DNA from: Akkermansiaceae bacterium
GTDB taxonomy: Bacteria; Verrucomicrobiota; Verrucomicrobiia; Verrucomicrobiales; Akkermansiaceae
NCBI GenBank assembly: GCA_028822935.1
Contig: JAPKCM010000019.1
Span: 1-64,000, forward strand
Direction: 5' to 3'
Length of the DNA: 64,000 bases
The notes beneath the pieces are model-generated. The model was not told where the DNA came from, searched no databases, and saw only the letters and a program-made list of their open reading frames with translations. Below, piece by piece: positions 1 to 64,000 of this stretch (position 1 is its first letter; every line of letters starts with the position of its first letter). Position numbers and translations under genes: made by a program.

Positions 1-210
1 GTAATTGACTACTCAGCATTTGCGCAGAAGAAGTTAATTTTTAGTGGATAGGTGTTTCGTGGATTGAGGGTCTCGGGAGCTTTATAGAAGCGATTTTTAG
101 CCGGAATTTTGGCGGGTCAGGCGCGAAGACATTGAAGGCGATTTCGGCGCCATTACTGGGAGGCGACTGCCAAGTGCCAAAGCAATGAGGAAATTGTTTC
201 GGCGACGAAA

Positions 211-310
211 AAATTTAGACATGTGGTTGCCAGAAGTAAGCAGGCTTGGCGATTTGATCGGCCAAATGCCTACTTCCTGGAGTGGCGTTCATCGGAGCTT
301 CCAGCTGCCT
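211..310 (+). pseudogene. Fragment of a polysaccharide pyruvyl transferase gene
   Basis: In frame 1, about 30 codons match the middle of the intact pyruvyl transferase just downstream. The fragment reads VVARSKQAWRFDRPNAYFLE where the intact protein reads VVAGSDQVWRFDRSAAYFLS. No start, N-terminus or C-terminus of the family is present, and the match fades near 310, where a different frame takes over with flippase-like sequence. It is best explained as a broken second copy left by duplication and deletion. The fragment cannot work as an enzyme. Confidence 0.7.
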
Positions 311-694
311 ACCGCTTTCCTAAATCTAGGGCTAAGTATTTGGTTGGTAGGTTGGACCGCCTTTGGTGTAAAAGAGGTGATTATCTCCACAATAGTAATT
401 TCTCTGCTGCGGAGGCCCATTATTGTATAGTACACCTCAAAGTTGGTGGGTGCCAAGATGAGCGAATATTTTATTGAAAGCTATCTCAGACCATTACTCA
501 TCTTTGTTATTGTTGGATTGGCCGCTTGGGCCTCAGGTGTTGGGTCTAAAGTGGATAGCTGGGTTGAATTAATAGCGGCTTTCTCAGTCATTTCGATAAT
601 TTGGGTGACGTTGACGTGGCTTTTGGCAGTCTCACAGACTGAGAAGCAGAAACTCTTTAACTGGCTGAAAAGAAAAGAATTTTGGAAAGAATGA
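302..694 (+). pseudogene. C-terminal remnant of a Wzx-type polysaccharide flippase
   Basis: Frame 2 encodes about 130 codons of hydrophobic sequence typical of the last helices of MATE/Wzx flippases. A stretch around NLGLSIWLVGWTAFGVKEV is followed by an amphipathic linker, 'ESYLRPLLIF', and a last hydrophobic pair ending in a basic tail (KLFNWLKRK). An in-frame TAG at 428-430 breaks the frame, which then continues with matching family sequence on the other side. The N-terminal three quarters of a flippase are missing. The TGA at 692-694 overlaps the ATG of the next gene, so this was once the gene directly upstream in the operon. If the amber codon is real, no working flippase is encoded here. 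Confidence 0.6.
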
Positions 695-1803
695 GTGAGC
701 AAAATAAAGTGGGTATCGTAACCTTCCATGCGAACTACAATTTCGGAGCGGCACTTCAATGTGCTTCCCTTGTAGTAGCCATCCAAAACCTTGGGTTTAC
801 TGTGGAGGTAATTAATTTTCTTCCCAAGAAAACGACGAACAAGTGGTACCGAGGATGGGGATTTCGAAAATATGGCGTGAAGAGAGCGTTAAAGAAGAAA
901 TTGACCGATATTCGTTTTGGTGGGAAAACTGTTGAGAATTTCCAGCGGTTTCAGAAAAGATATTTTGACATCACAAAACCTTGCCATTCTCTGGAGGATG
1001 TTTCTGTCATCGAAGATCAGTTTTCGTACGTTGTTGCGGGCAGTGATCAGGTTTGGAGATTTGACAGATCTGCGGCTTACTTTCTGTCCTGGAGCGATTC
1101 CTTCACGGGAACAAGAGTGAGTTACGCGCCCTGTTGCACGAGCCTCGAGCAACCCTCTTTTCAAAGTAAGAATGTGCGTAAGTGGATTGACAAAGTCGAT
1201 TGCCTGAGCGTTAGAAACGATTTTTCTCGCGAGGCAGTGAAGGCATTGACAGGACGTGATGCCGAGGTAGTTGCTGATCCCACCCTTCTTGTAGATCTGG
1301 AGTTAGAGGGAGAACTTCCGGAGTCGGTTCCCTCTGAGTATATCTTGCTCTATACGCTTGGCGGGCAGATCGCGGGAGGAAACAAACAGGTCCTGGAAAA
1401 GGCGAGAATCCATCACCCGGGCATTCCTGTCGTGGCGATCTGTGCAACAGTTGAGCATTTTACAGAGCACCCGTACGCAGATATCATCCTCCACGGGATG
1501 GGCCCTTCCGAGTGGGTAAAGTTAATCTCCAACGCCCGATTTTTCATCACTGATTCATTTCACGGAGTCATATTTTCTATCAAGTACTCGACTCCGTTTC
1601 TTGGCTATTACCTCGAGGAGATCCGGGCTCCGAGGCTGATCGACCTGAAAACCCGCTACAATCTTCGTGAACGCATTGTAAGGAATCTTTCTGAATTTCC
1701 AGACGAAAATTTTGTTGAGTGCATACGAGAGGAACCCCTCGACTTAATCCGGGCCCACCGAAAGAAATCTCTCGAATTCCTGACTCACTCATTGTCGAAA
1801 TGA
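691..1803 (+). CDS. Polysaccharide pyruvyl transferase family protein
   Basis: This 370-residue protein belongs to the WcaK/CsaB family (PF04230), which moves pyruvate from phosphoenolpyruvate onto sugar hydroxyls, or in some members has other roles in surface-glycan assembly. It opens with GIVTFHANYNFGAALQC, the usual glycine-rich N-terminus. It has the family segment VVAGSDQVW near residue 115, an ADPTLL motif near residue 200 and the C-terminal DSFHGVIF signature. Length is normal. The ATG at 691 is chosen over an in-frame TTG at 682 because it forms an ATGA overlap with the preceding stop. Its own TGA overlaps the next ATG. The acceptor sugar cannot be told from sequence. Confidence 0.88.
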   Translation: MSEQNKVGIVTFHANYNFGAALQCASLVVAIQNLGFTVEVINFLPKKTTNKWYRGWGFRKYGVKRALKKKLTDIRFGGKTVENFQRFQKRYFDITKPCHSLEDVSVIEDQFSYVVAGSDQVWRFDRSAAYFLSWSDSFTGTRVSYAPCCTSLEQPSFQSKNVRKWIDKVDCLSVRNDFSREAVKALTGRDAEVVADPTLLVDLELEGELPESVPSEYILLYTLGGQIAGGNKQVLEKARIHHPGIPVVAICATVEHFTEHPYADIILHGMGPSEWVKLISNARFFITDSFHGVIFSIKYSTPFLGYYLEEIRAPRLIDLKTRYNLRERIVRNLSEFPDENFVECIREEPLDLIRAHRKKSLEFLTHSLSK

Positions 1804-2723
1804 ACAATTCATCAAAAGCTGGCCAAGGCAAGAAAGCCTTGCGTAAATACCCTGAAACTAGGGTTGTATTTTGTGGAATTGTTCGAGACTGCGCGAAGAA
1901 TCTTGGGGAAAATTTGAAGCTCGTTGAGAGTCTCCGTGACTCCTTCGCCTCTTTGAGGATCGTCTTGGTAGAGAACGATAGCCAAGATACCACAAAGCAA
2001 GTTCTCGCTGATCTCGCCAATCGGGATCCAAGCGCGATTGTTGAAAGTAAAAATTTCAATACCGTTACCCTTCCTAAGAAATTGGGAAGTGGCGTTAATC
2101 CGAGTTTTTCAAGACATCGTATCGAGAAATTGTCTGTATACCGAAATCGTTATCTCGAACTCATCGAGAGCGAAATCGGGTTTGATAATCTCGACTACGT
2201 TGTGATGCTTGACTGGGATGTTCACAGTTTCTCAATTTGTGGATTTTTCAATAGTTTGGATCAGCATCAGGCATGGGATGTTGCCACTGCCAACGGAAGG
2301 TGGAAAGTTGGCCTGAGCAAGGATGTCTACTATGATGTATTCGCCTACAGACCCATTGGGATGGACGGACCGTGTACTGAGAAGTCAATTTTCGAGGGGC
2401 GGGAGGCTTTGGCCGGTATTTCTAATAAAAGTGAGTTGGTTGAGGTGCAGAGCGGGTTCAACGCCTTGGCGATATACAAGAGCAGCGTGATGCATGGGCT
2501 AAAGTATCGAGCGCAGAAAAATGAGGACGAGAGAGTCGAGGTTTGGTGTGAGCACGTGACCCTTCACAGGGATCTTGCGGAGAAGGGTGGAGTAAGAATA
2601 GTGATCAATCCGAGGATGACGGTTGTTTACAATACTAGGATTCAAGCGATAATTAAAGCGATTCGGGAGATATTCGCGAGAAGGTATCGTAAACTTAAAT
2701 ATTTTTTAACAAGAACTAGATGA
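1800..2723 (+). CDS. Putative glycosyltransferase, CAP59/GT69-like
   Basis: The 307-residue protein has a GT-A-like layout. RVVFCGIVRDCAKNL near the N-terminus is followed by IVLVENDSQDTT, and a likely metal-binding acidic motif VMLDWDVHS lies near residue 140. The combination of 'VRDC', 'ENDSxD' and 'D.D' resembles the Cryptococcus mannosyltransferase CAP59 group (PF11735). It has no signal peptide or membrane helix, so it should act on the cytoplasmic side of the membrane. The start at 1800 gives an ATGA overlap with the pyruvyl transferase, and its stop overlaps the Wzy-like gene. An upstream in-frame start at 1719 would lie inside the previous gene and is not used. Donor and acceptor are unknown. 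Confidence 0.65.
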   Translation: MNNSSKAGQGKKALRKYPETRVVFCGIVRDCAKNLGENLKLVESLRDSFASLRIVLVENDSQDTTKQVLADLANRDPSAIVESKNFNTVTLPKKLGSGVNPSFSRHRIEKLSVYRNRYLELIESEIGFDNLDYVVMLDWDVHSFSICGFFNSLDQHQAWDVATANGRWKVGLSKDVYYDVFAYRPIGMDGPCTEKSIFEGREALAGISNKSELVEVQSGFNALAIYKSSVMHGLKYRAQKNEDERVEVWCEHVTLHRDLAEKGGVRIVINPRMTVVYNTRIQAIIKAIREIFARRYRKLKYFLTRTR

Positions 2724-4297
2724 ATACAAAAAACACGCTCCATCTGTTTCTTGCTGTAATTATCGTTATTTTTGGAGCAATTTTCTTCGGAACAGCTGCG
2801 GGAAAACAAGATACAAAGACTCTCTCAATTTTTGTAGCGGCCTTTGTCGTTTTAGGAACATTTATTGTCTTAAAACAGAATATCTGGATTATTATCCCGA
2901 TCTTTGCAATGTGGTCGGGGAAGGTATCCCTACTTCCTCTCCCCTTCGCCGTCTCCAACCTTGCGGTGGGATTTGCAGTGCTGTCCTGGTTATTATTTCT
3001 TGCGACGAGACGACAAGTTTTTAGGTTAAATTATTCAAAATTTGACATTTTTTTAGGCATGTTGATGGCTCTTCTGATCGCTGGTTACTTTCGTAATCCG
3101 GTTGGTCTGGCTTCAATCGGTAGTGGTAGCAATGTGGGAGCCCGACCCTATGTTGAGTGTATTATCGCATTCATGGGCTACCTAATGCTATCGAATCAAC
3201 AGGCTGATTCTAAGATGGTGGCCAGACTGCCCTCTATGTACATGCTCTCGGCATGCCTTATTGCAGGAGGGGGGGCAGTTGCGTTCTTTGTCCCTGGCGC
3301 GGGGCTATGGCTTTATCAGGTTTACAGTGGTTTTCTTCCAAATGTCGCCACTCTTTTCGATCCGTATGGCGATAATTCTGACTCGATTGGTCGCACAGAA
3401 TTCATTCGGCCCCTTGCCTTGGGTTCAGTGGCCTTGGTTGGAGGGCTGATGATTCCATTCAAAGTCCTCCAACCAAAGTATTTCTGGTATGGTTGTCTTC
3501 TGTTACTTGCGGGTATACTCGCTTTACTTTCTGGATATCGGAGCTCTTTGGTAGCTATCGTATTTTACTTTGTTTTTGGGAGTTGGCTGTGGCTGGGGTT
3601 GCGGGGCGTTTTAGTTTGTGCGGTTGGAGGTTCGGTGGTGATCTTTTTAATCGTGGTGCTTCACCAGTTTGTGCCTCTTCCGGAACGGGTCCAGCGACCG
3701 CTCTCTTTTCTTCCCGGAAATTGGGATGAAAGAGTGATCCAAACTGGCAAAGACAGTAATGACTGGCGGTTTGAAATGTGGGAAATAGTTATCAAGGGTG
3801 ATACCATTAAAAACTGGTGGATCGGCGATGGCTTTGGTTTTCCGAAGGCTGAGCTCGAATATTTCGGGGCGATGCAGCAATCAGGTAATATTTTGCCGGA
3901 GCAGTTGGCAGAGTATTATATTATTACTGGTGGTCTTCACAGTGGGCCTTTGTCTGCCATTAAATATGTTGGTGTTATTGGGTTGGTAATTTTTATGATC
4001 ATAGCTGTTTTGATCGTACTTAGTTATATTAAGCTTTGGAATAAGTGTAGATATTGGGGCGTCGATCCTGGTGTTCAAGCGACCATTGGGTTTTACGCTA
4101 TCTTTGCAGCCTATGTTCCGCTAAAGTATATTTTTATTTTTGGGGCATTTGATAACGATTTCCCAATCGTTATTGTAAGCTTGGGGATATACCGCCTTTT
4201 GGAAAAGGTTGTTCTTTCGGAGATTGAGAAGATGAAAGCAGAGCAGGGCGCAGTCGCAGAAGGAGATGATCCCGTTTTGACTGCAATTACTAGTTAG
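2720..4297 (+). CDS. Wzy/O-antigen-polymerase-like membrane protein
   Basis: The 525-residue protein is almost entirely hydrophobic, with about 10-12 predicted membrane spans. A larger loop around residues 330-400 contains IGDGFGFPKAELEYFG, in the position of the periplasmic loop of Wzy polymerases and O-antigen ligases. SGYRSSLVAIVFYF fits the conserved arginine region of the ligase fold. It most likely polymerises or ligates repeat units outside the inner membrane. The start overlaps the previous gene (ATGA). The gene looks AT-richer than its neighbours, which is common in polymerase genes and suggests separate acquisition. Polymerase and ligase roles cannot be separated here. Confidence 0.7.
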   Translation: MNTKNTLHLFLAVIIVIFGAIFFGTAAGKQDTKTLSIFVAAFVVLGTFIVLKQNIWIIIPIFAMWSGKVSLLPLPFAVSNLAVGFAVLSWLLFLATRRQVFRLNYSKFDIFLGMLMALLIAGYFRNPVGLASIGSGSNVGARPYVECIIAFMGYLMLSNQQADSKMVARLPSMYMLSACLIAGGGAVAFFVPGAGLWLYQVYSGFLPNVATLFDPYGDNSDSIGRTEFIRPLALGSVALVGGLMIPFKVLQPKYFWYGCLLLLAGILALLSGYRSSLVAIVFYFVFGSWLWLGLRGVLVCAVGGSVVIFLIVVLHQFVPLPERVQRPLSFLPGNWDERVIQTGKDSNDWRFEMWEIVIKGDTIKNWWIGDGFGFPKAELEYFGAMQQSGNILPEQLAEYYIITGGLHSGPLSAIKYVGVIGLVIFMIIAVLIVLSYIKLWNKCRYWGVDPGVQATIGFYAIFAAYVPLKYIFIFGAFDNDFPIVIVSLGIYRLLEKVVLSEIEKMKAEQGAVAEGDDPVLTAITS

Positions 4298-4565
4298 CGG
4301 TGAGACAGACCTCACGGCTTTTCACGGGTTCAGACTGCAAAAGAGCAAAAAATCACCAGCATGAGTGAAAAGTTACTTCAGAGCCAAAACCGTTCATTAC
4401 GCAGCTGAAGCTGCCTGACTACTAGCTTGGTTAAGATTCTTCCCAGGAGAGGTTTTAGGTAAAAGTATACGGACTACGCTGGAGAAGAAATATAGAGAAA
4501 AATTTTCACAAGGATTCGGCAGATGAGTTAATGCCAGCTAGAGAGCCTTGAGATTTTTAATTGTG
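4298..4565 (+). other. Intergenic stretch between wzy-like and GT4 genes
   Basis: These 268 bases contain no convincing reading frame. A weak hairpin (GTGAG/CTCAC) lies just after the wzy-like stop and precedes a short T-rich run, so it might end transcription. A second small hairpin with arms GCAGC/GCTGC lies near 4400. This is the first real break in the operon and could hold a promoter for the next gene, but no clear -35/-10 pair stands out. Confidence 0.3.
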
Positions 4566-5783
4566 ATGAGTAGCAGACCAAAAATATTACTATCATGCTA
4601 TGCTTGTGAGCCTAACAAAGGAAGTGAACCGGAGGTAGGTTGGAGAGTGGCTCAAGGCGCAGTGGACTACGCCGATGTGACAGTTTTGACGCGCTCCAAT
4701 AATCAGGAAACGATCGATGCTTCAAAGGAGTCGACTGAGGGGATCAGTTTTCTCTATTTTGACCTTCCAAGAGTTTTTCGTGTTTTGAAGAAGAAGGGGA
4801 TTCTAGGAGTAGGTCTTTATTACGTTCTTTGGCAGATTGCCGCACGAATTTGGTTTCGAGAACGTATAAAAAAATTTGATCTTGTGCATCATGTCACCTT
4901 CAATGGATTTCAGTTTCCAGGTGCTTGGTGGGGAATCGATCAACCAATTTTGTTGGGGCCCCTAGGAGGGGGAATGGTGTTTCCTGCGGAAATGTTAGGT
5001 TCGCTGGGGAGTGGTCGATCGAAGGAGAGGCTGAGGACTGCGATTGTCAGGAGTTTCAAGTGGAACCCGTTTTGGGTGAGCTATCTCAGAAGTGCTGATC
5101 GAGTTTTAGGAGCAAATGTTGAAACGGCAAAATTGCTGGAGAGCGTCCGGGGTGGGGAGGTGGAGATGATGTTAGAGACAGGGTATGAAGTTTCTGGAGA
5201 GAGGACAAAAGTTCGTGATGAAGTTGGCAGTTGCGAGGTTCTGTGGGTGGGTGGATTGATTTCAAGAAAATGCCCGGTGATGGCGATCGAAATTGCGGAA
5301 AGGATGTTCAAGAATGACGTAGATTTTAAAATGACAATCATTGGTGATGGCCCGATGATGGGGGAGTTAAGGGCGCTCATTCGGGAAAAGAAGTTGGAGT
5401 CATGTATTCGGTTGACCGGCAAAATACCCAAGGAGGAAGTGGAGCGACGCATGGAGAAAGCAGATGTCTTTCTTTTTACGAGTATGCGCGATACCTCCGG
5501 CAATGTGTTGTTAGAGGCGATGGCTCGTGAGCTTCCTTTGGTCGTTCCAAAGCATCAAGGTGCGGCACTAATTTGCTCAGATGAGCATGCGGTGCTGATT
5601 GACGTGGTGAATCCTGAGCAATTTGTAGAGCATGCAGCAGCAGGTATTAGGAAGTTGGCTAAGGATCAGGGTTTGAGGAAGAGGATGGGAGCCGAGGGAA
5701 GACGGCGATTGGAAACAAATTTTTCCTGGAATCGATATCATTCGAGGATGAAGTGTATTTACGAAGAAATTTTAGGAAGATGA
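4566..5783 (+). CDS. GT4 family glycosyltransferase (copy A)
   Basis: The 405-residue GT-B enzyme begins with the subgroup signature KILLSCYACEPNKGSEPEVGW. The C-terminal half carries the nucleotide-sugar site: WVGGLISRKCP near residue 225, IIGDGPM, and the acidic loop TSGNVLLEAM in the place of the E-x7-E motif. It is a diverged paralogue of the gene at 12804, which starts VLVSAYACAPDRGAEPGVGW. Start: an in-frame TTG exists at 4548, but the ATG at 4566 matches the family N-terminus better. Its TGA overlaps the ATG of a decayed GT2 gene. It probably acts in the cytoplasm on a lipid-linked oligosaccharide; the sugar is unknown. Confidence 0.82.
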   Translation: MSSRPKILLSCYACEPNKGSEPEVGWRVAQGAVDYADVTVLTRSNNQETIDASKESTEGISFLYFDLPRVFRVLKKKGILGVGLYYVLWQIAARIWFRERIKKFDLVHHVTFNGFQFPGAWWGIDQPILLGPLGGGMVFPAEMLGSLGSGRSKERLRTAIVRSFKWNPFWVSYLRSADRVLGANVETAKLLESVRGGEVEMMLETGYEVSGERTKVRDEVGSCEVLWVGGLISRKCPVMAIEIAERMFKNDVDFKMTIIGDGPMMGELRALIREKKLESCIRLTGKIPKEEVERRMEKADVFLFTSMRDTSGNVLLEAMARELPLVVPKHQGAALICSDEHAVLIDVVNPEQFVEHAAAGIRKLAKDQGLRKRMGAEGRRRLETNFSWNRYHSRMKCIYEEILGR

Positions 5784-6025
5784 TCAAGAGCAAAGAGATC
5801 AATTTTACTATTTAATGACCCCTAGTTACAATTATGGTCATTATATTGAAGCGTGTCTGGAAAGCGTTGCCTCTTAGGATGGGGTGAGTTTGGAGCACTT
5901 GTTTCTTTCGGCGTGAATCGGCCCTTGATGAGGAGCACTATCTCAACAAAAAATTTGGATACTGTATGGATACAGAGTTATCCGCGGGGTGCAGCGTTGG
6001 CGCTACAGGGGAAATAACCAAGTGA
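5780..6025 (+). pseudogene. Decayed GT2 glycosyltransferase (copy A)
   Basis: The start ATG at 5780 overlaps the stop of the GT4 gene. After MIKSKEINFTI the frame is lost at TAA TGA, then resumes one frame over as TPSYNYGHYIEACLESVAS, matching TASYNYGHFIRECLESVAN of the intact GT2 at 14113. A TAG at 5875-5877 then replaces a residue, and EHL follows. A second matching block, HYLNKKFGYCMDTE, corresponds to HWLDKSYGYIMDGE about 120 residues later in the intact enzyme, so the middle is deleted. There is thus one frameshift, one amber codon and one internal deletion. It is inactive. Confidence 0.85.
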
Positions 6026-6032
6026 TTGTTTT

Positions 6033-6980
6033 ATGATTACGAAGGATAAGTTCATTGAAAAATACTGGGGTGAAGTTGCGTCAAGAAATTGGACTGCGGT
6101 TGTATTGCATGACTGGGAGAAGATCCCTCATGCAATCACTTCTGATATTGACTATGTGATTTCCGGGCCAAGGCCATCAGAGTTAGTCTGCTTGATTTCA
6201 GATTATTGTGAGACCAGCGGGTGGAGTCTTACACAGATCATCGAACATGAAGTGGACGCTCTTTATTGCGTCTGTTTCCAGAAGGAGGATCCTTTCGAGT
6301 GTGTGTTGCTGGATGTAACGTGGGACTATCGAAGAAAGGGGTTTGATCTGGTGTCGAATGAAATTTTGATTCGGGGATGTTGGATGCCTGAGGGAAAACC
6401 CTTCAACGTGCCCGCTCCGTCAGTGGAGTTTCTCTATCGCCTAATTAAAGCTGCGGCCAAAGGCAAGGACCTGAAGGAGGTGGAAGGGCCTTTAAGAAAA
6501 CTCGCAGATGCAGACTCAGAGGGATGTCAGAATGTCTTGAAGGAAGTGACCGGAAGAAACTTTGGGGGTGAGGAAGGGTCTTTCTTTTCTAGGGTTCAGG
6601 GGGAGTTCTTGAGTGATCCGTATTTTCAAAAAATACGATCGGGTAGAAAATTTGGAATCCGGGAGTTTCGGTTATATACGAAGCGAATTCTCGAGCCAAC
6701 CGGACTGATTGTGGAACTTCCCGAGAGTATCACTGATGACGTGATTGAGGCTGTCGGGGAAAAAATGGGGAAAGGTTTCCGAATGACAAGAATAGAGGTG
6801 AAACGGGGCTCGTGGATTTCTGATTGGGTGGCGAGACGCAAAAGTGTTTTGGTTTTACGTAAAGGAAGTGCGAAAGGTGATCTGCTGTTGGAAGAAGCTA
6901 CAGAGGTAGGGGAGATTTGTGTGAAAATCGTAAAGTTTTTGGCAAATCGGGTTGAGGTAAGAAAAAATGGATATCGGTAG
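6033..6980 (+). CDS. Nucleotidyltransferase-like protein with eroded kinase-like C-terminus (copy A)
   Basis: This 315-residue protein has a front half like the nucleotidyltransferase-fold proteins of glycan loci. TSDIDYVISG near residue 37 gives the SDxD acidic pair, and LLDVTWDYRRKG near residue 100 gives a third acidic strand. The rear half resembles the linker and start of the thymidylate-kinase-like domain in the protein at 14997 (RILEPTGLIVEL). The glycine-rich Walker A loop GPDGSGKSS is absent, and the protein stops where the kinase core should continue. It therefore looks like a shortened relative of the gene at 14997. Substrate and role are unknown. It may still be expressed, since the frame is open. 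Confidence 0.6.
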   Translation: MITKDKFIEKYWGEVASRNWTAVVLHDWEKIPHAITSDIDYVISGPRPSELVCLISDYCETSGWSLTQIIEHEVDALYCVCFQKEDPFECVLLDVTWDYRRKGFDLVSNEILIRGCWMPEGKPFNVPAPSVEFLYRLIKAAAKGKDLKEVEGPLRKLADADSEGCQNVLKEVTGRNFGGEEGSFFSRVQGEFLSDPYFQKIRSGRKFGIREFRLYTKRILEPTGLIVELPESITDDVIEAVGEKMGKGFRMTRIEVKRGSWISDWVARRKSVLVLRKGSAKGDLLLEEATEVGEICVKIVKFLANRVEVRKNGYR

Positions 6981-7048
6981 GCCCACTTCGGGGAGATCGT
7001 TACCAGACGATTTTTTATTGGGGATCAGTGTTCAATGCAGAAAGTTAA

Positions 7049-7192
7049 AGATATCGTCCCCATTCCTTCTGGAAAAGTTTTGTGGTTGCAAAGAAAAAGG
7101 CGACTTTTAAAGGAGAGAAAGCTTTCGAAGAGGTTCATGCCCACACATTGACAGGGATTTTCGGTGAATTAGAACTAATAAGGATCAAATGA
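7049..7192 (+). pseudogene. Probable C-terminal remnant of an unidentified gene
   Basis: An open stretch without a start codon reads on to a TGA at 7190-7192, which overlaps the ATG of the aldo/keto reductase (ATGA). That is the spacing seen between intact genes here. The end reads HAHTLTGIFGELELIRIK, with normal codon use. This suggests the tail of a gene whose front was deleted. No family was recognised. Confidence 0.35.
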
Positions 7193-8178
7193 ATCAAGCT
7201 TTTCTACCTGCCAGCAAAGTAAGCATTTCCCAGGCGATTTTCGGAACAAGTCGTCTTGGTGGAACCGTCCAACAATATGACAAGAGGGCCTCTTTGGAGA
7301 TTCTGAACAAGGCCTTCGAGTCGGGAACTACGACCTTCGATACTGCTAATATCTATGCGCAGGGAAATAGTGAGAAGCTCTTGGGCGTGGCGATGAAGAG
7401 TCATCGAGAGAAGGTGATTTTGGCGACGAAAGGAGGCTATGCCTTCTCGAGCAGGGGGCGTTTTCTTACGGTTATCAAGCCGATGGTGCGGAAGCTCATC
7501 GGATCCCGCCCTGGTCTCGTCCGTGCGGCGGGGAAAGTGAGAGGAGGGCAGATGAAGCAGGATTTTTCCAGAGCCGGCTTAACCCGATCTCTTGATGAGA
7601 GCTTGAAAAGGCTGAAGTCGGATTACGTTGATATCTATCAACTGCATAGTCCTGACGAGGAGACCTTGAAGAGAGGGGAAGTCTTTGAAATCTTGAGCGA
7701 TTTTCGAAAAGAGGGAAAAATCCGGGCGGGAGGAGTTTCACTTCTTTCATGGGAGCATTTGACCCATTGCTACGGGAAAGGGGTCGATTTTGCGCAACTT
7801 GAGGCTGATTTCTTATCCGGGGTCGATAGGACTAGGGCGCTTCAAATAGCGGCAGAAAACGGGGTCTTGGTAGCAGCGAGGCAGGCCTTCGGTTCCGGGT
7901 TGATGGCAATGGACTCGGGTGATTGGTCGGTCGAGCAATTTGGAGGAGACCCGAAGAGACTCGCTTTGGCGAAAGTCAGGATGTCGCGGGTTCGGGAAAT
8001 TGGTGATCCCTTCAAAGTCATTCTGAAGTATTTACTCAACGGCTCTGAATTCCCCGCTTTCTTGTTTGCGACGACGAATCTTCGTCACCTCGAGAGAAAC
8101 TTGGAAATCATGGGAGAAGACTTTCCAAGTCCGGAGGAAGTAGCGATCGTCCGATCGGCGCTAAGAGCAACTGAGTAA
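7189..8178 (+). CDS. Aldo/keto reductase family protein
   Basis: The 329-residue protein has the AKR (beta/alpha)8 catalytic tetrad: Asp and Tyr in FDTANIY near residue 45, Lys in LATKGGY near residue 85, and His in YQLHSPD near residue 150. It should use NADPH or NADH to reduce a carbonyl. In a glycan locus the likely substrate is a keto sugar or an activated sugar aldehyde, as for other AKRs beside glycosyltransferases. Start ATG 7189 is preceded by AAGGA at a sensible distance. It opens a new segment after the decayed copy-A module, and its stop overlaps the start of a broken FkbM gene (TAATG). Confidence 0.88.
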   Translation: MNQAFLPASKVSISQAIFGTSRLGGTVQQYDKRASLEILNKAFESGTTTFDTANIYAQGNSEKLLGVAMKSHREKVILATKGGYAFSSRGRFLTVIKPMVRKLIGSRPGLVRAAGKVRGGQMKQDFSRAGLTRSLDESLKRLKSDYVDIYQLHSPDEETLKRGEVFEILSDFRKEGKIRAGGVSLLSWEHLTHCYGKGVDFAQLEADFLSGVDRTRALQIAAENGVLVAARQAFGSGLMAMDSGDWSVEQFGGDPKRLALAKVRMSRVREIGDPFKVILKYLLNGSEFPAFLFATTNLRHLERNLEIMGEDFPSPEEVAIVRSALRATE

Positions 8179-8741
8179 TGAGCGTGAAACATTTTAAATT
8201 TTGAGTGGAACATGCAAAGAAGCCTACTTCGCGAGCAAGGTCCTTTCCGGGGCAATACTTCACTGTGTCGAAGCCGATCCTGATAAAGCCGCGCGGCTTC
8301 CGACAAGGAGGAAGAACTGACTTTTTATCCCGACGAATTATCTCTCGAGTGGAGCCTTTTTCCGATTCCGGGAGCCACCAGTGAATGGTCGGAGTTAAAA
8401 GTGCAGGCAACCACTCGGGACCAAATCTTTAAGGGCATTGAGGTTGATTTTTTGAAACTCGACGTGGAAGGAGCCGATTACCGCGCTCTTTTAGGTGGAA
8501 AAAGAGTCCTGAAACGGTGCGACCTGAGAATTCTTTTGGAAATTGCTCCATGGGGAGACAAAAAAGAAAACCACCGACCATCGGCTATGATTACTCGATC
8601 TTCGAGAACCACTATCTCTTTGAAAAGAAGGGATCAACAATTGGGCGGTGGTGTGAATCTAAGGTCCTCGGCGTTGTTCTTGATCGCCCGAATTTGAAGA
8701 TCCATGTGAAGAATGTTTTCAATAGATTTCGATCACGATAA
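8178..8741 (+). pseudogene. Frameshifted FkbM-family methyltransferase gene
   Basis: Three overlapping frames carry consecutive FkbM-like blocks. After the start (MSVKHFKF, 8178) and a stop, frame 2 reads FASKVLSGAILHCVEADPD. Frame 1 (about 8302-8580) reads LTFYPDELSLEWSLF, then VDFLKLDVEGADYRALLGG, the hallmark KxDVEG motif. Frame 3 (about 8580-8741) reads SIFENHYLFEKKGST to the end. At least two frameshifts and an early stop separate them. The summed length (about 185 codons) is short for the family, so the SAM-binding front is also partly deleted. The gene once methylated a glycan or similar acceptor; it is inactive now. Confidence 0.82.
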
Positions 8742-8777
8742 TATCGCTAGAGAAAGAAACAACTTCGTTCTTAAAAT

Positions 8778-10430
8778 ATGCAAATTGACGCATCCGAAAT
8801 ATCGAAAGGCACAGAGTTGGATTGCGATGTCGTGATCATCGGCAGTGGGGCGGCGGGAATCCCCTGTGCTTGTGAACTCATCGCTTCCGGAAAAGAGGTG
8901 ATCTTACTGGAGAGTGGCGGCTTGTCGGCTAATGCAGCGACGCAAGAGTTGGCAAAAGGAGAAGTGGTAGATGCAGCTCGGCACGGGCCTCTGGAGCAGT
9001 ATCGTAAGCGAGTGTTTGGGGGGACGACGACCGTCTGGGGAGGGCGTTGTGCTCCATTCGATGAAATCGATTTCGAGAAACGGAGACATATTCCCCACAG
9101 TGGTTGGCCGATTTCCCGAAAAGATCTCGAGCCCTTTTACAAAAAGTCGCAGGAGTATCTTTTTACAGGTGAATTCGACTACGACGCGACCACCTCAATA
9201 GAGGATGGAGATCGTCCTGTTGTTAAGGGATTGAGTGATGAGGTTTGGCTCCAAGATCGTATTTGGAGATTCAGCCTTCCTGCCAATCTGGGAGCGGAAA
9301 ATCGCGAGAAGTTGACGGATGCTCCCAACGTTCGCGTCATTCTGAATTCAAATGTTCTCAGATTAAACACCAATGATGGTGGCACTGATATTCGTTCGGT
9401 CGATGTGGGCTGTCTTGATGGGAATCGTTTCCGGGTTTCAGCCAAAACTGTCATCGTGGCCGCAGGTGGCTTGGAGAGCGCACGGCTTTTGATGGTCTCC
9501 AACGATATTCACAGGAATGGAATCGGTAACGAGCATGATCAGTTAGGACGCTATTATGGCTCGCACGTGAGTGGGGATTTTGGAGAGGTTCAGTTTTTTC
9601 CAAAGGACTCGCAGGTTTTGTGGGAGTATCAGCAGACTCTGGATGGGGTTTATGCGAAGCGGCAGTTGAGAATTCGCGAAGAGATTCAAGAAAAGGAGGG
9701 TTTACTAAACATGCGGTGCATCTTGACCCACCCTCCCTTTGCGGATGCGAGTCATGGTAACGCAGTTCTTTCTGCTGCCTATCTTGCGAAAAGGTTCCTG
9801 AAGGGTCAAATTCCACCGGAATACAGTAAGGAGCTTTCAGAAGCGGGATATCACAGTCTGCCGATGCACACTAAGAACGTGGTGCTTGGTAGTTTTTCCT
9901 TAGCGAAGTTTGGTTTGCATTGGTTAAAGGATCGAATCCTTGCTCGAAGAAAATACCCCTCAATTTCTCTCAAGAGCCGTGAAAATTGCTATACGATTCA
10001 CTTTGATTCGGAGCAAACTCCGAATCCGGAAAGCAGAGTTCTTTTAGGAGATACTATGGATGCGTTTGGCCAACCACTACTGAAAGTGGATTGGAAATAT
10101 TCACAGCTGGATGTTGATAGCGTAGTTCGATCCGCGGAACTTCTGCGAGCCTCCTTGGATGAGTGTGGGATCGGTAAGTTTAAGCAAACACCCGAAGAGA
10201 CGAAGGAGATGATTCTTAAGGGATTCGGGGTTGGGAGTCATCATATAGGAGCGACCCGAATGTCCGATAGTCCAACGAGCGGAGTGGTGGATGCAAACTG
10301 TGAAGTTCACGGAGTCAAAGGGCTTTATATTGCCTCACCCTCGGTCTTTCCTACAGGGAGTTTTGCAAATCCCGTTCTGACGACTGTTGCGATCGCGCTG
10401 AGAATTATTGATCGGGTTATGCACCGGTAG
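8778..10430 (+). CDS. GMC family FAD-dependent oxidoreductase
   Basis: The 550-residue protein starts with a Rossmann FAD site (VVIIGSGAAGIPCACEL, residues 17-33, then LLESGG). GGTTTVWGGR near residue 82 is the second FAD contact, and the C-terminal domain has GSHHIGATRM near residue 492 and the closing FAD motif NPVLTTVAIALRI. It should oxidise an alcohol or sugar hydroxyl. There is no signal peptide, so it is probably cytoplasmic and may make a keto sugar for the neighbouring aldo/keto reductase to process. That pairing is inference. Length is normal for the family. Confidence 0.85.
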   Translation: MQIDASEISKGTELDCDVVIIGSGAAGIPCACELIASGKEVILLESGGLSANAATQELAKGEVVDAARHGPLEQYRKRVFGGTTTVWGGRCAPFDEIDFEKRRHIPHSGWPISRKDLEPFYKKSQEYLFTGEFDYDATTSIEDGDRPVVKGLSDEVWLQDRIWRFSLPANLGAENREKLTDAPNVRVILNSNVLRLNTNDGGTDIRSVDVGCLDGNRFRVSAKTVIVAAGGLESARLLMVSNDIHRNGIGNEHDQLGRYYGSHVSGDFGEVQFFPKDSQVLWEYQQTLDGVYAKRQLRIREEIQEKEGLLNMRCILTHPPFADASHGNAVLSAAYLAKRFLKGQIPPEYSKELSEAGYHSLPMHTKNVVLGSFSLAKFGLHWLKDRILARRKYPSISLKSRENCYTIHFDSEQTPNPESRVLLGDTMDAFGQPLLKVDWKYSQLDVDSVVRSAELLRASLDECGIGKFKQTPEETKEMILKGFGVGSHHIGATRMSDSPTSGVVDANCEVHGVKGLYIASPSVFPTGSFANPVLTTVAIALRIIDRVMHR

Positions 10431-10515
10431 CCGTTCTTCATTGGCGGATTGATCGTGACAAATCACTCGTATTGAGCCGGGTGTTCGAGAACACGATCTC
10501 AAAAACTTTAGAATT

Positions 10516-11547
10516 ATGGTATTTGAGTGCTGGAAAAAAGATCTCACTTCCGTGATGCCGCATCTTCAGCGAGTTGCGTTGGGCGAGAAAAAAGTGTCCG
10601 TGTTGGCCCTCAATGAGAAGGTTGCTCTGGGGCTCCCATCAGATCGTAATCTCGCAGCAGAAGTAGTGAAGCTCTTTCGACCGATGAAGGGAAAGGCCTG
10701 CTTCGTCGCTTCCTGTATCGAATCACTAAGTAGGATGGGAGTAGCGCCCTTAATGGGATCTTCCTTCAAAGGGAATTCTCGAGGAGAAATTTCTTGGTTG
10801 GAGGATTGCGAATCGATTGGATTTTTGGGGTGCAATCCCGGTCATGGCTTACGGTGTATTTTATTGTCCCGTGACAGTTCGAAAGAGTTTGTCGTGACCA
10901 AGTTGGCAGTTGAAGGGATTCATCAGGATGTCGCGGAGGAGGGCAGGAAGTTGATACAATTCTCGCAGAAGTTCGAAGGGGTCCCGGAGGTGATCTCTTT
11001 GGAAAGTGGCGGCGATTGGTCGGCATTCTCGATGAGGCATTTAAAGGACCGCGGCCCAATGCGCCTAGACCAGGCTTCGGTCATCAAGCTTCTGGATGAT
11101 TGGTTTCAAAAGGGGTATGTTTCGACTGTATCATTGCCATGGGTAAACTCGATTTTACAGAAGGCTCCAGTAAAGCTTGCTGGGGCCATTGCGGAGCAGA
11201 AGATTAGAAAGTCCCTACTTCACGGGGATTTTACGCCGTGGAATCTTCGAAGTGATCGGGGTAGCCTCATGGCAGTTGACTGGGAGTGGGGATCGTTGGA
11301 TGGACTGGGGGGAATCGATCTAGGTCATGGCTTGTTGATGACAGGAAATCTGGTTGATGGACTTAAGGGTGCGGAGCTTGTGAGATCGGTTATGGCGCAT
11401 GCAAGTGACGGATTGATCAAAAGATATTTGGAAAACTGTGGATGGGAGAATCCGAACGCATGGCTTGGCTTGGCCTTGCTGTATTCTGGCTCCCAAGCAA
11501 ACTTGGAAATCAAAGACGAGCTGGAGTATTTGGAATCGCGACTATGA
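10516..11547 (+). CDS. APH/choline-kinase-like phosphotransferase
   Basis: The 343-residue protein has an aminoglycoside-phosphotransferase-type kinase fold in its C-terminal two thirds. LLHGDFTPWNLRSD near residues 234-247 is the catalytic loop, with Asp as base and Asn for metal. AVDWEWGS near residue 255 supplies the metal-binding Asp. FVVTKLAVE near residue 125 may hold the ATP-binding lysine. The first 100 residues are not recognised. In this setting it more likely phosphorylates a sugar, a lipid or an amino-alcohol substituent of the glycan than an antibiotic. The next gene starts 10 bases downstream. Confidence 0.7.
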   Translation: MVFECWKKDLTSVMPHLQRVALGEKKVSVLALNEKVALGLPSDRNLAAEVVKLFRPMKGKACFVASCIESLSRMGVAPLMGSSFKGNSRGEISWLEDCESIGFLGCNPGHGLRCILLSRDSSKEFVVTKLAVEGIHQDVAEEGRKLIQFSQKFEGVPEVISLESGGDWSAFSMRHLKDRGPMRLDQASVIKLLDDWFQKGYVSTVSLPWVNSILQKAPVKLAGAIAEQKIRKSLLHGDFTPWNLRSDRGSLMAVDWEWGSLDGLGGIDLGHGLLMTGNLVDGLKGAELVRSVMAHASDGLIKRYLENCGWENPNAWLGLALLYSGSQANLEIKDELEYLESRL

Positions 11548-11557
11548 ATACAAAGAA

Positions 11558-12760
11558 ATGAGGATTCTTCAGATATTCAATCGCTACGTGCAAGAGGGTG
11601 GCGAGCAACAGGCGGTCCAAGAGACAGAGTCAGGTCTCGCACCGGAGCATGAAGTGAAGACACTTTTGTTTGATACGAGAGATTGGGAAGGAAAGAATGG
11701 AGTGGGACAGAAGGTCCAACAAGCTCTGGCAATGGTCTGGAATCCGAAGTCGATTCGGACTGCCAAGGAAACGATCGCGGAGTTTCGTCCCGATGTCATC
11801 GTCCTCCACAACATGATGCCGGTAGGCTCTGCTGCCTTGTTATATTGGTTGACCCGGCAAGCGATCCCAGTGGTGCAGTATGTCCACAACTTTAGACCGT
11901 TTTCGGTAAATGGATATTTGTGGGCGGGAGACCAGGTGGAGCGGGCAGGGCTTCGATTGAATTTTATTCCCGAGATTAAGGATGGAGCGTGGCAGGATTC
12001 ACGGGTCAAAACGCTTTGGTATGCCATGATCCTCTGGGGTCTTCATGCTTTGGGGGTCTGGAAGAAAATGACGCATTGGATTGCGATCTCACAGTTTATG
12101 AAAGAGACCTTTGCGGAAGCGGGGATACCAGCGGATAAGATGAGTGTCGTGAGGCATGCTTGGGAACCCGCGGAAAAATTGGTGCCAAGAACTTCGTTCG
12201 AAGCAAGCATGCCCTTTGTTTTCCTGGGGCGCTTGAGTGCGCAGAAAGGAATAGGCACCCTCCTTGAAGCATGGACTCAGGTGGAAAAGGCGAGTCCGGA
12301 AGCCAAGCTTGTCATCTGTGGGGAAGGCCCGATGGAGCAGGCCGTCAGAGATTTTGCGGAGGGGAGAGATCACGTTACCTATATGGGATTTGTTCGTGGT
12401 GAGAAAAAAGAGGCCCTTCTTAGAGGGGCCCGCTGCCTTCTTGCTCCGTCTATTTGGTATGAAGGCCTTGGTCTCGTGGCTTACGATGGATATGAATATG
12501 GACTTCCGGTCGTCGCCGCTAAATCGGGTGGATTGGCCGAGATTGTCATGAACGATGAAACGGGTTTCTTGGTGCCTCCTAGGGATTCGGAGGCTCTAGC
12601 GGATGGAATCGTAAGAATGTTGGGGTTGCCTGATGGTGGCTTGGCAATGGGGTTCCAAGGAAGAAAGTGGCTTGAGAAGAGCGCCACCAGAGAGCAGTGG
12701 AAAAAAGAGATGTTAAGCGTGTTTACGAAGCTGCACCCAGATTCAGGGAATTTGAATTGA
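11558..12760 (+). CDS. GT4 family glycosyltransferase
   Basis: The 400-residue GT-B enzyme begins MRILQIFNRYVQEGGEQQAV, the glycine-rich acceptor-side loop of GT4 enzymes. The donor half has FVFLGRLSAQKGI near residue 220, VICGEGPM near residue 250 and the E-x7-E-like motif EGLGLVAYDGYEYGLP near residue 300. Start ATG 11558 was chosen because it fits the family N-terminus; the frame is open further upstream but overlaps the kinase gene. It should add a hexose from a nucleotide sugar in the cytoplasm. The donor is not predictable. Confidence 0.86.
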   Translation: MRILQIFNRYVQEGGEQQAVQETESGLAPEHEVKTLLFDTRDWEGKNGVGQKVQQALAMVWNPKSIRTAKETIAEFRPDVIVLHNMMPVGSAALLYWLTRQAIPVVQYVHNFRPFSVNGYLWAGDQVERAGLRLNFIPEIKDGAWQDSRVKTLWYAMILWGLHALGVWKKMTHWIAISQFMKETFAEAGIPADKMSVVRHAWEPAEKLVPRTSFEASMPFVFLGRLSAQKGIGTLLEAWTQVEKASPEAKLVICGEGPMEQAVRDFAEGRDHVTYMGFVRGEKKEALLRGARCLLAPSIWYEGLGLVAYDGYEYGLPVVAAKSGGLAEIVMNDETGFLVPPRDSEALADGIVRMLGLPDGGLAMGFQGRKWLEKSATREQWKKEMLSVFTKLHPDSGNLN

Positions 12761-12803
12761 GGTAAGGTGCAAAAAATCGTTGAATTCATTTCCTCAGTTA
12801 TCT

Positions 12804-14078
12804 ATGAAAAAAGCGGATCTCCTGCCACGCCGCGTCTTAGTCTCAGCTTATGCTTGTGCTCCAGATCGAGGAGCAGAGCCCGGGGTTGGGTGGAACCTCG
12901 TCGCTATCATGGCGGGAGAGTATGGATATGAGCTGACGGTGATTACGCGCACGAAACATCGGGCGGCCATTGAGGGGAGCGAAGATCCAAGGGTCAAGAA
13001 CGTGCGCTGGATCTATGCTGATCCCCCAGAGTGGCTCTCCAATAAAAAGCGTGGTGCGATTGGCTTGAAGGCTTTCTATTTACTGTGGCAAAGAAAGATG
13101 CATGAAGCGGCATTGGAGCACATGCGGACGCATCGAGTGGATCTCGTGCATCACCTGACTTTCGGCAGTATTTTGCCGGCCACGATCTTGGCCGATTTGG
13201 GCCTTCCTTTGGTCGTCGGCCCGGTGGGAGGAGCAGAAATGAGCCCCCCCGAGTTGGTGAGTGATTTGGCACCAAGGCTTTGGATTAGGGACCGGTTACG
13301 GGCAGGGCTTTATTATTTTGGGAGCCGTCTTTCATCAACAAGGAGAACGTATGGAGCGTGTTCAGTTGCGCTTGGGGCGACTGAGCCCTCGGTGCAGTTG
13401 TTGCGAAGTCTGGGTGCCAAGGATGTTCGCTTGGTTCCCCAGTCCGGTTGTGGAGATGACGAGGTGGCGGCATTTTCCGAAGAAAATCCAGTCGTTGATG
13501 GGGCCCCTCAAGGTCCAATTAGAATTTTAAGCGCCAGCCGGCTGGTGCACTGGAAGGGGGTCGATCTCTCTATCGATGCCGTTTATCAAGCAGTCGAGGC
13601 AGGGCACGATGTGCAGCTCACGATTCTTCAAGAAGGACCCGAGCTTTCGGCGCTCAAGAAACTGGTCGAGAAGCGGGGGCTCACGAAGCGGGTCAAATTT
13701 GCCGGAAAGCTCGATTCGCTGGAAGATGTCTATCGTAGGATGAGAGAATCCGACGCGTTGATACATCCAGCGGTGAATGAGGCATTCGGTCAGTCGGTTC
13801 TGGAATCTCTGGCTTTGGGGCGACAGGTGATCTGCTTGGATTGGGCGGGACCTGGAATGATTGTTACGGACGATTGTGGCCTCAAAGTTGAGGTTGGGAA
13901 TCGGGAGAAGATCGTTGAGGGTCTTGCCAAGGCGATTGGCCAACTTGCGAAGCGAAGAGCTGATTGGTCAGCCATTCAGGATGCCGCAATTGCGCGATCC
14001 AAGGTCTTTAGCTGGCGGCAAGTGGCCAAGGAAATCAATCGTGCCTATCGAGTCTGCCTGGATCAAAAAGCGAAATAG
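12804..14078 (+). CDS. GT4 family glycosyltransferase (copy B)
   Basis: The 424-residue GT4 enzyme has the N-terminal signature VLVSAYACAPDRGAEPGVGW shared with the copy-A enzyme at 4566. LVHHLTFGS near residue 120 parallels LVHHVTFNG in copy A. The donor site is seen as SASRLVHWKGVD near residue 245 and EAFGQSVLESLALG near residue 325. Start: the ATG at 12804 gives a short tail before the signature; an in-frame TTG at 12780 is possible. It heads the intact module GT4 - GT2 - nucleotidyltransferase/kinase. Confidence 0.86.
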   Translation: MKKADLLPRRVLVSAYACAPDRGAEPGVGWNLVAIMAGEYGYELTVITRTKHRAAIEGSEDPRVKNVRWIYADPPEWLSNKKRGAIGLKAFYLLWQRKMHEAALEHMRTHRVDLVHHLTFGSILPATILADLGLPLVVGPVGGAEMSPPELVSDLAPRLWIRDRLRAGLYYFGSRLSSTRRTYGACSVALGATEPSVQLLRSLGAKDVRLVPQSGCGDDEVAAFSEENPVVDGAPQGPIRILSASRLVHWKGVDLSIDAVYQAVEAGHDVQLTILQEGPELSALKKLVEKRGLTKRVKFAGKLDSLEDVYRRMRESDALIHPAVNEAFGQSVLESLALGRQVICLDWAGPGMIVTDDCGLKVEVGNREKIVEGLAKAIGQLAKRRADWSAIQDAAIARSKVFSWRQVAKEINRAYRVCLDQKAK

Positions 14079-14112
14079 TCGCCGAACCATCCCATCATAA
14101 TTTCACTTATCA

Positions 14113-15000
14113 ATGATCCCTGATTTTACGATTGTAACCGCCAGTTACAATTACGGACACTTTATCCGAGAGTGCCTCGAAAGCGTTGCGAATCAAAAAG
14201 GGGCGACCTTTGAGCACCTGATTTTCGATGGTGGTTCAACAGATGATACCGCTGAGATCGTCGCGCAATTCCCTGCCGTCAAATTCACGCAAGAACCCGA
14301 TGAGGGAATGAGTGATGCCATCAATAAAGGGTTTGCCGCGGCGAAAGGTCGATGGGTTATGTGGCTCAATACCGATGATCGCCTCAAGCCCGGAGCGTTG
14401 AAGGCCGTTCTTGATTTTATTAAACATCAAGACGAGGCAGATGTGATCTATGGAGGTTGGGACTTCATTGATAAAAAAGGGGAGTATATTCGATCGATGA
14501 CTCTATTTCCTTTTGATAAACAAATGTTAAGTTACTTGGGGTGCTATATTGGTTCAACATCTGCGTTCTATCGAAATTCTACTGTGATCGGCGAAGGGCA
14601 TTGGTTGGATAAAAGTTATGGTTACATCATGGATGGTGAATTTTACAACCGACTTGCAGCACTGGGTAAGAGGTTCGTGTATATGCATGCCTTGCTTGCA
14701 GACTTTCGCATGCACGGAATGAATCTGAGTTCTAAGCACAAGGATTCATCGAATGCTACCGAGCAGCTGGTTCTTGAGAAACAGCATGCGGAATCGATCG
14801 CCATTAGACGGGCCTATGGATGGCATAAGGTGACCGAACCTCCTTGGGTCTGGTTTGCAGATGGAGTCATCTATTTGTACTTTCGCATCAAGAAATTTGC
14901 AGCGAAGCGTTTTTACAAAGCTTCTAAAACTCTCATCGAGCTACCTCGTGAGACCAGCAGAGCTGAGAGCGAGCCAAAAGAGCAGGCAAAGAATTCATGA
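14113..15000 (+). CDS. GT2 family glycosyltransferase (copy B, intact)
   Basis: The 295-residue GT-A enzyme has FTIVTASYNYGHFI at the N-terminus, FDGGSTDDTAEI near residue 40 and the DxD-type metal site WLNTDDRL near residue 88. YIMDGEFYNRL near residue 172 forms the acceptor end. It has no membrane helices and is most like WcaA/KfoC-type chain-extending GT2 enzymes. The stop overlaps the next ATG (ATGA). It is the template for recognising the decayed copy at 5780-6025, which has lost its middle. Confidence 0.88.
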   Translation: MIPDFTIVTASYNYGHFIRECLESVANQKGATFEHLIFDGGSTDDTAEIVAQFPAVKFTQEPDEGMSDAINKGFAAAKGRWVMWLNTDDRLKPGALKAVLDFIKHQDEADVIYGGWDFIDKKGEYIRSMTLFPFDKQMLSYLGCYIGSTSAFYRNSTVIGEGHWLDKSYGYIMDGEFYNRLAALGKRFVYMHALLADFRMHGMNLSSKHKDSSNATEQLVLEKQHAESIAIRRAYGWHKVTEPPWVWFADGVIYLYFRIKKFAAKRFYKASKTLIELPRETSRAESEPKEQAKNS

Positions 15001-16268
15001 ATCTTCGTAGTCAGGCTGGTCTCAGAGAGTTTGTAGCGGCTCAGGAAGGGAAGGTCGCATTTCTTCGCTTCGAGCGCTGTGGGCTGAAGCAGGGGCCTTT
15101 CAGCGATTGGGATATCGCGGTAGAGAATCACGCGCCAGCGATGAAGGCGTGTGATGGTCTTTACGGAACTCCGTGGACGAGGATTCCGAGGCAGTATGTC
15201 GTCCAATACTTTTTTGATTGGGGGCAATGTGATTTATTACCAGTCTTCGAGTGGAATGGGATTGAGTACCTCGACCAAAAGTTATTCTGGAGCAAGGTGG
15301 CTCCGCTAGAGAAAGACGGAATTCCGCGTCCGGCTTTGGGCCATGACGCATACATCGCCTGGATGACGGGGCTTTTGTGGGGGCGCAGGTATAACAGGCG
15401 CTACCGTAATTTCATCAAGGAAGCGGTAAAGAAGGATGAAGATAATTTTAGAGAATGCCTCCGTGCGGCTTTTGGTAACAGGCTAGCAGAAAACCTCTTC
15501 CAGATTGCGGCAAGAGGAGATGCTGGGGTTGCTACCCACTGGGTGAGCTCCATGAGGTTTACATTAGCGAGGCGGCAAATGGTTCGCCATCCGCTTAAGA
15601 CGGCTACCAACGTCGTAAAGCACTGGCTTTGTGAATGGCGATTCCATCGTCGATTGGCATTGCCCTGGGTTGGAATTCTCGGTCCCGATGGGAGTGGCAA
15701 ATCAAGTGTGATCGAGGAGCTCAATAAACGACTGAAACTTTCAAGAATCAAAGTTAGAGCGATCCATTGGTTGCCTAAGTTGAACCCTGCGACTGGAGAC
15801 TCTAATATCGTTATTACAGATCCGCACGCGCAACCTCCCAAGTCAGCATTTCTATCTAGTCTTCAGCTGGTCAAGATCGTGCTCTATTGGTGGTTCGCTT
15901 CGATTCGCTACCTTTTCCATTTGAGAGCAAAGAAAGAGATGGTGCTTTCTGATCGTTTTTATCCGGACCTGCTTGCCGATCCGCGGCGTTATCGTTATGG
16001 AGCTAGTACCAAACTTGCGGAACTTGCGTTTAAATTGATCCCGCGACCTGATCGGGTGATCATTCTACATACTGATGAAGAAACGATCTTGAAGAGGAAA
16101 CAGGAGGTTTTGCCAGAAGAGTTGGTGAGGCAGCTAGAATGTTACAAGAACATCGCGGAGGAATTGGGTGACCGGGCGGTCTTGGTTGATTGTGGTCAGG
16201 AATTGGATGCGGTAGCTGACGAAGTACTAGAAGTTGTTTTGGAAGCTCTCGCTGAACGAAGACGATGA
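14997..16268 (+). CDS. Fused nucleotidyltransferase-like / thymidylate-kinase-like protein (copy B)
   Basis: The 423-residue protein has two parts. Residues 1-200 resemble a nucleotidyltransferase fold, with SDWDIAVEN near residue 38 and CDLLPVFEW near residue 77 giving the acidic residues. Residues 220-423 form a P-loop kinase: Walker A GILGPDGSGKSSV near residue 222, an LSDRFYPDL motif near residue 317, like the DR(Y/F) of thymidylate kinases, and a lid region rich in Lys and Arg. Such fusions occur in surface-polysaccharide loci but their substrate is not established. A phosphorylated sugar or lipid carrier is possible. Both ends overlap neighbours by ATGA, implying translational coupling. 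Confidence 0.72.
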   Translation: MNLRSQAGLREFVAAQEGKVAFLRFERCGLKQGPFSDWDIAVENHAPAMKACDGLYGTPWTRIPRQYVVQYFFDWGQCDLLPVFEWNGIEYLDQKLFWSKVAPLEKDGIPRPALGHDAYIAWMTGLLWGRRYNRRYRNFIKEAVKKDEDNFRECLRAAFGNRLAENLFQIAARGDAGVATHWVSSMRFTLARRQMVRHPLKTATNVVKHWLCEWRFHRRLALPWVGILGPDGSGKSSVIEELNKRLKLSRIKVRAIHWLPKLNPATGDSNIVITDPHAQPPKSAFLSSLQLVKIVLYWWFASIRYLFHLRAKKEMVLSDRFYPDLLADPRRYRYGASTKLAELAFKLIPRPDRVIILHTDEETILKRKQEVLPEELVRQLECYKNIAEELGDRAVLVDCGQELDAVADEVLEVVLEALAERRR

Positions 16269-17452
16269 TAAGAGTTGCTCATATTCTATCTTACTTCCCT
16301 GGACAGGAGGGTTTGACCAGCTTCTGCCGAGGGCTGGGAGCTGCGTTCGAGGATGTTGAAGGCATTGATGTGCCGATCATCACCTTTCGGGCGAAGCCGG
16401 TTAGGGAAGCGACTGGAAAGGAGCCTCCACAGATCAAGTTTCCGCACCACAATCGTCATCCTTTTGATCTGCCGAAGGCCTTTCTGAATGCTTTAGATTC
16501 GAAAGAGCTCGAATTGGACGGGGCAGTTCTTCACGGGACATACAGCCCGCAGGTCTTTGCGCAGGCTAGGGCGCTTCATCGACGTGGAATTCCATACATT
16601 TTTGTCCCTCACGACCCTTATGTGCGAACCCTCCAGAAGCATAAAGCGTTTCGCAAGTTCCTCTACTGGCATTGTTGTGAGAAATGGGTGATCCAGCACG
16701 CGGCTGCGGTCCAGCTCTTGTCCACCGAGCATGAGGGGCCGCTTCGAGAGCAAGGGATAACGACCCCTGTATTCACAGTAGCGAATGGTTGCGATACTGA
16801 TGACTTGGTTCATCTGGCACCAGATGCCCGGATTCCCGGCTGCGAGGAGGATTTTAGGATCCAATATTTGGGCAGAATGGATCGGAATCACAAGGGTCTC
16901 GATCTCCTTATTGAGGGGTATGCGCAGTTTCTGAAAAAAGTGGGGAGTTCTGAGAGAATCCAGCTCGTTCTGAGTGGGAATGATTGGGAAGACCGTGATT
17001 TTTTAGAAGATTTGGCAAATTCCCTTCATTTGGGTGCGAACATCCTCTTCACAGGGCGACTCCCAGAACACTCGATCACGATCCACTCACGGGCTGATTT
17101 GTGCGTTCTGGCATCGAGATTCGATGGATTTGGACTCACGATTGTGGAGGCGATGATGGCGTCAAGACCAGTTCTGGTGTCGACAAGGGCGGGCATCGCA
17201 AATCACGTCAGAAAGTCGAATGGAGGTTTCCTGGTGGAGCCTGACCCCGAGAGTATTGCGGAAGGATTACTTGAGGCTTGGAGGCAGCGCAATTTCCTGA
17301 AGGAAATTGGAGTGAAGGGGCATCAATATGTGACGCGTGAGCTCACGTGGGCATCGATCGCGGCTCAATCGGCGGCTGCTTACACCAAATTTTTTCCCCT
17401 TGACGAAGGAAGGGACGAGACTGAACTTCAACCTCAAGACTTAATTTTTTAA
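16265..17452 (+). CDS. GT4 family glycosyltransferase
   Basis: The 395-residue GT-B enzyme opens MIRVAHILSYFPGQEGLTSF and has a donor domain with IQYLGRMDRNHKGLDLLIEG near residue 200. The E-x7-E motif DGFGLTIVEAMMASRPVL lies near residue 285. The ATGA overlap with the fused kinase gene shows it belongs to the same unit. Five bases separate its stop from the GTG of the DUF1800 gene. It probably adds a late sugar of the repeat unit. Confidence 0.87.
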   Translation: MIRVAHILSYFPGQEGLTSFCRGLGAAFEDVEGIDVPIITFRAKPVREATGKEPPQIKFPHHNRHPFDLPKAFLNALDSKELELDGAVLHGTYSPQVFAQARALHRRGIPYIFVPHDPYVRTLQKHKAFRKFLYWHCCEKWVIQHAAAVQLLSTEHEGPLREQGITTPVFTVANGCDTDDLVHLAPDARIPGCEEDFRIQYLGRMDRNHKGLDLLIEGYAQFLKKVGSSERIQLVLSGNDWEDRDFLEDLANSLHLGANILFTGRLPEHSITIHSRADLCVLASRFDGFGLTIVEAMMASRPVLVSTRAGIANHVRKSNGGFLVEPDPESIAEGLLEAWRQRNFLKEIGVKGHQYVTRELTWASIAAQSAAAYTKFFPLDEGRDETELQPQDLIF

Positions 17453-17457
17453 AATTC

Positions 17458-19596
17458 GTGTTTCAAAAAAGTTCAGACAAGAAAGAGTGCAGGAAAGCTT
17501 TGGCTATCGTGCTAGCGATTGCTCTTGTTGGCTTCCAGCCCCTGAGTGGTGCGCTCGACTACGATGGCGACGGAGTCTCTGAATTGTGGGTCCAACTGTA
17601 TCCGCAACTTGCACACAACGAGTTGGATCGTGATGCGGATGGTCAATCGAATTTCGCAGAATCGGTGGCCGGGACCGACCCGACAAATCCTTTGAGTCGG
17701 CTGGAGTTGAAAGTGCACTCGGTGAGCGCCAACACGGTAACATTTGAGTGGCAGACGATCATCGGCAAGGCCTATTGGATTCAGCGTTGGTCGCCGCAAA
17801 GCGGAGAATGGGAAGCGCTTGTTACTTCCCCGACGGCGACAATTTCAGAGATTCGACAAGTCATTGTTCCGACGGTCGAACCTGTGGGAGTTTATCGGAT
17901 GGGCGCTGGCGACGTGGACAACGACGCGGATGGTCTGACTGCCTGGGAAGAAGCTCTCTTTGGCTGGAGTGATATTGATCCTTTCAGTGCGAGCGGTGGC
18001 GAGATGTCTGATTTTGCTTTTGCTAGCAAATCTCTTGAAGCCCCTGAGGGCATTCTCCTTACTGACGGTAGATCCATTCCACAGAGACTGCCGACGGCGA
18101 GTGAAGCTGCCCGATTTCTTGTTCAAGCGTCTTTTGGGCCGAATGAGGAGGAGATTGAAAAGGTGACGAGCTTTGGGTTCTCAGCTTGGTTTGAAGGGCA
18201 ATTGAGTATGCCAGCGACGACGACGCAGGCTAGCATGTTTTCTACCGGGCAACCTTTTTCAGCAGGATTGTGGAGGCACGGATGGTGGCGTTCTGCACTC
18301 ATTGCTCCCGACCAAATGAGGCAAAGGATGGCGTATGCCTTGAGTCAAATTTTTGTTGTGAATACAGAGAGCGGGACGGTAATCGGTGACAACGTCACGA
18401 CGCAGGCGCGCTACTATGATCCGCTTTTGACTGAAGGCTTTGGATCGTTCCGGGATCTACTGGAGCACGTGAGCTACAGCCCTGCGATGGGCTTTTACCT
18501 TTCCCACCTTGGTAATCGTAAATCTGACCCAGCGCTGGGGCAATTTCCTGATGAAAACTTTGCGCGGGAGATCATGCAATTGTTCACGATTGGCTTGTGG
18601 AAGCTCAATCCTGACGGTAGCCGACAGATTACGGATGACGGATCGTTCATTCCGACCTACGACAATTCGGTGATCACCGAAATGGCAAAGGTTTTCACTG
18701 GGATGAGCCACTCTCGTGTGAACAGCGGAGAGATAGCAACCAGCTTCTACCAGGGAGCTCAAGGCAATGATTACCAATATCCCATGAAGGTTTGGGATGA
18801 GGAGCATGAGCCAGGGACCAAAGTCTTGTTTGATGGCGTGATTGTTCCTGAGGGGCAGTCTGGTGAAGAGGACGTACAGCAAACTCTCGACGCTTTGTGC
18901 GCTCATCCCAATGTCGCTCCTTTTGTGAGTAGGTTATTGATTCAAAGATTTACGAGTTCCAATCCTAGTTCTGAATATCTCACGCGGGTGTCCCGAGCAT
19001 GGGAAATGGGAGATGGGAACTTGGAACACGTCGTGAGGGCAATCCTTTTCGATTCCGAGGCTCGAACGATGAGCCACGGAGGGGAAATTCGAGGCAAGGT
19101 GAGGGAGCCGCTCATTCGAATGACTCACTTTATGAGAGCCTTTGGCGAATTGGAGGAACCCGGAAAATTTGGTGTTTTCGCCAACAAACTAAAATCGGAT
19201 TTGGGGCAGTTTCCGATGTCATCCCCAACAGTGTTCAACTTTTACCTCCCTGATTACTTGCCACAAGGCGAGCTTCAATCTGAGGGTCTTTTTTGTCCAG
19301 AGCTTCAGATCGCGACAGCGAGTTCGCTTCTCGCAACTCACAACTTATTTGCGGGCACTGTAAATTCAGGACATTGGGTTCGTGGAGTCGATTACACGCA
19401 GGAGCTTATTTTGTTGGCACAAGACTACGATTTGCTCTTGGACCATTTTGACCGATTAATGACTTATGGGGCTATGTCGGGAGAGACGAGAGCAGCCGCA
19501 AGAAGCATGCTCGAAGTATTTAGCAATCCAGATACTAAGATTCGTCGGGCACTGCAAATGATCATCAATTCCCCAGACTTTAGCATTTTGCGATAG
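17458..19596 (+). CDS. DUF1800 secreted protein
   Basis: The 712-residue protein has an N-terminal signal peptide (KALAIVLAIALVGFQPLSGA). A calcium-binding-type Asp-rich stretch follows (DYDGDGVS, DRDADGQS; residues 34-65). The DUF1800 region covers about 215-710, recognisable by AARFLVQASFGPNEEEI, FAREIMQLFTIGLW and LLIQRFTSSNPS. DUF1800 proteins usually sit directly before a DUF1501 gene, as here, and have no proven activity. The start is GTG at 17458, five bases after the GT4 stop. Its position between glycosyltransferases and exosortase genes suggests a role in surface-glycan or sorted-protein handling; that is inference. Confidence 0.85.
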   Translation: MFQKSSDKKECRKALAIVLAIALVGFQPLSGALDYDGDGVSELWVQLYPQLAHNELDRDADGQSNFAESVAGTDPTNPLSRLELKVHSVSANTVTFEWQTIIGKAYWIQRWSPQSGEWEALVTSPTATISEIRQVIVPTVEPVGVYRMGAGDVDNDADGLTAWEEALFGWSDIDPFSASGGEMSDFAFASKSLEAPEGILLTDGRSIPQRLPTASEAARFLVQASFGPNEEEIEKVTSFGFSAWFEGQLSMPATTTQASMFSTGQPFSAGLWRHGWWRSALIAPDQMRQRMAYALSQIFVVNTESGTVIGDNVTTQARYYDPLLTEGFGSFRDLLEHVSYSPAMGFYLSHLGNRKSDPALGQFPDENFAREIMQLFTIGLWKLNPDGSRQITDDGSFIPTYDNSVITEMAKVFTGMSHSRVNSGEIATSFYQGAQGNDYQYPMKVWDEEHEPGTKVLFDGVIVPEGQSGEEDVQQTLDALCAHPNVAPFVSRLLIQRFTSSNPSSEYLTRVSRAWEMGDGNLEHVVRAILFDSEARTMSHGGEIRGKVREPLIRMTHFMRAFGELEEPGKFGVFANKLKSDLGQFPMSSPTVFNFYLPDYLPQGELQSEGLFCPELQIATASSLLATHNLFAGTVNSGHWVRGVDYTQELILLAQDYDLLLDHFDRLMTYGAMSGETRAAARSMLEVFSNPDTKIRRALQMIINSPDFSILR

Positions 19597-20994
19597 ATGA
19601 GAGAAAAACAGGAGAACTTAAATCGGCGGACCTTTCTAGGAGAGTCGAGTTGTGCCGCAGTTGGTTCGATCGGGGCACTTTCATCAATGCTCAATTTGAA
19701 GCTTATGGGTTCACTATCTGCGGAGGAAGTGAATCCTGGTGGAGATTATAAGGCGCTCGTCTGCGTTTATCTGGCTGGAGGGAACGATTCATTTAATATG
19801 CTTGCCCCAGTTGATGAGGCTGGCTTTGACGAGTATTCGGTTGCCCGGGGATCTATTGGCCTGCCGGTTGACCAGTTCACTCCTTTAAATTACGCAATCT
19901 CGGACGGGAGGAGTTTGGGGATTCAATCGGAAATGGCAGAGTTGGCGGCGCTCTTTCAATCCGGCAAGGCTGCATTTGTCGCCAATGTGGGCACCTTGGT
20001 AGAGCCTACCGATTTATCCGCCATCCATAATCAGACAGCGAGACTTCCTTTGGGGCTTTATTCCCATGCTGACCAAGAGATCCACTGGCAATCGAGTCTT
20101 CCTGAAACTCGTACTGCTCGTTCTGGCTGGGGAGGGAGAATGGCGGATCTTTTACGTGATCTTAATGAGAATGGGGGAGTGTCCATGAATGTATCTTTGG
20201 CAGGGACCAACCTCTTTCAGGTTGGGGATTCAACTTCTGTTTTTGCTAAAACTCCCGGAGATATTCCCGGCATTACCAATTGGAATGACCCGAGTCCCGT
20301 GAAACGAAATGCAATCCAAAGCATTTTGGAAGCGGAGTATGAGAATGTCTTTAAGAGAGCGCTAGCTACGAGAACGCGAGATGCGATTGAAGCTGGCGAA
20401 GCGTATCGAACAGCATTGCAGGGGATTCCTGCACTCGCATCTACCTTTGACTCCCAGAACCCACTTTCGCTTCAACTGAAGGATGTGGCTGAAACGATCG
20501 CAGCGCGGGAAAATCTGGGGAAGAAACGCCAAACCTTTTTCGTGAGAGTCGGTGGCTGGGATCATCATGGTTCCCTAAATTCTCATCCTGCCATGCTCGG
20601 GGCGCTCAGCCAGGCAATCGGAGAATTTCAGGTAGCAATGAGTGAACTCTGTGTGGAAGATCAAGTCACCCTGTTCACGGCATCTGACTTTGGCCGGACA
20701 CTCTCACCGAATGGGGGTGGTAGCGACCATGCATGGGGCGGTAATCAATTCATCGTTGGAGGAGCAGTTGAGGGAGGAAAAGTCCATGGTATTTATCCGG
20801 AGTTGGCCCTTGGAAATAATTTAGATGTCGGAAGAGGTCGAATGATTCCGACAACGTCAGTAGATGAGTATTTTGCCGATTTGGCGCTCTGGATGGGGGT
20901 CTCACCTCAGAACATTTCGAGCGTCCTTCCAAATTTGTCTCGTTTCCACAGTGTCGTTGACTCCGGGGCTCCGATCGGCCTTTTTGGTGCATAG
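19597..20994 (+). CDS. DUF1501 secreted protein with Tat signal
   Basis: The 465-residue protein starts immediately after the DUF1800 stop. It has a twin-arginine signal (NRRTFLGESS, residues 9-18) followed by a hydrophobic stretch, so it is probably exported folded. DUF1501 features include CVYLAGGNDSFNML near residue 50, SAIHNQTARL, GGWDHHGSLNSH near residue 315 and SDFGRTLSPNGGGSDHAWG near residue 365. The fold is alkaline-phosphatase/sulfatase-like, but no enzyme activity is known for the family. It almost always pairs with DUF1800. Confidence 0.88.
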   Translation: MREKQENLNRRTFLGESSCAAVGSIGALSSMLNLKLMGSLSAEEVNPGGDYKALVCVYLAGGNDSFNMLAPVDEAGFDEYSVARGSIGLPVDQFTPLNYAISDGRSLGIQSEMAELAALFQSGKAAFVANVGTLVEPTDLSAIHNQTARLPLGLYSHADQEIHWQSSLPETRTARSGWGGRMADLLRDLNENGGVSMNVSLAGTNLFQVGDSTSVFAKTPGDIPGITNWNDPSPVKRNAIQSILEAEYENVFKRALATRTRDAIEAGEAYRTALQGIPALASTFDSQNPLSLQLKDVAETIAARENLGKKRQTFFVRVGGWDHHGSLNSHPAMLGALSQAIGEFQVAMSELCVEDQVTLFTASDFGRTLSPNGGGSDHAWGGNQFIVGGAVEGGKVHGIYPELALGNNLDVGRGRMIPTTSVDEYFADLALWMGVSPQNISSVLPNLSRFHSVVDSGAPIGLFGA

Positions 20995-21012
20995 ACGCTG
21001 AGAGGAAAGCAC

Positions 21013-22020
21013 TTGTTATTTGTTAGTAATCAGATTATTCAGATGACCGTGGCTGGAAGCAACGAATCTAAGAATGTGCTTCGCTCTCCTCTGGGCTGGC
21101 CCAAGCCGGCCCTGATCTTCACTGGTCTTTCGGTGTTGCTACTTCTCTATTTTTACGTTTTTCATAATTCCTATCCCACGACCAATGGCAAATCCTTGGC
21201 TGGCTGGGGGTGGCGTGCTTGCAACTCAGACAATGGATTCTTGCATGGGCGCTTCATTCCTTTCGCCTTTGCGGTCATGTGCTGGCTCGGATGGAAACGC
21301 GCAAAGGGTGAAGAGGTAAAGCCGAGCAATTGGGGTTTAGCAATCTTGGCTGTGGGATTGATTCTCTACGTGGGATCGGTGAGAACGATTCAACCGAGGA
21401 TTGCGATCATCGGATTGCCCTTCACGATTCTCGGAACTCTTTATTTTCTTTTTGGTTTTCAGGTGACCAGGCACTTTATCTTCCCCGCATTCTTTTGGTG
21501 GTTTGCGATGCCAGTTCCTGGTCTTGAGACGGCATTGACCGGGCGCCTTCAGCTCTTGGTGACAGAATTCTGTTTCCATACGGGTCAGTTTGTCGGGATG
21601 GACTTGGTTCGCCAAGGGAACACGATCACCATCCTTTCCGGGAGCGGGGAAAGTTCGATGGATATTGCGGATGGGTGCAGTGGCATTCGATCCTTGATGG
21701 CGTTAACGATGATCGCAGCGGTGTTTGCTCATTACACTCAGAAGAGTCTTTGGAAGAAAGCGGTCCTTTTTGGCTCCTCATTACCCTTGGCGATTATTGG
21801 AAACTTCGGAAGGATCTTTACGATTCTGGTGATCGCCCAGATGGGATTCGCAGATTTCGCCATGAAGACCTACCATGATTGGGCGGGGCTTTTGTTCTTT
21901 TTCCCCATTGCGCTATCGGGCCTGTATTTGATCGATTACTTGCTCAATATTCGTGAGCGCCGAAAGCGTAAGAAGAAGGTTTCAGTTTCGCGAAAGAACA
22001 CGACTCAGATTGCCAAATGA
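21013..22020 (+). CDS. Exosortase (Xrt family)
   Basis: The 335-residue protein has about 8 membrane helices. It carries the exosortase/archaeosortase triad: Cys222 in ADGCSGIRSL, Arg267 in GNFGRIF and His288 in YHDWAG. The family cleaves C-terminal sorting tails (PEP-CTERM-like) and probably links the proteins to an extracellular glycan. The start is taken as TTG 21013 because GAGGA sits about six bases upstream; ATG 21043 is the alternative and would shorten the protein by 10 residues. The stop overlaps EpsI (ATGA). No sorting-tail substrate was found in this window, so targets must lie elsewhere. The subfamily is not assigned. Confidence 0.9.
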   Translation: MLFVSNQIIQMTVAGSNESKNVLRSPLGWPKPALIFTGLSVLLLLYFYVFHNSYPTTNGKSLAGWGWRACNSDNGFLHGRFIPFAFAVMCWLGWKRAKGEEVKPSNWGLAILAVGLILYVGSVRTIQPRIAIIGLPFTILGTLYFLFGFQVTRHFIFPAFFWWFAMPVPGLETALTGRLQLLVTEFCFHTGQFVGMDLVRQGNTITILSGSGESSMDIADGCSGIRSLMALTMIAAVFAHYTQKSLWKKAVLFGSSLPLAIIGNFGRIFTILVIAQMGFADFAMKTYHDWAGLLFFFPIALSGLYLIDYLLNIRERRKRKKKVSVSRKNTTQIAK

Positions 22021-22817
22021 CCAAGCGAACGATCGTATTATTTTGTTTCATCTTCGGGATGTTTGGGGCGCTCTTTCTGCTTCCCAGCACTCCTGGAATG
22101 AAGCCTTCAAGGCTTGCCAAAGATCTTCCGGATCAGCTTGGAGATTGGCGGGGAACTCCGAGGGAGCCAGGAGCTTTGGAGAAAAAGGTTCTGGCTCAGG
22201 ATACGGAGTTCAGGCGGATGGAGTATAGTGATACTACGGGCAAACGACCCTCTATTGAGACTTCCATCGTTTTCTCAGGAAAGAATCTTAGCCAAAGCAT
22301 TCATCGCCCTGAGGTGTGTCTCCGGGCGCAAGGGTGGACCTTCGTTCATGAAAATTATCTTCAGTTACAGGGAGTCTTGTCTTCTGGTGCGCCTCTTCCG
22401 GTGAAGGAGATGATTTGTAAGAGAATAGCGATGAAAAATCCTGAGAAGGATGGAGATAAACCGACTCCTTATCTAACAGAGGACGGAAAGGAAGTGATTC
22501 TGTGGCGGGTGTTTTATTATACCTTTTTTGGACATGAAGCTATTGTAGCAGGGCACTATCAACGGACGATGGTGGATATGAGGGATCGATTGTTCAAGGG
22601 TTACGACCAACGGTGGGCTTACGCGACCTTTTCTTCTTACATCACCTCCAAGCACACCGAGCAGGGGATCACGCCTGCAGGGGCTCCAAGTTTCAATGAG
22701 GAAGAGACGACGGAATTAATTAAGGATTTCTTAAGGGAGTTCCTACCGGTCGTCGTCGCGGAGCCACGTGGCGGTTATGATCCATCACTGGAGGAGGGTA
22801 AGAACATTGGACTATGA
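22017..22817 (+). CDS. Exosortase-associated EpsI family protein
   Basis: The 266-residue protein has one N-terminal membrane anchor (IVLFCFIFGMFGALFLL). The EpsI/DUF3485 core follows, with LGDWRGTPREPG near residue 42, SQSIHRPEVCLRAQGW near residue 92 and a region of conserved aromatic residues ending near residue 200. EpsI proteins are found beside exosortases and are thought to assist glycan export or exosortase function. In many species the domain is fused to the exosortase C-terminus; here it is a separate overlapping gene. Both ends overlap neighbours by ATGA. Confidence 0.88.
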   Translation: MTKRTIVLFCFIFGMFGALFLLPSTPGMKPSRLAKDLPDQLGDWRGTPREPGALEKKVLAQDTEFRRMEYSDTTGKRPSIETSIVFSGKNLSQSIHRPEVCLRAQGWTFVHENYLQLQGVLSSGAPLPVKEMICKRIAMKNPEKDGDKPTPYLTEDGKEVILWRVFYYTFFGHEAIVAGHYQRTMVDMRDRLFKGYDQRWAYATFSSYITSKHTEQGITPAGAPSFNEEETTELIKDFLREFLPVVVAEPRGGYDPSLEEGKNIGL

Positions 22818-24223
22818 GGCATAGAGGGCATAACGAACTATTCTCGACTCAAATTCTTCAAGTCTTTGATGCGCTGATTGTGTGGGTGTGCTTTGTCCTG
22901 GCGGCGGCACTGCACCCGTCGATCCGGAGTCTGGCTGGAATTGGCAATATTGACGACTATGGGCTCGAGGATATGATGTGGATTGTCTATATCGTTGTTC
23001 CCCTGACCCCGCTCATTTTGGAGAAATTTCAGTTTTACGAACAGATTGCGACGAAGAAACGGGTTAAGGTTATCAATGAGCTTTTTCAGAGTATTCTTCT
23101 CGTTGGATTGGTCGTCGCGTTGGTCGAGCTCGTCTTTAAGTTCTCTGGAACACGGCGCCTCATTTTCGGCACCGGTCTCTTTTATGCCTTTGGATTGCTC
23201 TGGTTAAGGAGTGTGATCACGCGACGCGTGCTGCTGGAAAAAGCGAAGCGGCCCGAAAACTTGGACCATGTTGTTCTCGCGGGGAACAGGGAAGAGATCG
23301 CTTCGTTTCTTGAGGAAGTGGAAGCCGAGCGGCTTCAAACGTGGAGAATCGTGAGCCACTTTGATATGGCTGGCAATACGGTGGATGAACTTGGTGACCT
23401 TCTTAAAAAGGAAGCTGTCCAGAGAGTGGTTTTCCTAACCCGGCATACCGAGTTTGAAAGGGTCGCCAGGGCCGTGGGTCTTTGCGAGGTTCAAGGAGTT
23501 GAAGCTTGGCTGGATGCGTCATTTCTTAAAACTCAGGTCGCCCGGCCTACCTTTGACGTAATTGGCGGGCAGCCTATGTTGGTTTTTAGCTCTACACCCG
23601 AGCTTTCCTGGCAGTTGTTTGCGAAGCAGCTGTTGGATTTCTTTGGGGCCGTTTTTATTCTTCTGGGCACTTTACCGATCTGGCTGTTTGCTTGGGTAGG
23701 GATCAAGCTAGCAAGCCCAGGGGCGCCGGTGTTCTTTTCCCAGAAACGGTCCGGTCTCTACGGTAAAGCGTTTTCTATTTATAAGTTCAGGACGATGGTT
23801 CCTGACGCCGAAGAAAAGTTGAGAGAAGTGAAGGAAAGTCACGGCAATGAAGTGGACGGGCCTGCCTTCAAACTTGATGACGATCCCAGGATCTTTCCTT
23901 TTGGGGACTTTCTTCGGAAATACAGTATCGACGAGTTGCCGCAGTTGATCAATGTAATCAAAGGAGAGATGAGTCTAGTTGGTCCGAGGCCACTTCCTGT
24001 GCATGAAATCGAGGCGATTGAAAATTCCGCCCACCGTCGACGCCTTAGCATGAAACCTGGCCTCACATGTATCTGGCAGATCACCGGGCGGAGCAATATC
24101 ACCGATTTTGATGAGTGGGTGAAGCTGGACACTCGTTACATCGATGAATGGTCGATCTGGGGAGATGTGCTGATTTTACTCAAAACGATTCCTGCAGTGC
24201 TCTTCGGAAAAGGGGCCAAGTAG
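22814..24223 (+). CDS. Polyprenyl-phosphate glycosyl-1-phosphate transferase
   Basis: The 469-residue protein is built like WbaP/EpsB-type initiating enzymes. About four membrane helices lie in residues 10-130, then a nucleotide-binding-like region (VVLAGNREEIASFL), another helix near 280, and the bacterial sugar transferase domain in 310-469. Key motifs are YKFRTMVPDAEEKL, LRKYSIDELPQL, MSLVGPRPLPVHE and KPGLTCIWQITGR. It transfers a sugar-1-phosphate from a nucleotide sugar to undecaprenyl phosphate, starting each repeat unit of the exopolysaccharide. The ATGA overlap with EpsI places it in the exosortase operon. Confidence 0.9.
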   Translation: MRHRGHNELFSTQILQVFDALIVWVCFVLAAALHPSIRSLAGIGNIDDYGLEDMMWIVYIVVPLTPLILEKFQFYEQIATKKRVKVINELFQSILLVGLVVALVELVFKFSGTRRLIFGTGLFYAFGLLWLRSVITRRVLLEKAKRPENLDHVVLAGNREEIASFLEEVEAERLQTWRIVSHFDMAGNTVDELGDLLKKEAVQRVVFLTRHTEFERVARAVGLCEVQGVEAWLDASFLKTQVARPTFDVIGGQPMLVFSSTPELSWQLFAKQLLDFFGAVFILLGTLPIWLFAWVGIKLASPGAPVFFSQKRSGLYGKAFSIYKFRTMVPDAEEKLREVKESHGNEVDGPAFKLDDDPRIFPFGDFLRKYSIDELPQLINVIKGEMSLVGPRPLPVHEIEAIENSAHRRRLSMKPGLTCIWQITGRSNITDFDEWVKLDTRYIDEWSIWGDVLILLKTIPAVLFGKGAK

Positions 24224-24237
24224 AATTTTTGGTTCAA

Positions 24238-26430
24238 ATGAGATCATTTAAACGCGAAATGCTTCATTCAGGGCTGGTTGCCTTGGGCTTGGTCTATATC
24301 CTGCTAACGGGGGTTGATCTCGATTATCATCGAGTGGGTTGGGGAGTGCTCCTTTTGGGATTCTCTGTTTTTCTCGTCGTGGTTAAGTTGGGTGGCTCGA
24401 TACAGCCGAAGGCTTCTTTCTTGGTTGCTGTAGGTTTTGCTGGAAGCTACTTCATCGTCCGAGCTCTCCTGGGTGGTCCGGTGGGGCTGGCCGTATCCGA
24501 GAGCTTTCTGGTGGTCATTTTTCTCGGGATTTACTTTGCGATCTCCCAGGCCGGATCATCATTTCTCAAAGTTCTGCTCTTCGCAGTGGTGGGAATGAGC
24601 TTGGCGCAGATTGTGGCAGCGATAATTCAGTTGACCTCTGAGCAACCCTTTTATGTTTTCTCGAATATTCAGCACAAGCTATCCGGCCTCTCGGGATTCT
24701 TCGGGCATTACAATCCGTTTGCAGCATTCTGTAATGTGAGTCTTCTTGTTCTCTTACCAGTTCCCTTTCTGGTGAACATGCGGGCGATTTGGAAAGTTTG
24801 CCTTTTTGTGGTGATGGGACTTTTGGTGGCGGCGACTTGGTTCAGTGGATCCCGTGGTGGTTGGCTGGGCCTTACTGGTGGGGTGGGAGTTTCGCTGTTC
24901 GCTTTTTGGTGGACCCTACATTCGAGCAAAAGCCCGCGGGCGTTCCTTGCCGGAATCATCGCGGTGGTGGGGTTGGTGATTGGACTCAGTACCAGCTGGG
25001 CAGTCATTTCTTATAAAACTGCGGAACGAAAAGGCGAAGGGGCTTCAGCTGAATCAATCTTAGTCACTGGGGGGGTGAGGTCATCTCTCCAAGGAATGGC
25101 CTTTGACAGTTTTTTGGAATCACCTGCAGTTGGTCATGGAGCGAGAGCCTTCTCCTACAAGGTCATTCAGGATTGGGACACGGAGCGTCTCTACAGCTTC
25201 ACTGGAGACCCTGAGTTCGTCCACAATGAGTATCTTGAGACTTTAAGCTCATATGGGTTTATTGGGTTTATTTTGGTTCTATTCGGATTGGGATCTCATG
25301 GCGTAAAGGGGGTGGTCGCGGTAGTAGATCGACCGCAAGGAGCTGAAGAAGCTCTCGAGCGGGCTTTCAAAGTGGGTGCTTACGGAGCGCTCGCGGCTCT
25401 TCTTATTCAGTCCTATTTTAGTTTCTTAATGCACGTTCCGGCATTAATTGGATATTGTGCGGTGCTTGTCGCGATTCTGGCTCGAGGAGGCTCGAGAGAA
25501 AATCTCGGGAAATTGGCGAGTGGCTCGAGAGGAATTTTTTCATTACTCATCGCAGTGCTGACGATCTTCGCCGGGTCTCGCGCAGGGGTGACAGATTTTT
25601 GGGCTCGAAAGGCAAACAATTACGCCGAAGACCGGGGCAACATCAATGCTCAGTCGGCCACTATTTCAGCGCTTTGGAAGGCCGGGGAAGCCAGCAAAAA
25701 CCCTAAACACTACGAAATAGCGGGCCAAGCTGCGATGGCGTATGCGAATCAGGCGAAAGAGGTGGGAGATAGAGACTTTGTTGGCCAGTTTAATCACGTT
25801 GCAAAAGTGTCCTTCGAGCAGGCACTTGTTGTGAACCCTTATTCGCAGGTTGCCATTGCCAGTTTACCAAGGACCTTGGATTCTGGGGGGGACTACGAAG
25901 GTTCCGAACCACTGCATCAATTGGCGGTCGAAAGACTTTCAACGAGGGAGCATCATCTTAGGGTTAATTATCACGCGGGACGGAGCTCCTTTTTTAGAGC
26001 GCTCCAGCTCCTACGAAAAGGTGAGGAAAACGAAGCACGACGCTTCTTGCGCTTGGCAAGTGCAAGAATTAAGAATCACCAGCGTCTGGAGAAATGGCCG
26101 GGTCCGACAGGTGAACGCAAGGAGTTCGTTGAGCAGGTGCTTCGCTGGGATGCCCTATTGGATGGAGAGAATCTCTACAGGGCGGGGCACCAGGCATGGA
26201 TGAAGCGTGATCCAGAGCGTGGGCTGGCCTTGATGCTGGAAGCTAAAAAGAGGTATGCCAAAGCCCAGTCGGTTCTCCGGGGGCGTCAATCGATTTGGAA
26301 TGTGCAAAGCAGATCGCTGCTTGAGCAGATCGCGCAGATTAAGGATGGAAGAATCGCCCCGGCAGAGATTTCTGGCGAAGAGGTAGAACGAATTGCGGCA
26401 GGACTTGAATCCGGCTCCTCAACCCGCTAA
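24238..26430 (+). CDS. O-antigen ligase/Wzy_C-like membrane protein with C-terminal helical repeats
   Basis: The 730-residue protein has about 11 membrane helices in residues 10-470. The ligase/polymerase signatures are SGFFGHYNPFAAFCN near residue 155, WFSGSRGGWLGL near residue 200 and FVHNEYLETLSSYGFIG near residue 325. Residues 500-730 are soluble, Ala/Glu-rich and read as TPR-like repeats (ALVVNPYSQVAIAS, EENEARRFLRLASARI). This layout is common beside exosortases. It probably polymerises or transfers the glycan at the periplasmic face. Start ATG 24238 lies 14 bases after the sugar transferase stop. It is the last gene of the polysaccharide locus; prs follows 10 bases later. Confidence 0.82.
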   Translation: MRSFKREMLHSGLVALGLVYILLTGVDLDYHRVGWGVLLLGFSVFLVVVKLGGSIQPKASFLVAVGFAGSYFIVRALLGGPVGLAVSESFLVVIFLGIYFAISQAGSSFLKVLLFAVVGMSLAQIVAAIIQLTSEQPFYVFSNIQHKLSGLSGFFGHYNPFAAFCNVSLLVLLPVPFLVNMRAIWKVCLFVVMGLLVAATWFSGSRGGWLGLTGGVGVSLFAFWWTLHSSKSPRAFLAGIIAVVGLVIGLSTSWAVISYKTAERKGEGASAESILVTGGVRSSLQGMAFDSFLESPAVGHGARAFSYKVIQDWDTERLYSFTGDPEFVHNEYLETLSSYGFIGFILVLFGLGSHGVKGVVAVVDRPQGAEEALERAFKVGAYGALAALLIQSYFSFLMHVPALIGYCAVLVAILARGGSRENLGKLASGSRGIFSLLIAVLTIFAGSRAGVTDFWARKANNYAEDRGNINAQSATISALWKAGEASKNPKHYEIAGQAAMAYANQAKEVGDRDFVGQFNHVAKVSFEQALVVNPYSQVAIASLPRTLDSGGDYEGSEPLHQLAVERLSTREHHLRVNYHAGRSSFFRALQLLRKGEENEARRFLRLASARIKNHQRLEKWPGPTGERKEFVEQVLRWDALLDGENLYRAGHQAWMKRDPERGLALMLEAKKRYAKAQSVLRGRQSIWNVQSRSLLEQIAQIKDGRIAPAEISGEEVERIAAGLESGSSTR

Positions 26431-26440
26431 TCTCCCTTCC

Positions 26441-27403
26441 ATGAGAGCAGACTTCGGAATGAAACTCTTCACCGGCACCTCCCATCCGCAGCTTGCGGAA
26501 GGGATTGCCTCCTGCCTCGGATCGAAACTTGCAGACGTCAATGTGACGGCTTTTCCAGACGGAGAAACCTTCGTAAAAATTAACGAAAATATCCGAGGCG
26601 AAGACGTTTTTATTATCCAGCCAACGTGCCCGCCGACTAACCACAATCTCATGGAGTTGATGATCATGGTGGATGCGGCGAAGCGCTCGAGTGCGGGCCG
26701 GATCAATGCGGTCATTCCATTCTTCGGATATGCGCGGCAGGATCGTAAGGATCAGCCTCGAGTCCCCATCACGGCGAAACTGGTTGCGGATCTTCTTTCG
26801 GCTGCCGGGGTGGATCGGGTGGTGACGATGGATCTTCACGCGGCTCAGATTCAGGGGTTTTTCAATATTCCGGTCGATCACCTCTATGCGAAGCCGGTGA
26901 TCTTGCGCGCTCTTACCGAGCATTTTGGAGAGGATTGTGACAACCTGACGGTGGTTTCACCTGATGTGGGCGGGGTTAAAATGGCCCGTGCTTATTCTGA
27001 TGCGCTGGGCGCTAGTCTTGCGATTGTGGCGAAGCACCGGGTCAGTGCGACCGAGGTGGAGGCGATGCAGTTGATTGGTGATGTGGAAGGGCGTGATGTC
27101 GTGCTTATTGATGACATGACCGAAACTGCAGGGACCTTGTGCGCTGCGGCGGATATCCTGAAGGAGAATGGAGCGAAGCGAATTTTTGCAGCCGTTTCGC
27201 ACGCGGTGATTGGTGATTTGGGGCATCAGCGAATCAATGACTCTGTGATCGAGACGGTCATTACGACGGACTCGACTCCGGTGGTCGCGACAGAAAAAGT
27301 GAACCCGATCTCGATTGCGCCGCTTCTGGCTGAGGCGATCCACCGGATTCATATCGGAAAATCGGTGACTTCTCTCTTTGACATCGACGGTCCCTCCGTG
27401 TAA
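26441..27403 (+). CDS. prs: Ribose-phosphate pyrophosphokinase (PRPP synthase)
   Basis: The 320-residue protein makes phosphoribosyl pyrophosphate from ribose 5-phosphate and ATP for nucleotide, His and Trp synthesis. It shows MKLFTGTSHPQLAEGIA at the start, FGYARQDRKDQPRVPIT near residue 100, the metal-binding DLHAAQIQGFF near residue 135, and the PRPP loop VLIDDMTETAGT near residue 225, where classical enzymes read DDMIDTAGT. Start ATG 26441 is used; ATG 26459, six codons in, is almost as likely because the family usually begins near MKLF. It follows the polysaccharide locus by 10 bases, so read-through from that unit is possible. Confidence 0.95.
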   Translation: MRADFGMKLFTGTSHPQLAEGIASCLGSKLADVNVTAFPDGETFVKINENIRGEDVFIIQPTCPPTNHNLMELMIMVDAAKRSSAGRINAVIPFFGYARQDRKDQPRVPITAKLVADLLSAAGVDRVVTMDLHAAQIQGFFNIPVDHLYAKPVILRALTEHFGEDCDNLTVVSPDVGGVKMARAYSDALGASLAIVAKHRVSATEVEAMQLIGDVEGRDVVLIDDMTETAGTLCAAADILKENGAKRIFAAVSHAVIGDLGHQRINDSVIETVITTDSTPVVATEKVNPISIAPLLAEAIHRIHIGKSVTSLFDIDGPSV

Positions 27404-27413
27404 TCAACCGCCC

Positions 27414-27433
27414 CGCGCGACAGCTGTCGCGCG
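27414..27433 (+). repeat. Perfect 20-base palindrome between prs and rplY
   Basis: CGCGCGACAGCTGTCGCGCG is its own reverse complement and would form an 8-base-pair stem with an AGCT loop. It lies 10 bases after the prs stop and 21 bases before the rplY start. There is no T-run directly after it, so a simple intrinsic terminator is unlikely. An RNA processing or regulatory hairpin, or a protein-binding operator, is possible. Confidence 0.6.
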
Positions 27434-27454
27434 ATTATTCAATCTTTTACTACC

Positions 27455-28093
27455 ATGTCGACGACTCAAACTCTCGAAGCTACCACACGTCAGCGCACCG
27501 GCTCCGGCGTGCTTAAGCAAATGCGCCGCGAAGGCTACCTTCCTTCCGTGATCTACGGGAAGGGTGCCGAGAACGTCAATATTAAGGTCCATACCAAGAC
27601 CCTTACTGATATGCTGGCACAAAGTGCTTCCGCGAATATTATCGTGAATCTCGAAGTTGAAGGCTCGGGAACGCAGAGCGCATTCATCCAGTCGACTCAG
27701 AAAGATCCTCTCACTGGATATCTTCTCCACGCCGATTTCCTTGCAGTGGATGATTCGACCGTGATTCACGCCAGCCTTCCTGTGGTTCTGAATGGTGAGC
27801 CAACCGGAGTGAAGAATGGTGGCATTTTGGAGCAGATGATCCACACCCTGGATATTTCCTGCTCGCCGAAGAATCTTCCGGAAACTCTCGAAGCAAATGT
27901 TGAAGAGATCGAGATCGGTGAGGCCCTCACCGTGAGTGACCTGGAGTTTCCTGAAGGGGTGACTCCTGCTCTTGCCGGTGATGTCCTCGTGGCCATCGTT
28001 AACGAATCCCGCGCGACCTTGTCTGAGGGAGAAGATGAAGAGGGTGAAGCTGCTGACGAAGCCGCTCCTGCGGAAGAGGCTGCTGCCGAGTAA
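27455..28093 (+). CDS. rplY: Ribosomal protein bL25 (Ctc/TL5 form)
   Basis: The 212-residue protein binds 5S rRNA in the large ribosomal subunit. The N-terminal L25 domain (residues 1-95) shows ATTRQRTGSGVLKQMRREGYLPSVIYGKG. The C-terminal TL5 domain (100-185) includes GEPTGVKNGGILEQMIHTLDISC and the expected DLEFPEGVTPAL. The tail is acidic and Ala/Glu-rich. The order prs - rplY - pth is widely conserved in bacteria. A good terminator follows. Confidence 0.95.
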   Translation: MSTTQTLEATTRQRTGSGVLKQMRREGYLPSVIYGKGAENVNIKVHTKTLTDMLAQSASANIIVNLEVEGSGTQSAFIQSTQKDPLTGYLLHADFLAVDDSTVIHASLPVVLNGEPTGVKNGGILEQMIHTLDISCSPKNLPETLEANVEEIEIGEALTVSDLEFPEGVTPALAGDVLVAIVNESRATLSEGEDEEGEAADEAAPAEEAAAE

Positions 28094-28114
28094 GCTCTCA
28101 CGAAATTATTTCAA

Positions 28115-28150
28115 AACGTCCGTCACTTCAGGTGGCGGGCGTTTTTTATT
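28115..28150 (+). terminator. Rho-independent terminator after rplY
   Basis: A 12-base arm (AACGTCCGTCAC) pairs with GTGGCGGGCGTT through Watson-Crick and G-U pairs around a five-base loop. It is followed at once by TTTTTTATTT. It lies 22 bases after the rplY stop and 36 bases before pth, so it should end or attenuate the prs-rplY transcript. Confidence 0.75.
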
Positions 28151-28185
28151 TCCGCGGTCCCTTTCTAGGCGCAGTCTCCAACCGA

Positions 28186-28833
28186 ATGTCTCAGCTCAAA
28201 GCGATTGTCGGACTCGGAAACCCCGGGGATCAGTATGTGCGCACCCGTCACAACGTCGGATTCAGCGTTTTAGATCTCGTGGCGGAGCGTGAGGGGGCGC
28301 AGTTTCAGGTGGATGGCAAGTGGGAGGCCAAGACCTGCAAGATCGGTGGTGTGACTTATCTGCAGCCACAGACCTATATGAATGAAAGTGGCCGTTCGAT
28401 TGGGAGCATTTCCCGATTCTACCGCTGGGCCCCAGAAGAGATATTGGTGGTCTTTGATGATGTCTCGCTTCCCTTGGGGGATCTACGCTTCCGCATGAAC
28501 GGTGGGCACGGTGGCCACAATGGTGTAAAATCTCTCCTCGCGCACCTTCCCAATGATGCTTTTCCGCGGTTCAAGTTCGGCATCGGAGCGTCGTCAGGTG
28601 AGCAACTTGTGGGTCATGTTTTGGGAACCTTTGCAATGGACGAGAAGGAACTCTTAGAAAACACACTTGCAACCGCTGCCGATGCTGTCCAACTTGCCGT
28701 TTCAGCAGGTGTAGAAGCAGCTGCTAATCAGTTTAACGTCAAAAGTAAGACTCAAAAAACCAATCCCGAACACCAAGAGGAAGATGAATCGCAAATACGA
28801 GGGGACGATTGTCCTAAACACACAGGGGAGTGA
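28186..28833 (+). CDS. pth: Peptidyl-tRNA hydrolase
   Basis: The 215-residue enzyme frees tRNA from peptidyl-tRNA that drops off the ribosome. It has IVGLGNPGDQYVRTRHNVGF (with the catalytic His) at residues 7-26, YLQPQTYMNESGRSI near residue 63, and VVFDDVSLPLGDLRF followed by GGHGGHNGVKS near residue 105. Start ATG 28186 fits the family. The C-terminus is about 20 residues longer than usual and polar. It runs 50 bases into rpsF in another frame. This overlap is unusual for two essential genes and may couple their translation. Confidence 0.95.
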   Translation: MSQLKAIVGLGNPGDQYVRTRHNVGFSVLDLVAEREGAQFQVDGKWEAKTCKIGGVTYLQPQTYMNESGRSIGSISRFYRWAPEEILVVFDDVSLPLGDLRFRMNGGHGGHNGVKSLLAHLPNDAFPRFKFGIGASSGEQLVGHVLGTFAMDEKELLENTLATAADAVQLAVSAGVEAAANQFNVKSKTQKTNPEHQEEDESQIRGDDCPKHTGE

Positions 28834-29074
28834 AACCAGCATTGATGATCTTGTGAGCGCTGTCGCTCGCGAGATGGAAGAAGAAGGCGCCAAGCTCGAC
28901 GAGGTCAAGCAGGTTGGCCGGAAGAAATTCGCTTACACCAACTCCCGCAAGGCCGATGGAGGACATTACGTCAACTACGTCTTCGAAGCCGCGCCAGACA
29001 CGATCGATAAGATCAACGACCGCTTGAAGCTGAACACCACCGTTCATCTCCAGCACTATCGCCGACTCGGCTAA
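28784..29074 (+). CDS. rpsF: Ribosomal protein bS6
   Basis: The 96-residue protein of the small ribosomal subunit begins MNRKYEGTIVLNTQG. It has the S6 fold, with KKFAYTNSRKADGGHYVNY in the middle and the end VHLQHYRRLG. Its first 50 bases lie inside the end of pth. The ssb gene follows 18 bases later. The rpsF - ssb order is standard in bacteria; rpsR, which often comes next, is not present here. Confidence 0.95.
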   Translation: MNRKYEGTIVLNTQGSETSIDDLVSAVAREMEEEGAKLDEVKQVGRKKFAYTNSRKADGGHYVNYVFEAAPDTIDKINDRLKLNTTVHLQHYRRLG

Positions 29075-29092
29075 ATTTTACCATTTCCAGCC

Positions 29093-29602
29093 ATGGCCAG
29101 TGCCAATAAAGTTATCCTGATCGGAAACCTGACTCGGGACCCGGAAGTGCGTTACACGCCCAAGGGAACAGCAGTTTCAGACATCGCCATGGCCGTGAAT
29201 CGCGTGCGGACCGGAGACGACGGTAACCGCATCGAAGAAGTCACCTTTGTCGATGTGACCCTCTGGGGTCGCCAAGCTGAAGTGGCAGGTCAATATCTTG
29301 CCAAGGGCCGCTCGGTATACATCGAGGGCCGTCTCCAGCTTGATACCTGGGATGACAAGGCCACTGGTCAAAAGCGGAGTCGCCTCCGTGTCGTCGGCGA
29401 GAACATGCAATTGCTTGGCGGAGGCCAAGGAGGTGGAGGCAATCAAGGAAGCGGAGGTAACCAAGGCGGCGGAGGAACTCCTCCGAAGCAGAGCGGCCCT
29501 CCACCGCAGGAGAGTAGTAGTGCTCCACAGCAGCAGCCTCCCGCTCAGGGTGGTGCGCCGGCTTCGGGGAACTTCGACGACGAGGATGATATCCCGTTTT
29601 AA
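29093..29602 (+). CDS. ssb: Single-stranded DNA-binding protein
   Basis: The 169-residue protein has an OB fold in residues 1-105 (KVILIGNLTRDPEVRYTPKG, then VDVTLWGRQAEVAGQYLAKG and VYIEGRLQLDTW). A flexible Gly/Gln/Pro-rich linker follows, and the acidic tip DDEDDIPF recruits repair and replication partners. Length and layout are typical. It ends the rpsF operon and is followed by two terminator hairpins. Confidence 0.96.
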   Translation: MASANKVILIGNLTRDPEVRYTPKGTAVSDIAMAVNRVRTGDDGNRIEEVTFVDVTLWGRQAEVAGQYLAKGRSVYIEGRLQLDTWDDKATGQKRSRLRVVGENMQLLGGGQGGGGNQGSGGNQGGGGTPPKQSGPPPQESSSAPQQQPPAQGGAPASGNFDDEDDIPF

Positions 29603-29631
29603 GATCGAGATGCCTGTCTGAGCATGGCGCG

Positions 29632-29662
29632 AAAAAAGCCCGGCGAAGGGAGCTTTTTTAGA
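29632..29662 (+). terminator. Terminator-like hairpin after ssb
   Basis: Arms AAAAAAGC and GCTTTTTT, with a partly paired CCC/GGG top, flank a short loop and give a stem ending in six Ts. It starts about 30 bases after the ssb stop. The A-run on the other arm means it may also work for minus-strand transcripts. Confidence 0.6.
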
Positions 29663-29669
29663 TTTTTCA

Positions 29670-29705
29670 AAAGGGCTGGTCTGGAAAGACCAGCCCTTTT
29701 TCTTT
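29670..29705 (+). terminator. Strong intrinsic terminator between convergent ssb and methyltransferase genes
   Basis: Perfect arms AAAGGGCTGGTCT and AGACCAGCCCTTT enclose a GGAA tetraloop, followed by TTTCTTT. The arm starts with a run of As, so the element can act in both directions. It serves ssb on plus and the methyltransferase gene that ends at 29749 on minus. Confidence 0.85.
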
Positions 29706-29748
29706 ATAAGATATTTGAGGAATCCTGGAGCAGTTGATGGAGAGAGAA

Positions 29749-30339
29749 TTAGCGCTCCCACCATTGAGCGCGGATGAATCCGCCCCATTGGACTTCTTCC
29801 TGACGGAGGGTCCAGCCTTGGGTGGTGAGAATATCACGCGTGGGAGGAAGGCGTCGGGTTTTGAGGCCCGTGGTCAGATTGAAAAAGCGATACATGATCC
29901 AGACGAGGAGGCGGGCGAGATTCCTTTCGATTCTGCCGTGGACCTCATCGGGAAAGAAGTCGCCGACGATGAGCACTGGAGACTCCGGGAGTTGATCGAG
30001 GAACGCTATGGCTTCTTCCCGGGAGAAAAGATCGAGGACGAAGTTTAGCACGGTGGCATCGCATGGGGCGGCGGATTTTGAGGTGACGAATTCTAAGTTT
30101 GGATTTCTGAGGAGCGCCTCTCGCCTCATGTCGTCAGCGGGTTCGATGACTTGGAGCTGGGTTTCGGGCTGGGCGTTGAGGAGGGCCTCTGAGAAGCGTC
30201 CGTCGCCCTCGCCGACGCTTAGGACGCGTTTCGGCAGTGCCTTGATGAAGGCGGTGCGGCAGCGCTGGAGGGCATCGCGGTAGAGCACTCTCTCGCAAGA
30301 CGCGTAAGCGCGGGCGATGAGCCGGTAGTCCGACTTCAT
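29749..30339 (-). CDS. Class I SAM-dependent methyltransferase
   Basis: The 196-residue protein has a seven-strand methyltransferase core. [17 protein letters not shown] (residues 38-54) is motif [11 protein letters not shown] near residue 62 holds the acidic residue that binds the SAM ribose, and [10 protein letters not shown] near residue 95 is motif IV-like. A stretch near residue 145 is hydrophobic. The substrate is unknown; the layout resembles small-molecule or quinone methyltransferases. Its start overlaps the stop of the VF530 gene, so the two are co-transcribed. Confidence 0.75.
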
Positions 30340-30542
30340 GGCGCGAAGGTTTGGAGCCAGAGCTGCTCGACTTTGTCTCGGGCCCAGTTTGTTCTGCGGA
30401 GAAATTTGAGAGTGGATTTGATGGAGGGGTCGTTTGCAAAGCAGCGGATCCGGATGCGGTCTGCGAGTTCGTCCCAGCCATATTCCTCGACGAGGGAGGT
30501 GATAATTTCCTCAAGTTTTACTCCGTGAAGTGGGTCGGCCAT
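30336..30542 (-). CDS. VF530/DUF2132 family small DNA-binding protein
   Basis: The 68-residue protein reads [20 protein letters not shown], then [20 protein letters not shown] and [13 protein letters not shown]. These are the conserved blocks of the VF530 family (DUF2132), a small helical fold reported as DNA-binding. It is the full family length. It overlaps the methyltransferase downstream by an ATGA junction. No function beyond nucleic-acid binding is known. Confidence 0.85.
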
Positions 30543-30553
30543 GTGGGGGGACC

Positions 30554-30655
30554 TTACTTCATCTTCTTGAGAAATGCCACGATATCAGTGGGCACTGCGT
30601 GGAAGGATTTGATGAGTGAAGGAGGGTGCTGATCCCACTCCACGTCGCTTGGCGG
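30554..30655 (-). pseudogene. C-terminal stump of an unidentified minus-strand gene
   Basis: On the minus strand an open stretch ends at TAA 30554-30556 with ...[20 protein letters not shown] followed by KKMK. It looks like the end of a real protein, with cytochrome- or peptidase-like composition, but has no start and meets another gene fragment near 30650. It is most simply a tail left after a deletion. Confidence 0.35.
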
Positions 30656-31176
30656 CATTTGCCGAGCAGGGAAAAGATCAGGAGGAACTGATCGGGAAAA
30701 TGCTCTCGTCGAATGATCTACTGGTGCAAATGGCGGTGGGCGATGGTGCCAAGGCCGGCAACTATGGTGCAGCGATGCTGATTTACCGGAAGATCTGGCA
30801 AGCGAGCGACAAGGTTGCGAAAGGTTCTTCGTGGCGTCTGGCGCTCGCGATCAGTCTGGAACATGCGACTCCACTCAAGCAGCGCAATGCGGTGGCCAAA
30901 GCGGATGCGCCAGAGTTCCTTGATCCGGTGAAGTGCTACCTTCATTTTGAAAAATCTCTCGGCTTCAGGTATGGCCTCTCTCTCTACACGCAGAAAGGTG
31001 TGATCGAAAAGTCGAAGGCGCGGACACTGGCGGCGGTCGGAGAGGACATTGGCGAAAGAAAAAAACGTTCTGTGCTTCTCGAGGGAAGGCGATGTCAAAG
31101 GGATTACAATCAAAGACCTTCACCTTGGTTCCCACCTCGCGTCGGGTTACCAGGCGGTGAAGTACTGGAAGGTTAA
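30616..31176 (+). pseudogene. Remnant of a transglutaminase-like domain gene
   Basis: The open frame encodes about 186 codons. KMLSSNDLLVQMAVGDGAKA, GNYGAAMLIYRKI, LALAISLEHATPLKQRNA and VKCYLHFEKS match the front part of large secreted transglutaminase-like proteins of Planctomycetes and Verrucomicrobia. After residue 120 the match is lost. Near 31085 a second block in another frame (DVKGITIKDLHLGSHLASG, then YQAVKYWKVK) looks like the end of the same or a related protein. The expected signal peptide, catalytic Cys-His core and middle are missing. The GTG at 30616 is only a formal start. It is probably non-functional. Confidence 0.55.
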
Positions 31177-32213
31177 ATCTCGGCCTTTTCCTTTTTGAGG
31201 CGGAGCTGGCCGCAAGCGGCGTCGATGTCGTGGCCTTTTTCGAGGCGGAGGGTGGCGGAGACGTTGGCGTTGGTGAGGACGCTTTTGAAGCGGAGACAGT
31301 CCTCATCCGAAGGGCGGGACCACTGGAGGCCCTCGACGGTGTTGTAGGGGATGAGGTTGACCTTGGCGCGGATGGAGGCGGCGCGCTTGGCGAGGATTTG
31401 GGCGTGCTCGGGGTCGGCGTTGACGCCATCGATGAGGATGTATTCGAGGGTGATCTTTTGGTTCTTCTTTGAGTTCCAGAGGCGCAGGGAATCGAAGAGT
31501 TCGTCGACGGGATACTTTTTGTTCACCGGCATGATCTTCTCGCGGGTCTCGTCGTCGGGGCCGTGGAGGGAGATGGCGAGGCGGATTTGCTGGGGAAGCT
31601 CGGCCAGTTTCCTAATCTGCGGAACGAGGCCGGAGGTCGAGACGGTGATGCGACGGGCGCCGATGTTGAGGCCCCAGTCGGAGGTGATCATGTCAAGAGC
31701 CTGGCAGAGGTTGGTGAAGTTGGCGAGGGGTTCGCCCATGCCCATGAAGACGAGGTTGTTGACCTTTTCGCCAGAGAGTTCTTCGGCGAGGATGACCTGG
31801 GAGACGATCTCGGCGGCGGTGAGGTTGCGGGTGAAGCCATCGAGCCCGGAGGCGCAGAATTTACAAGCGTAGGCGCAGCCGACCTGGGACGAGACGCAGA
31901 GGGTGTGGCGGTCGGATGTTTCGCCATAAAGGGCGGGCGAGGCAGGGATGAGGACGGTCTCGATATAGCGCTTGTCGGGGAGTTCGAGGAGGAACTTACG
32001 GGTGGTGTCGGCAGAGCCCTTGGTCAGGGTATGAGTGAGGGGGCGGAGGGGGTATTTTTCGGCGAGAGCCGTGCGGAGGGCGGGGGGGAGGTTGCTCATT
32101 TCTTCCCAAGAGCGGGCGCGCTTTTTGTAGATCCAATCGAGGATCTGGGTGGCGCGGTATGCGGGCTGGTCTTGCTCTTCGAGGAGTTCCGCGAGTTGGG
32201 TGCGTGTGAGCAT
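31173..32213 (-). CDS. rlmN: 23S rRNA (adenine2503-C2)/tRNA (adenine37-C2) methyltransferase
   Basis: The 346-residue radical SAM enzyme methylates C2 of A2503 in 23S rRNA and A37 in some tRNAs. The cluster cysteines are C113, C117 and C120 (CAYACKFC). C106, just upstream, and the C-terminal Cys in DAACGQLR match the two catalytic cysteines of the E. coli enzyme. VFMGMGEPLANF near residue 160 is the SAM-binding GGE-type region. Start: ATG at 32213 fits the family N-terminus (MLTRTQLAEL). A longer in-frame start at 32339 would add 42 atypical residues. Confidence 0.94.
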   Translation of the reverse strand: MLTRTQLAELLEEQDQPAYRATQILDWIYKKRARSWEEMSNLPPALRTALAEKYPLRPLTHTLTKGSADTTRKFLLELPDKRYIETVLIPASPALYGETSDRHTLCVSSQVGCAYACKFCASGLDGFTRNLTAAEIVSQVILAEELSGEKVNNLVFMGMGEPLANFTNLCQALDMITSDWGLNIGARRITVSTSGLVPQIRKLAELPQQIRLAISLHGPDDETREKIMPVNKKYPVDELFDSLRLWNSKKNQKITLEYILIDGVNADPEHAQILAKRAASIRAKVNLIPYNTVEGLQWSRPSDEDCLRFKSVLTNANVSATLRLEKGHDIDAACGQLRLKKEKAEI

Positions 32214-32304
32214 GTGGGCGGACTTTAGCGGAAGCGGAGGGGAAAGCCAATGGTGAAGGGGAAGCTCGTGGATGGGGTGGAGTTGGGAATTATCGCCGAT
32301 AAGC

Positions 32305-32613
32305 ATGACGATTATTGACTGGCTGAGATCTCGCGACACTGCGAATGAATGTTTTTTGACGCTGGCGGTGATTTGTGGGTTAGTGACGGTGTCATTTCAT
32401 CTGGCGATCCATTTTTTGTTCGAGCATCTGTGGGGCTGGGCGTCCGGGATGAGTGGGTGGAAGTTTAAGGATCCGGCGCGGGTGCAGTCGGTCGTGCCGG
32501 TGGCCTTTAATGCGCCGCTGTCTGCGATCACTCCTGAGAGTCCGGGGATGGAGTGGATGAACGCGGCAACGACTTTGCGAAAATTGTTAAGCTATCAGAG
32601 GAGGGCTTTTTGA
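32305..32613 (+). pseudogene. Short remnant resembling a ClC chloride channel
   Basis: From ATG 32305 there are 102 codons. ECFLTLAVICGLVTVSFHLA followed by IHFLFEHLW resembles the first helix of ClC channels with its short cytoplasmic leader. VPVAFNAPLSAIT near residue 70 resembles the ClC helix that normally lies about 130 residues further on. The sequence between is absent and the expected glutamate-rich continuation is replaced by unrelated residues. This looks like an internal deletion plus a truncation. A short genuine membrane protein is the alternative. Confidence 0.45.
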
Positions 32614-32650
32614 GGTTACTTTTTTTCGATGGATGAGGCAGGGTTTGGCT

Positions 32651-33049
32651 ATGGGTGACCACGGAAATGGGAAGAGTCTGCCAAAGGTTTTGGTAGGGCG
32701 GGAGCTGGCACAGGCGCTGTTTGGGCCGATGAAGGAGCAGCTTTGGTCAAGGGGTGGCCCGGTCGTTAGGGAAGATCGAGTTCCTTATGGTTCCGAGCGT
32801 CAGCGGGAATTACGAACGCCTGATGAGGTCTTTGCGGAGGCGGCCTGCGAGGTGGAGAGGATCATTTGCGGGCACGCGATTGCAGGTTGGCGGGTGGACG
32901 ACAAGGCGCAGAAGAGGATACGCCATGATATCGATGATTACCTCTTTGCCTTACAGCGTGAGGCGGAGGTCGATCTTTCGCTTTCGCAGGTGGATGACTT
33001 TATTGATCAGGCAATTTTGATCACGAAGGGGTGTCTCGAAGATTGCTAG
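32651..33049 (+). CDS. Uncharacterised 132-residue protein
   Basis: The start at ATG 32651 is supported by a purine-rich stretch (GAGGCAGGG) just upstream; an in-frame ATG at 32633 is possible. The last 75 residues are strongly helical and charged (EVFAEAACEVERIICG, KRIRHDIDDYLFALQREAEV, SQVDDFIDQAI). This looks like a helical C-terminal region of a larger protein, so it may be a truncated gene. No signal peptide, membrane helix or metal site was seen. No family was recognised. It is convergent with selB, with a hairpin between. Confidence 0.4.
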   Translation: MGDHGNGKSLPKVLVGRELAQALFGPMKEQLWSRGGPVVREDRVPYGSERQRELRTPDEVFAEAACEVERIICGHAIAGWRVDDKAQKRIRHDIDDYLFALQREAEVDLSLSQVDDFIDQAILITKGCLEDC

Positions 33050-33079
33050 TTTAGCGACGAAGACTTTTTGAGGAATTGA

Positions 33080-33096
33080 CGGGGCGAAACGCCCCG
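33080..33096. terminator. GC-rich hairpin between convergent genes
   Basis: CGGGGCG and CGCCCCG pair perfectly around an AAA loop. On the plus strand it is followed by GCTTCTTTAA, a weak T-tract. It sits between the 132-residue gene (plus) and selB (minus) and may stop both transcripts. Confidence 0.5.
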
Positions 33097-33102
33097 GCTT
33101 CT

Positions 33103-35037
33103 TTAAGCGAGGGTGCGGTGGTCGCCGTTTCTTACGGTGATTTTATCGCGGTCGAGGCGTTCGAGGAGGGGCATGAGGACTTTTCTCGAGGTGCCCAGTT
33201 CCTGACGGAGTTCGGAGGCGGTGCCCTGGCCGTTTTTCTCGAGATAGGCGGTGACGGTCGCGATGGCCGAGTCGTAGGCTTTTTTGCTGAGGGTGACCTT
33301 GGGATCGAGGGGGATGATTTGTTGGGTCCGCGAGAGGAAGCGGTAGGCGGCTTCGTGATTCGAAGTGGACTGGAGCTCGCCGGGGAGGGGAGGAGTCAGG
33401 CCGGTGCTGTCGAGGGTCTTGAGGATCTCGGCGGCGGGAGCCTCGAGTTCCGGGGGGAGTTCGAGGGAGTGGCTCTCGTGGCAGACGAGGTTGTCGCTGA
33501 CGCGGAAGTCGTTTTCAGAAAGCCAGCTAAGGAGGGCATCGAAGAGGCCGGGGATGCCGACGGGGGTGCCGAGGTTCTTTTTCAAAAGCTCGGTGCTCAT
33601 GCCGGTGTGATCGGGGTGGGACTTGTGGTAGTCCTTGACGATTTTAGCGCTCGTTTTGGAGAGGTCTTTCCAGAAGGAGTGGAGAGTGACGTATTTGTCG
33701 CCGACGGGGCTGATGAGGTTAGCCTTAGTGAGTTTTTTGAGGGCGGTCTTAATTTCAGCAGGAGAAAAGGGGAGGGCCCGCGAAAGAGTGGTGATGGGGA
33801 GAAAGTGGTCGCGTTCGAGGTGGCTGCGAAGGATGAGACCGAGGTCGGTGGGATCGGAGGCGCGCTCGATGAGGAAAGCCTGGCGGTCTTCGTCGCGGAA
33901 GTGGCGTCGTGATGGATGCGGGTCGAGGACGACGGCGCCGCCGAGGGTGGCTTCGCCGGAGACTTCGCGCAGGACGAGGTGCTCGCCGACGAGAGTGTGG
34001 ACGGGATGGTCGAAGCGGAGCTGGGCTAGGGCCTCGGATCCAGGAAGGATGGTGCTGCCTTCTTCGGCCATTAAGAGGCGTCCTTGAGAGCGCCCCGAGC
34101 CGTGATGGACGTAGATTTTTTGGCCATTTTTGAGGGGGCGAAGGGTGCCTTTTTGCCCGGGGATGGGCCGGGCGGCGCGGGTGATTTGGACGTCGATCTC
34201 GGTGGAGGCAGGTGCGGGTGTTCCTCCGACGAGGAGGTGGCCTCGGGAGATTCCTTTTTTCCCTTTGGTAGAGAGTGGAAGGTCGGGGAGGTTGAGGGCG
34301 GTGCGCATGCCGGGGCGGGTTTCGCCAAGGGAGGAGGAATGGCTCTGGATGGAGCGGATGTGGGTGCTGAGGCCGGAGGGATAGGTTGTGAGGGAATCGC
34401 CAGTCTTGACGCATCCGCCGGTGAGGGTGCCAGTGACGACGGTGCCGACGCCTTTGGGAGAAAAGGCGCGGTCGACCGCGAGACGGGGCTGGCCGTAGTC
34501 GCGGGGCTGGGGGGTATCCCAGAGAATCTTGGTGAGGGTGGCTTTGAACTCATCCATGCCGAGTCCAGTGGGGGCGGCGATGGGGCAGATGGGGGCCTTT
34601 TCAAGGGCGGTTCCCTTGAGGTCATCGGCGAGCATTTCTTTGACGAAGTCGATGTCCTCGCAGAGGTCGGCCTTGGTGAGTGCGATGACGAAATTGCTGA
34701 TCCCGAGGTAGGAAAGGATTTGGAGGTGCTCTTCGGACTGGGGCATCCAGGAGTCATCGGCGGCGACGATGAAGATGGCAAGGTCGATGGCTCCAACGCC
34801 AGCGACCATGTTGTTGATGAAGTCGGCGTGGCCGGGGACATCGACGACGCCGATCTCGAAGGTGTCGTTTCCGGCAGGAGTGGGGAGAGAGAAGTGAGCG
34901 AAGCCGAGCTCGATGGTGACCCCGCGCTCTTGTTCTTCGGGAAGGCGGTCCGTGTTAGTGCCCGTGAGAGTTTGGACGAGGGTGGATTTGCCATGGTCGA
35001 TGTGGCCGGCGGTTCCGATGATGTAGTGGCGGGGCAT
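33103..35037 (-). CDS. selB: Selenocysteine-specific elongation factor
   Basis: The 644-residue GTPase brings Sec-tRNA to the ribosome at UGA codons marked by a SECIS hairpin. The EF-Tu-like G domain has GHIDHGKSTL (residues 11-20), GVTIELGFA near residue 40, VDVPGHADFI near residue 65 and LTKADL near residue 120. Domains II and III follow. The C-terminal 250 residues form winged-helix repeats that bind SECIS RNA, with the end motif GTSRKVLMPLLERLDRD. The gene implies selenoprotein synthesis. selA, selD, selC and a selenoprotein are not visible in this window. The IF-1 gene lies upstream on the same strand. Confidence 0.93.
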   Translation of the reverse strand: MPRHYIIGTAGHIDHGKSTLVQTLTGTNTDRLPEEQERGVTIELGFAHFSLPTPAGNDTFEIGVVDVPGHADFINNMVAGVGAIDLAIFIVAADDSWMPQSEEHLQILSYLGISNFVIALTKADLCEDIDFVKEMLADDLKGTALEKAPICPIAAPTGLGMDEFKATLTKILWDTPQPRDYGQPRLAVDRAFSPKGVGTVVTGTLTGGCVKTGDSLTTYPSGLSTHIRSIQSHSSSLGETRPGMRTALNLPDLPLSTKGKKGISRGHLLVGGTPAPASTEIDVQITRAARPIPGQKGTLRPLKNGQKIYVHHGSGRSQGRLLMAEEGSTILPGSEALAQLRFDHPVHTLVGEHLVLREVSGEATLGGAVVLDPHPSRRHFRDEDRQAFLIERASDPTDLGLILRSHLERDHFLPITTLSRALPFSPAEIKTALKKLTKANLISPVGDKYVTLHSFWKDLSKTSAKIVKDYHKSHPDHTGMSTELLKKNLGTPVGIPGLFDALLSWLSENDFRVSDNLVCHESHSLELPPELEAPAAEILKTLDSTGLTPPLPGELQSTSNHEAAYRFLSRTQQIIPLDPKVTLSKKAYDSAIATVTAYLEKNGQGTASELRQELGTSRKVLMPLLERLDRDKITVRNGDHRTLA

Positions 35038-35094
35038 TTGGGCGGAAAATTCTAAATTCTAGAGGGAGAAATCCTAAACCAAGATGGGGGAAAC

Positions 35095-35307
35095 TTAGAG
35101 GATGGCGGCGATGCGGCCTTTTTCGAAATCGTAGGGGGTCATTTCGAGGCGGACTTTTTTGCCTGGGGTGAGGTCAGGTTTTTCGGAGGCGAGAGTCTTG
35201 GAGGGGTGGCCGATGATTTCCTTGCCATTGGGGAGGCGGACGCGGAAGGCGCGGTCGCTCAGAACGGCGAGAATTTCGCCGGTGGTGGTGATCGGTTCAG
35301 TTGGCAC
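35095..35307 (-). CDS. infA: Translation initiation factor IF-1
   Basis: The 70-residue protein has an S1/OB fold: GEILAVLSDRAFRVRLPNGK, then GKKVRLEMTPYDFEKGRIAA. This is the whole IF-1 pattern, although the usual ITGRHMRK-like part differs (EIIGHPSKTLASE). The divergence suggests a second, specialised infA copy; PVC genomes may carry more than one, but this is inferred. It lies 57 bases upstream of selB on the same strand. Both are translation factors, so co-expression is reasonable. Confidence 0.85.
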   Translation of the reverse strand: MPTEPITTTGEILAVLSDRAFRVRLPNGKEIIGHPSKTLASEKPDLTPGKKVRLEMTPYDFEKGRIAAIL

Positions 35308-35424
35308 ACGGCGAGGGTGGCGAGAGATGAGATGAATGTGAAGTCGTGAGGTGACTTTTAGGGCGTTGGAGGGGACTTTTTCATGTCGAGGTCACGATGA
35401 TTCCTTTATTTATGGGGTCCTCCT

Positions 35425-38400
35425 ATGAAACTGCCTGTTTGCTTTCGTCACCTTTCTGCGCTTCTCCTCACGGTTTCACCCGTATCGGCGCTGACGCTTC
35501 AGATTGATTTTAACGACTCTGGCGTGACTCAAAGTGGATGGCAGTCGATTTCATCGGGCGACAACGACCTGGGCGATTCGTGGTCGAAGAATTTCCCCGG
35601 GGGGATCGGGTTGGATGTGGATCCGGTTGGTTCGGTGGCTCTGGATGACCGGGACCGGGGCACCAATAATGGAGGAGGCGGGGAGGCGTCGATGTGGCGG
35701 GATTTTCTTTTTGCGAACGGAAGTTTTAATAGTGCGCCGGGCTCCGGGCTCAACCTTACTTTAACCAGTTTGCAGCCGAATACGGAGTATCCTGTTAAGA
35801 TTTGGGGCTATGATTCTGGATCGGGAGGCGGACGGGCCGCGGATTGGAGTGGTGGTGGCTCGGCGACTCAAAGGCTGACTTTTACGAGTGCTCCTGCGAC
35901 TCTGGCAAACAATGTCGTGACTCTGAACGTGACGACGGATGGTTCGGGAAATGTCACCCTCACTGGGATCGTTTCAGCGACCAATCCGCAAGGTTCCCAC
36001 AATGTCTTCATCAATGGTCTGGAGATCGGCGATCCGGTATCGACTGATGGCCCGACGGATACCGCGCTTTCTAGTTTGGTAGTAGCCAAGACAGCTCCGA
36101 TCGGCACGGCGGTGGGAAGCCTTTCCACTACCGATCCCACCTCGGAGGACACCTTTACCTATACGCTGGTCACGGGCACGGGTTCCACGGACAACACGCA
36201 ATTTACGATCAGCGGAAGCACCTTGGAGACCGATCGGGATCTGAGCGGGTTTTCGGGAGGAACAATTCTCTCGACGCGGGTGCGTTCGACCGATGCCGCA
36301 GGTGCCTTCATGGAGAAAGCGTTTCAGATCGAAGTGGTCAACGATTCCGATTCCGATGGGCTCGATGATTCCTGGGAGCTGAGCTATTTTCCCAATCTCA
36401 CGACGGCGATTGGAAGCGGAAACAACGACAGCGACGGCCTGACCAACTTGCAGGAGCAGTCGGTGGGAACGAATCCCATCTTATCCGACACCGATAGCGA
36501 CACTCTCGACGATGACGATGAGATCAACGTGCATGGAACGAATCCTCTCTTGGCGGACACGGATGGTGAGGGAATCAATGACGCGGATGAGCTTTCTTCG
36601 GCCAATGGCTACGTCACCGATCCGACGCTCGAAGATACTGATAGCGACGGCTTCAATGACGCGCTCGAGATTTCCGAAGGAACCGATCCGACTCAATCGG
36701 GGGACTTTCCAAACACTCTCATTCCTTTGCGGCTGAATGAAATTTTGGTTCGGAATCGCACGGGCCAGAGCGATGGATTCGGAAAGAGGGAGGATTGGAT
36801 CGAGATCTACAATCCTAATAATACGGTGGTCAATCTGGACGCCTACTATCTCACGGATAATGCGACCAATCTCACGAAGTGGAATTTCCCCGCAGTCTCG
36901 ATTCAAGCCAACAGCTACCTGATCGTCTTTGCTTCAGGGAAGGACGTGATTGATTCCGGAGGGGACGCGCATACTAGCTTTAGTCTTTCGGCCTCAGGTG
37001 AGTATCTCGCGATTGTGCGGCCGGATGGGACCACGATTGATGACAGTTTCTCTCCGGTCTATCCCGAGCAGTTCACCGATATTTCCTATGGAATCCCTGC
37101 AGGCGGAGGGGCTTCCGTCTTTTTTCAAAACAATACGCCCAGGGCCGTCAACAGCAGTGCGGCCTATCCGGGAGTGGTTAAGGATACCAATTTCTCAGAG
37201 GATCGGGGATTTTACAGCGCCCCGTTTGCGCTTGAGATCACTTCAGCCACTCCGGGAGCAACGATTCGTTACACGCTTGACGGTTCCAAGCCGACGGCGA
37301 GTTCCGGCATCGTTTATTCAGCCCCGATCACGATCACGACGACATCGACAGTCCGGGCAATCGCGACCTTCAGTGATTGGCTTCCGACCAATGTTGATTC
37401 GCACACTTACCTCTTTATCGATGACGTGGTCCAGCAAGGGACTTCGGTCCCCGGATGGCCCAGCGACTGGGGGAACGATAGTGACGTTGGCTTGGTGCCA
37501 TCGGATTATGAGATGGACCCGCGTGTTGTGAACAACACGAATGGCTTGGGAGTTTACACGGTACAAGAAGCCTTGCGCGATATTCCGACGGTTGCCATTT
37601 CGATGAGCCAGGGAGACATCACCGGCGGAACTGGTGGAATGTTGACTAATCCAAAGGGGCGCTTTGAGCGCGAGTGTTCGATCGAATATATTCTTCCCGA
37701 TGGCTCTACTGGTTTTCAGGAAGATTGCAAAATCGAGACGCAAGGAAACGCGAGTCGTCGGCCCGCCCGAATGCAGAAGCACTCGATGCGCCTGACCTTT
37801 AGTTCCACGGTGGGAATTCCTAAGTTGAATTATGATCTCTTCCCTGATTCCGAGATCAATGAGTTCAACAAGCTGGTTCTCCGAGCCTGCTTCACCGATT
37901 CATGGGCGCTCGCTTCGTGGAGTTCGTCGCGCTATCGCCCAAACGATTCGCAGTATACCCGCGATGTTTGGATGAAGGATAGCATGTCGGACATGGGCCA
38001 TGCGAGTGGTCACGGAAACTTCGTGCATCTCTATTACAACGGCGTTTATTTCGGGGTGCACAACCTCACCGAGCGCATCGAGGATGACTGGTATGCCGAT
38101 AACCTTGGTGGCGAAAAAGAAGACTGGCTCGTGAACAAGGATCTAACCACGCCGCCTGCTCGCTGGAACTCGATGATGGGAATTTTGAATGGAACGATCA
38201 CGAACAATTCCGTCTACGAGCAGTCGAAAGACTATCTCGATATGGAGAACTACATCGATTACATGTTCCTTCACTTTTTGGCAGATACGGAGGATTGGCC
38301 TCACAAAAATGGTTATGCTGCGGCGAACGCGACGAGCGGCGACGGGAAGTTCCGCTTCCAAGTTTGGGACCAGGAAATCGCGCTCGATAAGTATGGATGG

Positions 38401-40518
38401 AATCGCTACTCGAGCGGATCGGGTGCGGGTGCTCCGTTGCAACGGCTGCGTTTAAACGACGAGTTTCGCATGCTCTTCGCGGACCGGGTTTATCAGCACA
38501 TGTTTCATGGAGGCGCACTCAGCGAGCCCCAGGCGCAGGCTCGCTTTCTGGATATTTCAAACGCGATTGATAAAGCGATTGTGGCCGAGTCGGCACGCTG
38601 GGGAGACACGCAGGCGAACACGCTCTATGGAAATACCGCGAGTAGTTCGACGAACATTGACAGCGATCACTATCCGCCGCTCATCAATAATCCGATCTAC
38701 TTCACGCGCGAGCAGCACTGGATTATTGAACGGGATAACGTCCTTAATAATTACATTCCGACGCTGCACGATCAGAGCGACAGTCGCTCGACCATTCGAG
38801 AGCTGAAGCGAGTGAATCTCTATCCTTCCATCGATCCGCCGGAATATGCGCAGCATGGCAGAGTGGTTCCGGTAGCTTTCGAACTGGGTGTCACAGCGGA
38901 TGTCGGCACCATTTATTATACCCTCGATGGCAGTGATCCTCGGGAAGTGGGAGGCGGCATTCATCCTAGTGCTGGGAGTTTGGCAGGGGGAAATATCGTG
39001 GATACCTTCCTTGGTTTCGAAGCCACCGGCTGGCGCTATTTCGATGGCTCGGCTCAGAACGCTTCCAATGTGGTGGTCGGTCATGCGAATTATAACAGCA
39101 GTGACTGGAAGCACCCGGATTTTGTCGACACTGCATGGACAAGCGGGCAAGCGCCCTTGGGTTTCGGAGCGGTCGGATCGCTGACCTTGAATGCGAGCAT
39201 TCCAAGAGTCACTCCAACGAGGACCATTTACTTCCGGAAGGAGTTTACGGTGACGAATGCTTCGGAATACACGCAACTCACCTTCGATATCATCCGCGAT
39301 GACGGAGCGATCGTTTATCTTAATGGAAAAGAAGTGGATCGTACGAATCTTACGACGGGCACTATTTCCTACGCTGACAATGCCTCGAGTGCGTCTCCAG
39401 AAGATGAGGTGGTGAGTCTTGACACTCTGACCCTCTCTCCGGGTGACTTGCTGGAGGGCGTCAACACGATCACGATCGAAGTTCATCAGGCTAGTGATGG
39501 CAGCTCGGATCTTGGAATTGATCTTCAGGTGCGTGGCCTCAAGCCTAATGGAGGCGGAAATTCGATCATCATGAATGAAACCGGAACGCTCAAGGCACGG
39601 GCCTTCAGTGGTGGTGAATGGTCGGCGCTTCAAAGTGCGGAATTCATCGTGGGGACGCCGGCTTCGTCGAGCAACTTGGTCGTTTCGGAAATCTACTACA
39701 ACCCTCCGGGAGCCGATGAGAGCACGGAGTGGGTTGAGCTCATGAATATTGCGGGTGGCACGATTGATCTGACGAACGTTGCGCTGACCGGGATCACTTA
39801 CACTTTTGCTTCCGGCACGCTGCTTTCGTCGGGACAACGGATTGTCTTGGTGAAGGACCAGACCGCTTTCGAGGCGGCTTACAATACGGCGGGAATCAAG
39901 ATTGCTCCGGGAGTTTTTGTTTCCGGTCTCAGTAATAGCGGCGAGGAGTTGGCGGTTGTTGATTCAACAGGATTGGTCGATATTCAGCGCTTTGAATATC
40001 TCGATTTGAACCCCTGGCCGACGGCTCCCGATGGCAATGGCTATTCCTTGGTTCTCATCGCGCCCGACGATTCGCCGGCTCATGGGCTAGCAACGAATTG
40101 GCGTTCCAGTGCCGCGATTGGGGGGAGTCCGGGGACTTCGGATTCGGTGATCTTTAGTGGTGATCCCAATGCGGACGCGGATGGTGACGGGCTTTCGGCA
40201 TTTTTGGAATATGCCTTTGGCACGACTGCCGGTGATGGCGGGGCGAGTCCTGAAGGGGGAGTGGCGGTGAGCACGGGTTTCTTTGATGACGGTGTCACGC
40301 CGAGTCTCATGATTTCCTTTCGGAGAAATATTGCAGCTGACGATATTATTATTGGGGCGCAAGTGGCGACGGACCTGCAAGGGTGGAGCAATATGGGGGC
40401 GGAGCTGGTTTCCGCGATCGCCAATGGCGACGGCACGGAAATGGTGACTTATCGCTCGATGACGCCCTATGCTTCGATTCCGCAGCAGTTCATTCGCTTG
40501 ATCGTGAGTGAGAGGTAA
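35425..40518 (+). CDS. Giant secreted CotH / lamin-tail domain protein
   Basis: This 1697-residue protein has a signal peptide (residues 1-22). In order it shows a beta-rich N-terminal region (25-210), a cadherin-like module (215-305), Asp-rich calcium-binding repeats (310-430), a lamin-tail domain (432-540, RLNEILVRN...DWIEIYNP), and a chitobiase-like module (ATIRYTLDGSKP, near 610). A CotH kinase-like domain follows (about 745-1040, KIETQGNASRRPARMQKHS, then the Asp of VWDQEIAL). After it come a second chitobiase-like motif near 1158, a sugar-binding-like module near 1265-1390, a second lamin-tail domain (1415-1530) and an Asp-rich C-terminal segment. CotH proteins can phosphorylate extracellular proteins. 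It may act on or anchor to surface polymers. No sorting tail is visible. Confidence 0.85.
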   Translation: MKLPVCFRHLSALLLTVSPVSALTLQIDFNDSGVTQSGWQSISSGDNDLGDSWSKNFPGGIGLDVDPVGSVALDDRDRGTNNGGGGEASMWRDFLFANGSFNSAPGSGLNLTLTSLQPNTEYPVKIWGYDSGSGGGRAADWSGGGSATQRLTFTSAPATLANNVVTLNVTTDGSGNVTLTGIVSATNPQGSHNVFINGLEIGDPVSTDGPTDTALSSLVVAKTAPIGTAVGSLSTTDPTSEDTFTYTLVTGTGSTDNTQFTISGSTLETDRDLSGFSGGTILSTRVRSTDAAGAFMEKAFQIEVVNDSDSDGLDDSWELSYFPNLTTAIGSGNNDSDGLTNLQEQSVGTNPILSDTDSDTLDDDDEINVHGTNPLLADTDGEGINDADELSSANGYVTDPTLEDTDSDGFNDALEISEGTDPTQSGDFPNTLIPLRLNEILVRNRTGQSDGFGKREDWIEIYNPNNTVVNLDAYYLTDNATNLTKWNFPAVSIQANSYLIVFASGKDVIDSGGDAHTSFSLSASGEYLAIVRPDGTTIDDSFSPVYPEQFTDISYGIPAGGGASVFFQNNTPRAVNSSAAYPGVVKDTNFSEDRGFYSAPFALEITSATPGATIRYTLDGSKPTASSGIVYSAPITITTTSTVRAIATFSDWLPTNVDSHTYLFIDDVVQQGTSVPGWPSDWGNDSDVGLVPSDYEMDPRVVNNTNGLGVYTVQEALRDIPTVAISMSQGDITGGTGGMLTNPKGRFERECSIEYILPDGSTGFQEDCKIETQGNASRRPARMQKHSMRLTFSSTVGIPKLNYDLFPDSEINEFNKLVLRACFTDSWALASWSSSRYRPNDSQYTRDVWMKDSMSDMGHASGHGNFVHLYYNGVYFGVHNLTERIEDDWYADNLGGEKEDWLVNKDLTTPPARWNSMMGILNGTITNNSVYEQSKDYLDMENYIDYMFLHFLADTEDWPHKNGYAAANATSGDGKFRFQVWDQEIALDKYGWNRYSSGSGAGAPLQRLRLNDEFRMLFADRVYQHMFHGGALSEPQAQARFLDISNAIDKAIVAESARWGDTQANTLYGNTASSSTNIDSDHYPPLINNPIYFTREQHWIIERDNVLNNYIPTLHDQSDSRSTIRELKRVNLYPSIDPPEYAQHGRVVPVAFELGVTADVGTIYYTLDGSDPREVGGGIHPSAGSLAGGNIVDTFLGFEATGWRYFDGSAQNASNVVVGHANYNSSDWKHPDFVDTAWTSGQAPLGFGAVGSLTLNASIPRVTPTRTIYFRKEFTVTNASEYTQLTFDIIRDDGAIVYLNGKEVDRTNLTTGTISYADNASSASPEDEVVSLDTLTLSPGDLLEGVNTITIEVHQASDGSSDLGIDLQVRGLKPNGGGNSIIMNETGTLKARAFSGGEWSALQSAEFIVGTPASSSNLVVSEIYYNPPGADESTEWVELMNIAGGTIDLTNVALTGITYTFASGTLLSSGQRIVLVKDQTAFEAAYNTAGIKIAPGVFVSGLSNSGEELAVVDSTGLVDIQRFEYLDLNPWPTAPDGNGYSLVLIAPDDSPAHGLATNWRSSAAIGGSPGTSDSVIFSGDPNADADGDGLSAFLEYAFGTTAGDGGASPEGGVAVSTGFFDDGVTPSLMISFRRNIAADDIIIGAQVATDLQGWSNMGAELVSAIANGDGTEMVTYRSMTPYASIPQQFIRLIVSER

Positions 40519-40751
40519 TACCACTCCGCATTCCAAAAGAGCGAAATGTAATTTTTATACATTCTCTGAGCCAGCGCTTCGCGAATTGAGGAGGAGCCGA
40601 GCGCCTTCTTGGGATGGCGGCGTTTTTCCTCAGTGGTGGTCCCCGGACCACGCCTTCGCCATGTCTTGCCATCTCAAGAAATCACTCCAGTATTCCGCTC
40701 TTTTGAAACTCTACGTGATATAAGAAGATAGTCAGGAAGGCTGTCCTACCT
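40519..40751 (+). repeat. Intergenic element bounded by inverted repeats
   Basis: A perfect 10-base inverted repeat, CAAAAGAGCG at 40534-40543 and CGCTCTTTTG at 40696-40705, flanks about 150 bases rich in small internal hairpins such as GTGGTCC/GGACCAC. The match extends imperfectly beyond the ten bases. No reading frame is supported. It could be a REP/MITE-like element or a structured RNA. No second copy was seen in this window. Confidence 0.5.
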
Positions 40752-40793
40752 TTGATCTTTTTGAAGCCAGGGCATCCTGCTAAATTCTATCGC

Positions 40794-43700
40794 ATGCGAT
40801 TGTTCATTCTTTTTCTCCTGTCGATCTTTCCTGTAGTGGCCCAAGTCGGCGATCAGCAGGCCAAGGATAAATCCCGTGATCCTAGCAAGGCGAATGAGAA
40901 GGATGGGCGGAATGAGAAGGTGAAAGCCAAGACCCCGGAGAAGGATCCGGAGTTGGCGAAATATTACATCAATCTAAAAACGTCGCCTCGGCCGGAAAAG
41001 GCGGAGCCGGTGGTAACCACTCTTCCGCTGAAGCTGGAAAAGGGAGCGCGGATTGCCTTGATCGGGAATCTTTTACTGGATGCGGAGCGACGGTATGGGC
41101 ATCTGGAAACGTTGCTTCATCAGCATCATCCGAATCATGAACTGACGGTTCGGAATCTGGCTTGGCCGGCCGATGAGGTGGATCTCATGCCTCGGCCGGA
41201 TAACTTTGGTGATTTGGATCAGCACCTTCATTATTTTAAGGCCGATGTGATTATCGCGGCTTATGGGTTTAACGAGTCGTTTGCGGGATTGGAAGGATTG
41301 CCTGCATTTGAGAAACGGCTTGAGAAGTTTCTTATTCACCTGAGGACACAGGGTTATAATGGGACGTCCGGACCTCAGATTGTTCTTCTTTCGCCGGTTC
41401 TCGGTGAGAACAAATCCGGTGTTAGGGGAGGGATGATGAACAGTAATAATCTGGTTCTCTATACCCATGCGATGGGTAAGGTTGCCAAGAAGAATGGGGT
41501 AGGATTTATTAAATTGCTCTCTCGTGATGTTACAAAAAATCAAACGATTGATGGACATGCGTTGAACGAGACCGGTCATGGTTTTTTTGCGGACGCGACT
41601 TTTCGAGGTCTTACCGATGAAGATCCGACGGTCGTTGATAAAGCTCTTCGTAAGCTGGTGGTCGATAAAGCGACGCAGTTTTTTTACCGCTATCGTCCGC
41701 TGAACACTTTTTACTACACGGGTGGGCGAAATAAGTCGTATGGCTATCTCGATTTTCTTCCGGCGATGCGGAATTTTGATCTGATGGTGGCGAATCGGGA
41801 TCAGGCGATTCATCAAACGGTCTCGACGGGGAAACTGGCGCAACCTGACGACTCGAACGTTCCCCGACTGGATGAGGTTCTTCTTTCCCGCGGAGCGAAC
41901 AAATTTCTCTCAGTCGCGGAAGAGAAAGCGGCTTTTAGAGTGGATCCGCGTTTTGAAGTGAATTGCTTTGCGTCTGAGGAAGATTTTCCCGAGATGGCCT
42001 GCCCGATTGCGATGCGATGGGACAAGCATGGTCGGCTTTGGGTGTCGACTTCGGTGACCTACCCGCACGTTTATCCGGGGCAGAAGCCATGTGATAAGAT
42101 CATCATTTTGGAAGATACCGATCAGGATGGAAAAGCGGACAAGTGCTCCACTTGGGCCGACGATTTACACATTCCACTGTCGTTTGTTCTGGATGGAAAA
42201 GGCGGTGTTTACTGCTCCGAGCAACCACACCTAACTCATCTTACGGATCAGGATGGCGATGGGAAAATGGATCATCGCGAGATCGTCTTTACGGGATTTG
42301 GTTGCGAGGATTCTCACCATTCGCTTCACGACTTTACCTGGACTCCGGGAGGAGATCTTTTGTTTCGTGAATCGATCTTCCACAACACGCAGGTTGAGAC
42401 GGTTTATGGTCCGATTCGGGCGAAGAATTCATCGTGGTTTCTCTATCATCCATCGACGCGCAAGCTCACCGCTTTCGGTGCTTATCCCAATACGAATCCC
42501 TGGGGAGTGACTTTTGACAAATGGGGAAATCATGTTGCTTCCCACCCGGTTTTTGCGTCGACCTTCCATGCCACGAATCCGGCTTATCCCACGCAGCACC
42601 CGAGAGTGGGAAAGAATTTTCAGGCCTACTCCGGAACCTGTGGACAGGACTTTGTGAGCCATGATTTTTGGCCGAAGGAGATGCAGGGAGGATTTATCAA
42701 AGCGCGCTACAAGCCAACGAATAAGATCGAGTTTCACACGTGGACCGAGAAGGAAGATCACTTTGAGGAGGAGTTTCAATTCGACCTCATTTTTTCGCGG
42801 AACCTTTCCTTTATTCCGGTGGATTTGATGTTTGGACCAAGGGGTGATCTTTATATTTGTGACTGGTATAATCCGGTGAAAGGGCATGCGCAGTATTCGC
42901 TGCGTGATCCGAGGCGTGATCGAAAGGCGGGACGGATTTGGCGCGTGATTCCGAAGGGAGCAAAGCTTCCCGAGGCACCGAAGATTGCGAGTGCTTCGAT
43001 CGATGAACTTTTAGAGCATTTGGAGTCGCCGCATTATCGGACGCGGTATCGGGCAAAGGTGGAGTTACGGGGTCGTGCTGCTGCGGAGGTGGTGGAAAGA
43101 TTATCGGTTTGGCGGAAAGATCTGGAGGAACCGTTGCAGCGTTTGGAGGCTTTATGGCTTCAGCAGGCTTTTGATATGAAGATTCTAAGTGATGAGAATT
43201 TCAACTATTTGGAATCACTCATTCGCGGTGAGGATGAGTTGGTGGCTACTGCTGCATTCGGGGTGCTTCGTTTTGCTAAGTTAGGACCCGGTCAAATGGA
43301 TCAACTACTTGCTTATGGAGTATCTCATTCTTCACAGCATGTCCGCAGGGAGGCCGTGATCTGCGCGTCGTATGTCTTGTCGTCGGAGAGCAATCCCTCG
43401 CTCGGGGCCATTGACATTTTATCGAGTCGTAGACAGTCAGTTGTCCAAATCATTTCTCCGGTGCTTGATCTTCCTGCGGGACAACATCTTTCCTATGCCG
43501 TCACCACTGCCTTTAACTCGGCGGCTCTGAAGCCTTATTGGCTTCCGGATACGGCGGAGAAGTTGAAGAAGTTTGCGACCATAGAGGAAGTTAAGAAGGA
43601 TAGCCGCAGTATGGAGCAGAAGAAATTCGATCGGCAGAAGAACTTGGTGACTTTAAAAGTGGGCACGATTCCGGAGAGACTTCTTTTTACGAAAGACAAG

Positions 43701-44021
43701 CTAACGGTGAAAACGGGGCAGCCGGTGAAGCTGGTTTTTTCAAACCCGGATGTGACGGAACACAACCTTCTCATTCTTGCAAAGGATACGCCGATTCAGG
43801 AGATTGGTGAGGCGGCTAATTTGATGGCAGCCGATCCGGAGGCGGCGAAGAAAGATTATATCCCGGATGACAAGCGCATCATGCATGCGACGAAGATGTT
43901 GAAGCAGGCGCAGAGGCAGACTCTTCGTTTCATTGCTCCAAGTGAGCCTGGAAATTATCCCTATCTTTGCACCTTCCCCGGGCATTGGACGATCATGAAG
44001 GGGGTCCTGGTGGTGAAGTAG
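40794..44021 (+). CDS. SGNH-like / beta-propeller / HEAT / cupredoxin protein
   Basis: The 1075-residue exported protein has a signal peptide (residues 1-18) and four parts. A GDSL/SGNH-hydrolase-like domain covers about 80-300, with an IALIGNLLLDAE start and an ETGHGFF block. A PVC-type dehydrogenase propeller covers about 385-720 (IAMRWDKHGRLWV, LTDQDGDGKMDHREIVF). Helical repeats cover about 730-920. The C-terminal cupredoxin (about 950-1075) has likely copper ligands His near 990 (TEHNLLIL), Cys1059, His1064 and Met1068 in YLCTFPGHWTIMKG. The usual CxxCH heme of related proteins is missing, so copper may replace heme as the electron carrier. The start at 40794 suits the signal peptide; 40752 is in frame. 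Confidence 0.82.
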   Translation: MRLFILFLLSIFPVVAQVGDQQAKDKSRDPSKANEKDGRNEKVKAKTPEKDPELAKYYINLKTSPRPEKAEPVVTTLPLKLEKGARIALIGNLLLDAERRYGHLETLLHQHHPNHELTVRNLAWPADEVDLMPRPDNFGDLDQHLHYFKADVIIAAYGFNESFAGLEGLPAFEKRLEKFLIHLRTQGYNGTSGPQIVLLSPVLGENKSGVRGGMMNSNNLVLYTHAMGKVAKKNGVGFIKLLSRDVTKNQTIDGHALNETGHGFFADATFRGLTDEDPTVVDKALRKLVVDKATQFFYRYRPLNTFYYTGGRNKSYGYLDFLPAMRNFDLMVANRDQAIHQTVSTGKLAQPDDSNVPRLDEVLLSRGANKFLSVAEEKAAFRVDPRFEVNCFASEEDFPEMACPIAMRWDKHGRLWVSTSVTYPHVYPGQKPCDKIIILEDTDQDGKADKCSTWADDLHIPLSFVLDGKGGVYCSEQPHLTHLTDQDGDGKMDHREIVFTGFGCEDSHHSLHDFTWTPGGDLLFRESIFHNTQVETVYGPIRAKNSSWFLYHPSTRKLTAFGAYPNTNPWGVTFDKWGNHVASHPVFASTFHATNPAYPTQHPRVGKNFQAYSGTCGQDFVSHDFWPKEMQGGFIKARYKPTNKIEFHTWTEKEDHFEEEFQFDLIFSRNLSFIPVDLMFGPRGDLYICDWYNPVKGHAQYSLRDPRRDRKAGRIWRVIPKGAKLPEAPKIASASIDELLEHLESPHYRTRYRAKVELRGRAAAEVVERLSVWRKDLEEPLQRLEALWLQQAFDMKILSDENFNYLESLIRGEDELVATAAFGVLRFAKLGPGQMDQLLAYGVSHSSQHVRREAVICASYVLSSESNPSLGAIDILSSRRQSVVQIISPVLDLPAGQHLSYAVTTAFNSAALKPYWLPDTAEKLKKFATIEEVKKDSRSMEQKKFDRQKNLVTLKVGTIPERLLFTKDKLTVKTGQPVKLVFSNPDVTEHNLLILAKDTPIQEIGEAANLMAADPEAAKKDYIPDDKRIMHATKMLKQAQRQTLRFIAPSEPGNYPYLCTFPGHWTIMKGVLVVK

Positions 44022-44068
44022 GGTGTGGCCGACTTGCACTTGGCAGGAGAGCTGCCGGGGCAAGAAAA

Positions 44069-44100
44069 AGAGCCACACCCAATATGGGGGTGACTCTTCG
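44069..44100. terminator. Imperfect hairpin between convergent genes
   Basis: AAGAGCCACACCC pairs with GGGGGTGACTCTT with two mismatches around a short loop. The A-rich run before it gives a T-run on the minus strand. It fits the end of the thioredoxin gene (minus) and perhaps of the propeller gene (plus). Confidence 0.4.
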
Positions 44101-44120
44101 GTAAATTATTTCGCTTGATC

Positions 44121-45047
44121 TTACTCTTTCTCAGTTGCTTCGGCCTTCATCTTTTCGAGGCGGGGTTTGAAGCTGGCGGCTCCCTTTCCATATTGGCTTT
44201 CGGGATTCACGGCGACGATTTCGTCGAGAAGTTTCTCGGCGGCCTCGAAATTATTGTCCTTCATGAGGATGTTGAATTTGATGCTCAGGATTTCTTGCTT
44301 TTTCTCGCCATCGACCTTGTGAGTCTTGATGAACGAATCGACGAGAGCGAGTGCTTCGTCAGTCTTTCCAGCTTCCATGGCCGTCTGGAGTCCGCTCTCC
44401 AAGCCAAACATGGCTTCTTTCTGCTTCTTCTTCGCAGTGAAGCCGGTGACATCTTCGGGGTCGTTCTTGATAATTTCTTCTTCGGCCTTCACATAGTGTG
44501 AGGCGTGGCCTTCGGGCATTTCTGCGAGGATTGCGAAGAGGGCTTTTGCCTTATCGAGACCTTCGGATTTTCTGGCGGTTGCGAGTTCCTCACCGAGTTC
44601 CTTTTTACTATTTTGAATTTCGGAGAGGTGCTTGAGGTAGGCTTCGGGACCACCTTCTTGATAACCTGTTTTGGCGTAAGGGCGGCCTTGGGCATCCATG
44701 AGGAGGATGCTTGGAAAACCCTTAATGGCGTAGCTGGCCTGAAGCTTTTCGTTTTGGGCGATGGTGGCTTCGTCCATCTTCGACTTGTCCCTGGGGTAGT
44801 CGAGTTCCACGAGGATGTAGTTTTCGGCGATGCCCTTCTTGAAGGGATCGTGCTGAAAGACTTCTTTGTTAAGCTTGATGCACCATCCGCACCAATCGGA
44901 GCCGGTGAAATCAACCAGAAGGTCTTTATTTTCGGCTGCGGCCTTCTTTTTGGCGGCTTCAAAGTCGTGCATCCAACCCTCACCACCAGCGAAGCTGAGG
45001 GAGGTGGTCAGGAGGGCGAGGGTGGTAATGAGGGATGTTGTTTTCAT
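44121..45047 (-). CDS. Secreted thioredoxin-like protein with helical C-terminus
   Basis: The 308-residue protein has a signal peptide (MKTTSLITTLALLTTSLSFA). A thioredoxin fold follows with the redox pair in SDWCGWCIKL near residue 53 and the cis-proline region IKGFPSILLMD near residue 109. From about residue 150 to the end it is helical and Ala/Glu/Lys-rich, TPR-like (DEALALVDSFIKTHK, NNFEAAEKLLDEIVAVNP). It probably reduces or isomerises disulfides in the periplasm, for example in cytochromes or sulfatases; this is inference. It is monocistronic on the minus strand. Confidence 0.85.
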   Translation of the reverse strand: MKTTSLITTLALLTTSLSFAGGEGWMHDFEAAKKKAAAENKDLLVDFTGSDWCGWCIKLNKEVFQHDPFKKGIAENYILVELDYPRDKSKMDEATIAQNEKLQASYAIKGFPSILLMDAQGRPYAKTGYQEGGPEAYLKHLSEIQNSKKELGEELATARKSEGLDKAKALFAILAEMPEGHASHYVKAEEEIIKNDPEDVTGFTAKKKQKEAMFGLESGLQTAMEAGKTDEALALVDSFIKTHKVDGEKKQEILSIKFNILMKDNNFEAAEKLLDEIVAVNPESQYGKGAASFKPRLEKMKAEATEKE

Positions 45048-45127
45048 TCTTCGTTTGGTAAGAGGGTGGACCCTCGCTCTTTATTCCCGTGGTGTCGAAT
45101 TGAATTCCGGGGAGAGATTCAAGGGGA

Positions 45128-45646
45128 GACGCTTTTTGCGAAAGTGAGTTCTGAGGTGAGTGGGGTTGATTTTATCAAGGTGGTCGATGAAACCCACCCG
45201 CGTGGCCGCTTGTTTCTTACCCGGGTGGCTTGGAGAAGGCGCAGAAGTTTGTCTGCGACACCCTGGAGTCTGGTTTCTTGATCAATGACGGATCTGGTCA
45301 GTTTACCTTCCGGGTTTTTCCGCGCATCGCGCAGATTACGACGGTGCAGGGATTTACTTTTTTCGACTTCAATGGGGACGGGCACTTGGATCTCGCGAGG
45401 GCTCAAAATTTCTACAATCCCCAGTTTGAAACAGAGCCTTATGCCGCTGCGGTTGGGCTCTTAATGGCGGGCGATGGTGCGGGGGACTTTACTCCAGTTG
45501 AGCCGAGAGAAAGTGGCATTCTTTTACGTAGTGATCCCCGTGGACTGGAGGCTGTCGATCTCGATGGTGATGGAGTCCTCAATTTCGTTTGTCCGCTCAA
45601 TCACGCTCCCTTGCTTTGGCAAAAGGGAAACTCTCTCAAAAAATGA
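45128..45646 (+). pseudogene. Remnant of an FG-GAP/ASPIC-UnbV-type protein gene
   Basis: A first block in one frame (SSEVSGVDFIKVVDETHP) resembles the usual opening of exported FG-GAP/UnbV proteins. From about 45230, in another frame, GFTFFDFNGDGHLDLARAQN and GLEAVDLDGDGVLNFVCPLN are clear FG-GAP/VCBS calcium-binding repeats. Normally several hundred residues separate such blocks; here only a few bases do. There is no signal peptide. A deletion and a frameshift have removed most of the gene. The final TGA overlaps the ATG of the sulfatase gene, as in an operon. Confidence 0.65.
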
Positions 45647-47100
45647 TTCTTAAGACTGCTTTTCTCTCTGTTTTTACCGCCTCAATCGCGGTAGCGGCGA
45701 AACCGAATATCGTTTACTTGATCTGCGATGACCTTGGCTATGGAGACATCCACTGCCTCGCTCCCGAGACTTCTAAGATTGCCACGCCTTGTGCCGATCA
45801 GCTCGCCAAGGAGGGAATGATTTTTACCGATGCGCATTCCGGTTCTTCGGTGTGCACGCCCACGCGCTACGGGATTATGACGGGGCGCTACAGCTGGCGG
45901 ACGCCGCTTCAAAAAGGTGTGGTAGTGGGCTTTGCTCCGAACATCATCGCGGAAAATCGTCCCACCGTGGCGAGCTTTTTGAAGACGCAAGGTTACCACA
46001 CCGGGATCGTTGGGAAATGGCATATGAATTTTGACTACCGTGATCCGAAGTCGAAGGAGATTTTGAAGCGCAAGAAGCACAAGCGTCCGCCGGTGGGCTC
46101 GCTCATCGCCGATGGTCCGCTCACCCGGGGCTTCGATTATTTTCACGGCTTCCACCATGCCCGAGAGATGGAAGCAGTGATGGAGAATGATCGTGTCATT
46201 GAGCACGATGATCCGATTAATATGCTCCCGCGACTGACGAAAAAGGTCGTCGAGTATATTGATTCCCGCGCGGGCAAAGAGGATCCCTTTTTTCTCTATG
46301 TCCCGCTCGGTTCGCCCCACACGCCGATTCTTCCGTCGGAGGCATGGCAGGGCAAAAGTAAGCTCGGCAAGTATGGCGATTTTGTGATGGAGACGGACGC
46401 GGTGCTCGGCGAGATCAGCAAGGCGCTGAAGAAGCATGGGATGAGCGAAAACACGCTCGTTATTTTCACGAGCGACAATGGCTGTTCGAAGGCGGCTGAT
46501 ATTTCCAAGCTGGCTGCCGGGGGACATCAAGTGAGCGCGCATTTGCGTGGCTCGAAAGCGGATATTTGGGAGGGCGGACACCGCATTCCCTTCATTGTCC
46601 GCTGGCCGGGGAAGGTCGCTCCTGGCACGCACTCCGACCAGCTCATCTGCCTCACCGACCTACTCGCCACCACCGCCGGAATTTTGGACGAAAAAGTTCC
46701 TGCCGGGAGTGCCGAGGATAGCGTGAGTTTTCTCCCCGTCCTTTCTGGAAAGCCCATTGTCTCTACCCGCAGAGGAGTGATCCACCACTCCGTCTCGGGT
46801 CACTTCGCCTACCGCCTCGGCAAGTGGAAGCTCGCTCTCGCAAAAGGCTCCGGCGGTTGGTCGTCGCCTAAGGAAAACAAAGTCCCCGCCGATCAGCCAC
46901 CCGCCCAGCTCTACGATCTCGAGAGCGACCCCAGCGAGACCACGAATCTCTATCTCAAAAAACCAGAGGTCGTGAAGAGACTCCTCACGCATCTCGAAGA
47001 AGACGTCGCCCGTGGTCGCACCACTGCTGGACCTGCTTCAGCGAATGACTTCCCTGATATCCGCCTCTGGAAAAGCGGGAAGGCACCTGCTGGGAAGTAG
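45643..47100 (+). CDS. Secreted sulfatase (S1 family)
   Basis: The 485-residue type I sulfatase has a signal peptide (residues 1-19). The sulfatase start motif NIVYLICDDLGYGD supplies two metal-binding Asp residues. The formylglycine site is Cys71 in CTPTR, which needs activation by an anSME or FGE. VIFTSDNGC near residue 280 gives the second metal-binding pair and GGHRIPFIVRWPGK follows near residue 310. It should hydrolyse a sulfate ester on a polysaccharide or oligosaccharide in the periplasm. The start is ATG 45643, overlapping the stop of the decayed FG-GAP gene. The substrate is unknown. Confidence 0.93.
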   Translation: MILKTAFLSVFTASIAVAAKPNIVYLICDDLGYGDIHCLAPETSKIATPCADQLAKEGMIFTDAHSGSSVCTPTRYGIMTGRYSWRTPLQKGVVVGFAPNIIAENRPTVASFLKTQGYHTGIVGKWHMNFDYRDPKSKEILKRKKHKRPPVGSLIADGPLTRGFDYFHGFHHAREMEAVMENDRVIEHDDPINMLPRLTKKVVEYIDSRAGKEDPFFLYVPLGSPHTPILPSEAWQGKSKLGKYGDFVMETDAVLGEISKALKKHGMSENTLVIFTSDNGCSKAADISKLAAGGHQVSAHLRGSKADIWEGGHRIPFIVRWPGKVAPGTHSDQLICLTDLLATTAGILDEKVPAGSAEDSVSFLPVLSGKPIVSTRRGVIHHSVSGHFAYRLGKWKLALAKGSGGWSSPKENKVPADQPPAQLYDLESDPSETTNLYLKKPEVVKRLLTHLEEDVARGRTTAGPASANDFPDIRLWKSGKAPAGK

Positions 47101-47298
47101 GTTGCGGGATCTCTCCACTTTCCAGTGATTGTTTCTCCTCACCCAAGCAAGACCCACAAAAACGAAACGTCAGAAAGACCCCCGGACCGTCCCACCCGAT
47201 GAGGGAATGGGAGCACCACCACTAGACTTCTTTCCACGCGATCCCCAGGATTTTCATTCTTGGAAGAGCGAGAAGAGCCGTCAGAGTGATCTCAAGAA
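47101..47298 (+). other. Intergenic region between two sulfatase genes
   Basis: These 198 bases hold no supported reading frame, repeat or strong hairpin. The spacing suggests that the second sulfatase has its own promoter, but no clear promoter motif was seen. Confidence 0.4.
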
Positions 47299-48786
47299 AT
47301 GACACCCTCTCGACTTGCTCCCATTTTCTTCGGCCTCTTCAGCAGTGCAGTGTTGTCAGCGGCTCGACCCAACGTGCTTCTGATTCTCGTTGATGATTTG
47401 AAGCCGGCGCTTGGGTGCTATGGCGATCCGCTTGCCAAGACTCCGCATATTGATGCGCTGGCATCCCGGGGGATGCGCTTCGATCTTGCTTACTGCAATC
47501 AGGCGGTTTGTGCGCCTTCCCGCTTCACGCTGATGCTGGGGTCGCACTCGACCTCGACGGGGCTTTATGGTTTGGGTTCGAACTTGAGAGCGAGGATTCC
47601 TGATGCCGTGACGATGCCGCAGCATTTTGCGGAGCATGGCTATCGCACAGAGTCGCTTGGCAAGGTTTTTCATATCGGCCACGGAAACGAGGGAGATCCG
47701 AAGTCGTTTTCGGTGCCGCATTTTAAAGAAAAAGTGATCGAGTATCTCGATCCGGCGTCGAAGCCTGATGGCAAGCTGACCCGGGAAGAAGCGATGTTTA
47801 CCAACACGCCTGCTCCGAAAGGGGGGATGAATTCGCTGCCACGGGGCGCGGCCTTTGAATCACCGGATGTCGGCGATGATGCCTACGCCGATGGCCGGGT
47901 CGCGGTGGAGACGATCAAGCGGCTTCAGGCGGCGAAGAAACGGCGGGGTGACGACGGGACGCCCTTTTTTATCACCGCAGGATTTGCGCGGCCCCATCTT
48001 CCATTCTCGGCTCCCAAGAAATACTGGGATCTCTATCAGCCCGATCAATTCACTCTCGCCGGGAACAAAGATCACCCGAAAGATTCTCCGGCGGTGGCGC
48101 ACAAGCGAGGAGGGGAGATTCGCAATTATTTTCCGGTCCCGGATAAGTCAGACAAGCGCCAGATCGATGATGCCCTCGCTCGTCAGCTCATCCATGGCTA
48201 CTATGCCTCGACTTCCTACGTCGATGCTCAGATTGGCCGAGTGATCGCCGAGCTGGATCGATTGGAGCTCAGCAAAAACACGATCATCGTTTTGTGGGGC
48301 GATCATGGCTTTCATCTTGGCGATCTTGGGATCTGGACGAAGCACACCAACTACGAGCAGGCGAATCGCATTCCGATTTTGATCCATGCTCCCGGAGTGA
48401 CGAAGCCTCAGAGTGCGACCAAGCAGCTTGCTGAGTCCGTCGATATTTACCCCACGCTTGCAGAGCTGGCCGGGCTTCCCGCTCCTGCGGGTCCCCAGCC
48501 GATTGACGGACTGAGTTTGGTCCCAGTCTTGAAGGATCCAAGGGCGCGTGTCCGTGACCATGCTTTCCATGCCTATCCTAAAAGAAAACTGGGGAGAGCG
48601 ATTCGGACCGAGCGTTACCGCTTGGTGGAGTGGAGGGGGAAGGGTTCGACGGAATACGAACTCTACGATTATCAGAAGGACGCCTCGGAAAAAGTGAATC
48701 TCGCGAATCAGAAGCCAGCCGTGCGGGATCGTTTGAAAGCAATTTTGGCGAAACATCCGGAGCCGTGGAAGAAGGCGAAAAAGTAA
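47299..48786 (+). CDS. Secreted sulfatase, iduronate-2-sulfatase-like (S1 family)
   Basis: The 495-residue protein has a signal peptide (residues 1-21), then NVLLILVDDLKPALGCYGD, typical of iduronate-2-sulfatase-like (S1_7) enzymes. The formylglycine site is Cys71 in CAPSR. Other active-site blocks are LGKVFHIGHGN near residue 118, FARPHLPFSAP near residue 230 and WGDHGFHLGDLGIWTKHTNYE near residue 333. It should remove 2-O-sulfates or similar groups from uronic-acid-containing glycans; that specificity is inferred from the family. A DUF1080 gene follows 48 bases later. Confidence 0.92.
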   Translation: MTPSRLAPIFFGLFSSAVLSAARPNVLLILVDDLKPALGCYGDPLAKTPHIDALASRGMRFDLAYCNQAVCAPSRFTLMLGSHSTSTGLYGLGSNLRARIPDAVTMPQHFAEHGYRTESLGKVFHIGHGNEGDPKSFSVPHFKEKVIEYLDPASKPDGKLTREEAMFTNTPAPKGGMNSLPRGAAFESPDVGDDAYADGRVAVETIKRLQAAKKRRGDDGTPFFITAGFARPHLPFSAPKKYWDLYQPDQFTLAGNKDHPKDSPAVAHKRGGEIRNYFPVPDKSDKRQIDDALARQLIHGYYASTSYVDAQIGRVIAELDRLELSKNTIIVLWGDHGFHLGDLGIWTKHTNYEQANRIPILIHAPGVTKPQSATKQLAESVDIYPTLAELAGLPAPAGPQPIDGLSLVPVLKDPRARVRDHAFHAYPKRKLGRAIRTERYRLVEWRGKGSTEYELYDYQKDASEKVNLANQKPAVRDRLKAILAKHPEPWKKAKK

Positions 48787-48834
48787 GTTTGGCGGATCGC
48801 TGAATGAATCGTAGAGTTCCTGCGTAAGTAGATC

Positions 48835-49524
48835 ATGATGAAATCGAGTATTTTTTTCTCTGTCCTCCTCTCGGTGGGATCCCTCTTCGCCGATGATGCG
48901 AAACCTGTCTCACTCTTTAACGGGAAAGATCTCACCGGGTGGCACAGCGATGTCCCGGCCGCGGATAAGAAGCCTGACATGAAGCCGAGCTTCGTGGCTC
49001 GCGATGGCATGCTCGTCAGTCTGGGGAAGCCTGGTGGTCACCTCATCACGGACAAGGTTTACGAGAACTATCGCCTCGAGGTAGAGTATCGCTTTGTCGA
49101 TCAGCCCGGAAATTGTGGGGTCTTGGTCCACTCTTCCAAACCGCGTGTTCTCTACGAGATGTTTCCCAGCTCGATCGAGGTCCAGATGCATCACACCAAT
49201 GCCGGCGACTTTTGGTGCATCGGTGAGAATATTGAAGTTCCCGATATGGTGAAGCGTCGGCCCAAGGGTAAAAAACAGAAATGGGGTGGCGCACAAGGCG
49301 ATTCCCGTCGGATTTTGAATCTCACCGATGGCTCAGAGAAGGCGGTGGGCGAGTGGAACAAAATAGTCATCGAATGCCAGGGCAACGAAGTGAAGGTCTG
49401 GGTCAATGGTGACTTTGTGAATCACGGGAAAAACTGCACGGTTTCCAAAGGGCAGATCGCAGTTCAGGCAGAAGGAGTGGAGGTCGAATTTAAGACGCTC
49501 GATATTTCTCTCTTGAAGAAGTAG
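48835..49524 (+). CDS. DUF1080 (3-keto-disaccharide hydrolase-like) secreted protein
   Basis: The 229-residue protein has a signal peptide (residues 1-20) and a single concanavalin-like jelly-roll domain. SLFNGKDLTGWHSD near residue 25, NCGVLVHSSKP near residue 97, SIEVQMHHTNAGDFW near residue 118 and EWNKIVIECQGNEVKVWVNG near residue 178 are DUF1080 signatures. The family includes enzymes that cleave 3-keto-glycosides and is expanded in PVC bacteria. Its pairing with a sulfatase suggests a step in polysaccharide breakdown. There are two possible ATGs, at 48835 and 48838. Confidence 0.9.
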   Translation: MMKSSIFFSVLLSVGSLFADDAKPVSLFNGKDLTGWHSDVPAADKKPDMKPSFVARDGMLVSLGKPGGHLITDKVYENYRLEVEYRFVDQPGNCGVLVHSSKPRVLYEMFPSSIEVQMHHTNAGDFWCIGENIEVPDMVKRRPKGKKQKWGGAQGDSRRILNLTDGSEKAVGEWNKIVIECQGNEVKVWVNGDFVNHGKNCTVSKGQIAVQAEGVEVEFKTLDISLLKK

Positions 49525-49538
49525 CCGCTTCTTAAAGC

Positions 49539-49661
49539 CTACTTCTTCGCGCTTTTGAGTGATGCGAGGTAGGCGATGAGGAGTTGAAGATTCTCGATGT
49601 TTTTAGCGAGAGTGAATTGGGTGCGTTGGGCGCTGTGTTCGAGGAGGGCTTTGCTAGTTTC
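49539..49661 (-). pseudogene. C-terminal stump on the minus strand
   Basis: Minus-strand codons read SKALLEHSAQRTQFTLAKNI, then ENLQLLIAYLASLKSAKK and TAG. The ending resembles the last helix of PVC-type cytochrome c or heme-binding domains (NLQLLIAYLASL). It lies downstream of, and in a different frame from, the metallopeptidase gene. Most of the original gene is missing. Confidence 0.4.
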
Positions 49662-50814
49662 CCGCGACGGGATATTTGAGGTGAAGTCTCTGCCAGTATT
49701 CTTTCCAGTATTTGTCGAAGAATTCGAGTCCGGCGATGCGGATGTCTTCAGATTCTTTGGCGACGGGGGCGGAGGCTGGATCGTAATTTTTCAGGTGTTC
49801 TTCGCCAGCGCGGTCCCGGGGTGAAGCGAAGGTCCATTTATTATCTCCGAGGATGTCGGCGAGGAATTTTGCGAAGACGGGGTCGTAAGCTTTGATCTGA
49901 TCACGAGTGTGAATGTGATTGTGATCGTGGTCCATGGTGCGGTTTGTGTTGTACCAACACTGGACACCTTCGGCGAAATACTCGGCGCGATTTTTGGCGG
50001 CATAGCATCGTTTCTTTCCGCCGAAGACGATGAGAATTTTATCTTTTCTGGTCACTTTGACATCGGCAGTGGTGGGCTTTCCGTTGACGAGGATATCGCC
50101 TCCATTGAGGCATTTTTTGAGGAATGTCGATGGTTGGTCGGGGAAGGCTTTGATCAGTTCGTTAAGTAAGCTGACCGGTTTGTCACCGGTGATTCGACGG
50201 AAGCGTTGCGCGGCCCGGCCATCGTTCCAGAGTCCCATGGTCGAGGCGTTGATGAAGGTCCGGGTCCAGCGTTTGTTGAGTTCCTCGTCAAATCCGGCGC
50301 CGTGGATGACGTGGCCGAATTCGTGGATGAGAATGCTTTCGATCTGCATCCCTCCTTCGTATTCCATGACGTCTTCTTCGGCGAAAAGGACGACGCTTCG
50401 GCCTTTGACGTTGGTGAGGAATCCTCTTTGGCGCCAGTTGTAGAAGTCGAGTTCCTTGCCGGTTTTATCAGACTTGAATTCTGGAAGGTCTGAGGTGAGC
50501 TCTTCATGACCTACGAGAAGGCAGAGGACTTTTTGATCGCGGATGCGCCGGGCGATGGGAGGCTTGAGGTCCTTCATCATCCGGTCGAAGAGGTAGGCGG
50601 CTTCTTTGTGGACGACATCCGGAACCTTATTTGAGGTGGCGATGAGAATGTCCTGCACCATTGTCGTTTTGGTGTAGAATGCGGGATCAAGGTGGTATTC
50701 AGCGGCAATTTCCGGCTTCAGGGGTTTGATCTCATGGGCGGTGGCTGTGGAGAGCAGAATGAGGGAACTCAGGGGAGCGAGGCGTCTGAGTGATTGATGA
50801 AGTAATCTGGACAT
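49654..50814 (-). CDS. Secreted zinc metallopeptidase (HExxH)
   Basis: The 386-residue protein has a signal peptide (ending about ...STATAHE). The zinc-binding motif is H164-E165-F-G-H168 in ILIHEFGHVIH. AEYFAEGVQCWYNTN near residue 290 probably supplies the third ligand (Glu), as in gluzincins such as the anthrax lethal-factor-like group. DHDHNHIHTRDQIKAYDP follows. It is secreted and probably degrades or processes proteins in the periplasm. No close named family was recognised. The cysteine peptidase gene lies upstream on the same strand. Confidence 0.75.
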   Translation of the reverse strand: MSRLLHQSLRRLAPLSSLILLSTATAHEIKPLKPEIAAEYHLDPAFYTKTTMVQDILIATSNKVPDVVHKEAAYLFDRMMKDLKPPIARRIRDQKVLCLLVGHEELTSDLPEFKSDKTGKELDFYNWRQRGFLTNVKGRSVVLFAEEDVMEYEGGMQIESILIHEFGHVIHGAGFDEELNKRWTRTFINASTMGLWNDGRAAQRFRRITGDKPVSLLNELIKAFPDQPSTFLKKCLNGGDILVNGKPTTADVKVTRKDKILIVFGGKKRCYAAKNRAEYFAEGVQCWYNTNRTMDHDHNHIHTRDQIKAYDPVFAKFLADILGDNKWTFASPRDRAGEEHLKNYDPASAPVAKESEDIRIAGLEFFDKYWKEYWQRLHLKYPVAGN

Positions 50815-50834
50815 TGGTGAGGGGCTTGGAGGGG

Positions 50835-50984
50835 TTATTGGGTGAGGGAGGCCTTAAAGGGGAGTTCTCGGGCAGTGAGCCAACCCGAAGGGGTGAGATC
50901 TTTTCCGCCGTCTTTCATGCCAAGCAGGACCACTTCGATTTCCTTTCCGACCATGGAGTCATCGAGCGGGAAGAAGTATCCTAA
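50835..50984 (-). pseudogene. In-frame C-terminal extension or remnant after the C1B peptidase stop
   Basis: Beyond the TAA (50990-50988) of the cysteine peptidase, the same frame stays open for 50 codons: GYFFPLDDSMVGKEIEVVLL, GMKDGGKDLTPSGWLTAREL, then PFKASLTQ and TAA. The composition is protein-like. Either the peptidase gene lost a C-terminal domain through a stop codon, or this is the tail of another deleted gene that is in phase by chance. Confidence 0.4.
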
Positions 50985-50987
50985 CGT

Positions 50988-52448
50988 TTAGTCGGAGAGG
51001 TTTGCGTCGATTCCTTTGGCGCCGGGATACCAAGCGGGGAGGACTTTTGTGTCCTGCTTGAAGATTGCCAAGGTCGCCTCCGGGACGTGCTTCCGGTCTA
51101 CGATGATGGTGTAGACGTGTTCGGTGAACCAGTCGTCGTAGAGCGTCCATTGGCCCTTGTTGCCCTTTGAGTCTCCCCAGCTGTTTTCGACGAGCCATTT
51201 CTTCGGCGCGCCATCCTTGAGGTCGACTCCCATAAGGACCATGGCGTGATTCGAGGCACCAGCGCCAAAGCGGGAACGCTCGGCTTTTGAGAGGTCGAGG
51301 TTGATATCGAAGAGGGTCTCGTAGTCGAAGAGGTCGATTTGCATGAGCCCGTGTTCGGTGGACTGGTCCACGCCCATGTTGACGGCAAACCACATGGGCT
51401 CGTTTGCGAGGACGGATTTGACCGCGATCTCTTTCATCTCTTTCATCTCGATATTGGCAAAATGCATCTCGTCCTGGCCGGCGATATTGCGGGCCCGCTC
51501 GAAACGATAATGCGCTCCGATTTCTTGGCTGGGATCATTGTAGAGGCAGACGAATTCGTTTAGATCCACCCCTACGAATTCTTGGTAGAAAGTCTGCGGG
51601 GTGTATGACTTGAATTCGGAGAGTTTTGCATTTGCGACCTCGATTTCATTTTTTTTATCGTCGCTCTTATCCTCTGACTGCGGCTTGGCCTCATAGCGCC
51701 AATTGAATTCGGTGGGTGGTTCGCCGAGATTGATCGCGAGGAAGCGGTAGATTTCCTGAAGCCCCTTTTCCTTCAATTTGCGAAGCTTCTTAAGCTCTGA
51801 TCCTTCCTGGTTTTCCTTTAAAATAACGGCTGCCTGAGTCCGGAGGAGCTGGTCGAGGACCTTGTTCATCGTGCTCGTGTTCTCGCTGCTGTGGGTTTCC
51901 GGCATTACTGAAGAGGGAACGACGCCATACTTTTCGATCAGTCCGGTGACGTAGTTCCACCAGCCTCCGTCGCCTACCATCCACTCGTTGATGAGGAGCC
52001 ACTCACGGTCGAGGCGGTCGGCGTCCCTGAGCTCAATGACATCCTCAAGGTAGAGGTTGGATTTTTCCATCTTATCCCAAAACTGAAGATAGGAAGTGGA
52101 GAACTCAAAGCTCTCCAGGCCGCGCTCTTGAATGAGCTTGGGGCGCATGACATTGAAGCCGGCGAACATCCAGCAACGTCCCGATGATTTCTGATTTGTA
52201 ACGCCCTTTGTCTTGATCTTGTGGCTGAAATGGCCGTCTTCTCCTGCGATGATCTGGCGGTTGAGCGCGAGATTGTTGATCGCGTTATTGGTGACAGCGT
52301 TGTGTCGTGCCTTATCTCCGGCATCCATCTCATATCCGTCTTGAAGCTTAGAAATGAGATTGGGCGTTAAGGCCCCGTCGGATTGTGCATTTGCAGACAT
52401 TGATAGAATAAAGGTGATGGCCGCGAATGCGGAATAGAAGCGGTTCAT
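50988..52448 (-). CDS. Secreted C1B-type cysteine peptidase (bleomycin hydrolase-like)
   Basis: The 486-residue protein has a signal peptide (MNRFYSAFAAITFILSMSANA). The papain-like catalytic residues are Cys92 in GRCWMFAG (Gln just before, in TNQKSSG), His in GASNHAMVLMGV near residue 415 and Asn in VENSWGD near residue 440. Insertions of the bleomycin-hydrolase family lie between them. Known family members are mostly cytosolic aminopeptidases, so export is unusual. ATG 52448 is chosen because it gives the signal peptide; an in-frame upstream start at 52493 is less likely. Confidence 0.88.
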   Translation of the reverse strand: MNRFYSAFAAITFILSMSANAQSDGALTPNLISKLQDGYEMDAGDKARHNAVTNNAINNLALNRQIIAGEDGHFSHKIKTKGVTNQKSSGRCWMFAGFNVMRPKLIQERGLESFEFSTSYLQFWDKMEKSNLYLEDVIELRDADRLDREWLLINEWMVGDGGWWNYVTGLIEKYGVVPSSVMPETHSSENTSTMNKVLDQLLRTQAAVILKENQEGSELKKLRKLKEKGLQEIYRFLAINLGEPPTEFNWRYEAKPQSEDKSDDKKNEIEVANAKLSEFKSYTPQTFYQEFVGVDLNEFVCLYNDPSQEIGAHYRFERARNIAGQDEMHFANIEMKEMKEIAVKSVLANEPMWFAVNMGVDQSTEHGLMQIDLFDYETLFDINLDLSKAERSRFGAGASNHAMVLMGVDLKDGAPKKWLVENSWGDSKGNKGQWTLYDDWFTEHVYTIIVDRKHVPEATLAIFKQDTKVLPAWYPGAKGIDANLSD

Positions 52449-52611
52449 AGATTCGCCCCACATATAGAGAACCCAAAGCTCATGGCAAGACACAGTGGGC
52501 GTCGAATCTTAAGAAGCTCCTCAACGGGCGTCGACAGGGGGCGGGCGGTGGCATGGTCACGATTTCGTTTGATACCAGCTCTTTGGTCTCAGGACAAAGC
52601 TGCTCCAACAA

Positions 52612-53133
52612 TTATTGACCCGCGGGTCCCACGAGTTCGACGAAGTTGCCATCGGGGTCCTTGACGACGGTGAGGTAGACTTTTCCGCCCGATAGAGCCA
52701 CGGGTCCTTTTGCGAGGACCTTGACCCCGGCCTTCTTGAGGCGGGCCACTGAGACGTCCATATTTTTCACATGAATCGTAAGATAGCGGAACCCCAACTG
52801 GCTGGTGATATAAGTTTGAGCCCCTTTTTTTGGGCTCCTCTTGGCCTGCATGAGCTTGATCGAGGTCGCTCCTTTTTCTTTCCCGAGAGCGAGCGTTTTG
52901 ATCACAAGTGCTTCTCCGTCACCTAAGCCGGAGTCTTTCACCACTTGGGAATCAGCAGTGAAACCACCCACTACCGAGAAGCCAACGGCCTCGGTGTAGA
53001 ACTCAATCGATTTTTCGAGGTCTCCTACCACGACGCCGAGATCAATCGTGGTCGTCCGGAATTCGGATTCTTCTGCAGAAAGGGAGGTGGCAAGAAGAGA
53101 ACTGATGAGAATTAAAAGAGGCGTAAATTTCAT
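52612..53133 (-). CDS. Secreted VOC (glyoxalase/dioxygenase fold) protein
   Basis: The 173-residue protein has a signal peptide (MKFTPLLILISSLLATSLSA). One VOC unit pair follows: TTIDLGVVVGDLEKSIEFYT near residue 30, LGFRYLTIHVKNMDVSVARL near residue 115 and the closing strand VKDPDGNFVELVGP, whose Glu is a typical metal ligand. It could be a glyoxalase, a dioxygenase or a binding protein. Export is atypical for the superfamily. Start ATG 53133 was chosen for the signal peptide. Confidence 0.8.
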   Translation of the reverse strand: MKFTPLLILISSLLATSLSAEESEFRTTTIDLGVVVGDLEKSIEFYTEAVGFSVVGGFTADSQVVKDSGLGDGEALVIKTLALGKEKGATSIKLMQAKRSPKKGAQTYITSQLGFRYLTIHVKNMDVSVARLKKAGVKVLAKGPVALSGGKVYLTVVKDPDGNFVELVGPAGQ

Positions 53134-53330
53134 AGGGGACTCTTTTTGAGGAATTTTACTGCACTTGGCCAGTTTGAAGCTGCGGTAATTGAAAATACTT
53201 CTTCGGCTCGATCTGTGACGACAGCAGCGATCGTCCACAAGGGTTTCCCGACGCGACCCACAATCAAATTCGCTGGAAGCTCGCAAAGGATGACAAGCTC
53301 TTTCTCTGGATGTTCGAGCAGGTGAGGTTC

Positions 53331-53627
53331 TTAGGCTTCTGATTCGTGATCGTCACTTCGTTTAGATTTCCAAGATTGGAATTCCTCTTCGAGTTCGGGT
53401 CGCGGGAAGAGGCGACGATCGGTATCTTCTTGAAGAAACGCTTCGTAGATGGGATCCATAGGAGGATCGGGATTTGAAAACGAAATATCGTTTTCTTCTT
53501 CTTTAGCCATAGTTTTCTTGACTTGATAAGTGGAAATGGCTGTCAAGAAAGCAAAGAGGATGACGACGAAATAGAGCTGGGATGAAATCCGTGAGTGGTA
53601 GGACACGATGAGGGACTTGGTTTCCAT
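53331..53627 (-). CDS. Small single-span membrane protein, unknown function
   Basis: From the ATG at 53627 there are 98 residues. SSQLYFVVILFAFLTAIS forms one membrane helix, followed by a charged Glu/Asp/Pro-rich tail (YEAFLQEDTDRRLFPRPELE). The frame is open upstream to 53798 and that part is also protein-like, so the true start is uncertain or the gene has lost its front. No family was recognised. Confidence 0.4.
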   Translation of the reverse strand: METKSLIVSYHSRISSQLYFVVILFAFLTAISTYQVKKTMAKEEENDISFSNPDPPMDPIYEAFLQEDTDRRLFPRPELEEEFQSWKSKRSDDHESEA

Positions 53628-53820
53628 TTCCTCAATCTCGACAGTGAAATCATCCTGTGCGATGGATTGGGTGTAAGAGCCATTAGGGTCGGATCTTATG
53701 TAGATTGAAATACAAAACGATGAGGGCCTGGCAGAGGCTCGACGCCGTTCCAAGGAAATGGATGGACATCCTGAGATGGGAGTCAGTTGGGAGAGCATTA
53801 AATCTTTATTGGGAAGATAA

Positions 53821-54000
53821 ATGTCGCACCTTTCATTTCACTCAGAGGTTCAGCGCGATCTTCGGGAGGTGATCAAGCACTACACCAGAGAAGGAGGTAA
53901 TCTTCTACTTTGAGGTTCGGTTTGAGAAATATCAGCCTACGAATCTGCACGAATTTCCTGATTGTGGAGGAGCAGAAGACGGGGAGTGAGGAAGAGGAGA
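53821..54000 (+). pseudogene. Truncated ParE/RelE-type toxin
   Basis: From ATG 53821 the frame reads MSHLSFHSEVQRDLREVIKH, then YTREGGNLLL and stop. This is the first two segments of the ParE toxin fold (FHPEVQxDL...YY...GG). A frameshifted continuation holds weak ParE-like codons (PTNLHEFP). The catalytic C-terminus and any antitoxin gene are absent. It is a broken toxin-antitoxin locus. Confidence 0.6.
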
Positions 54001-54122
54001 AAGAAAAACGTTTGATTAGGCCAAGAGGAAGGAGATTGCGGAGGTGGTTTTGGGGCTGCGGGTGAGCTACTCTGAGAGGCGTGGTGCTGGGCTTGTCCAT
54101 GAGAGGTAGAGGATTTGAGTCC

Positions 54123-54167
54123 CGGGGTTTTTAACCCCGCGCTATTGTATGGATCCCCGCTGGGGAT
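54123..54167 (+). promoter_or_regulatory. Two adjacent hairpins upstream of the pentaheme cytochrome gene
   Basis: CGGGGTT/AACCCCG (54123-54139, TTT loop) and ATCCCC/GGGGAT (54153-54167, GCT loop) are perfect short stems 13 bases apart. They lie about 80 bases before the cytochrome start and could be in its leader RNA. Their function is unknown; a regulatory leader or a small repeat element is possible. Confidence 0.4.
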
Positions 54168-54247
54168 GATGAGGTTTGGTCACGAAAGATGGTTGAGTTC
54201 AGGAATCTTTGTTTGCGGTGAAAGGGTGGATTCGGCAGGGTGGAAAG

Positions 54248-56506
54248 ATGATGAAGGGTTTGCTTGGGGTGACTGCTTATTTAGCGATGAGCGGGGTGAG
54301 CTGGGCGGCTCCCGTGGTGACGGGTTTGCATGGGAAGCATCCGCTGAGTGAGGCTCAAACGGGTCATCTTTTAGCGAAGGAGTTACGGTGTGCGGCCTGT
54401 CACGAAGGCGCTAGCGCGGAGGGGATGAAGACGGCGCCTGATTTAAAAACGGTGGGGTCGAGGTTGAGCGGAAGTTATCTTGAGAAGTATATCGCTGATC
54501 CGCATGGAACGCATCCGGGGACGACGATGCCGGACGTCTTGGCCGGGCTTTCGGCTGAAGAGAAGAAGCGGGTGAGCGCATCGATCAGCCATTATTTGTC
54601 ATCGCTGAAAGCGGATGGGTTGACGGAATCGGTGGCGGGAGACTCGGCGAAGGGCAGAGCGACCTATCACGAGATCGGATGCATTGCCTGCCACTCTCCA
54701 CGGGATGAGGCGGGGAAGGAAATGAGTCTGAATGGGGTGATCTCGCTGACTCATGTGTCGGGGAAATATCAGGCGGGTGCTTTAGCAAATTTTTTGATGA
54801 ACCCGCTCAAGGTGCGGACATCGGGACGCATGCCGGACATGAATTTGAGTCAAAAAGAGGCGGCGGATTTGGCGGCTTTTCTTGAGACGGATGTTGTCGA
54901 AGGAGGCTCGATTCAAATTGCTGATCGAGTCAGCGAGGGAAGGAAAAATTTCCAGAAGTTCAACTGCCATGCCTGCCATGAGGTCGAGGATGCTCAATCG
55001 GAAATGGGCCCCGCCTTGGCCGCGATGAATTTCGCGAAGGGCTGTCTTTCGGAGAAGCCAGAAAGCACTCCGAATTTTGACTTGGATGAAGGGCAGAGGA
55101 CGGCGCTGCGCTTCGCGCTGGAGAAGCCGGTGAAGTTTTTCCCCGCGGATGAGGTGAAGATGCGGTTGACGCAGTTGAACTGCCTTGCCTGTCACGAGCG
55201 CGATGACTTTGGTGGGGTTTCCCTGGAGCGCGATGCCTTTTTCGGGTCGACGGAAGAAGCGCTCGGTAATGAGTCGCGCATTCCGCCGCCGCTGACCTTG
55301 ATCGGAGCGAAGCTGCGACCGGGGTGGTTGCGGAAGGTGCTCTACGACCGGGAACGGGTGCGGCCTTACATGACGACGCGGATGCCGCATTATGGAGACG
55401 AGGCGCTTGCGGGTTTGCCTGAGTTGTTCAGAGAAGTGGACGAGATTGCGGAAGTGATCTTGGCGGAGCCAACCCGGGAGACGAGACCGATGGTGAGCAA
55501 TGGGGGACACCTTTTACTGGGCGACAAGGGGCTGAATTGCATCGCTTGTCACAACTACAACGGGAAGGAATCGCCCGGGATGAAGGGCCTGGATTTGACG
55601 ACCTCATTTCAGCGACTGGAGCCGAGTTGGTTCTATCGCTTTATGATGAATCCGGGTGCGCATCGTCCGGGAATCATCATGCCGAATTATTGGCCGGGCG
55701 GGAAAGCGGTGCAGCCGGATATTCTCGGGGGAGATCCCCATGCGCAACTGGAGGCACTCTGGTATCAGTTCTCGCTGGGGAGGTCGGCACGTGATCCGTC
55801 GGGACTGCGTTCGGAGTCCTCGAAGCTGATAGTGACGGACAAGGTGCGGACCTATCGCGGTAGGAGTCGGGTGGCGGGATACCGCGGGATCGCGGTCGGT
55901 TTTCCGGGGGGCATGAATTACGCCTTCAATGCGCAGAACGGGGCGCTTTCGGCGATCTGGAAAGGAGAGTTTGTCTCGGCAAATTGGCGCTCCCAAGGGG
56001 CGGGAGATTTCAATCCAGCGGAGCGATCGATCCAGTTGGCCCAAGATGTGGGCTTCCTTCAGTTGGAAAATAAGGATGACCCTTGGCCCTTGCGACCGCT
56101 CACGAACAAGGAGGCGCCCGTCAATCCGGATCCTCTTTATCCCAAGAATCGCGGCTATGCCTTTAAGGGATATTTCTTTGATGGAAATGGGAACCCGACC
56201 TTGATGTATCGCTGCCAGGAAATCGCGATCGAAGAGAAATCGGTGGTGGTCGAAAACAAGATCTTGCGTCGGACCTTCCGCTTCGATTCGCCCGAAAAGA
56301 CGACGGTTTATTTTCGGGCGCTGACGGGAAAGATCGAAGCTTCTTCAGGTTCTCTCTTCAGCACTCCGGATCTCAACGTCAGCGTGGGTGATGCGAAAAC
56401 AACGCTTCGGGGTTTTGGGGATCAAGGAGAAAAGGAACTCTTGATCCCGCTCACCCTTTCAAAAGGAATCTCAACTTTCACGATCGATTATGAACTGCTT
56501 CGTTAA
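54248..56506 (+). CDS. Secreted pentaheme PVC-type cytochrome c
   Basis: The 752-residue protein has a signal peptide (MMKGLLGVTAYLAMSGVSWA). Five CxxCH heme motifs lie at residues 48 (CAACH), 145 (CIACH), 240 (CHACH), 312 (CLACH) and 431 (CIACH). Met-Pro segments (TTMPDVL, RMPDMN, RMPHYG, IIMPNYW) provide likely axial Met ligands. The last 280 residues carry no heme and look beta-rich. It should carry electrons in the periplasm or at the outer membrane. The gene overlaps the propeller gene by 17 bases, suggesting the two form one redox unit. Start ATG 54248 has GGTGGAAAG just upstream; an in-frame TTG at 54209 is less likely. Confidence 0.87.
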   Translation: MMKGLLGVTAYLAMSGVSWAAPVVTGLHGKHPLSEAQTGHLLAKELRCAACHEGASAEGMKTAPDLKTVGSRLSGSYLEKYIADPHGTHPGTTMPDVLAGLSAEEKKRVSASISHYLSSLKADGLTESVAGDSAKGRATYHEIGCIACHSPRDEAGKEMSLNGVISLTHVSGKYQAGALANFLMNPLKVRTSGRMPDMNLSQKEAADLAAFLETDVVEGGSIQIADRVSEGRKNFQKFNCHACHEVEDAQSEMGPALAAMNFAKGCLSEKPESTPNFDLDEGQRTALRFALEKPVKFFPADEVKMRLTQLNCLACHERDDFGGVSLERDAFFGSTEEALGNESRIPPPLTLIGAKLRPGWLRKVLYDRERVRPYMTTRMPHYGDEALAGLPELFREVDEIAEVILAEPTRETRPMVSNGGHLLLGDKGLNCIACHNYNGKESPGMKGLDLTTSFQRLEPSWFYRFMMNPGAHRPGIIMPNYWPGGKAVQPDILGGDPHAQLEALWYQFSLGRSARDPSGLRSESSKLIVTDKVRTYRGRSRVAGYRGIAVGFPGGMNYAFNAQNGALSAIWKGEFVSANWRSQGAGDFNPAERSIQLAQDVGFLQLENKDDPWPLRPLTNKEAPVNPDPLYPKNRGYAFKGYFFDGNGNPTLMYRCQEIAIEEKSVVVENKILRRTFRFDSPEKTTVYFRALTGKIEASSGSLFSTPDLNVSVGDAKTTLRGFGDQGEKELLIPLTLSKGISTFTIDYELLR

Positions 56507-57974
56507 AACATTTTTATTGGCATCCATTTCTCTGGCGAATGCCGAAGAAGTGGGCGAACGCTGGGGGACGGCGGACCGCGAGCGGGAGTATTATCGCGTG
56601 GTCGATGTGCCGACGCCGGAGGGAGTGGTGATCGAAGCGGGAGCGTTCGAGAAGCTGCCAGATGGCCGGATTGCGATTGGGACACGGCGGGGAGATATTT
56701 TCTTCGTTTCCGGAGTGGATGTGGATCGCCCGGAGCCGAAGTTTCATTTGTTTGCTGCGGGTCTGGATGAAATTTTCGGGCTGGCCTGGAAGGATGATGC
56801 CCTTTTCGTGACCCAGAGTGGGGAGCTGACGAAGGTTCAGGATACTTCGGGTGATGGGAAGGCCGATCGTTTTGAGGTGGTGTCGGATGCTTGGGGATAT
56901 GGGACATACCATGAGTATGCTTTCGGCTCGAAATTTGACCCGGAAGGAAATCTCTATGTCGCGCTGGGGCTTTCGAAATCCTACAACTCGTGGGAACTCC
57001 TGCGTGGCTGGGGGCTCAAAATTACTCCGGATGGAAAAACGATTCCGATTGCGAGTGGTATGAGGAGCCCGGGCGGGATTGGATTTAACAAAGACGGGGC
57101 TCTTTTTTATATCGAGAGCCAGGGGCCGTGGAACTCGGCCTGCAGTTTGAAGTTCGTGAAAGAGGGAGGCTTCATGGGGCATCCGGCGAGTTTTAATTGG
57201 TATCCCTATGCGCCTAATCTTGGGGAGGCGCCGAACGTGCCGAAGTCGGGCTCTAGCATTCTCATCGAGAAAGAGCGTGTGCCGGAGTTGGTGCCCTACG
57301 CCGTGATCTTTCCTTACATCAAAATGGGGCGTTCGATCACGGGGTTTGTTCTTAATGAGACGAAGGGGAAGTTTGGACCTTTCGAGAATCAGATGTTCCT
57401 GGGCGACTTCACGCAGTCGCTCATCATGCGGGCCACGACTGAGCAGGTGAACGGCGTTTGGCAGGGGGCTTGCTATCCGTTTCGCGAGGAACTTTCGACA
57501 GGGATTTTGAATCTCCAGTTTACTCCTGACGGGAAGCTTTTGGCGGGTGGGACGAATCGAGGCTGGCCGGTGCGGGGTCTGAAACCTTTTGCGCTCGAGC
57601 GATTGGAGTGGACGGGGAAGATACCTTTTGAGATCGAGGAGATTACGATCACGTCGGACGGGTTTCGAGTCACTTTTACGAAGCCGGTGGAGGCTGGATC
57701 GGGCACGAATTTAGAGTCATATCAGATGGCGACTTTTACCCATCGCTATGGCGCAGGTTATGGCGGGCCTGAGATTGATCAGACGATACCCAAGGTGGAA
57801 GCGGTGGTGGTCGCTGAGGATGGAATGTCGGCGACTATTCGGTTGAATCAGTTGCTTAAGGGACACGTGCACGAGTTTGACCTCGGGGGCTTGAGATCGC
57901 GTGATGGGGAAGCGCTTCTTCACCGGAATGCCTACTACACGGTAAACGAGGTGCCGAAGTCGGGATCCAGATGA
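56490..57974 (+). CDS. Secreted beta-propeller dehydrogenase-like protein
   Basis: The 494-residue protein has a signal peptide (MNCFVKTFLLASISLANA) and a six-bladed-type propeller with the PVC dehydrogenase pattern: FEKLPDGRIAIGTRRGD near residue 54, VQDTSGDGKADRFEVV near residue 117, FDPEGNLYVALGLSKS near residue 152 and GMRSPGGIGFNKDGALFYIE near residue 190. Related proteins carry a fused heme domain; here the hemes are on the upstream gene, with which it overlaps by 17 bases. Residues 390-494 form a beta-sandwich-like tail. It probably oxidises a sugar or alcohol and passes electrons to the cytochrome; this is inference. Confidence 0.78.
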   Translation: MNCFVKTFLLASISLANAEEVGERWGTADREREYYRVVDVPTPEGVVIEAGAFEKLPDGRIAIGTRRGDIFFVSGVDVDRPEPKFHLFAAGLDEIFGLAWKDDALFVTQSGELTKVQDTSGDGKADRFEVVSDAWGYGTYHEYAFGSKFDPEGNLYVALGLSKSYNSWELLRGWGLKITPDGKTIPIASGMRSPGGIGFNKDGALFYIESQGPWNSACSLKFVKEGGFMGHPASFNWYPYAPNLGEAPNVPKSGSSILIEKERVPELVPYAVIFPYIKMGRSITGFVLNETKGKFGPFENQMFLGDFTQSLIMRATTEQVNGVWQGACYPFREELSTGILNLQFTPDGKLLAGGTNRGWPVRGLKPFALERLEWTGKIPFEIEEITITSDGFRVTFTKPVEAGSGTNLESYQMATFTHRYGAGYGGPEIDQTIPKVEAVVVAEDGMSATIRLNQLLKGHVHEFDLGGLRSRDGEALLHRNAYYTVNEVPKSGSR

Positions 57975-58071
57975 TGCCTGAGATCGGGAGCCTTGTGTCA
58001 TCTCTTGTCCCCGAAAAAAGGGGCATCTTTCATGATCGAAAGTGCAGGCGAAGAATCGTATGAGGTAGTCG

Positions 58072-59370
58072 ATGAAGCGATTGATGGCATTTGCGATGGT
58101 GATCGAGATAGGGGGGTGTGTTTTTGCGCAAACGGTATCGATGGATGAGGCTTATTCCATTTTAAATCCGGCGACGAAGGCGGAGTCAAAGCGAGAGAAT
58201 CCCTCTGGAATCAAGGGTCGTGTTCTTACCGGTTACCAAGGATGGTTTCGGACCCCGGGGGATGGTTCGGGGATGGGGTTTTACCATTATCAAAGGCGCG
58301 GCAAGTTTGAGCCAGGTTCCTCGACCATTGATATTTGGCCGGACCTCGCGGAGTTCGATGCGGACGAGAAGTTCGATACTCTTTTCAAGCACGAGGACGG
58401 GAGCACGGCGCAGGTTTTTAGCTCGCTGAATCCCAAGACGGTCAATCGACACTTCAGCTGGATGAGGGACTACGGGATTGATGGGGCTTTCGTTCAGCGC
58501 TTTGGGGTGGTGGGGGCGAAGAACTCTCGTTCCTACAATCATCTAAAGTCAGATAATGAGAAGCTCCTGCATTGCCGTGATGCTGCCAATACGAATGGTC
58601 GGTGCTATGCGCTGATGTATGATTTGAGTGGATTGAAGTCGGATGATTTTGAGCGACTGGCGCGCGACTGGAAGATGCTTCGCACCAAAATGAAGTTGGG
58701 AACGGATCCAAATGATCGAGCCTACCTTGAGCACAACGGAAAGCCACTCGTGGCGATTTGGGGAGTGGGGTTTAGCGATAAGCGAAGGTACGATCTCGAA
58801 GATGCGGAGAAGTTTATCCGGCTCTTAAAGAACAATCCGAAATGGGGTGGGATGAGCGTGATGTTGGGGGTGCCTTTTCATTGGCGGGAGGGAAAACGGG
58901 ATGCTGAATCGGCTGAGAAATTGCATGAAGTTCTCAAGTTGGCGGACGTGATCAGCCCTTGGGCGGTGGGACGGTATCATAAAGTAGATTTTGAAACCGG
59001 CAAGCATGTCGCGAATCTCGTGGAGGATCGCAAATGGTGTGAGCAGAACAAGATCGCCTACCTGCCCGTCGTTTACCCCGGGTTTAGTTGGCACAACATG
59101 ACCGGCGAGAAGCTTGATGCGATTCCCCGTCGGAAGGGGAAGTTCCTCTGGGATCAGTTCGTGGCGACACGCGCGGCGGGGATCGATACGGCATATGTGG
59201 CGATGTTTGACGAAGTGGATGAGGCGACTGCCATTTTTAAGGTGAGTGATAACCCGCCGGTGGGCGAGGGGGTTTCATTCCTTGATAACGAGGGCCTTCC
59301 TAGTGATCACTATCTCCGGGTGACTCAAAAAGGCGGAATACTCCTACGTGGCGAGGTGTCAGAGAAATAA
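58072..59370 (+). CDS. GH71/GH99-like secreted glycoside hydrolase family protein
   Basis: The 432-residue protein has a signal peptide (to about VFAQ). Motifs shared with GH71/GH99-like proteins include GRVLTGYQGWFRTPGDGSGM near residue 48, HFSWMRDYGIDGAFVQRFG near residue 122, YDLSGL near residue 184 and AGIDTAYVAMFDEVDEATAI near residue 370, which holds likely catalytic acidic residues. GH99 enzymes act on mannans; the subgroup seen in marine Bacteroidetes and PVC bacteria has few proven activities. It lies between the redox pair and the broken sulfatases and should take part in polysaccharide breakdown. A weak hairpin (CCCC/GGGG) precedes the gene. Confidence 0.8.
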   Translation: MKRLMAFAMVIEIGGCVFAQTVSMDEAYSILNPATKAESKRENPSGIKGRVLTGYQGWFRTPGDGSGMGFYHYQRRGKFEPGSSTIDIWPDLAEFDADEKFDTLFKHEDGSTAQVFSSLNPKTVNRHFSWMRDYGIDGAFVQRFGVVGAKNSRSYNHLKSDNEKLLHCRDAANTNGRCYALMYDLSGLKSDDFERLARDWKMLRTKMKLGTDPNDRAYLEHNGKPLVAIWGVGFSDKRRYDLEDAEKFIRLLKNNPKWGGMSVMLGVPFHWREGKRDAESAEKLHEVLKLADVISPWAVGRYHKVDFETGKHVANLVEDRKWCEQNKIAYLPVVYPGFSWHNMTGEKLDAIPRRKGKFLWDQFVATRAAGIDTAYVAMFDEVDEATAIFKVSDNPPVGEGVSFLDNEGLPSDHYLRVTQKGGILLRGEVSEK

Positions 59371-59445
59371 GAACTGTCCCGTGTTGTCCCCGCTTTGGGA
59401 ACTTGTCATTGGGTGGTCGCAAATTTTCAATTGAGAACCGTTTCT

Positions 59446-61482
59446 ATGATCCGAAAATTCAAACTGTGCGCAGAGGCGATCTTCCTAGTCTCAATCACCG
59501 TGAGCTCTGTTCTCGCGGAGAAGAAGCAACCCAATGTTCTTTTTCTGGCGGTCGATGACATGAACGATTGGATCGGGTGTCTTAATACGACGCCCAGTAC
59601 GATCACGCCCAATATCGACAGGCTGGCGGCTCGTGGGGTGAACTTTTCCAATGCGCACACGTGTGGTGTTTACTGCGCCCCGGCGCGCGCGGCGATTTTT
59701 TCGGGGCAGTTTGCTTCGACCACCGGGTGCTATCAGTCGGCGGATTACTTTACGGATCGGCCTGAGATCGAGGGGCTGCAGACGAGTTTTTCTAAGGCGG
59801 GTTACACCACGCTGGGAGCCGGGAAGCTATTGCACCATCGTGAAGGAAGTATTGATGTCCGCGGGTGGGATAAATTTTTCCTTCGCAAGCCATCGCAGCG
59901 CAAAGAGGGCTGGACGCTCGATAATTGGAGCGAGGAACCCCCTTTTCCAGATCCTTTCCCTGCCAGTCCCTTCAATGAGGGCAAGAAAGTGACCGGCGGG
60001 CTCTTCCTTGAGTGGGCTGGTCTGCCCAACGAGAAAGAGGAGGAGATGGCAGACACGATCCGGGTGAACTGGGCGGTGGAGCAGCTGAAGAAAGATCACG
60101 ACAAGCCCTTCTTCATCGCGTGTGGAATTTATGCGCCGCATTTTCCGAACTACTGTTCGCAGAAGTATTTTGACCTCTACGATCGCGATGAGATCGAGTT
60201 GCCCCCCTACAATGCGAATGATCTCGATGATCTTCCCGAACGCATCAAGAAGGCCAAAACCGGACGCTCAAGAATCCACAAGGAACTCGAAGAAAAGGGA
60301 GCGGTGAAGGATGCGATCCACGGATATCTCGCCTGCATGAGTTACGCCGATGCCATGATGGGTCGTATTCTCGATGCGCTTGAAAAGAGTCCTCATGCCG
60401 ACAACATCATCGTGGTTCTTTGGAGTGATCACGGATATCATCACGGATAGAAATACGATTGGGGAAAGCACACTCTTTGGGAACGGACTTCAAATGTTCC
60501 CTTTATCTGGGCGGGGCCAGGAGTCGCGAAGGGTGCCAAGACCGATGTCACCGCGAGCCTTATCGATATGTATCCCACATTTGTGGAGATGTGCGGTCTT
60601 CCGAAGCTGCATCAGAAGCTGGAGGGCACCTCGCTCGCTTCCACCCTGGCAAAGCCTGAAGCAGCAATGAATCGCGACGTTTATCTGCCCTACATGGCTC
60701 CCGGGGAATACGCCGTGATCAACAAAAACTGGCGCTACATTTCCTATGGCAAGGACGGCGAAGAACTTTACGACGTGAAAGCCGACCCCAACGAATGGGA
60801 CAACATTGCCGACAAGCCCGAGCATGCCGGGGTGAAAGCGAAGCTTCGTAATTCCGCTCCCAAGGAATTTGTGAAGCCCGCTCCCAAGCGGAACATCGGG
60901 AAGGATCTCATCATTGAGGGCGAGACCTTTCGCTGGCGCAAGGGTGGGGAACAGGCACCGGCTCCTAGAAAGACGGCCCAAAAAAAGAAGGGGAACAAAA
61001 AGAACATTCTCTTCATCGTTTGCGATGATCTCAACACGCACGTTTCGCCATCGGGCTACGATCACATCAAGACGCCCGCTCTTGCGCAGCTCGAGTCCGA
61101 AGGAATGACTTTCAATCGCGCTTTCTGTCAGTATCCCGTTTGCGGTCCGTCGCGAGCGTCCTTTCTCAATGGGCTCTATCCCACGTCGAGCGGGGTGATC
61201 GATAACAAGTCCGATGTTCGTCAGGCGCGTCCGGGGACGGTTTCGATGCCTCAGTTTTTAAAGAAAGCGGCTATTGGACAGGTGGCGTAGGGAAGGTTTT
61301 TCATACACCCCGCCACAACCCAGGTGAGGTTGCTTGGAGCGAATCGCATTATTACGCCAACGACGAACTTCCGGTCGTGACAGCGGCGCGCAAGAAGTTT
61401 GAAGGGGAGAACGGCTCCGTTGAACTGCCTAAAAATGGCAAAGCGTGGCGCGCTTTGGAGAAACAAGCGAAGGCCGGCCGTT
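59446..61482 (+). pseudogene. Tandem double-sulfatase frame broken by an amber codon and a frameshift
   Basis: From ATG 59446 a signal peptide and a sulfatase domain ([18 protein letters not shown] site at Cys77, [11 protein letters not shown]) run into TAG 60448-60450. In the family the next residue is normally Glu (GEKxxW), so GAG to TAG is likely. The same frame continues [20 protein letters not shown] to the end of the first sulfatase. A Lys/Pro linker (about 60950-60995) follows, then a second sulfatase start ([19 protein letters not shown] site). At about 61265 the frame shifts and the second domain goes on in another frame ([20 protein letters not shown]) until about 61480. The ancestral gene encoded two fused sulfatases. 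The first 334 residues might still be made but lack the C-terminal part. Confidence 0.85.
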
Positions 61483-61890
61483 TCGTTAGCGGACGTCATT
61501 TTCCCGAAGGACGAACTTGGACCTGCGGCGAGCGAAATGCGCGTGGCGGACTTCATCGACGAGTGGGTGAGTGCGCCTTATTCGAGGCAGAAAGGGGACC
61601 GCAAAGTGATCATTCCCGGGCTCAAGAAGCTCGACGAAGAATGCCGGAAGCATTTTAAGAAGAACTTCGCTGATCTTACTGAAGAGGAGAAGACGGCGGT
61701 TTGCGATGTGATGGCAAAAGGGGATCATTTTTTCCACGCCTTCACGAGCATTTCTGCCGGGGCCTACTACAGCGATCCGCGCTGCTGGAAGGCTCTCGGG
61801 TATGTCGGGAATGTTCCGTCAGGGGGCGCTTTTACCAGTCCGCCGAAGGAGGTGCTCGATCAACTCGGGTTGAAGCAGACGGTGGAGTGA
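61483..61890 (+). pseudogene. Fragment of a gluconate 2-dehydrogenase subunit 3 family gene
   Basis: The frame reads LADVIFPKDELGPAASEMRV, ADFIDEWVSAPYSRQKGDRK, then YYSDPRCWKALGYVGNVPSG and VLDQLGLKQTVE to the stop. This is nearly the whole mature part of a subunit-3-like protein, but its start and signal sequence are missing. It joins the end of the broken second sulfatase directly. Such proteins usually accompany a GMC oxidoreductase and a cytochrome, and no such partner is next to it here. Confidence 0.75.
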
Positions 61891-61905
61891 CGATGGGTTT
61901 TGTCT

Positions 61906-62145
61906 TTTCCGTCAAATGAAGAGGTTGCGGCCGGTTTCAATTCACGAGGTGATTTTGAGTATCTCGAGCTGATGAATATTCATCCCACGAATCCGGTTTC
62001 ACTAGCCGGAGTTTCCTTTACCGGCGGCGTGACCTTCACAGGATTTGACAACAATTTTTCGGTCGAGGCTCTCGTTTTGGCTTCGGGTGGGCGAGTGCTC
62101 TTGGTCGACAATGAAGCGGCCCTTCAGTTTCGCTATAGAAATTCC
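61906..62145 (+). pseudogene. Lamin-tail domain fragment
   Basis: About 80 codons (FEYLELMNIHPTNPVSLAGV, SFTGGVTFTGF, SGGRVLLVDNEAALQFRY) match the lamin-tail domain of CotH-type proteins such as the one at 35425. It has no start codon context and runs out of homology where it meets the convergent sulfatase gene. It is a leftover of a large gene removed by deletion. Confidence 0.6.
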
Positions 62146-63674
62146 GGAGCGACGGGCGTGATCTTGCGGCCATCGGCGGTGACGGGGAAAAGAGCGCCTT
62201 GGGCTTTGAGGTGGGTCGTCATTTCTGAGAAGAGACGTTTGAGCTCGGCGGGGTTTTTGGTGGAGAGGTCGGCTTTTTCGAAGGGGTCGGAGCGGAGATT
62301 GAAAAGCTCGTAGCGTTGTTTCTGTTTCCCGACGGGGTAGTGGTAGATGAGTTTCCAGTCGCCGTGGCGGAAGCCGGTGTAGTAGTTGCTACGATGCTCG
62401 TGGGGGAAGTGGCTCAGGAAGATTTCGGGGCGGTCGGGATTGGGGGAGCCGCTGAGCTGGGCTTTGAGATCGTGGGCATCGATGGGGTGGTCTTTGGGAA
62501 TTTCCTGGCCGACGAGGTTGAGGATGGTGGGGAAGAGGTCCATGACGGTGGCGAGCTGGGTCTGGGTGGTGCCTTGTGAAATGGGGAGCCGTTTTTGGTG
62601 CGGGTTGGCGGGGTTTGGCCTGGCCCAGGCCGCGATGAAGGGGGCGCGGGTGCCGCCTTCGTAGTGGGCGCCTTTTTTTCCGCGGAGCGGTGCCGAGCTG
62701 CCGTAGTCGTGCGCGCCGCCGAGGGGGGCATCGCCTCCGTTATCGCCAAGGAAGAGGACGAGGGTGTCTTCGGCGACGCCGAGTGCGTTGAGGTGGTCGA
62801 GGAGATCGCCGAGTGATTTGTCCATGCCTTCGACGAGGGTGGCGTAGGCTTGGGCATTTTTAGGTTTGCCGGACTTAAGGTAATTTTTCGCGAAGCGGGC
62901 GTCGGAGTTGAAGGGGGCGTGGAGGGCATAGTGCGCCATGTAGAGGTAGAAGGGCTTTTTTTCCTCGGTAGACTGGGTGACGGCTTTCTTCGCTTCGATG
63001 GTGAGGGCTTCGGTGAGGAAGGTGTCGCTGCCGTGGTAGTCGGTGAGGTGGGAGACGCCGTAAGTGTTTTTCTCGTCCTGTCCTTTGACTTTGTTGCCGT
63101 AGTTTCTCTTGCCGTAGTAGCTGCCGGGTTGGCCGATGCTGTCGCCACCAATGTTGACGTGGAAGCCGAGATTGAGCGGGTCCTGGCCTTCGTGATCGAA
63201 GGGTCCGAAGTGGCCTTTTCCGACATGGATGCTTTGGTAGCCGGACTGCCCGAGGAGTCGGGTGAGGGTGAGGCTGGATTTGGTGAGGCCGGTCCAGTTC
63301 CAGTTGGCGGGGGTGAACTTGGAGCGGTTGTTGGATTTGGGTTTGATCCAGTTTGTGGTTTTGTGGCGGGTGGCATTTTGGCCCGTCATGATGGAGATGC
63401 GGGTGGGGGAGCAGACGGACTGGGCGTAGAACTGGCTGAAGCGGGTGCCCTGGGCGGCGAGGCGCTCCATGTTAGGCGTGCGGTAGAAACGGTTGAGCGG
63501 ATGCTTTACCGGGGTGCCTTTTTCATCGGTGAGAAAGGGGAGAGAGGTGTCCATGGCGCCCATGTCATCGACGAGGAAGAGGACGATGTTGGGCTTGTCA
63601 GCGGCGGAAAGTGCGGAGTTCGAGAGGCTAAATCCTAAGAGGACGAGGACGAGAAGGAGTTTGGGAGAGTTCAT
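62133..63674 (-). CDS. Secreted sulfatase (S1 family)
   Basis: The 513-residue protein has a signal peptide (LLLVLVLLGFSLSNSALSA). The metal-binding start is NIVLFLVDDMGAMD, the formylglycine site is Cys88 in CSPTR, HVGKGHFGPFDHEG lies near residue 160, VLFLGDNGGDAPLG lies near residue 315 and GGTRAPFIAAWARPNP near residue 350. It should hydrolyse sulfate esters on glycans in the periplasm. Start at about 63674 (MNSPKLLLV) is favoured by the signal peptide; an in-frame upstream start at 63743 is unlikely. It is on the opposite strand to the other sulfatase genes, converging with the decayed region. Confidence 0.92.
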   Translation of the reverse strand: MNSPKLLLVLVLLGFSLSNSALSAADKPNIVLFLVDDMGAMDTSLPFLTDEKGTPVKHPLNRFYRTPNMERLAAQGTRFSQFYAQSVCSPTRISIMTGQNATRHKTTNWIKPKSNNRSKFTPANWNWTGLTKSSLTLTRLLGQSGYQSIHVGKGHFGPFDHEGQDPLNLGFHVNIGGDSIGQPGSYYGKRNYGNKVKGQDEKNTYGVSHLTDYHGSDTFLTEALTIEAKKAVTQSTEEKKPFYLYMAHYALHAPFNSDARFAKNYLKSGKPKNAQAYATLVEGMDKSLGDLLDHLNALGVAEDTLVLFLGDNGGDAPLGGAHDYGSSAPLRGKKGAHYEGGTRAPFIAAWARPNPANPHQKRLPISQGTTQTQLATVMDLFPTILNLVGQEIPKDHPIDAHDLKAQLSGSPNPDRPEIFLSHFPHEHRSNYYTGFRHGDWKLIYHYPVGKQKQRYELFNLRSDPFEKADLSTKNPAELKRLFSEMTTHLKAQGALFPVTADGRKITPVAPEFL

Positions 63675-63772
63675 GGAAGGGATGATTGAGGTGGATTGTA
63701 GCTGGGTGGAGGGGAATGCCGAGAGTGGAATTGGGGGGTGCATTCGGCGTGATGTATAGTCACGTTTGTCTC

Positions 63773-63964
63773 ATGAGAAAATTTCTCGTGTTGATGTCGG
63801 GTATGAACATCGGCCACTTCGCCCCTGTGGATGCCGGTAAGTTTCAAAACACCGGCAAATATTAGAGGACATACGATGACGTGAAACTCGCCGCCTATTT
63901 CATCGCCAAACACGAAAACTACAAGGATTTCCTCATCTAGACCGAGACGCTTGCACTGATCTGA
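63773..63964 (+). pseudogene. Possible gene remnant with two in-frame amber codons
   Basis: From ATG 63773 the frame reads MRKFLVLMSGMNIGHFAPVD, AGKFQNTGKY, TAG (63863-63865), RTYDDVKLAAYFIAKHENYK, DFLI, TAG (63938-63940), then TETLALI and TGA. Both sides of each TAG look like protein sequence. The opening resembles the start of some uncharacterised alpha/beta-hydrolase-like proteins, but the similarity is weak. It runs towards the window edge and is unlikely to give a full protein. Confidence 0.35.
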
Positions 63965-64000
63965 TTGCTACGTCAGGAAGGAGCAACATCTGGTTCAAGG

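Follow-up and report, generated by a model that had tools for sequence, protein, structure and literature searches.

Two gene sets, A and B, each with the order GT4 glycosyltransferase, GT2 glycosyltransferase, and nucleotidyltransferase (NT), lie within 10 kb of one exopolysaccharide cluster of a Verrucomicrobia bacterium, in a stretch of 64,000 nucleotides (the window) from a metagenome-type assembly of 156 contigs. Both sets are found where an earlier sequence-only reading had placed them, at 4566–6980 and 12804–16268, and the genes from A_GT4 to GT4d described here are on the plus strand. Set A consists of A_GT4 (4566..5783), an intact GT4 of an A-type clade; psi-GT2 (5780..5986, 3′ limit approximate), the remnant of a GT2 gene; and A_NT (6033..6980), an intact nucleotidyltransferase of a kinase-less type whose C-terminal domain is kinase-derived but has no P-loop. 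Further downstream, the gene at 10516..11547 encodes an APH-like protein (Pfam APH, E 0.0067, below the cut-off), whose counterparts in other genera (L045, L173, L177, and L183) come after GT4A-GT2 within the canonical module.

Set B opens a block with the order GT4B, GT2, fused NT/kinase, GT4d, DUF1800, DUF1501, and exosortase. B_GT4 (12804..14078) belongs to a B-type clade with support of 100/99 and is 72% identical to its counterparts in G002 and G006. It is followed by B_GT2 (14113..15000) and B_NT (14997..16268), which combines a nucleotidyltransferase and a thymidylate-kinase-like P-loop kinase in one fusion protein. The next gene, GT4d (16265..17452), encodes a further GT4 that is a conserved partner of the B block, with 61–67% identity in G002 and in the G004-type relatives G006 and G026, and 64% in G018. 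The exosortase at 21013–22017 scored 146.9 bits with TIGR02602 (cut-off 105.55) and was also above the cut-off of PF09721; because this EpsH-family exosortase lies near polysaccharide genes, the locus is classed as exosortase-linked.

A_GT4 and B_GT4 are homologous over nearly their full length (28% identity, E 2e-42 by BLAST), and both pass as GT4 with Glycos_transf_1 (82.6 and 88.1 bits, respectively; cut-off 26.4). Their common N-terminal signature, YACEPxxGSExGVGW, had been taken as unusual; the homology holds, but the signature is present family-wide in many phyla (Cyanobacteria, Bacteroidota, Acidobacteria, and others) and is not private to the pair. A_GT4 is 45–46% identical to L056 and G018/L039, with clade support of 100/100. 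A joint clade of all verrucomicrobial A-type rows plus the B-type rows was rejected by the AU test (p 1.6e-5), as was a clade of the three nearest A GT4 rows plus B (p 2.9e-6). On these trees, the A and B GT4 genes belong to separate old clades inside one large family. Synonymous sites of A_GT4 are saturated because its nearest relative is only 46% identical, and constraint was gauged by codon-position GC and by how far the sequences lie from an outgroup. The GC pattern was normal, and A_GT4 shows no acceleration since the identities to outgroup L040 are equal (36.1% for the window, 36.6% for L056, and 36.8% for L039). Neither A_GT4 nor A_NT evolves faster than its intact relatives.

The GT2 remnant between A_GT4 and A_NT was identified by tblastn, frameshift-tolerant alignment, and tree placement. 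As had been noted from the sequence, its pieces align to B_GT2 in two frames, with E values of 2e-11 for piece 1 and 5e-7 for piece 2. Frameshift-tolerant alignment with the GT2 of a relative gave a score of 122, and none of 300 shuffles reached it (mean 27, maximum 51). All three lesions reported earlier were found: a frame change at about 5811–5817, between the N-terminal MIKSKEINFTI and TPSYNYGHYI; an amber codon (TAG) at 5875; and an internal deletion of about 107–112 codons near 5894–5913, in the middle of the domain. The 3′ end is absent beyond about 5986. The copy-A GT2 is a pseudogene, without an open frame or the catalytic middle, and it is the only part of copy A with demonstrable breakage. 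Its ATG at 5780 overlaps the A_GT4 stop codon, as expected of a former operon neighbor of A_GT4.

This overlap also bears on whether the arrangement is an assembly artefact, either a false join of GT4A and NT over the remnant or lesions produced by sequencing errors. The metagenome-type assembly and an A gene order seen in no relative would suit such an error, but read errors cannot give long deletions, the GT4 stop/ATG overlap is intact, and the genes on both flanks read normally; we consider an artefact very unlikely.

In the tree, the remnant falls among GT2s that belong to canonical NT-(kinase)-GT4A-GT2 modules of sister genera (6-row set, 99/96). Its best matches among them agree in 39, 37, and 35 of 67 columns, and B_GT2 of the same genome agrees in 29. 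That psi-GT2 is a partial copy of B_GT2 is suggested by 56% identity across the first 32 residues; this origin is hardly credible given the rejection of that pairing (AU p 0.0019), the closer agreement with GT2s from other genera, and the operon-like overlap of its start codon with A_GT4. Joining psi-GT2 to the whole B_GT2 clade was not rejected (AU p of 0.09, above 0.05), on 67 columns and a long branch. The terminal branch of psi-GT2 is 2.97, whereas A_GT4 is not accelerated.

Other remnants were sought nearby. A decayed kinase at about 6981–7130, kinase-like by eye (DRYQ..., KVKDIVPIPSGKVLWL...), was rejected, as its frameshift-tolerant scores did not stand out from those of shuffled sequence, the best being reached by 25 of 300 shuffles. 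No NT, kinase, GT2, acyltransferase, or methyltransferase remnant was found in 4298–4548, and no GT4A or GT2 remnant in 6978–7188. For the corresponding gap of G004 (L040:10127–10758), a GT2 remnant was also discarded, with a weak GT2 score reached by 3 of 200 shuffles. By eye, this gap is closer to a decayed transposase; its best Pfam match, DUF772, was not significant (E 0.11).

A_NT had been counted with the decayed copy as a protein lacking the Walker A loop, but it is not decayed. The Walker A motif (GxxGxGKS/T) is indeed missing, so that A_NT is not a P-loop kinase, but it is missing from the entire kinase-less sub-family, which is intact in at least eight other genomes. A_NT is full-length, its length and domain end matching those of relatives, and its AlphaFold model has a pLDDT of 92. 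The lack of a P-loop is accordingly a trait of the whole sub-family and no lesion at the copy-A locus. In a structure search, residues 2–192 matched the nucleotidyltransferase fold; with this fold, a DxD motif, and a third carboxylate (D38, D40, and D94, invariant in the family), A_NT can be assigned to the pol-beta type. The fold matches, which mostly concern the N-terminal domain, include ANT(2'')-Ia, MenT1, and JHP933 (Z 8.8–11.8 over the N-terminal 190 residues); identity to these proteins is 8–15%, and A_NT differs from them by its added kinase-derived C-terminal domain. Residues 219–311 align with the APS-kinase-like C-terminal domain of yeast ATP sulfurylase (1jec and 1j70; Z 7.0–7.1, 90 residues, 3.5 Å), a structural resemblance in which a Z under 8 may reflect a common arrangement only. 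That yeast domain has no defined function (PMC3779200). The A_NT tail was tied to the B_NT kinase through hhalign (probability 99.3, E 3e-20), A_NT and B_NT being related at profile level only, with no similarity in pairwise BLAST. None of the Pfam and NCBIfam models matches A_NT.

All three B genes are intact, as had been claimed. B_GT2 is an open-frame GT2 (Pfam Glycos_transf_2, 93.9 bits; cut-off 23.3) and the sole intact member of its family found in the genome. At E ≤ 1e-45 it is the only match in G000, and the six same-genus genomes that have a strong GT2 match have one each. B_NT scored 23.9 with Pfam Thymidylate_kin (E 3.9e-5), below the cut-off of 27, and its conserved GPDGSGKS and DRFY motifs, with G229, K235, D319, and R320 invariant, mark it as a P-loop kinase. 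It is the only such kinase found in G000 (single match), and the seven same-genus genomes tested gave one kinase match each, always the fused B-type NT.

The stand-alone kinase is absent on the A side and in near relatives too. In three genomes of other genera, the kinase-less NT is followed downstream by a separate gene for a P-loop kinase. The B_NT kinase may work with A_NT. More tentatively, and on balance unlikely, A_NT could represent a family not yet described, made up of nucleotidyltransferases whose pseudokinase domain has no P-loop and which need, or are controlled via, a separate active kinase, encoded by the neighboring gene in other genera and by the B-block NT/kinase fusion here. 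If so, the A and B modules would be functionally interlocked, not redundant.

The canonical A module has the order NT, stand-alone kinase, GT4A, and GT2 in G166, G099, and G136, and the order NT/kinase fusion, GT4A, GT2, and APH-like gene in G034 and G095. In the relatives whose A-type NT shares a contig with an A-type GT4, the NT gene comes first, upstream of GT4; the GT4-GT2-NT order of copy A was observed in this genome only. Whole-block duplication, in which one GT4-GT2-NT block was copied into A and B and A is decaying, would account for three families that recur in one order inside 10 kb, with homologous GT4s and GT2s and NTs homologous at profile level. The A and B genes are not sisters, however: the AU tests reject the joint GT4 clade, psi-GT2 is not sister to B_GT2, the NT sub-families are unlike in architecture, and NT precedes GT4A in relatives. 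Such a duplication thus appears largely refuted on these comparisons, and we regard it as highly improbable. Nor is divergence similar across the three pairs, as had been proposed as a sign of duplication: identity is 28% for GT4 and about 43% in the surviving GT2 columns, and none is measurable by BLAST for NT. Of the two outcomes named beforehand as counter-evidence, unrelated families and no conserved order, about half was realized: the A and B GT4s stand apart within one large family, and relatives do conserve an order, NT-GT4(-GT2), unlike that of copy A.

A_NT and A_GT4 were evidently inherited as a pair, because their identities co-vary across relatives: 47–49% and 46%, respectively, to G018 and L056, and about 33–34% and 35–37% to G004, G026, and L063. 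In G009, an A-type GT4 immediately precedes a B-type NT/kinase, which shows that partners can vary. Horizontal transfer of the whole A set from another Akkermansiaceae-like lineage into a B-bearing cluster, with later paring down, would agree with the sporadic occurrence of A_GT4 and A_NT, which many genomes of the genus lack or have replaced, with A-type GT4 clades that do not track genus (G018 and G004 fall in different sub-clades), and with lower GC across 1–10 kb than further along the window. GC also varies among the B genes (B_GT2, 0.459), and A_GT4 and A_NT have their nearest relatives within the same genus or family, which argues against it; transfer is possible but on balance unlikely, and is compatible with the account that follows.

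Most probably, A is the remainder of a canonical module with permuted order, beside a distinct B block: two related modules merged, and redundant parts were lost. Of the earlier alternatives, old duplication or merger, the GT4 and GT2 placements support the merger. The source module of A would be the family-wide NT, kinase, GT4A, GT2, and APH-like set, with NT and kinase separate or fused. With the B block supplying the one GT2 and one kinase of these families in the genome, the A-side GT2 would have become a pseudogene; the A-side kinase is absent, and A_GT4 and A_NT stay intact, presumably adding or activating a unit that the B block does not supply. The picture of a copy A undergoing dismantling with its GT4 spared therefore stands for GT2 and GT4, but A_NT is retained as well. 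Because no genome with both GT2 copies intact was found, we only infer that redundancy with B drove the loss of the A-side GT2 and kinase; we likewise infer the sugar chemistry of both modules. A single-gene pseudogene among intact neighbors looks like ordinary cluster turnover, not fresh duplication.

The locus offers a clean example of such turnover in an exopolysaccharide cluster: two related modules coexist, each genome ends up with a single copy of the duplicated functions (GT2 and kinase), and GT4 and NT, which are not redundant, stay. The wider effect is modest because gene loss is common in such clusters. The absence of a catalytic motif is not necessarily a sign of decay, since relatives show that the seemingly broken A_NT belongs to an intact, unnamed family; this family, in which the nucleotidyltransferase has a kinase-derived tail without a P-loop, is mildly interesting in itself.

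Our literature search found no paper on the NT-kinase-GT4A-GT2 module. The nearest NCBIfam model to the window GT4s, EPS_EpsH (NF041879), has the fold family and N-terminal signature in common with them, but a window GT4 scores 114 of 800 bits, far under the equivalog cut-off, and A and B are separate sub-clades. Exosortase-linked exopolysaccharide loci (PEP-CTERM/EpsH; Haft 2006, PMC1569441) combine glycosyltransferases, a Wzy-type polymerase, and an EpsH-family exosortase in one cluster, as here; compared with these loci, the window adds DUF1800/DUF1501 genes and paired NT/kinase genes.

The order GT4, GT2 and nucleotidyltransferase (NT) occurs twice, in copy A (A_GT4, 4566–5783; GT2 remnant, 5780 to ~5986; A_NT, 6033–6980) and in copy B (B_GT4, 12804–14078; B_GT2, 14113–15000; B_NT, 14997–16268, an NT fused to a P-loop kinase). 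This observation by the sequence-only reading was partly confirmed, and its interpretation, an old duplication or a merger of two related loci with copy A being dismantled, was partly supported. B_GT4 and A_GT4 shared 28% identity over a nearly full-length alignment. In a 45-row GT4 tree, A_GT4 had the proteins of L056 and G018 as sisters (100/100), and its group was enclosed by a 17-row verrucomicrobial clade (100/98). B_GT4 belonged to a 7-row clade (100/100) with G002, G006, G004, G026, G009, and G155, and rows of other phyla lay between the two clades. A constrained clade of A- and B-type GT4s was rejected (p 1.6e-5 and 2.9e-6), which supports the merger and not the duplication.

Gene order was compared among relatives. 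The A-type NT was located upstream of the A-type GT4 (GT4A) on shared contigs in G018, G004, G026, L056, L063, L065, and L067, and the kinase sat between them in G166, G099, and G136, which belong to other genera. Among relatives with both genes on one contig, the NT was downstream of GT4 and the GT2 remnant only in this genome. This NT-before-GT4A order indicates that copy A is a rearranged form of the common module, and that its resemblance to the gene order of copy B was not inherited. G034 and G095 carried a fused NT/kinase, GT4A, GT2, and an APH-like gene. The B block (GT4B, GT2, NT/kinase, GT4d, DUF1800, and DUF1501; GT4d at 16265–17452) was kept in G006 and G026, and G002 had one additional GT4 between GT4B and GT2; in this comparison, the G004 stretch ends past NT/kinase and the G018 contig ends inside GT2. 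In several same-genus genomes (L048, L049, and L051–L053), an open frame of ~800 codons matched both the B-type NT/kinase and GT4d, possibly representing a gene fusion.

The GT2 remnant lies between A_GT4 and A_NT, its ATG at 5780 overlapping the A_GT4 stop. The lesions listed earlier from the raw sequence were all present: the frame shifts past MIKSKEINFTI, a TAG at 5875 follows TPSYNYGHYIEACLESVAS, and ~107–112 codons are lost at ~5894–5913. A second piece, STCFFRRESALDEEHYLNKKFGYCMDTE, continues in another frame to ~5986, and the remainder of the gene is gone. Frameshift-tolerant alignment scored 122 with a relative's GT2 and 100 with B_GT2 (shuffle maximum, 51; 0/300). The remnant, with an end branch of 2.97 versus 0.2–0.5 for most neighbours, clustered with GT2s of G166, G099, G136, and G096 (6-row set, 99/96), and most of the GT2s grouping with it reside in canonical modules (NT, kinase, GT4A, and GT2). 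B_GT2 fell apart from it, in a distinct same-genus clade (100/99). On 67 usable columns, pairing the remnant with B_GT2 was rejected (p 0.0019), and joining it to the entire B_GT2 clade was disfavoured, not rejected (p 0.09). The G004 interval separating GT4A from the APH-like gene (L040:10127–10758), the place of GT2 in canonical modules, resembled a degenerate transposase, with a non-significant DUF772 match (E 0.11).

Constraint on A_GT4 and A_NT was judged by three substitutes for dN/dS, which is unusable at 46% identity. The codon-position GC profile was normal in both genes and abnormal in the GT2 remnant. Their identities co-varied, at 46 and 47–49% to L056/G018 and 35–37 and ~33–34% to G004/G026/L063, respectively, and their outgroup distances equalled those of intact relatives. 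All three measures agree that A_GT4 and A_NT have been kept. GT2 is the one pseudogene of copy A, and the trio as a whole is not being dismantled.

The absence of a Walker A motif from A_NT, previously taken as decay, is real and is common to the whole kinase-less sub-family. A_NT (315 aa) aligned end to end with 321–346 aa proteins of G018, G004, G026, G008, L056, L063, L065, and L067, all lacking the motif. In G166, G099, and G136, the same kinase-less NT is followed, directly or one open frame later, by a separate ~200 aa gene whose P-loop is intact (GCDGSGKS or GCDGCGKS); GT4A and GT2 come next. In a profile comparison (hhalign, 99.3%, E 3e-20), A_NT and B_NT aligned across the nucleotidyltransferase domain and on into the beginning of the kinase domain, a region in which A_NT lacks the P-loop. 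The structure predicted for A_NT (pLDDT 92) contained strand-helix-strand at 225–255, in the place matching strand-P-loop-helix-strand at 224–256 of B_NT. From this alignment and structural match, the best reading of the A_NT tail is an ancient, eroded kinase domain that the whole sub-family has retained. The P-loop absence is far older than this locus, and A_NT is not decayed. Two loci whose records are titled Rhodopirellula sp. MED697 (L067) and Robiginitomaculum sp. (L063) had an A-type NT and GT4 very near those of Akkermansiaceae-type genomes (L067 and G008, end branches below 0.1; L063, 76–79%), and these contigs are probably misbinned, or else reflect recent transfer.

Each same-genus genome tested had one kinase of this family, within the fused B-type NT, and each tested one carrying the B block had one strong GT2-family match; next to GT4A, GT2 was absent in G004 and L056. 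The B block may therefore cover the kinase and GT2 steps. None of the relatives compared retained intact forms of both GT2 copies; hence we infer, without a direct witness of the step, that the A-side GT2, a pseudogene here and missing beside GT4A in G004 and L056, was lost because the B block covers its step. A_NT and A_GT4 would then provide something beyond the B block's supply.

Other remnants were observed in the surroundings. A second, decayed pyruvyl transferase with several stops (1–300; score 174, shuffle maximum 43) and the C-terminal portion of a Wzx-type flippase, interrupted by an in-frame stop (305–673; score 255), directly precede the intact pyruvyl transferase (694–1800). They make up another pair of half-lost adjacent genes within the cluster; the contig begins at position 1. 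At 8401–8694, an FkbM-type methyltransferase fragment (Pfam Methyltransf_21, E 2e-9), C-terminal only with its N-terminal part missing, is another pseudogene. No coding remnant was recognisable at 4298–4548 and 6978–7188, on either side of the A set. The window forms the beginning of a contig of 69 kb, from a genome of 4.59 Mb that is 96% complete. The locus is an exopolysaccharide cluster with a pyruvyl transferase, a Wzy-type protein, several glycosyltransferases, DUF1800, DUF1501, and an EpsH-family exosortase; exopolysaccharide genes are typical neighbours of exosortases (PMC1569441).
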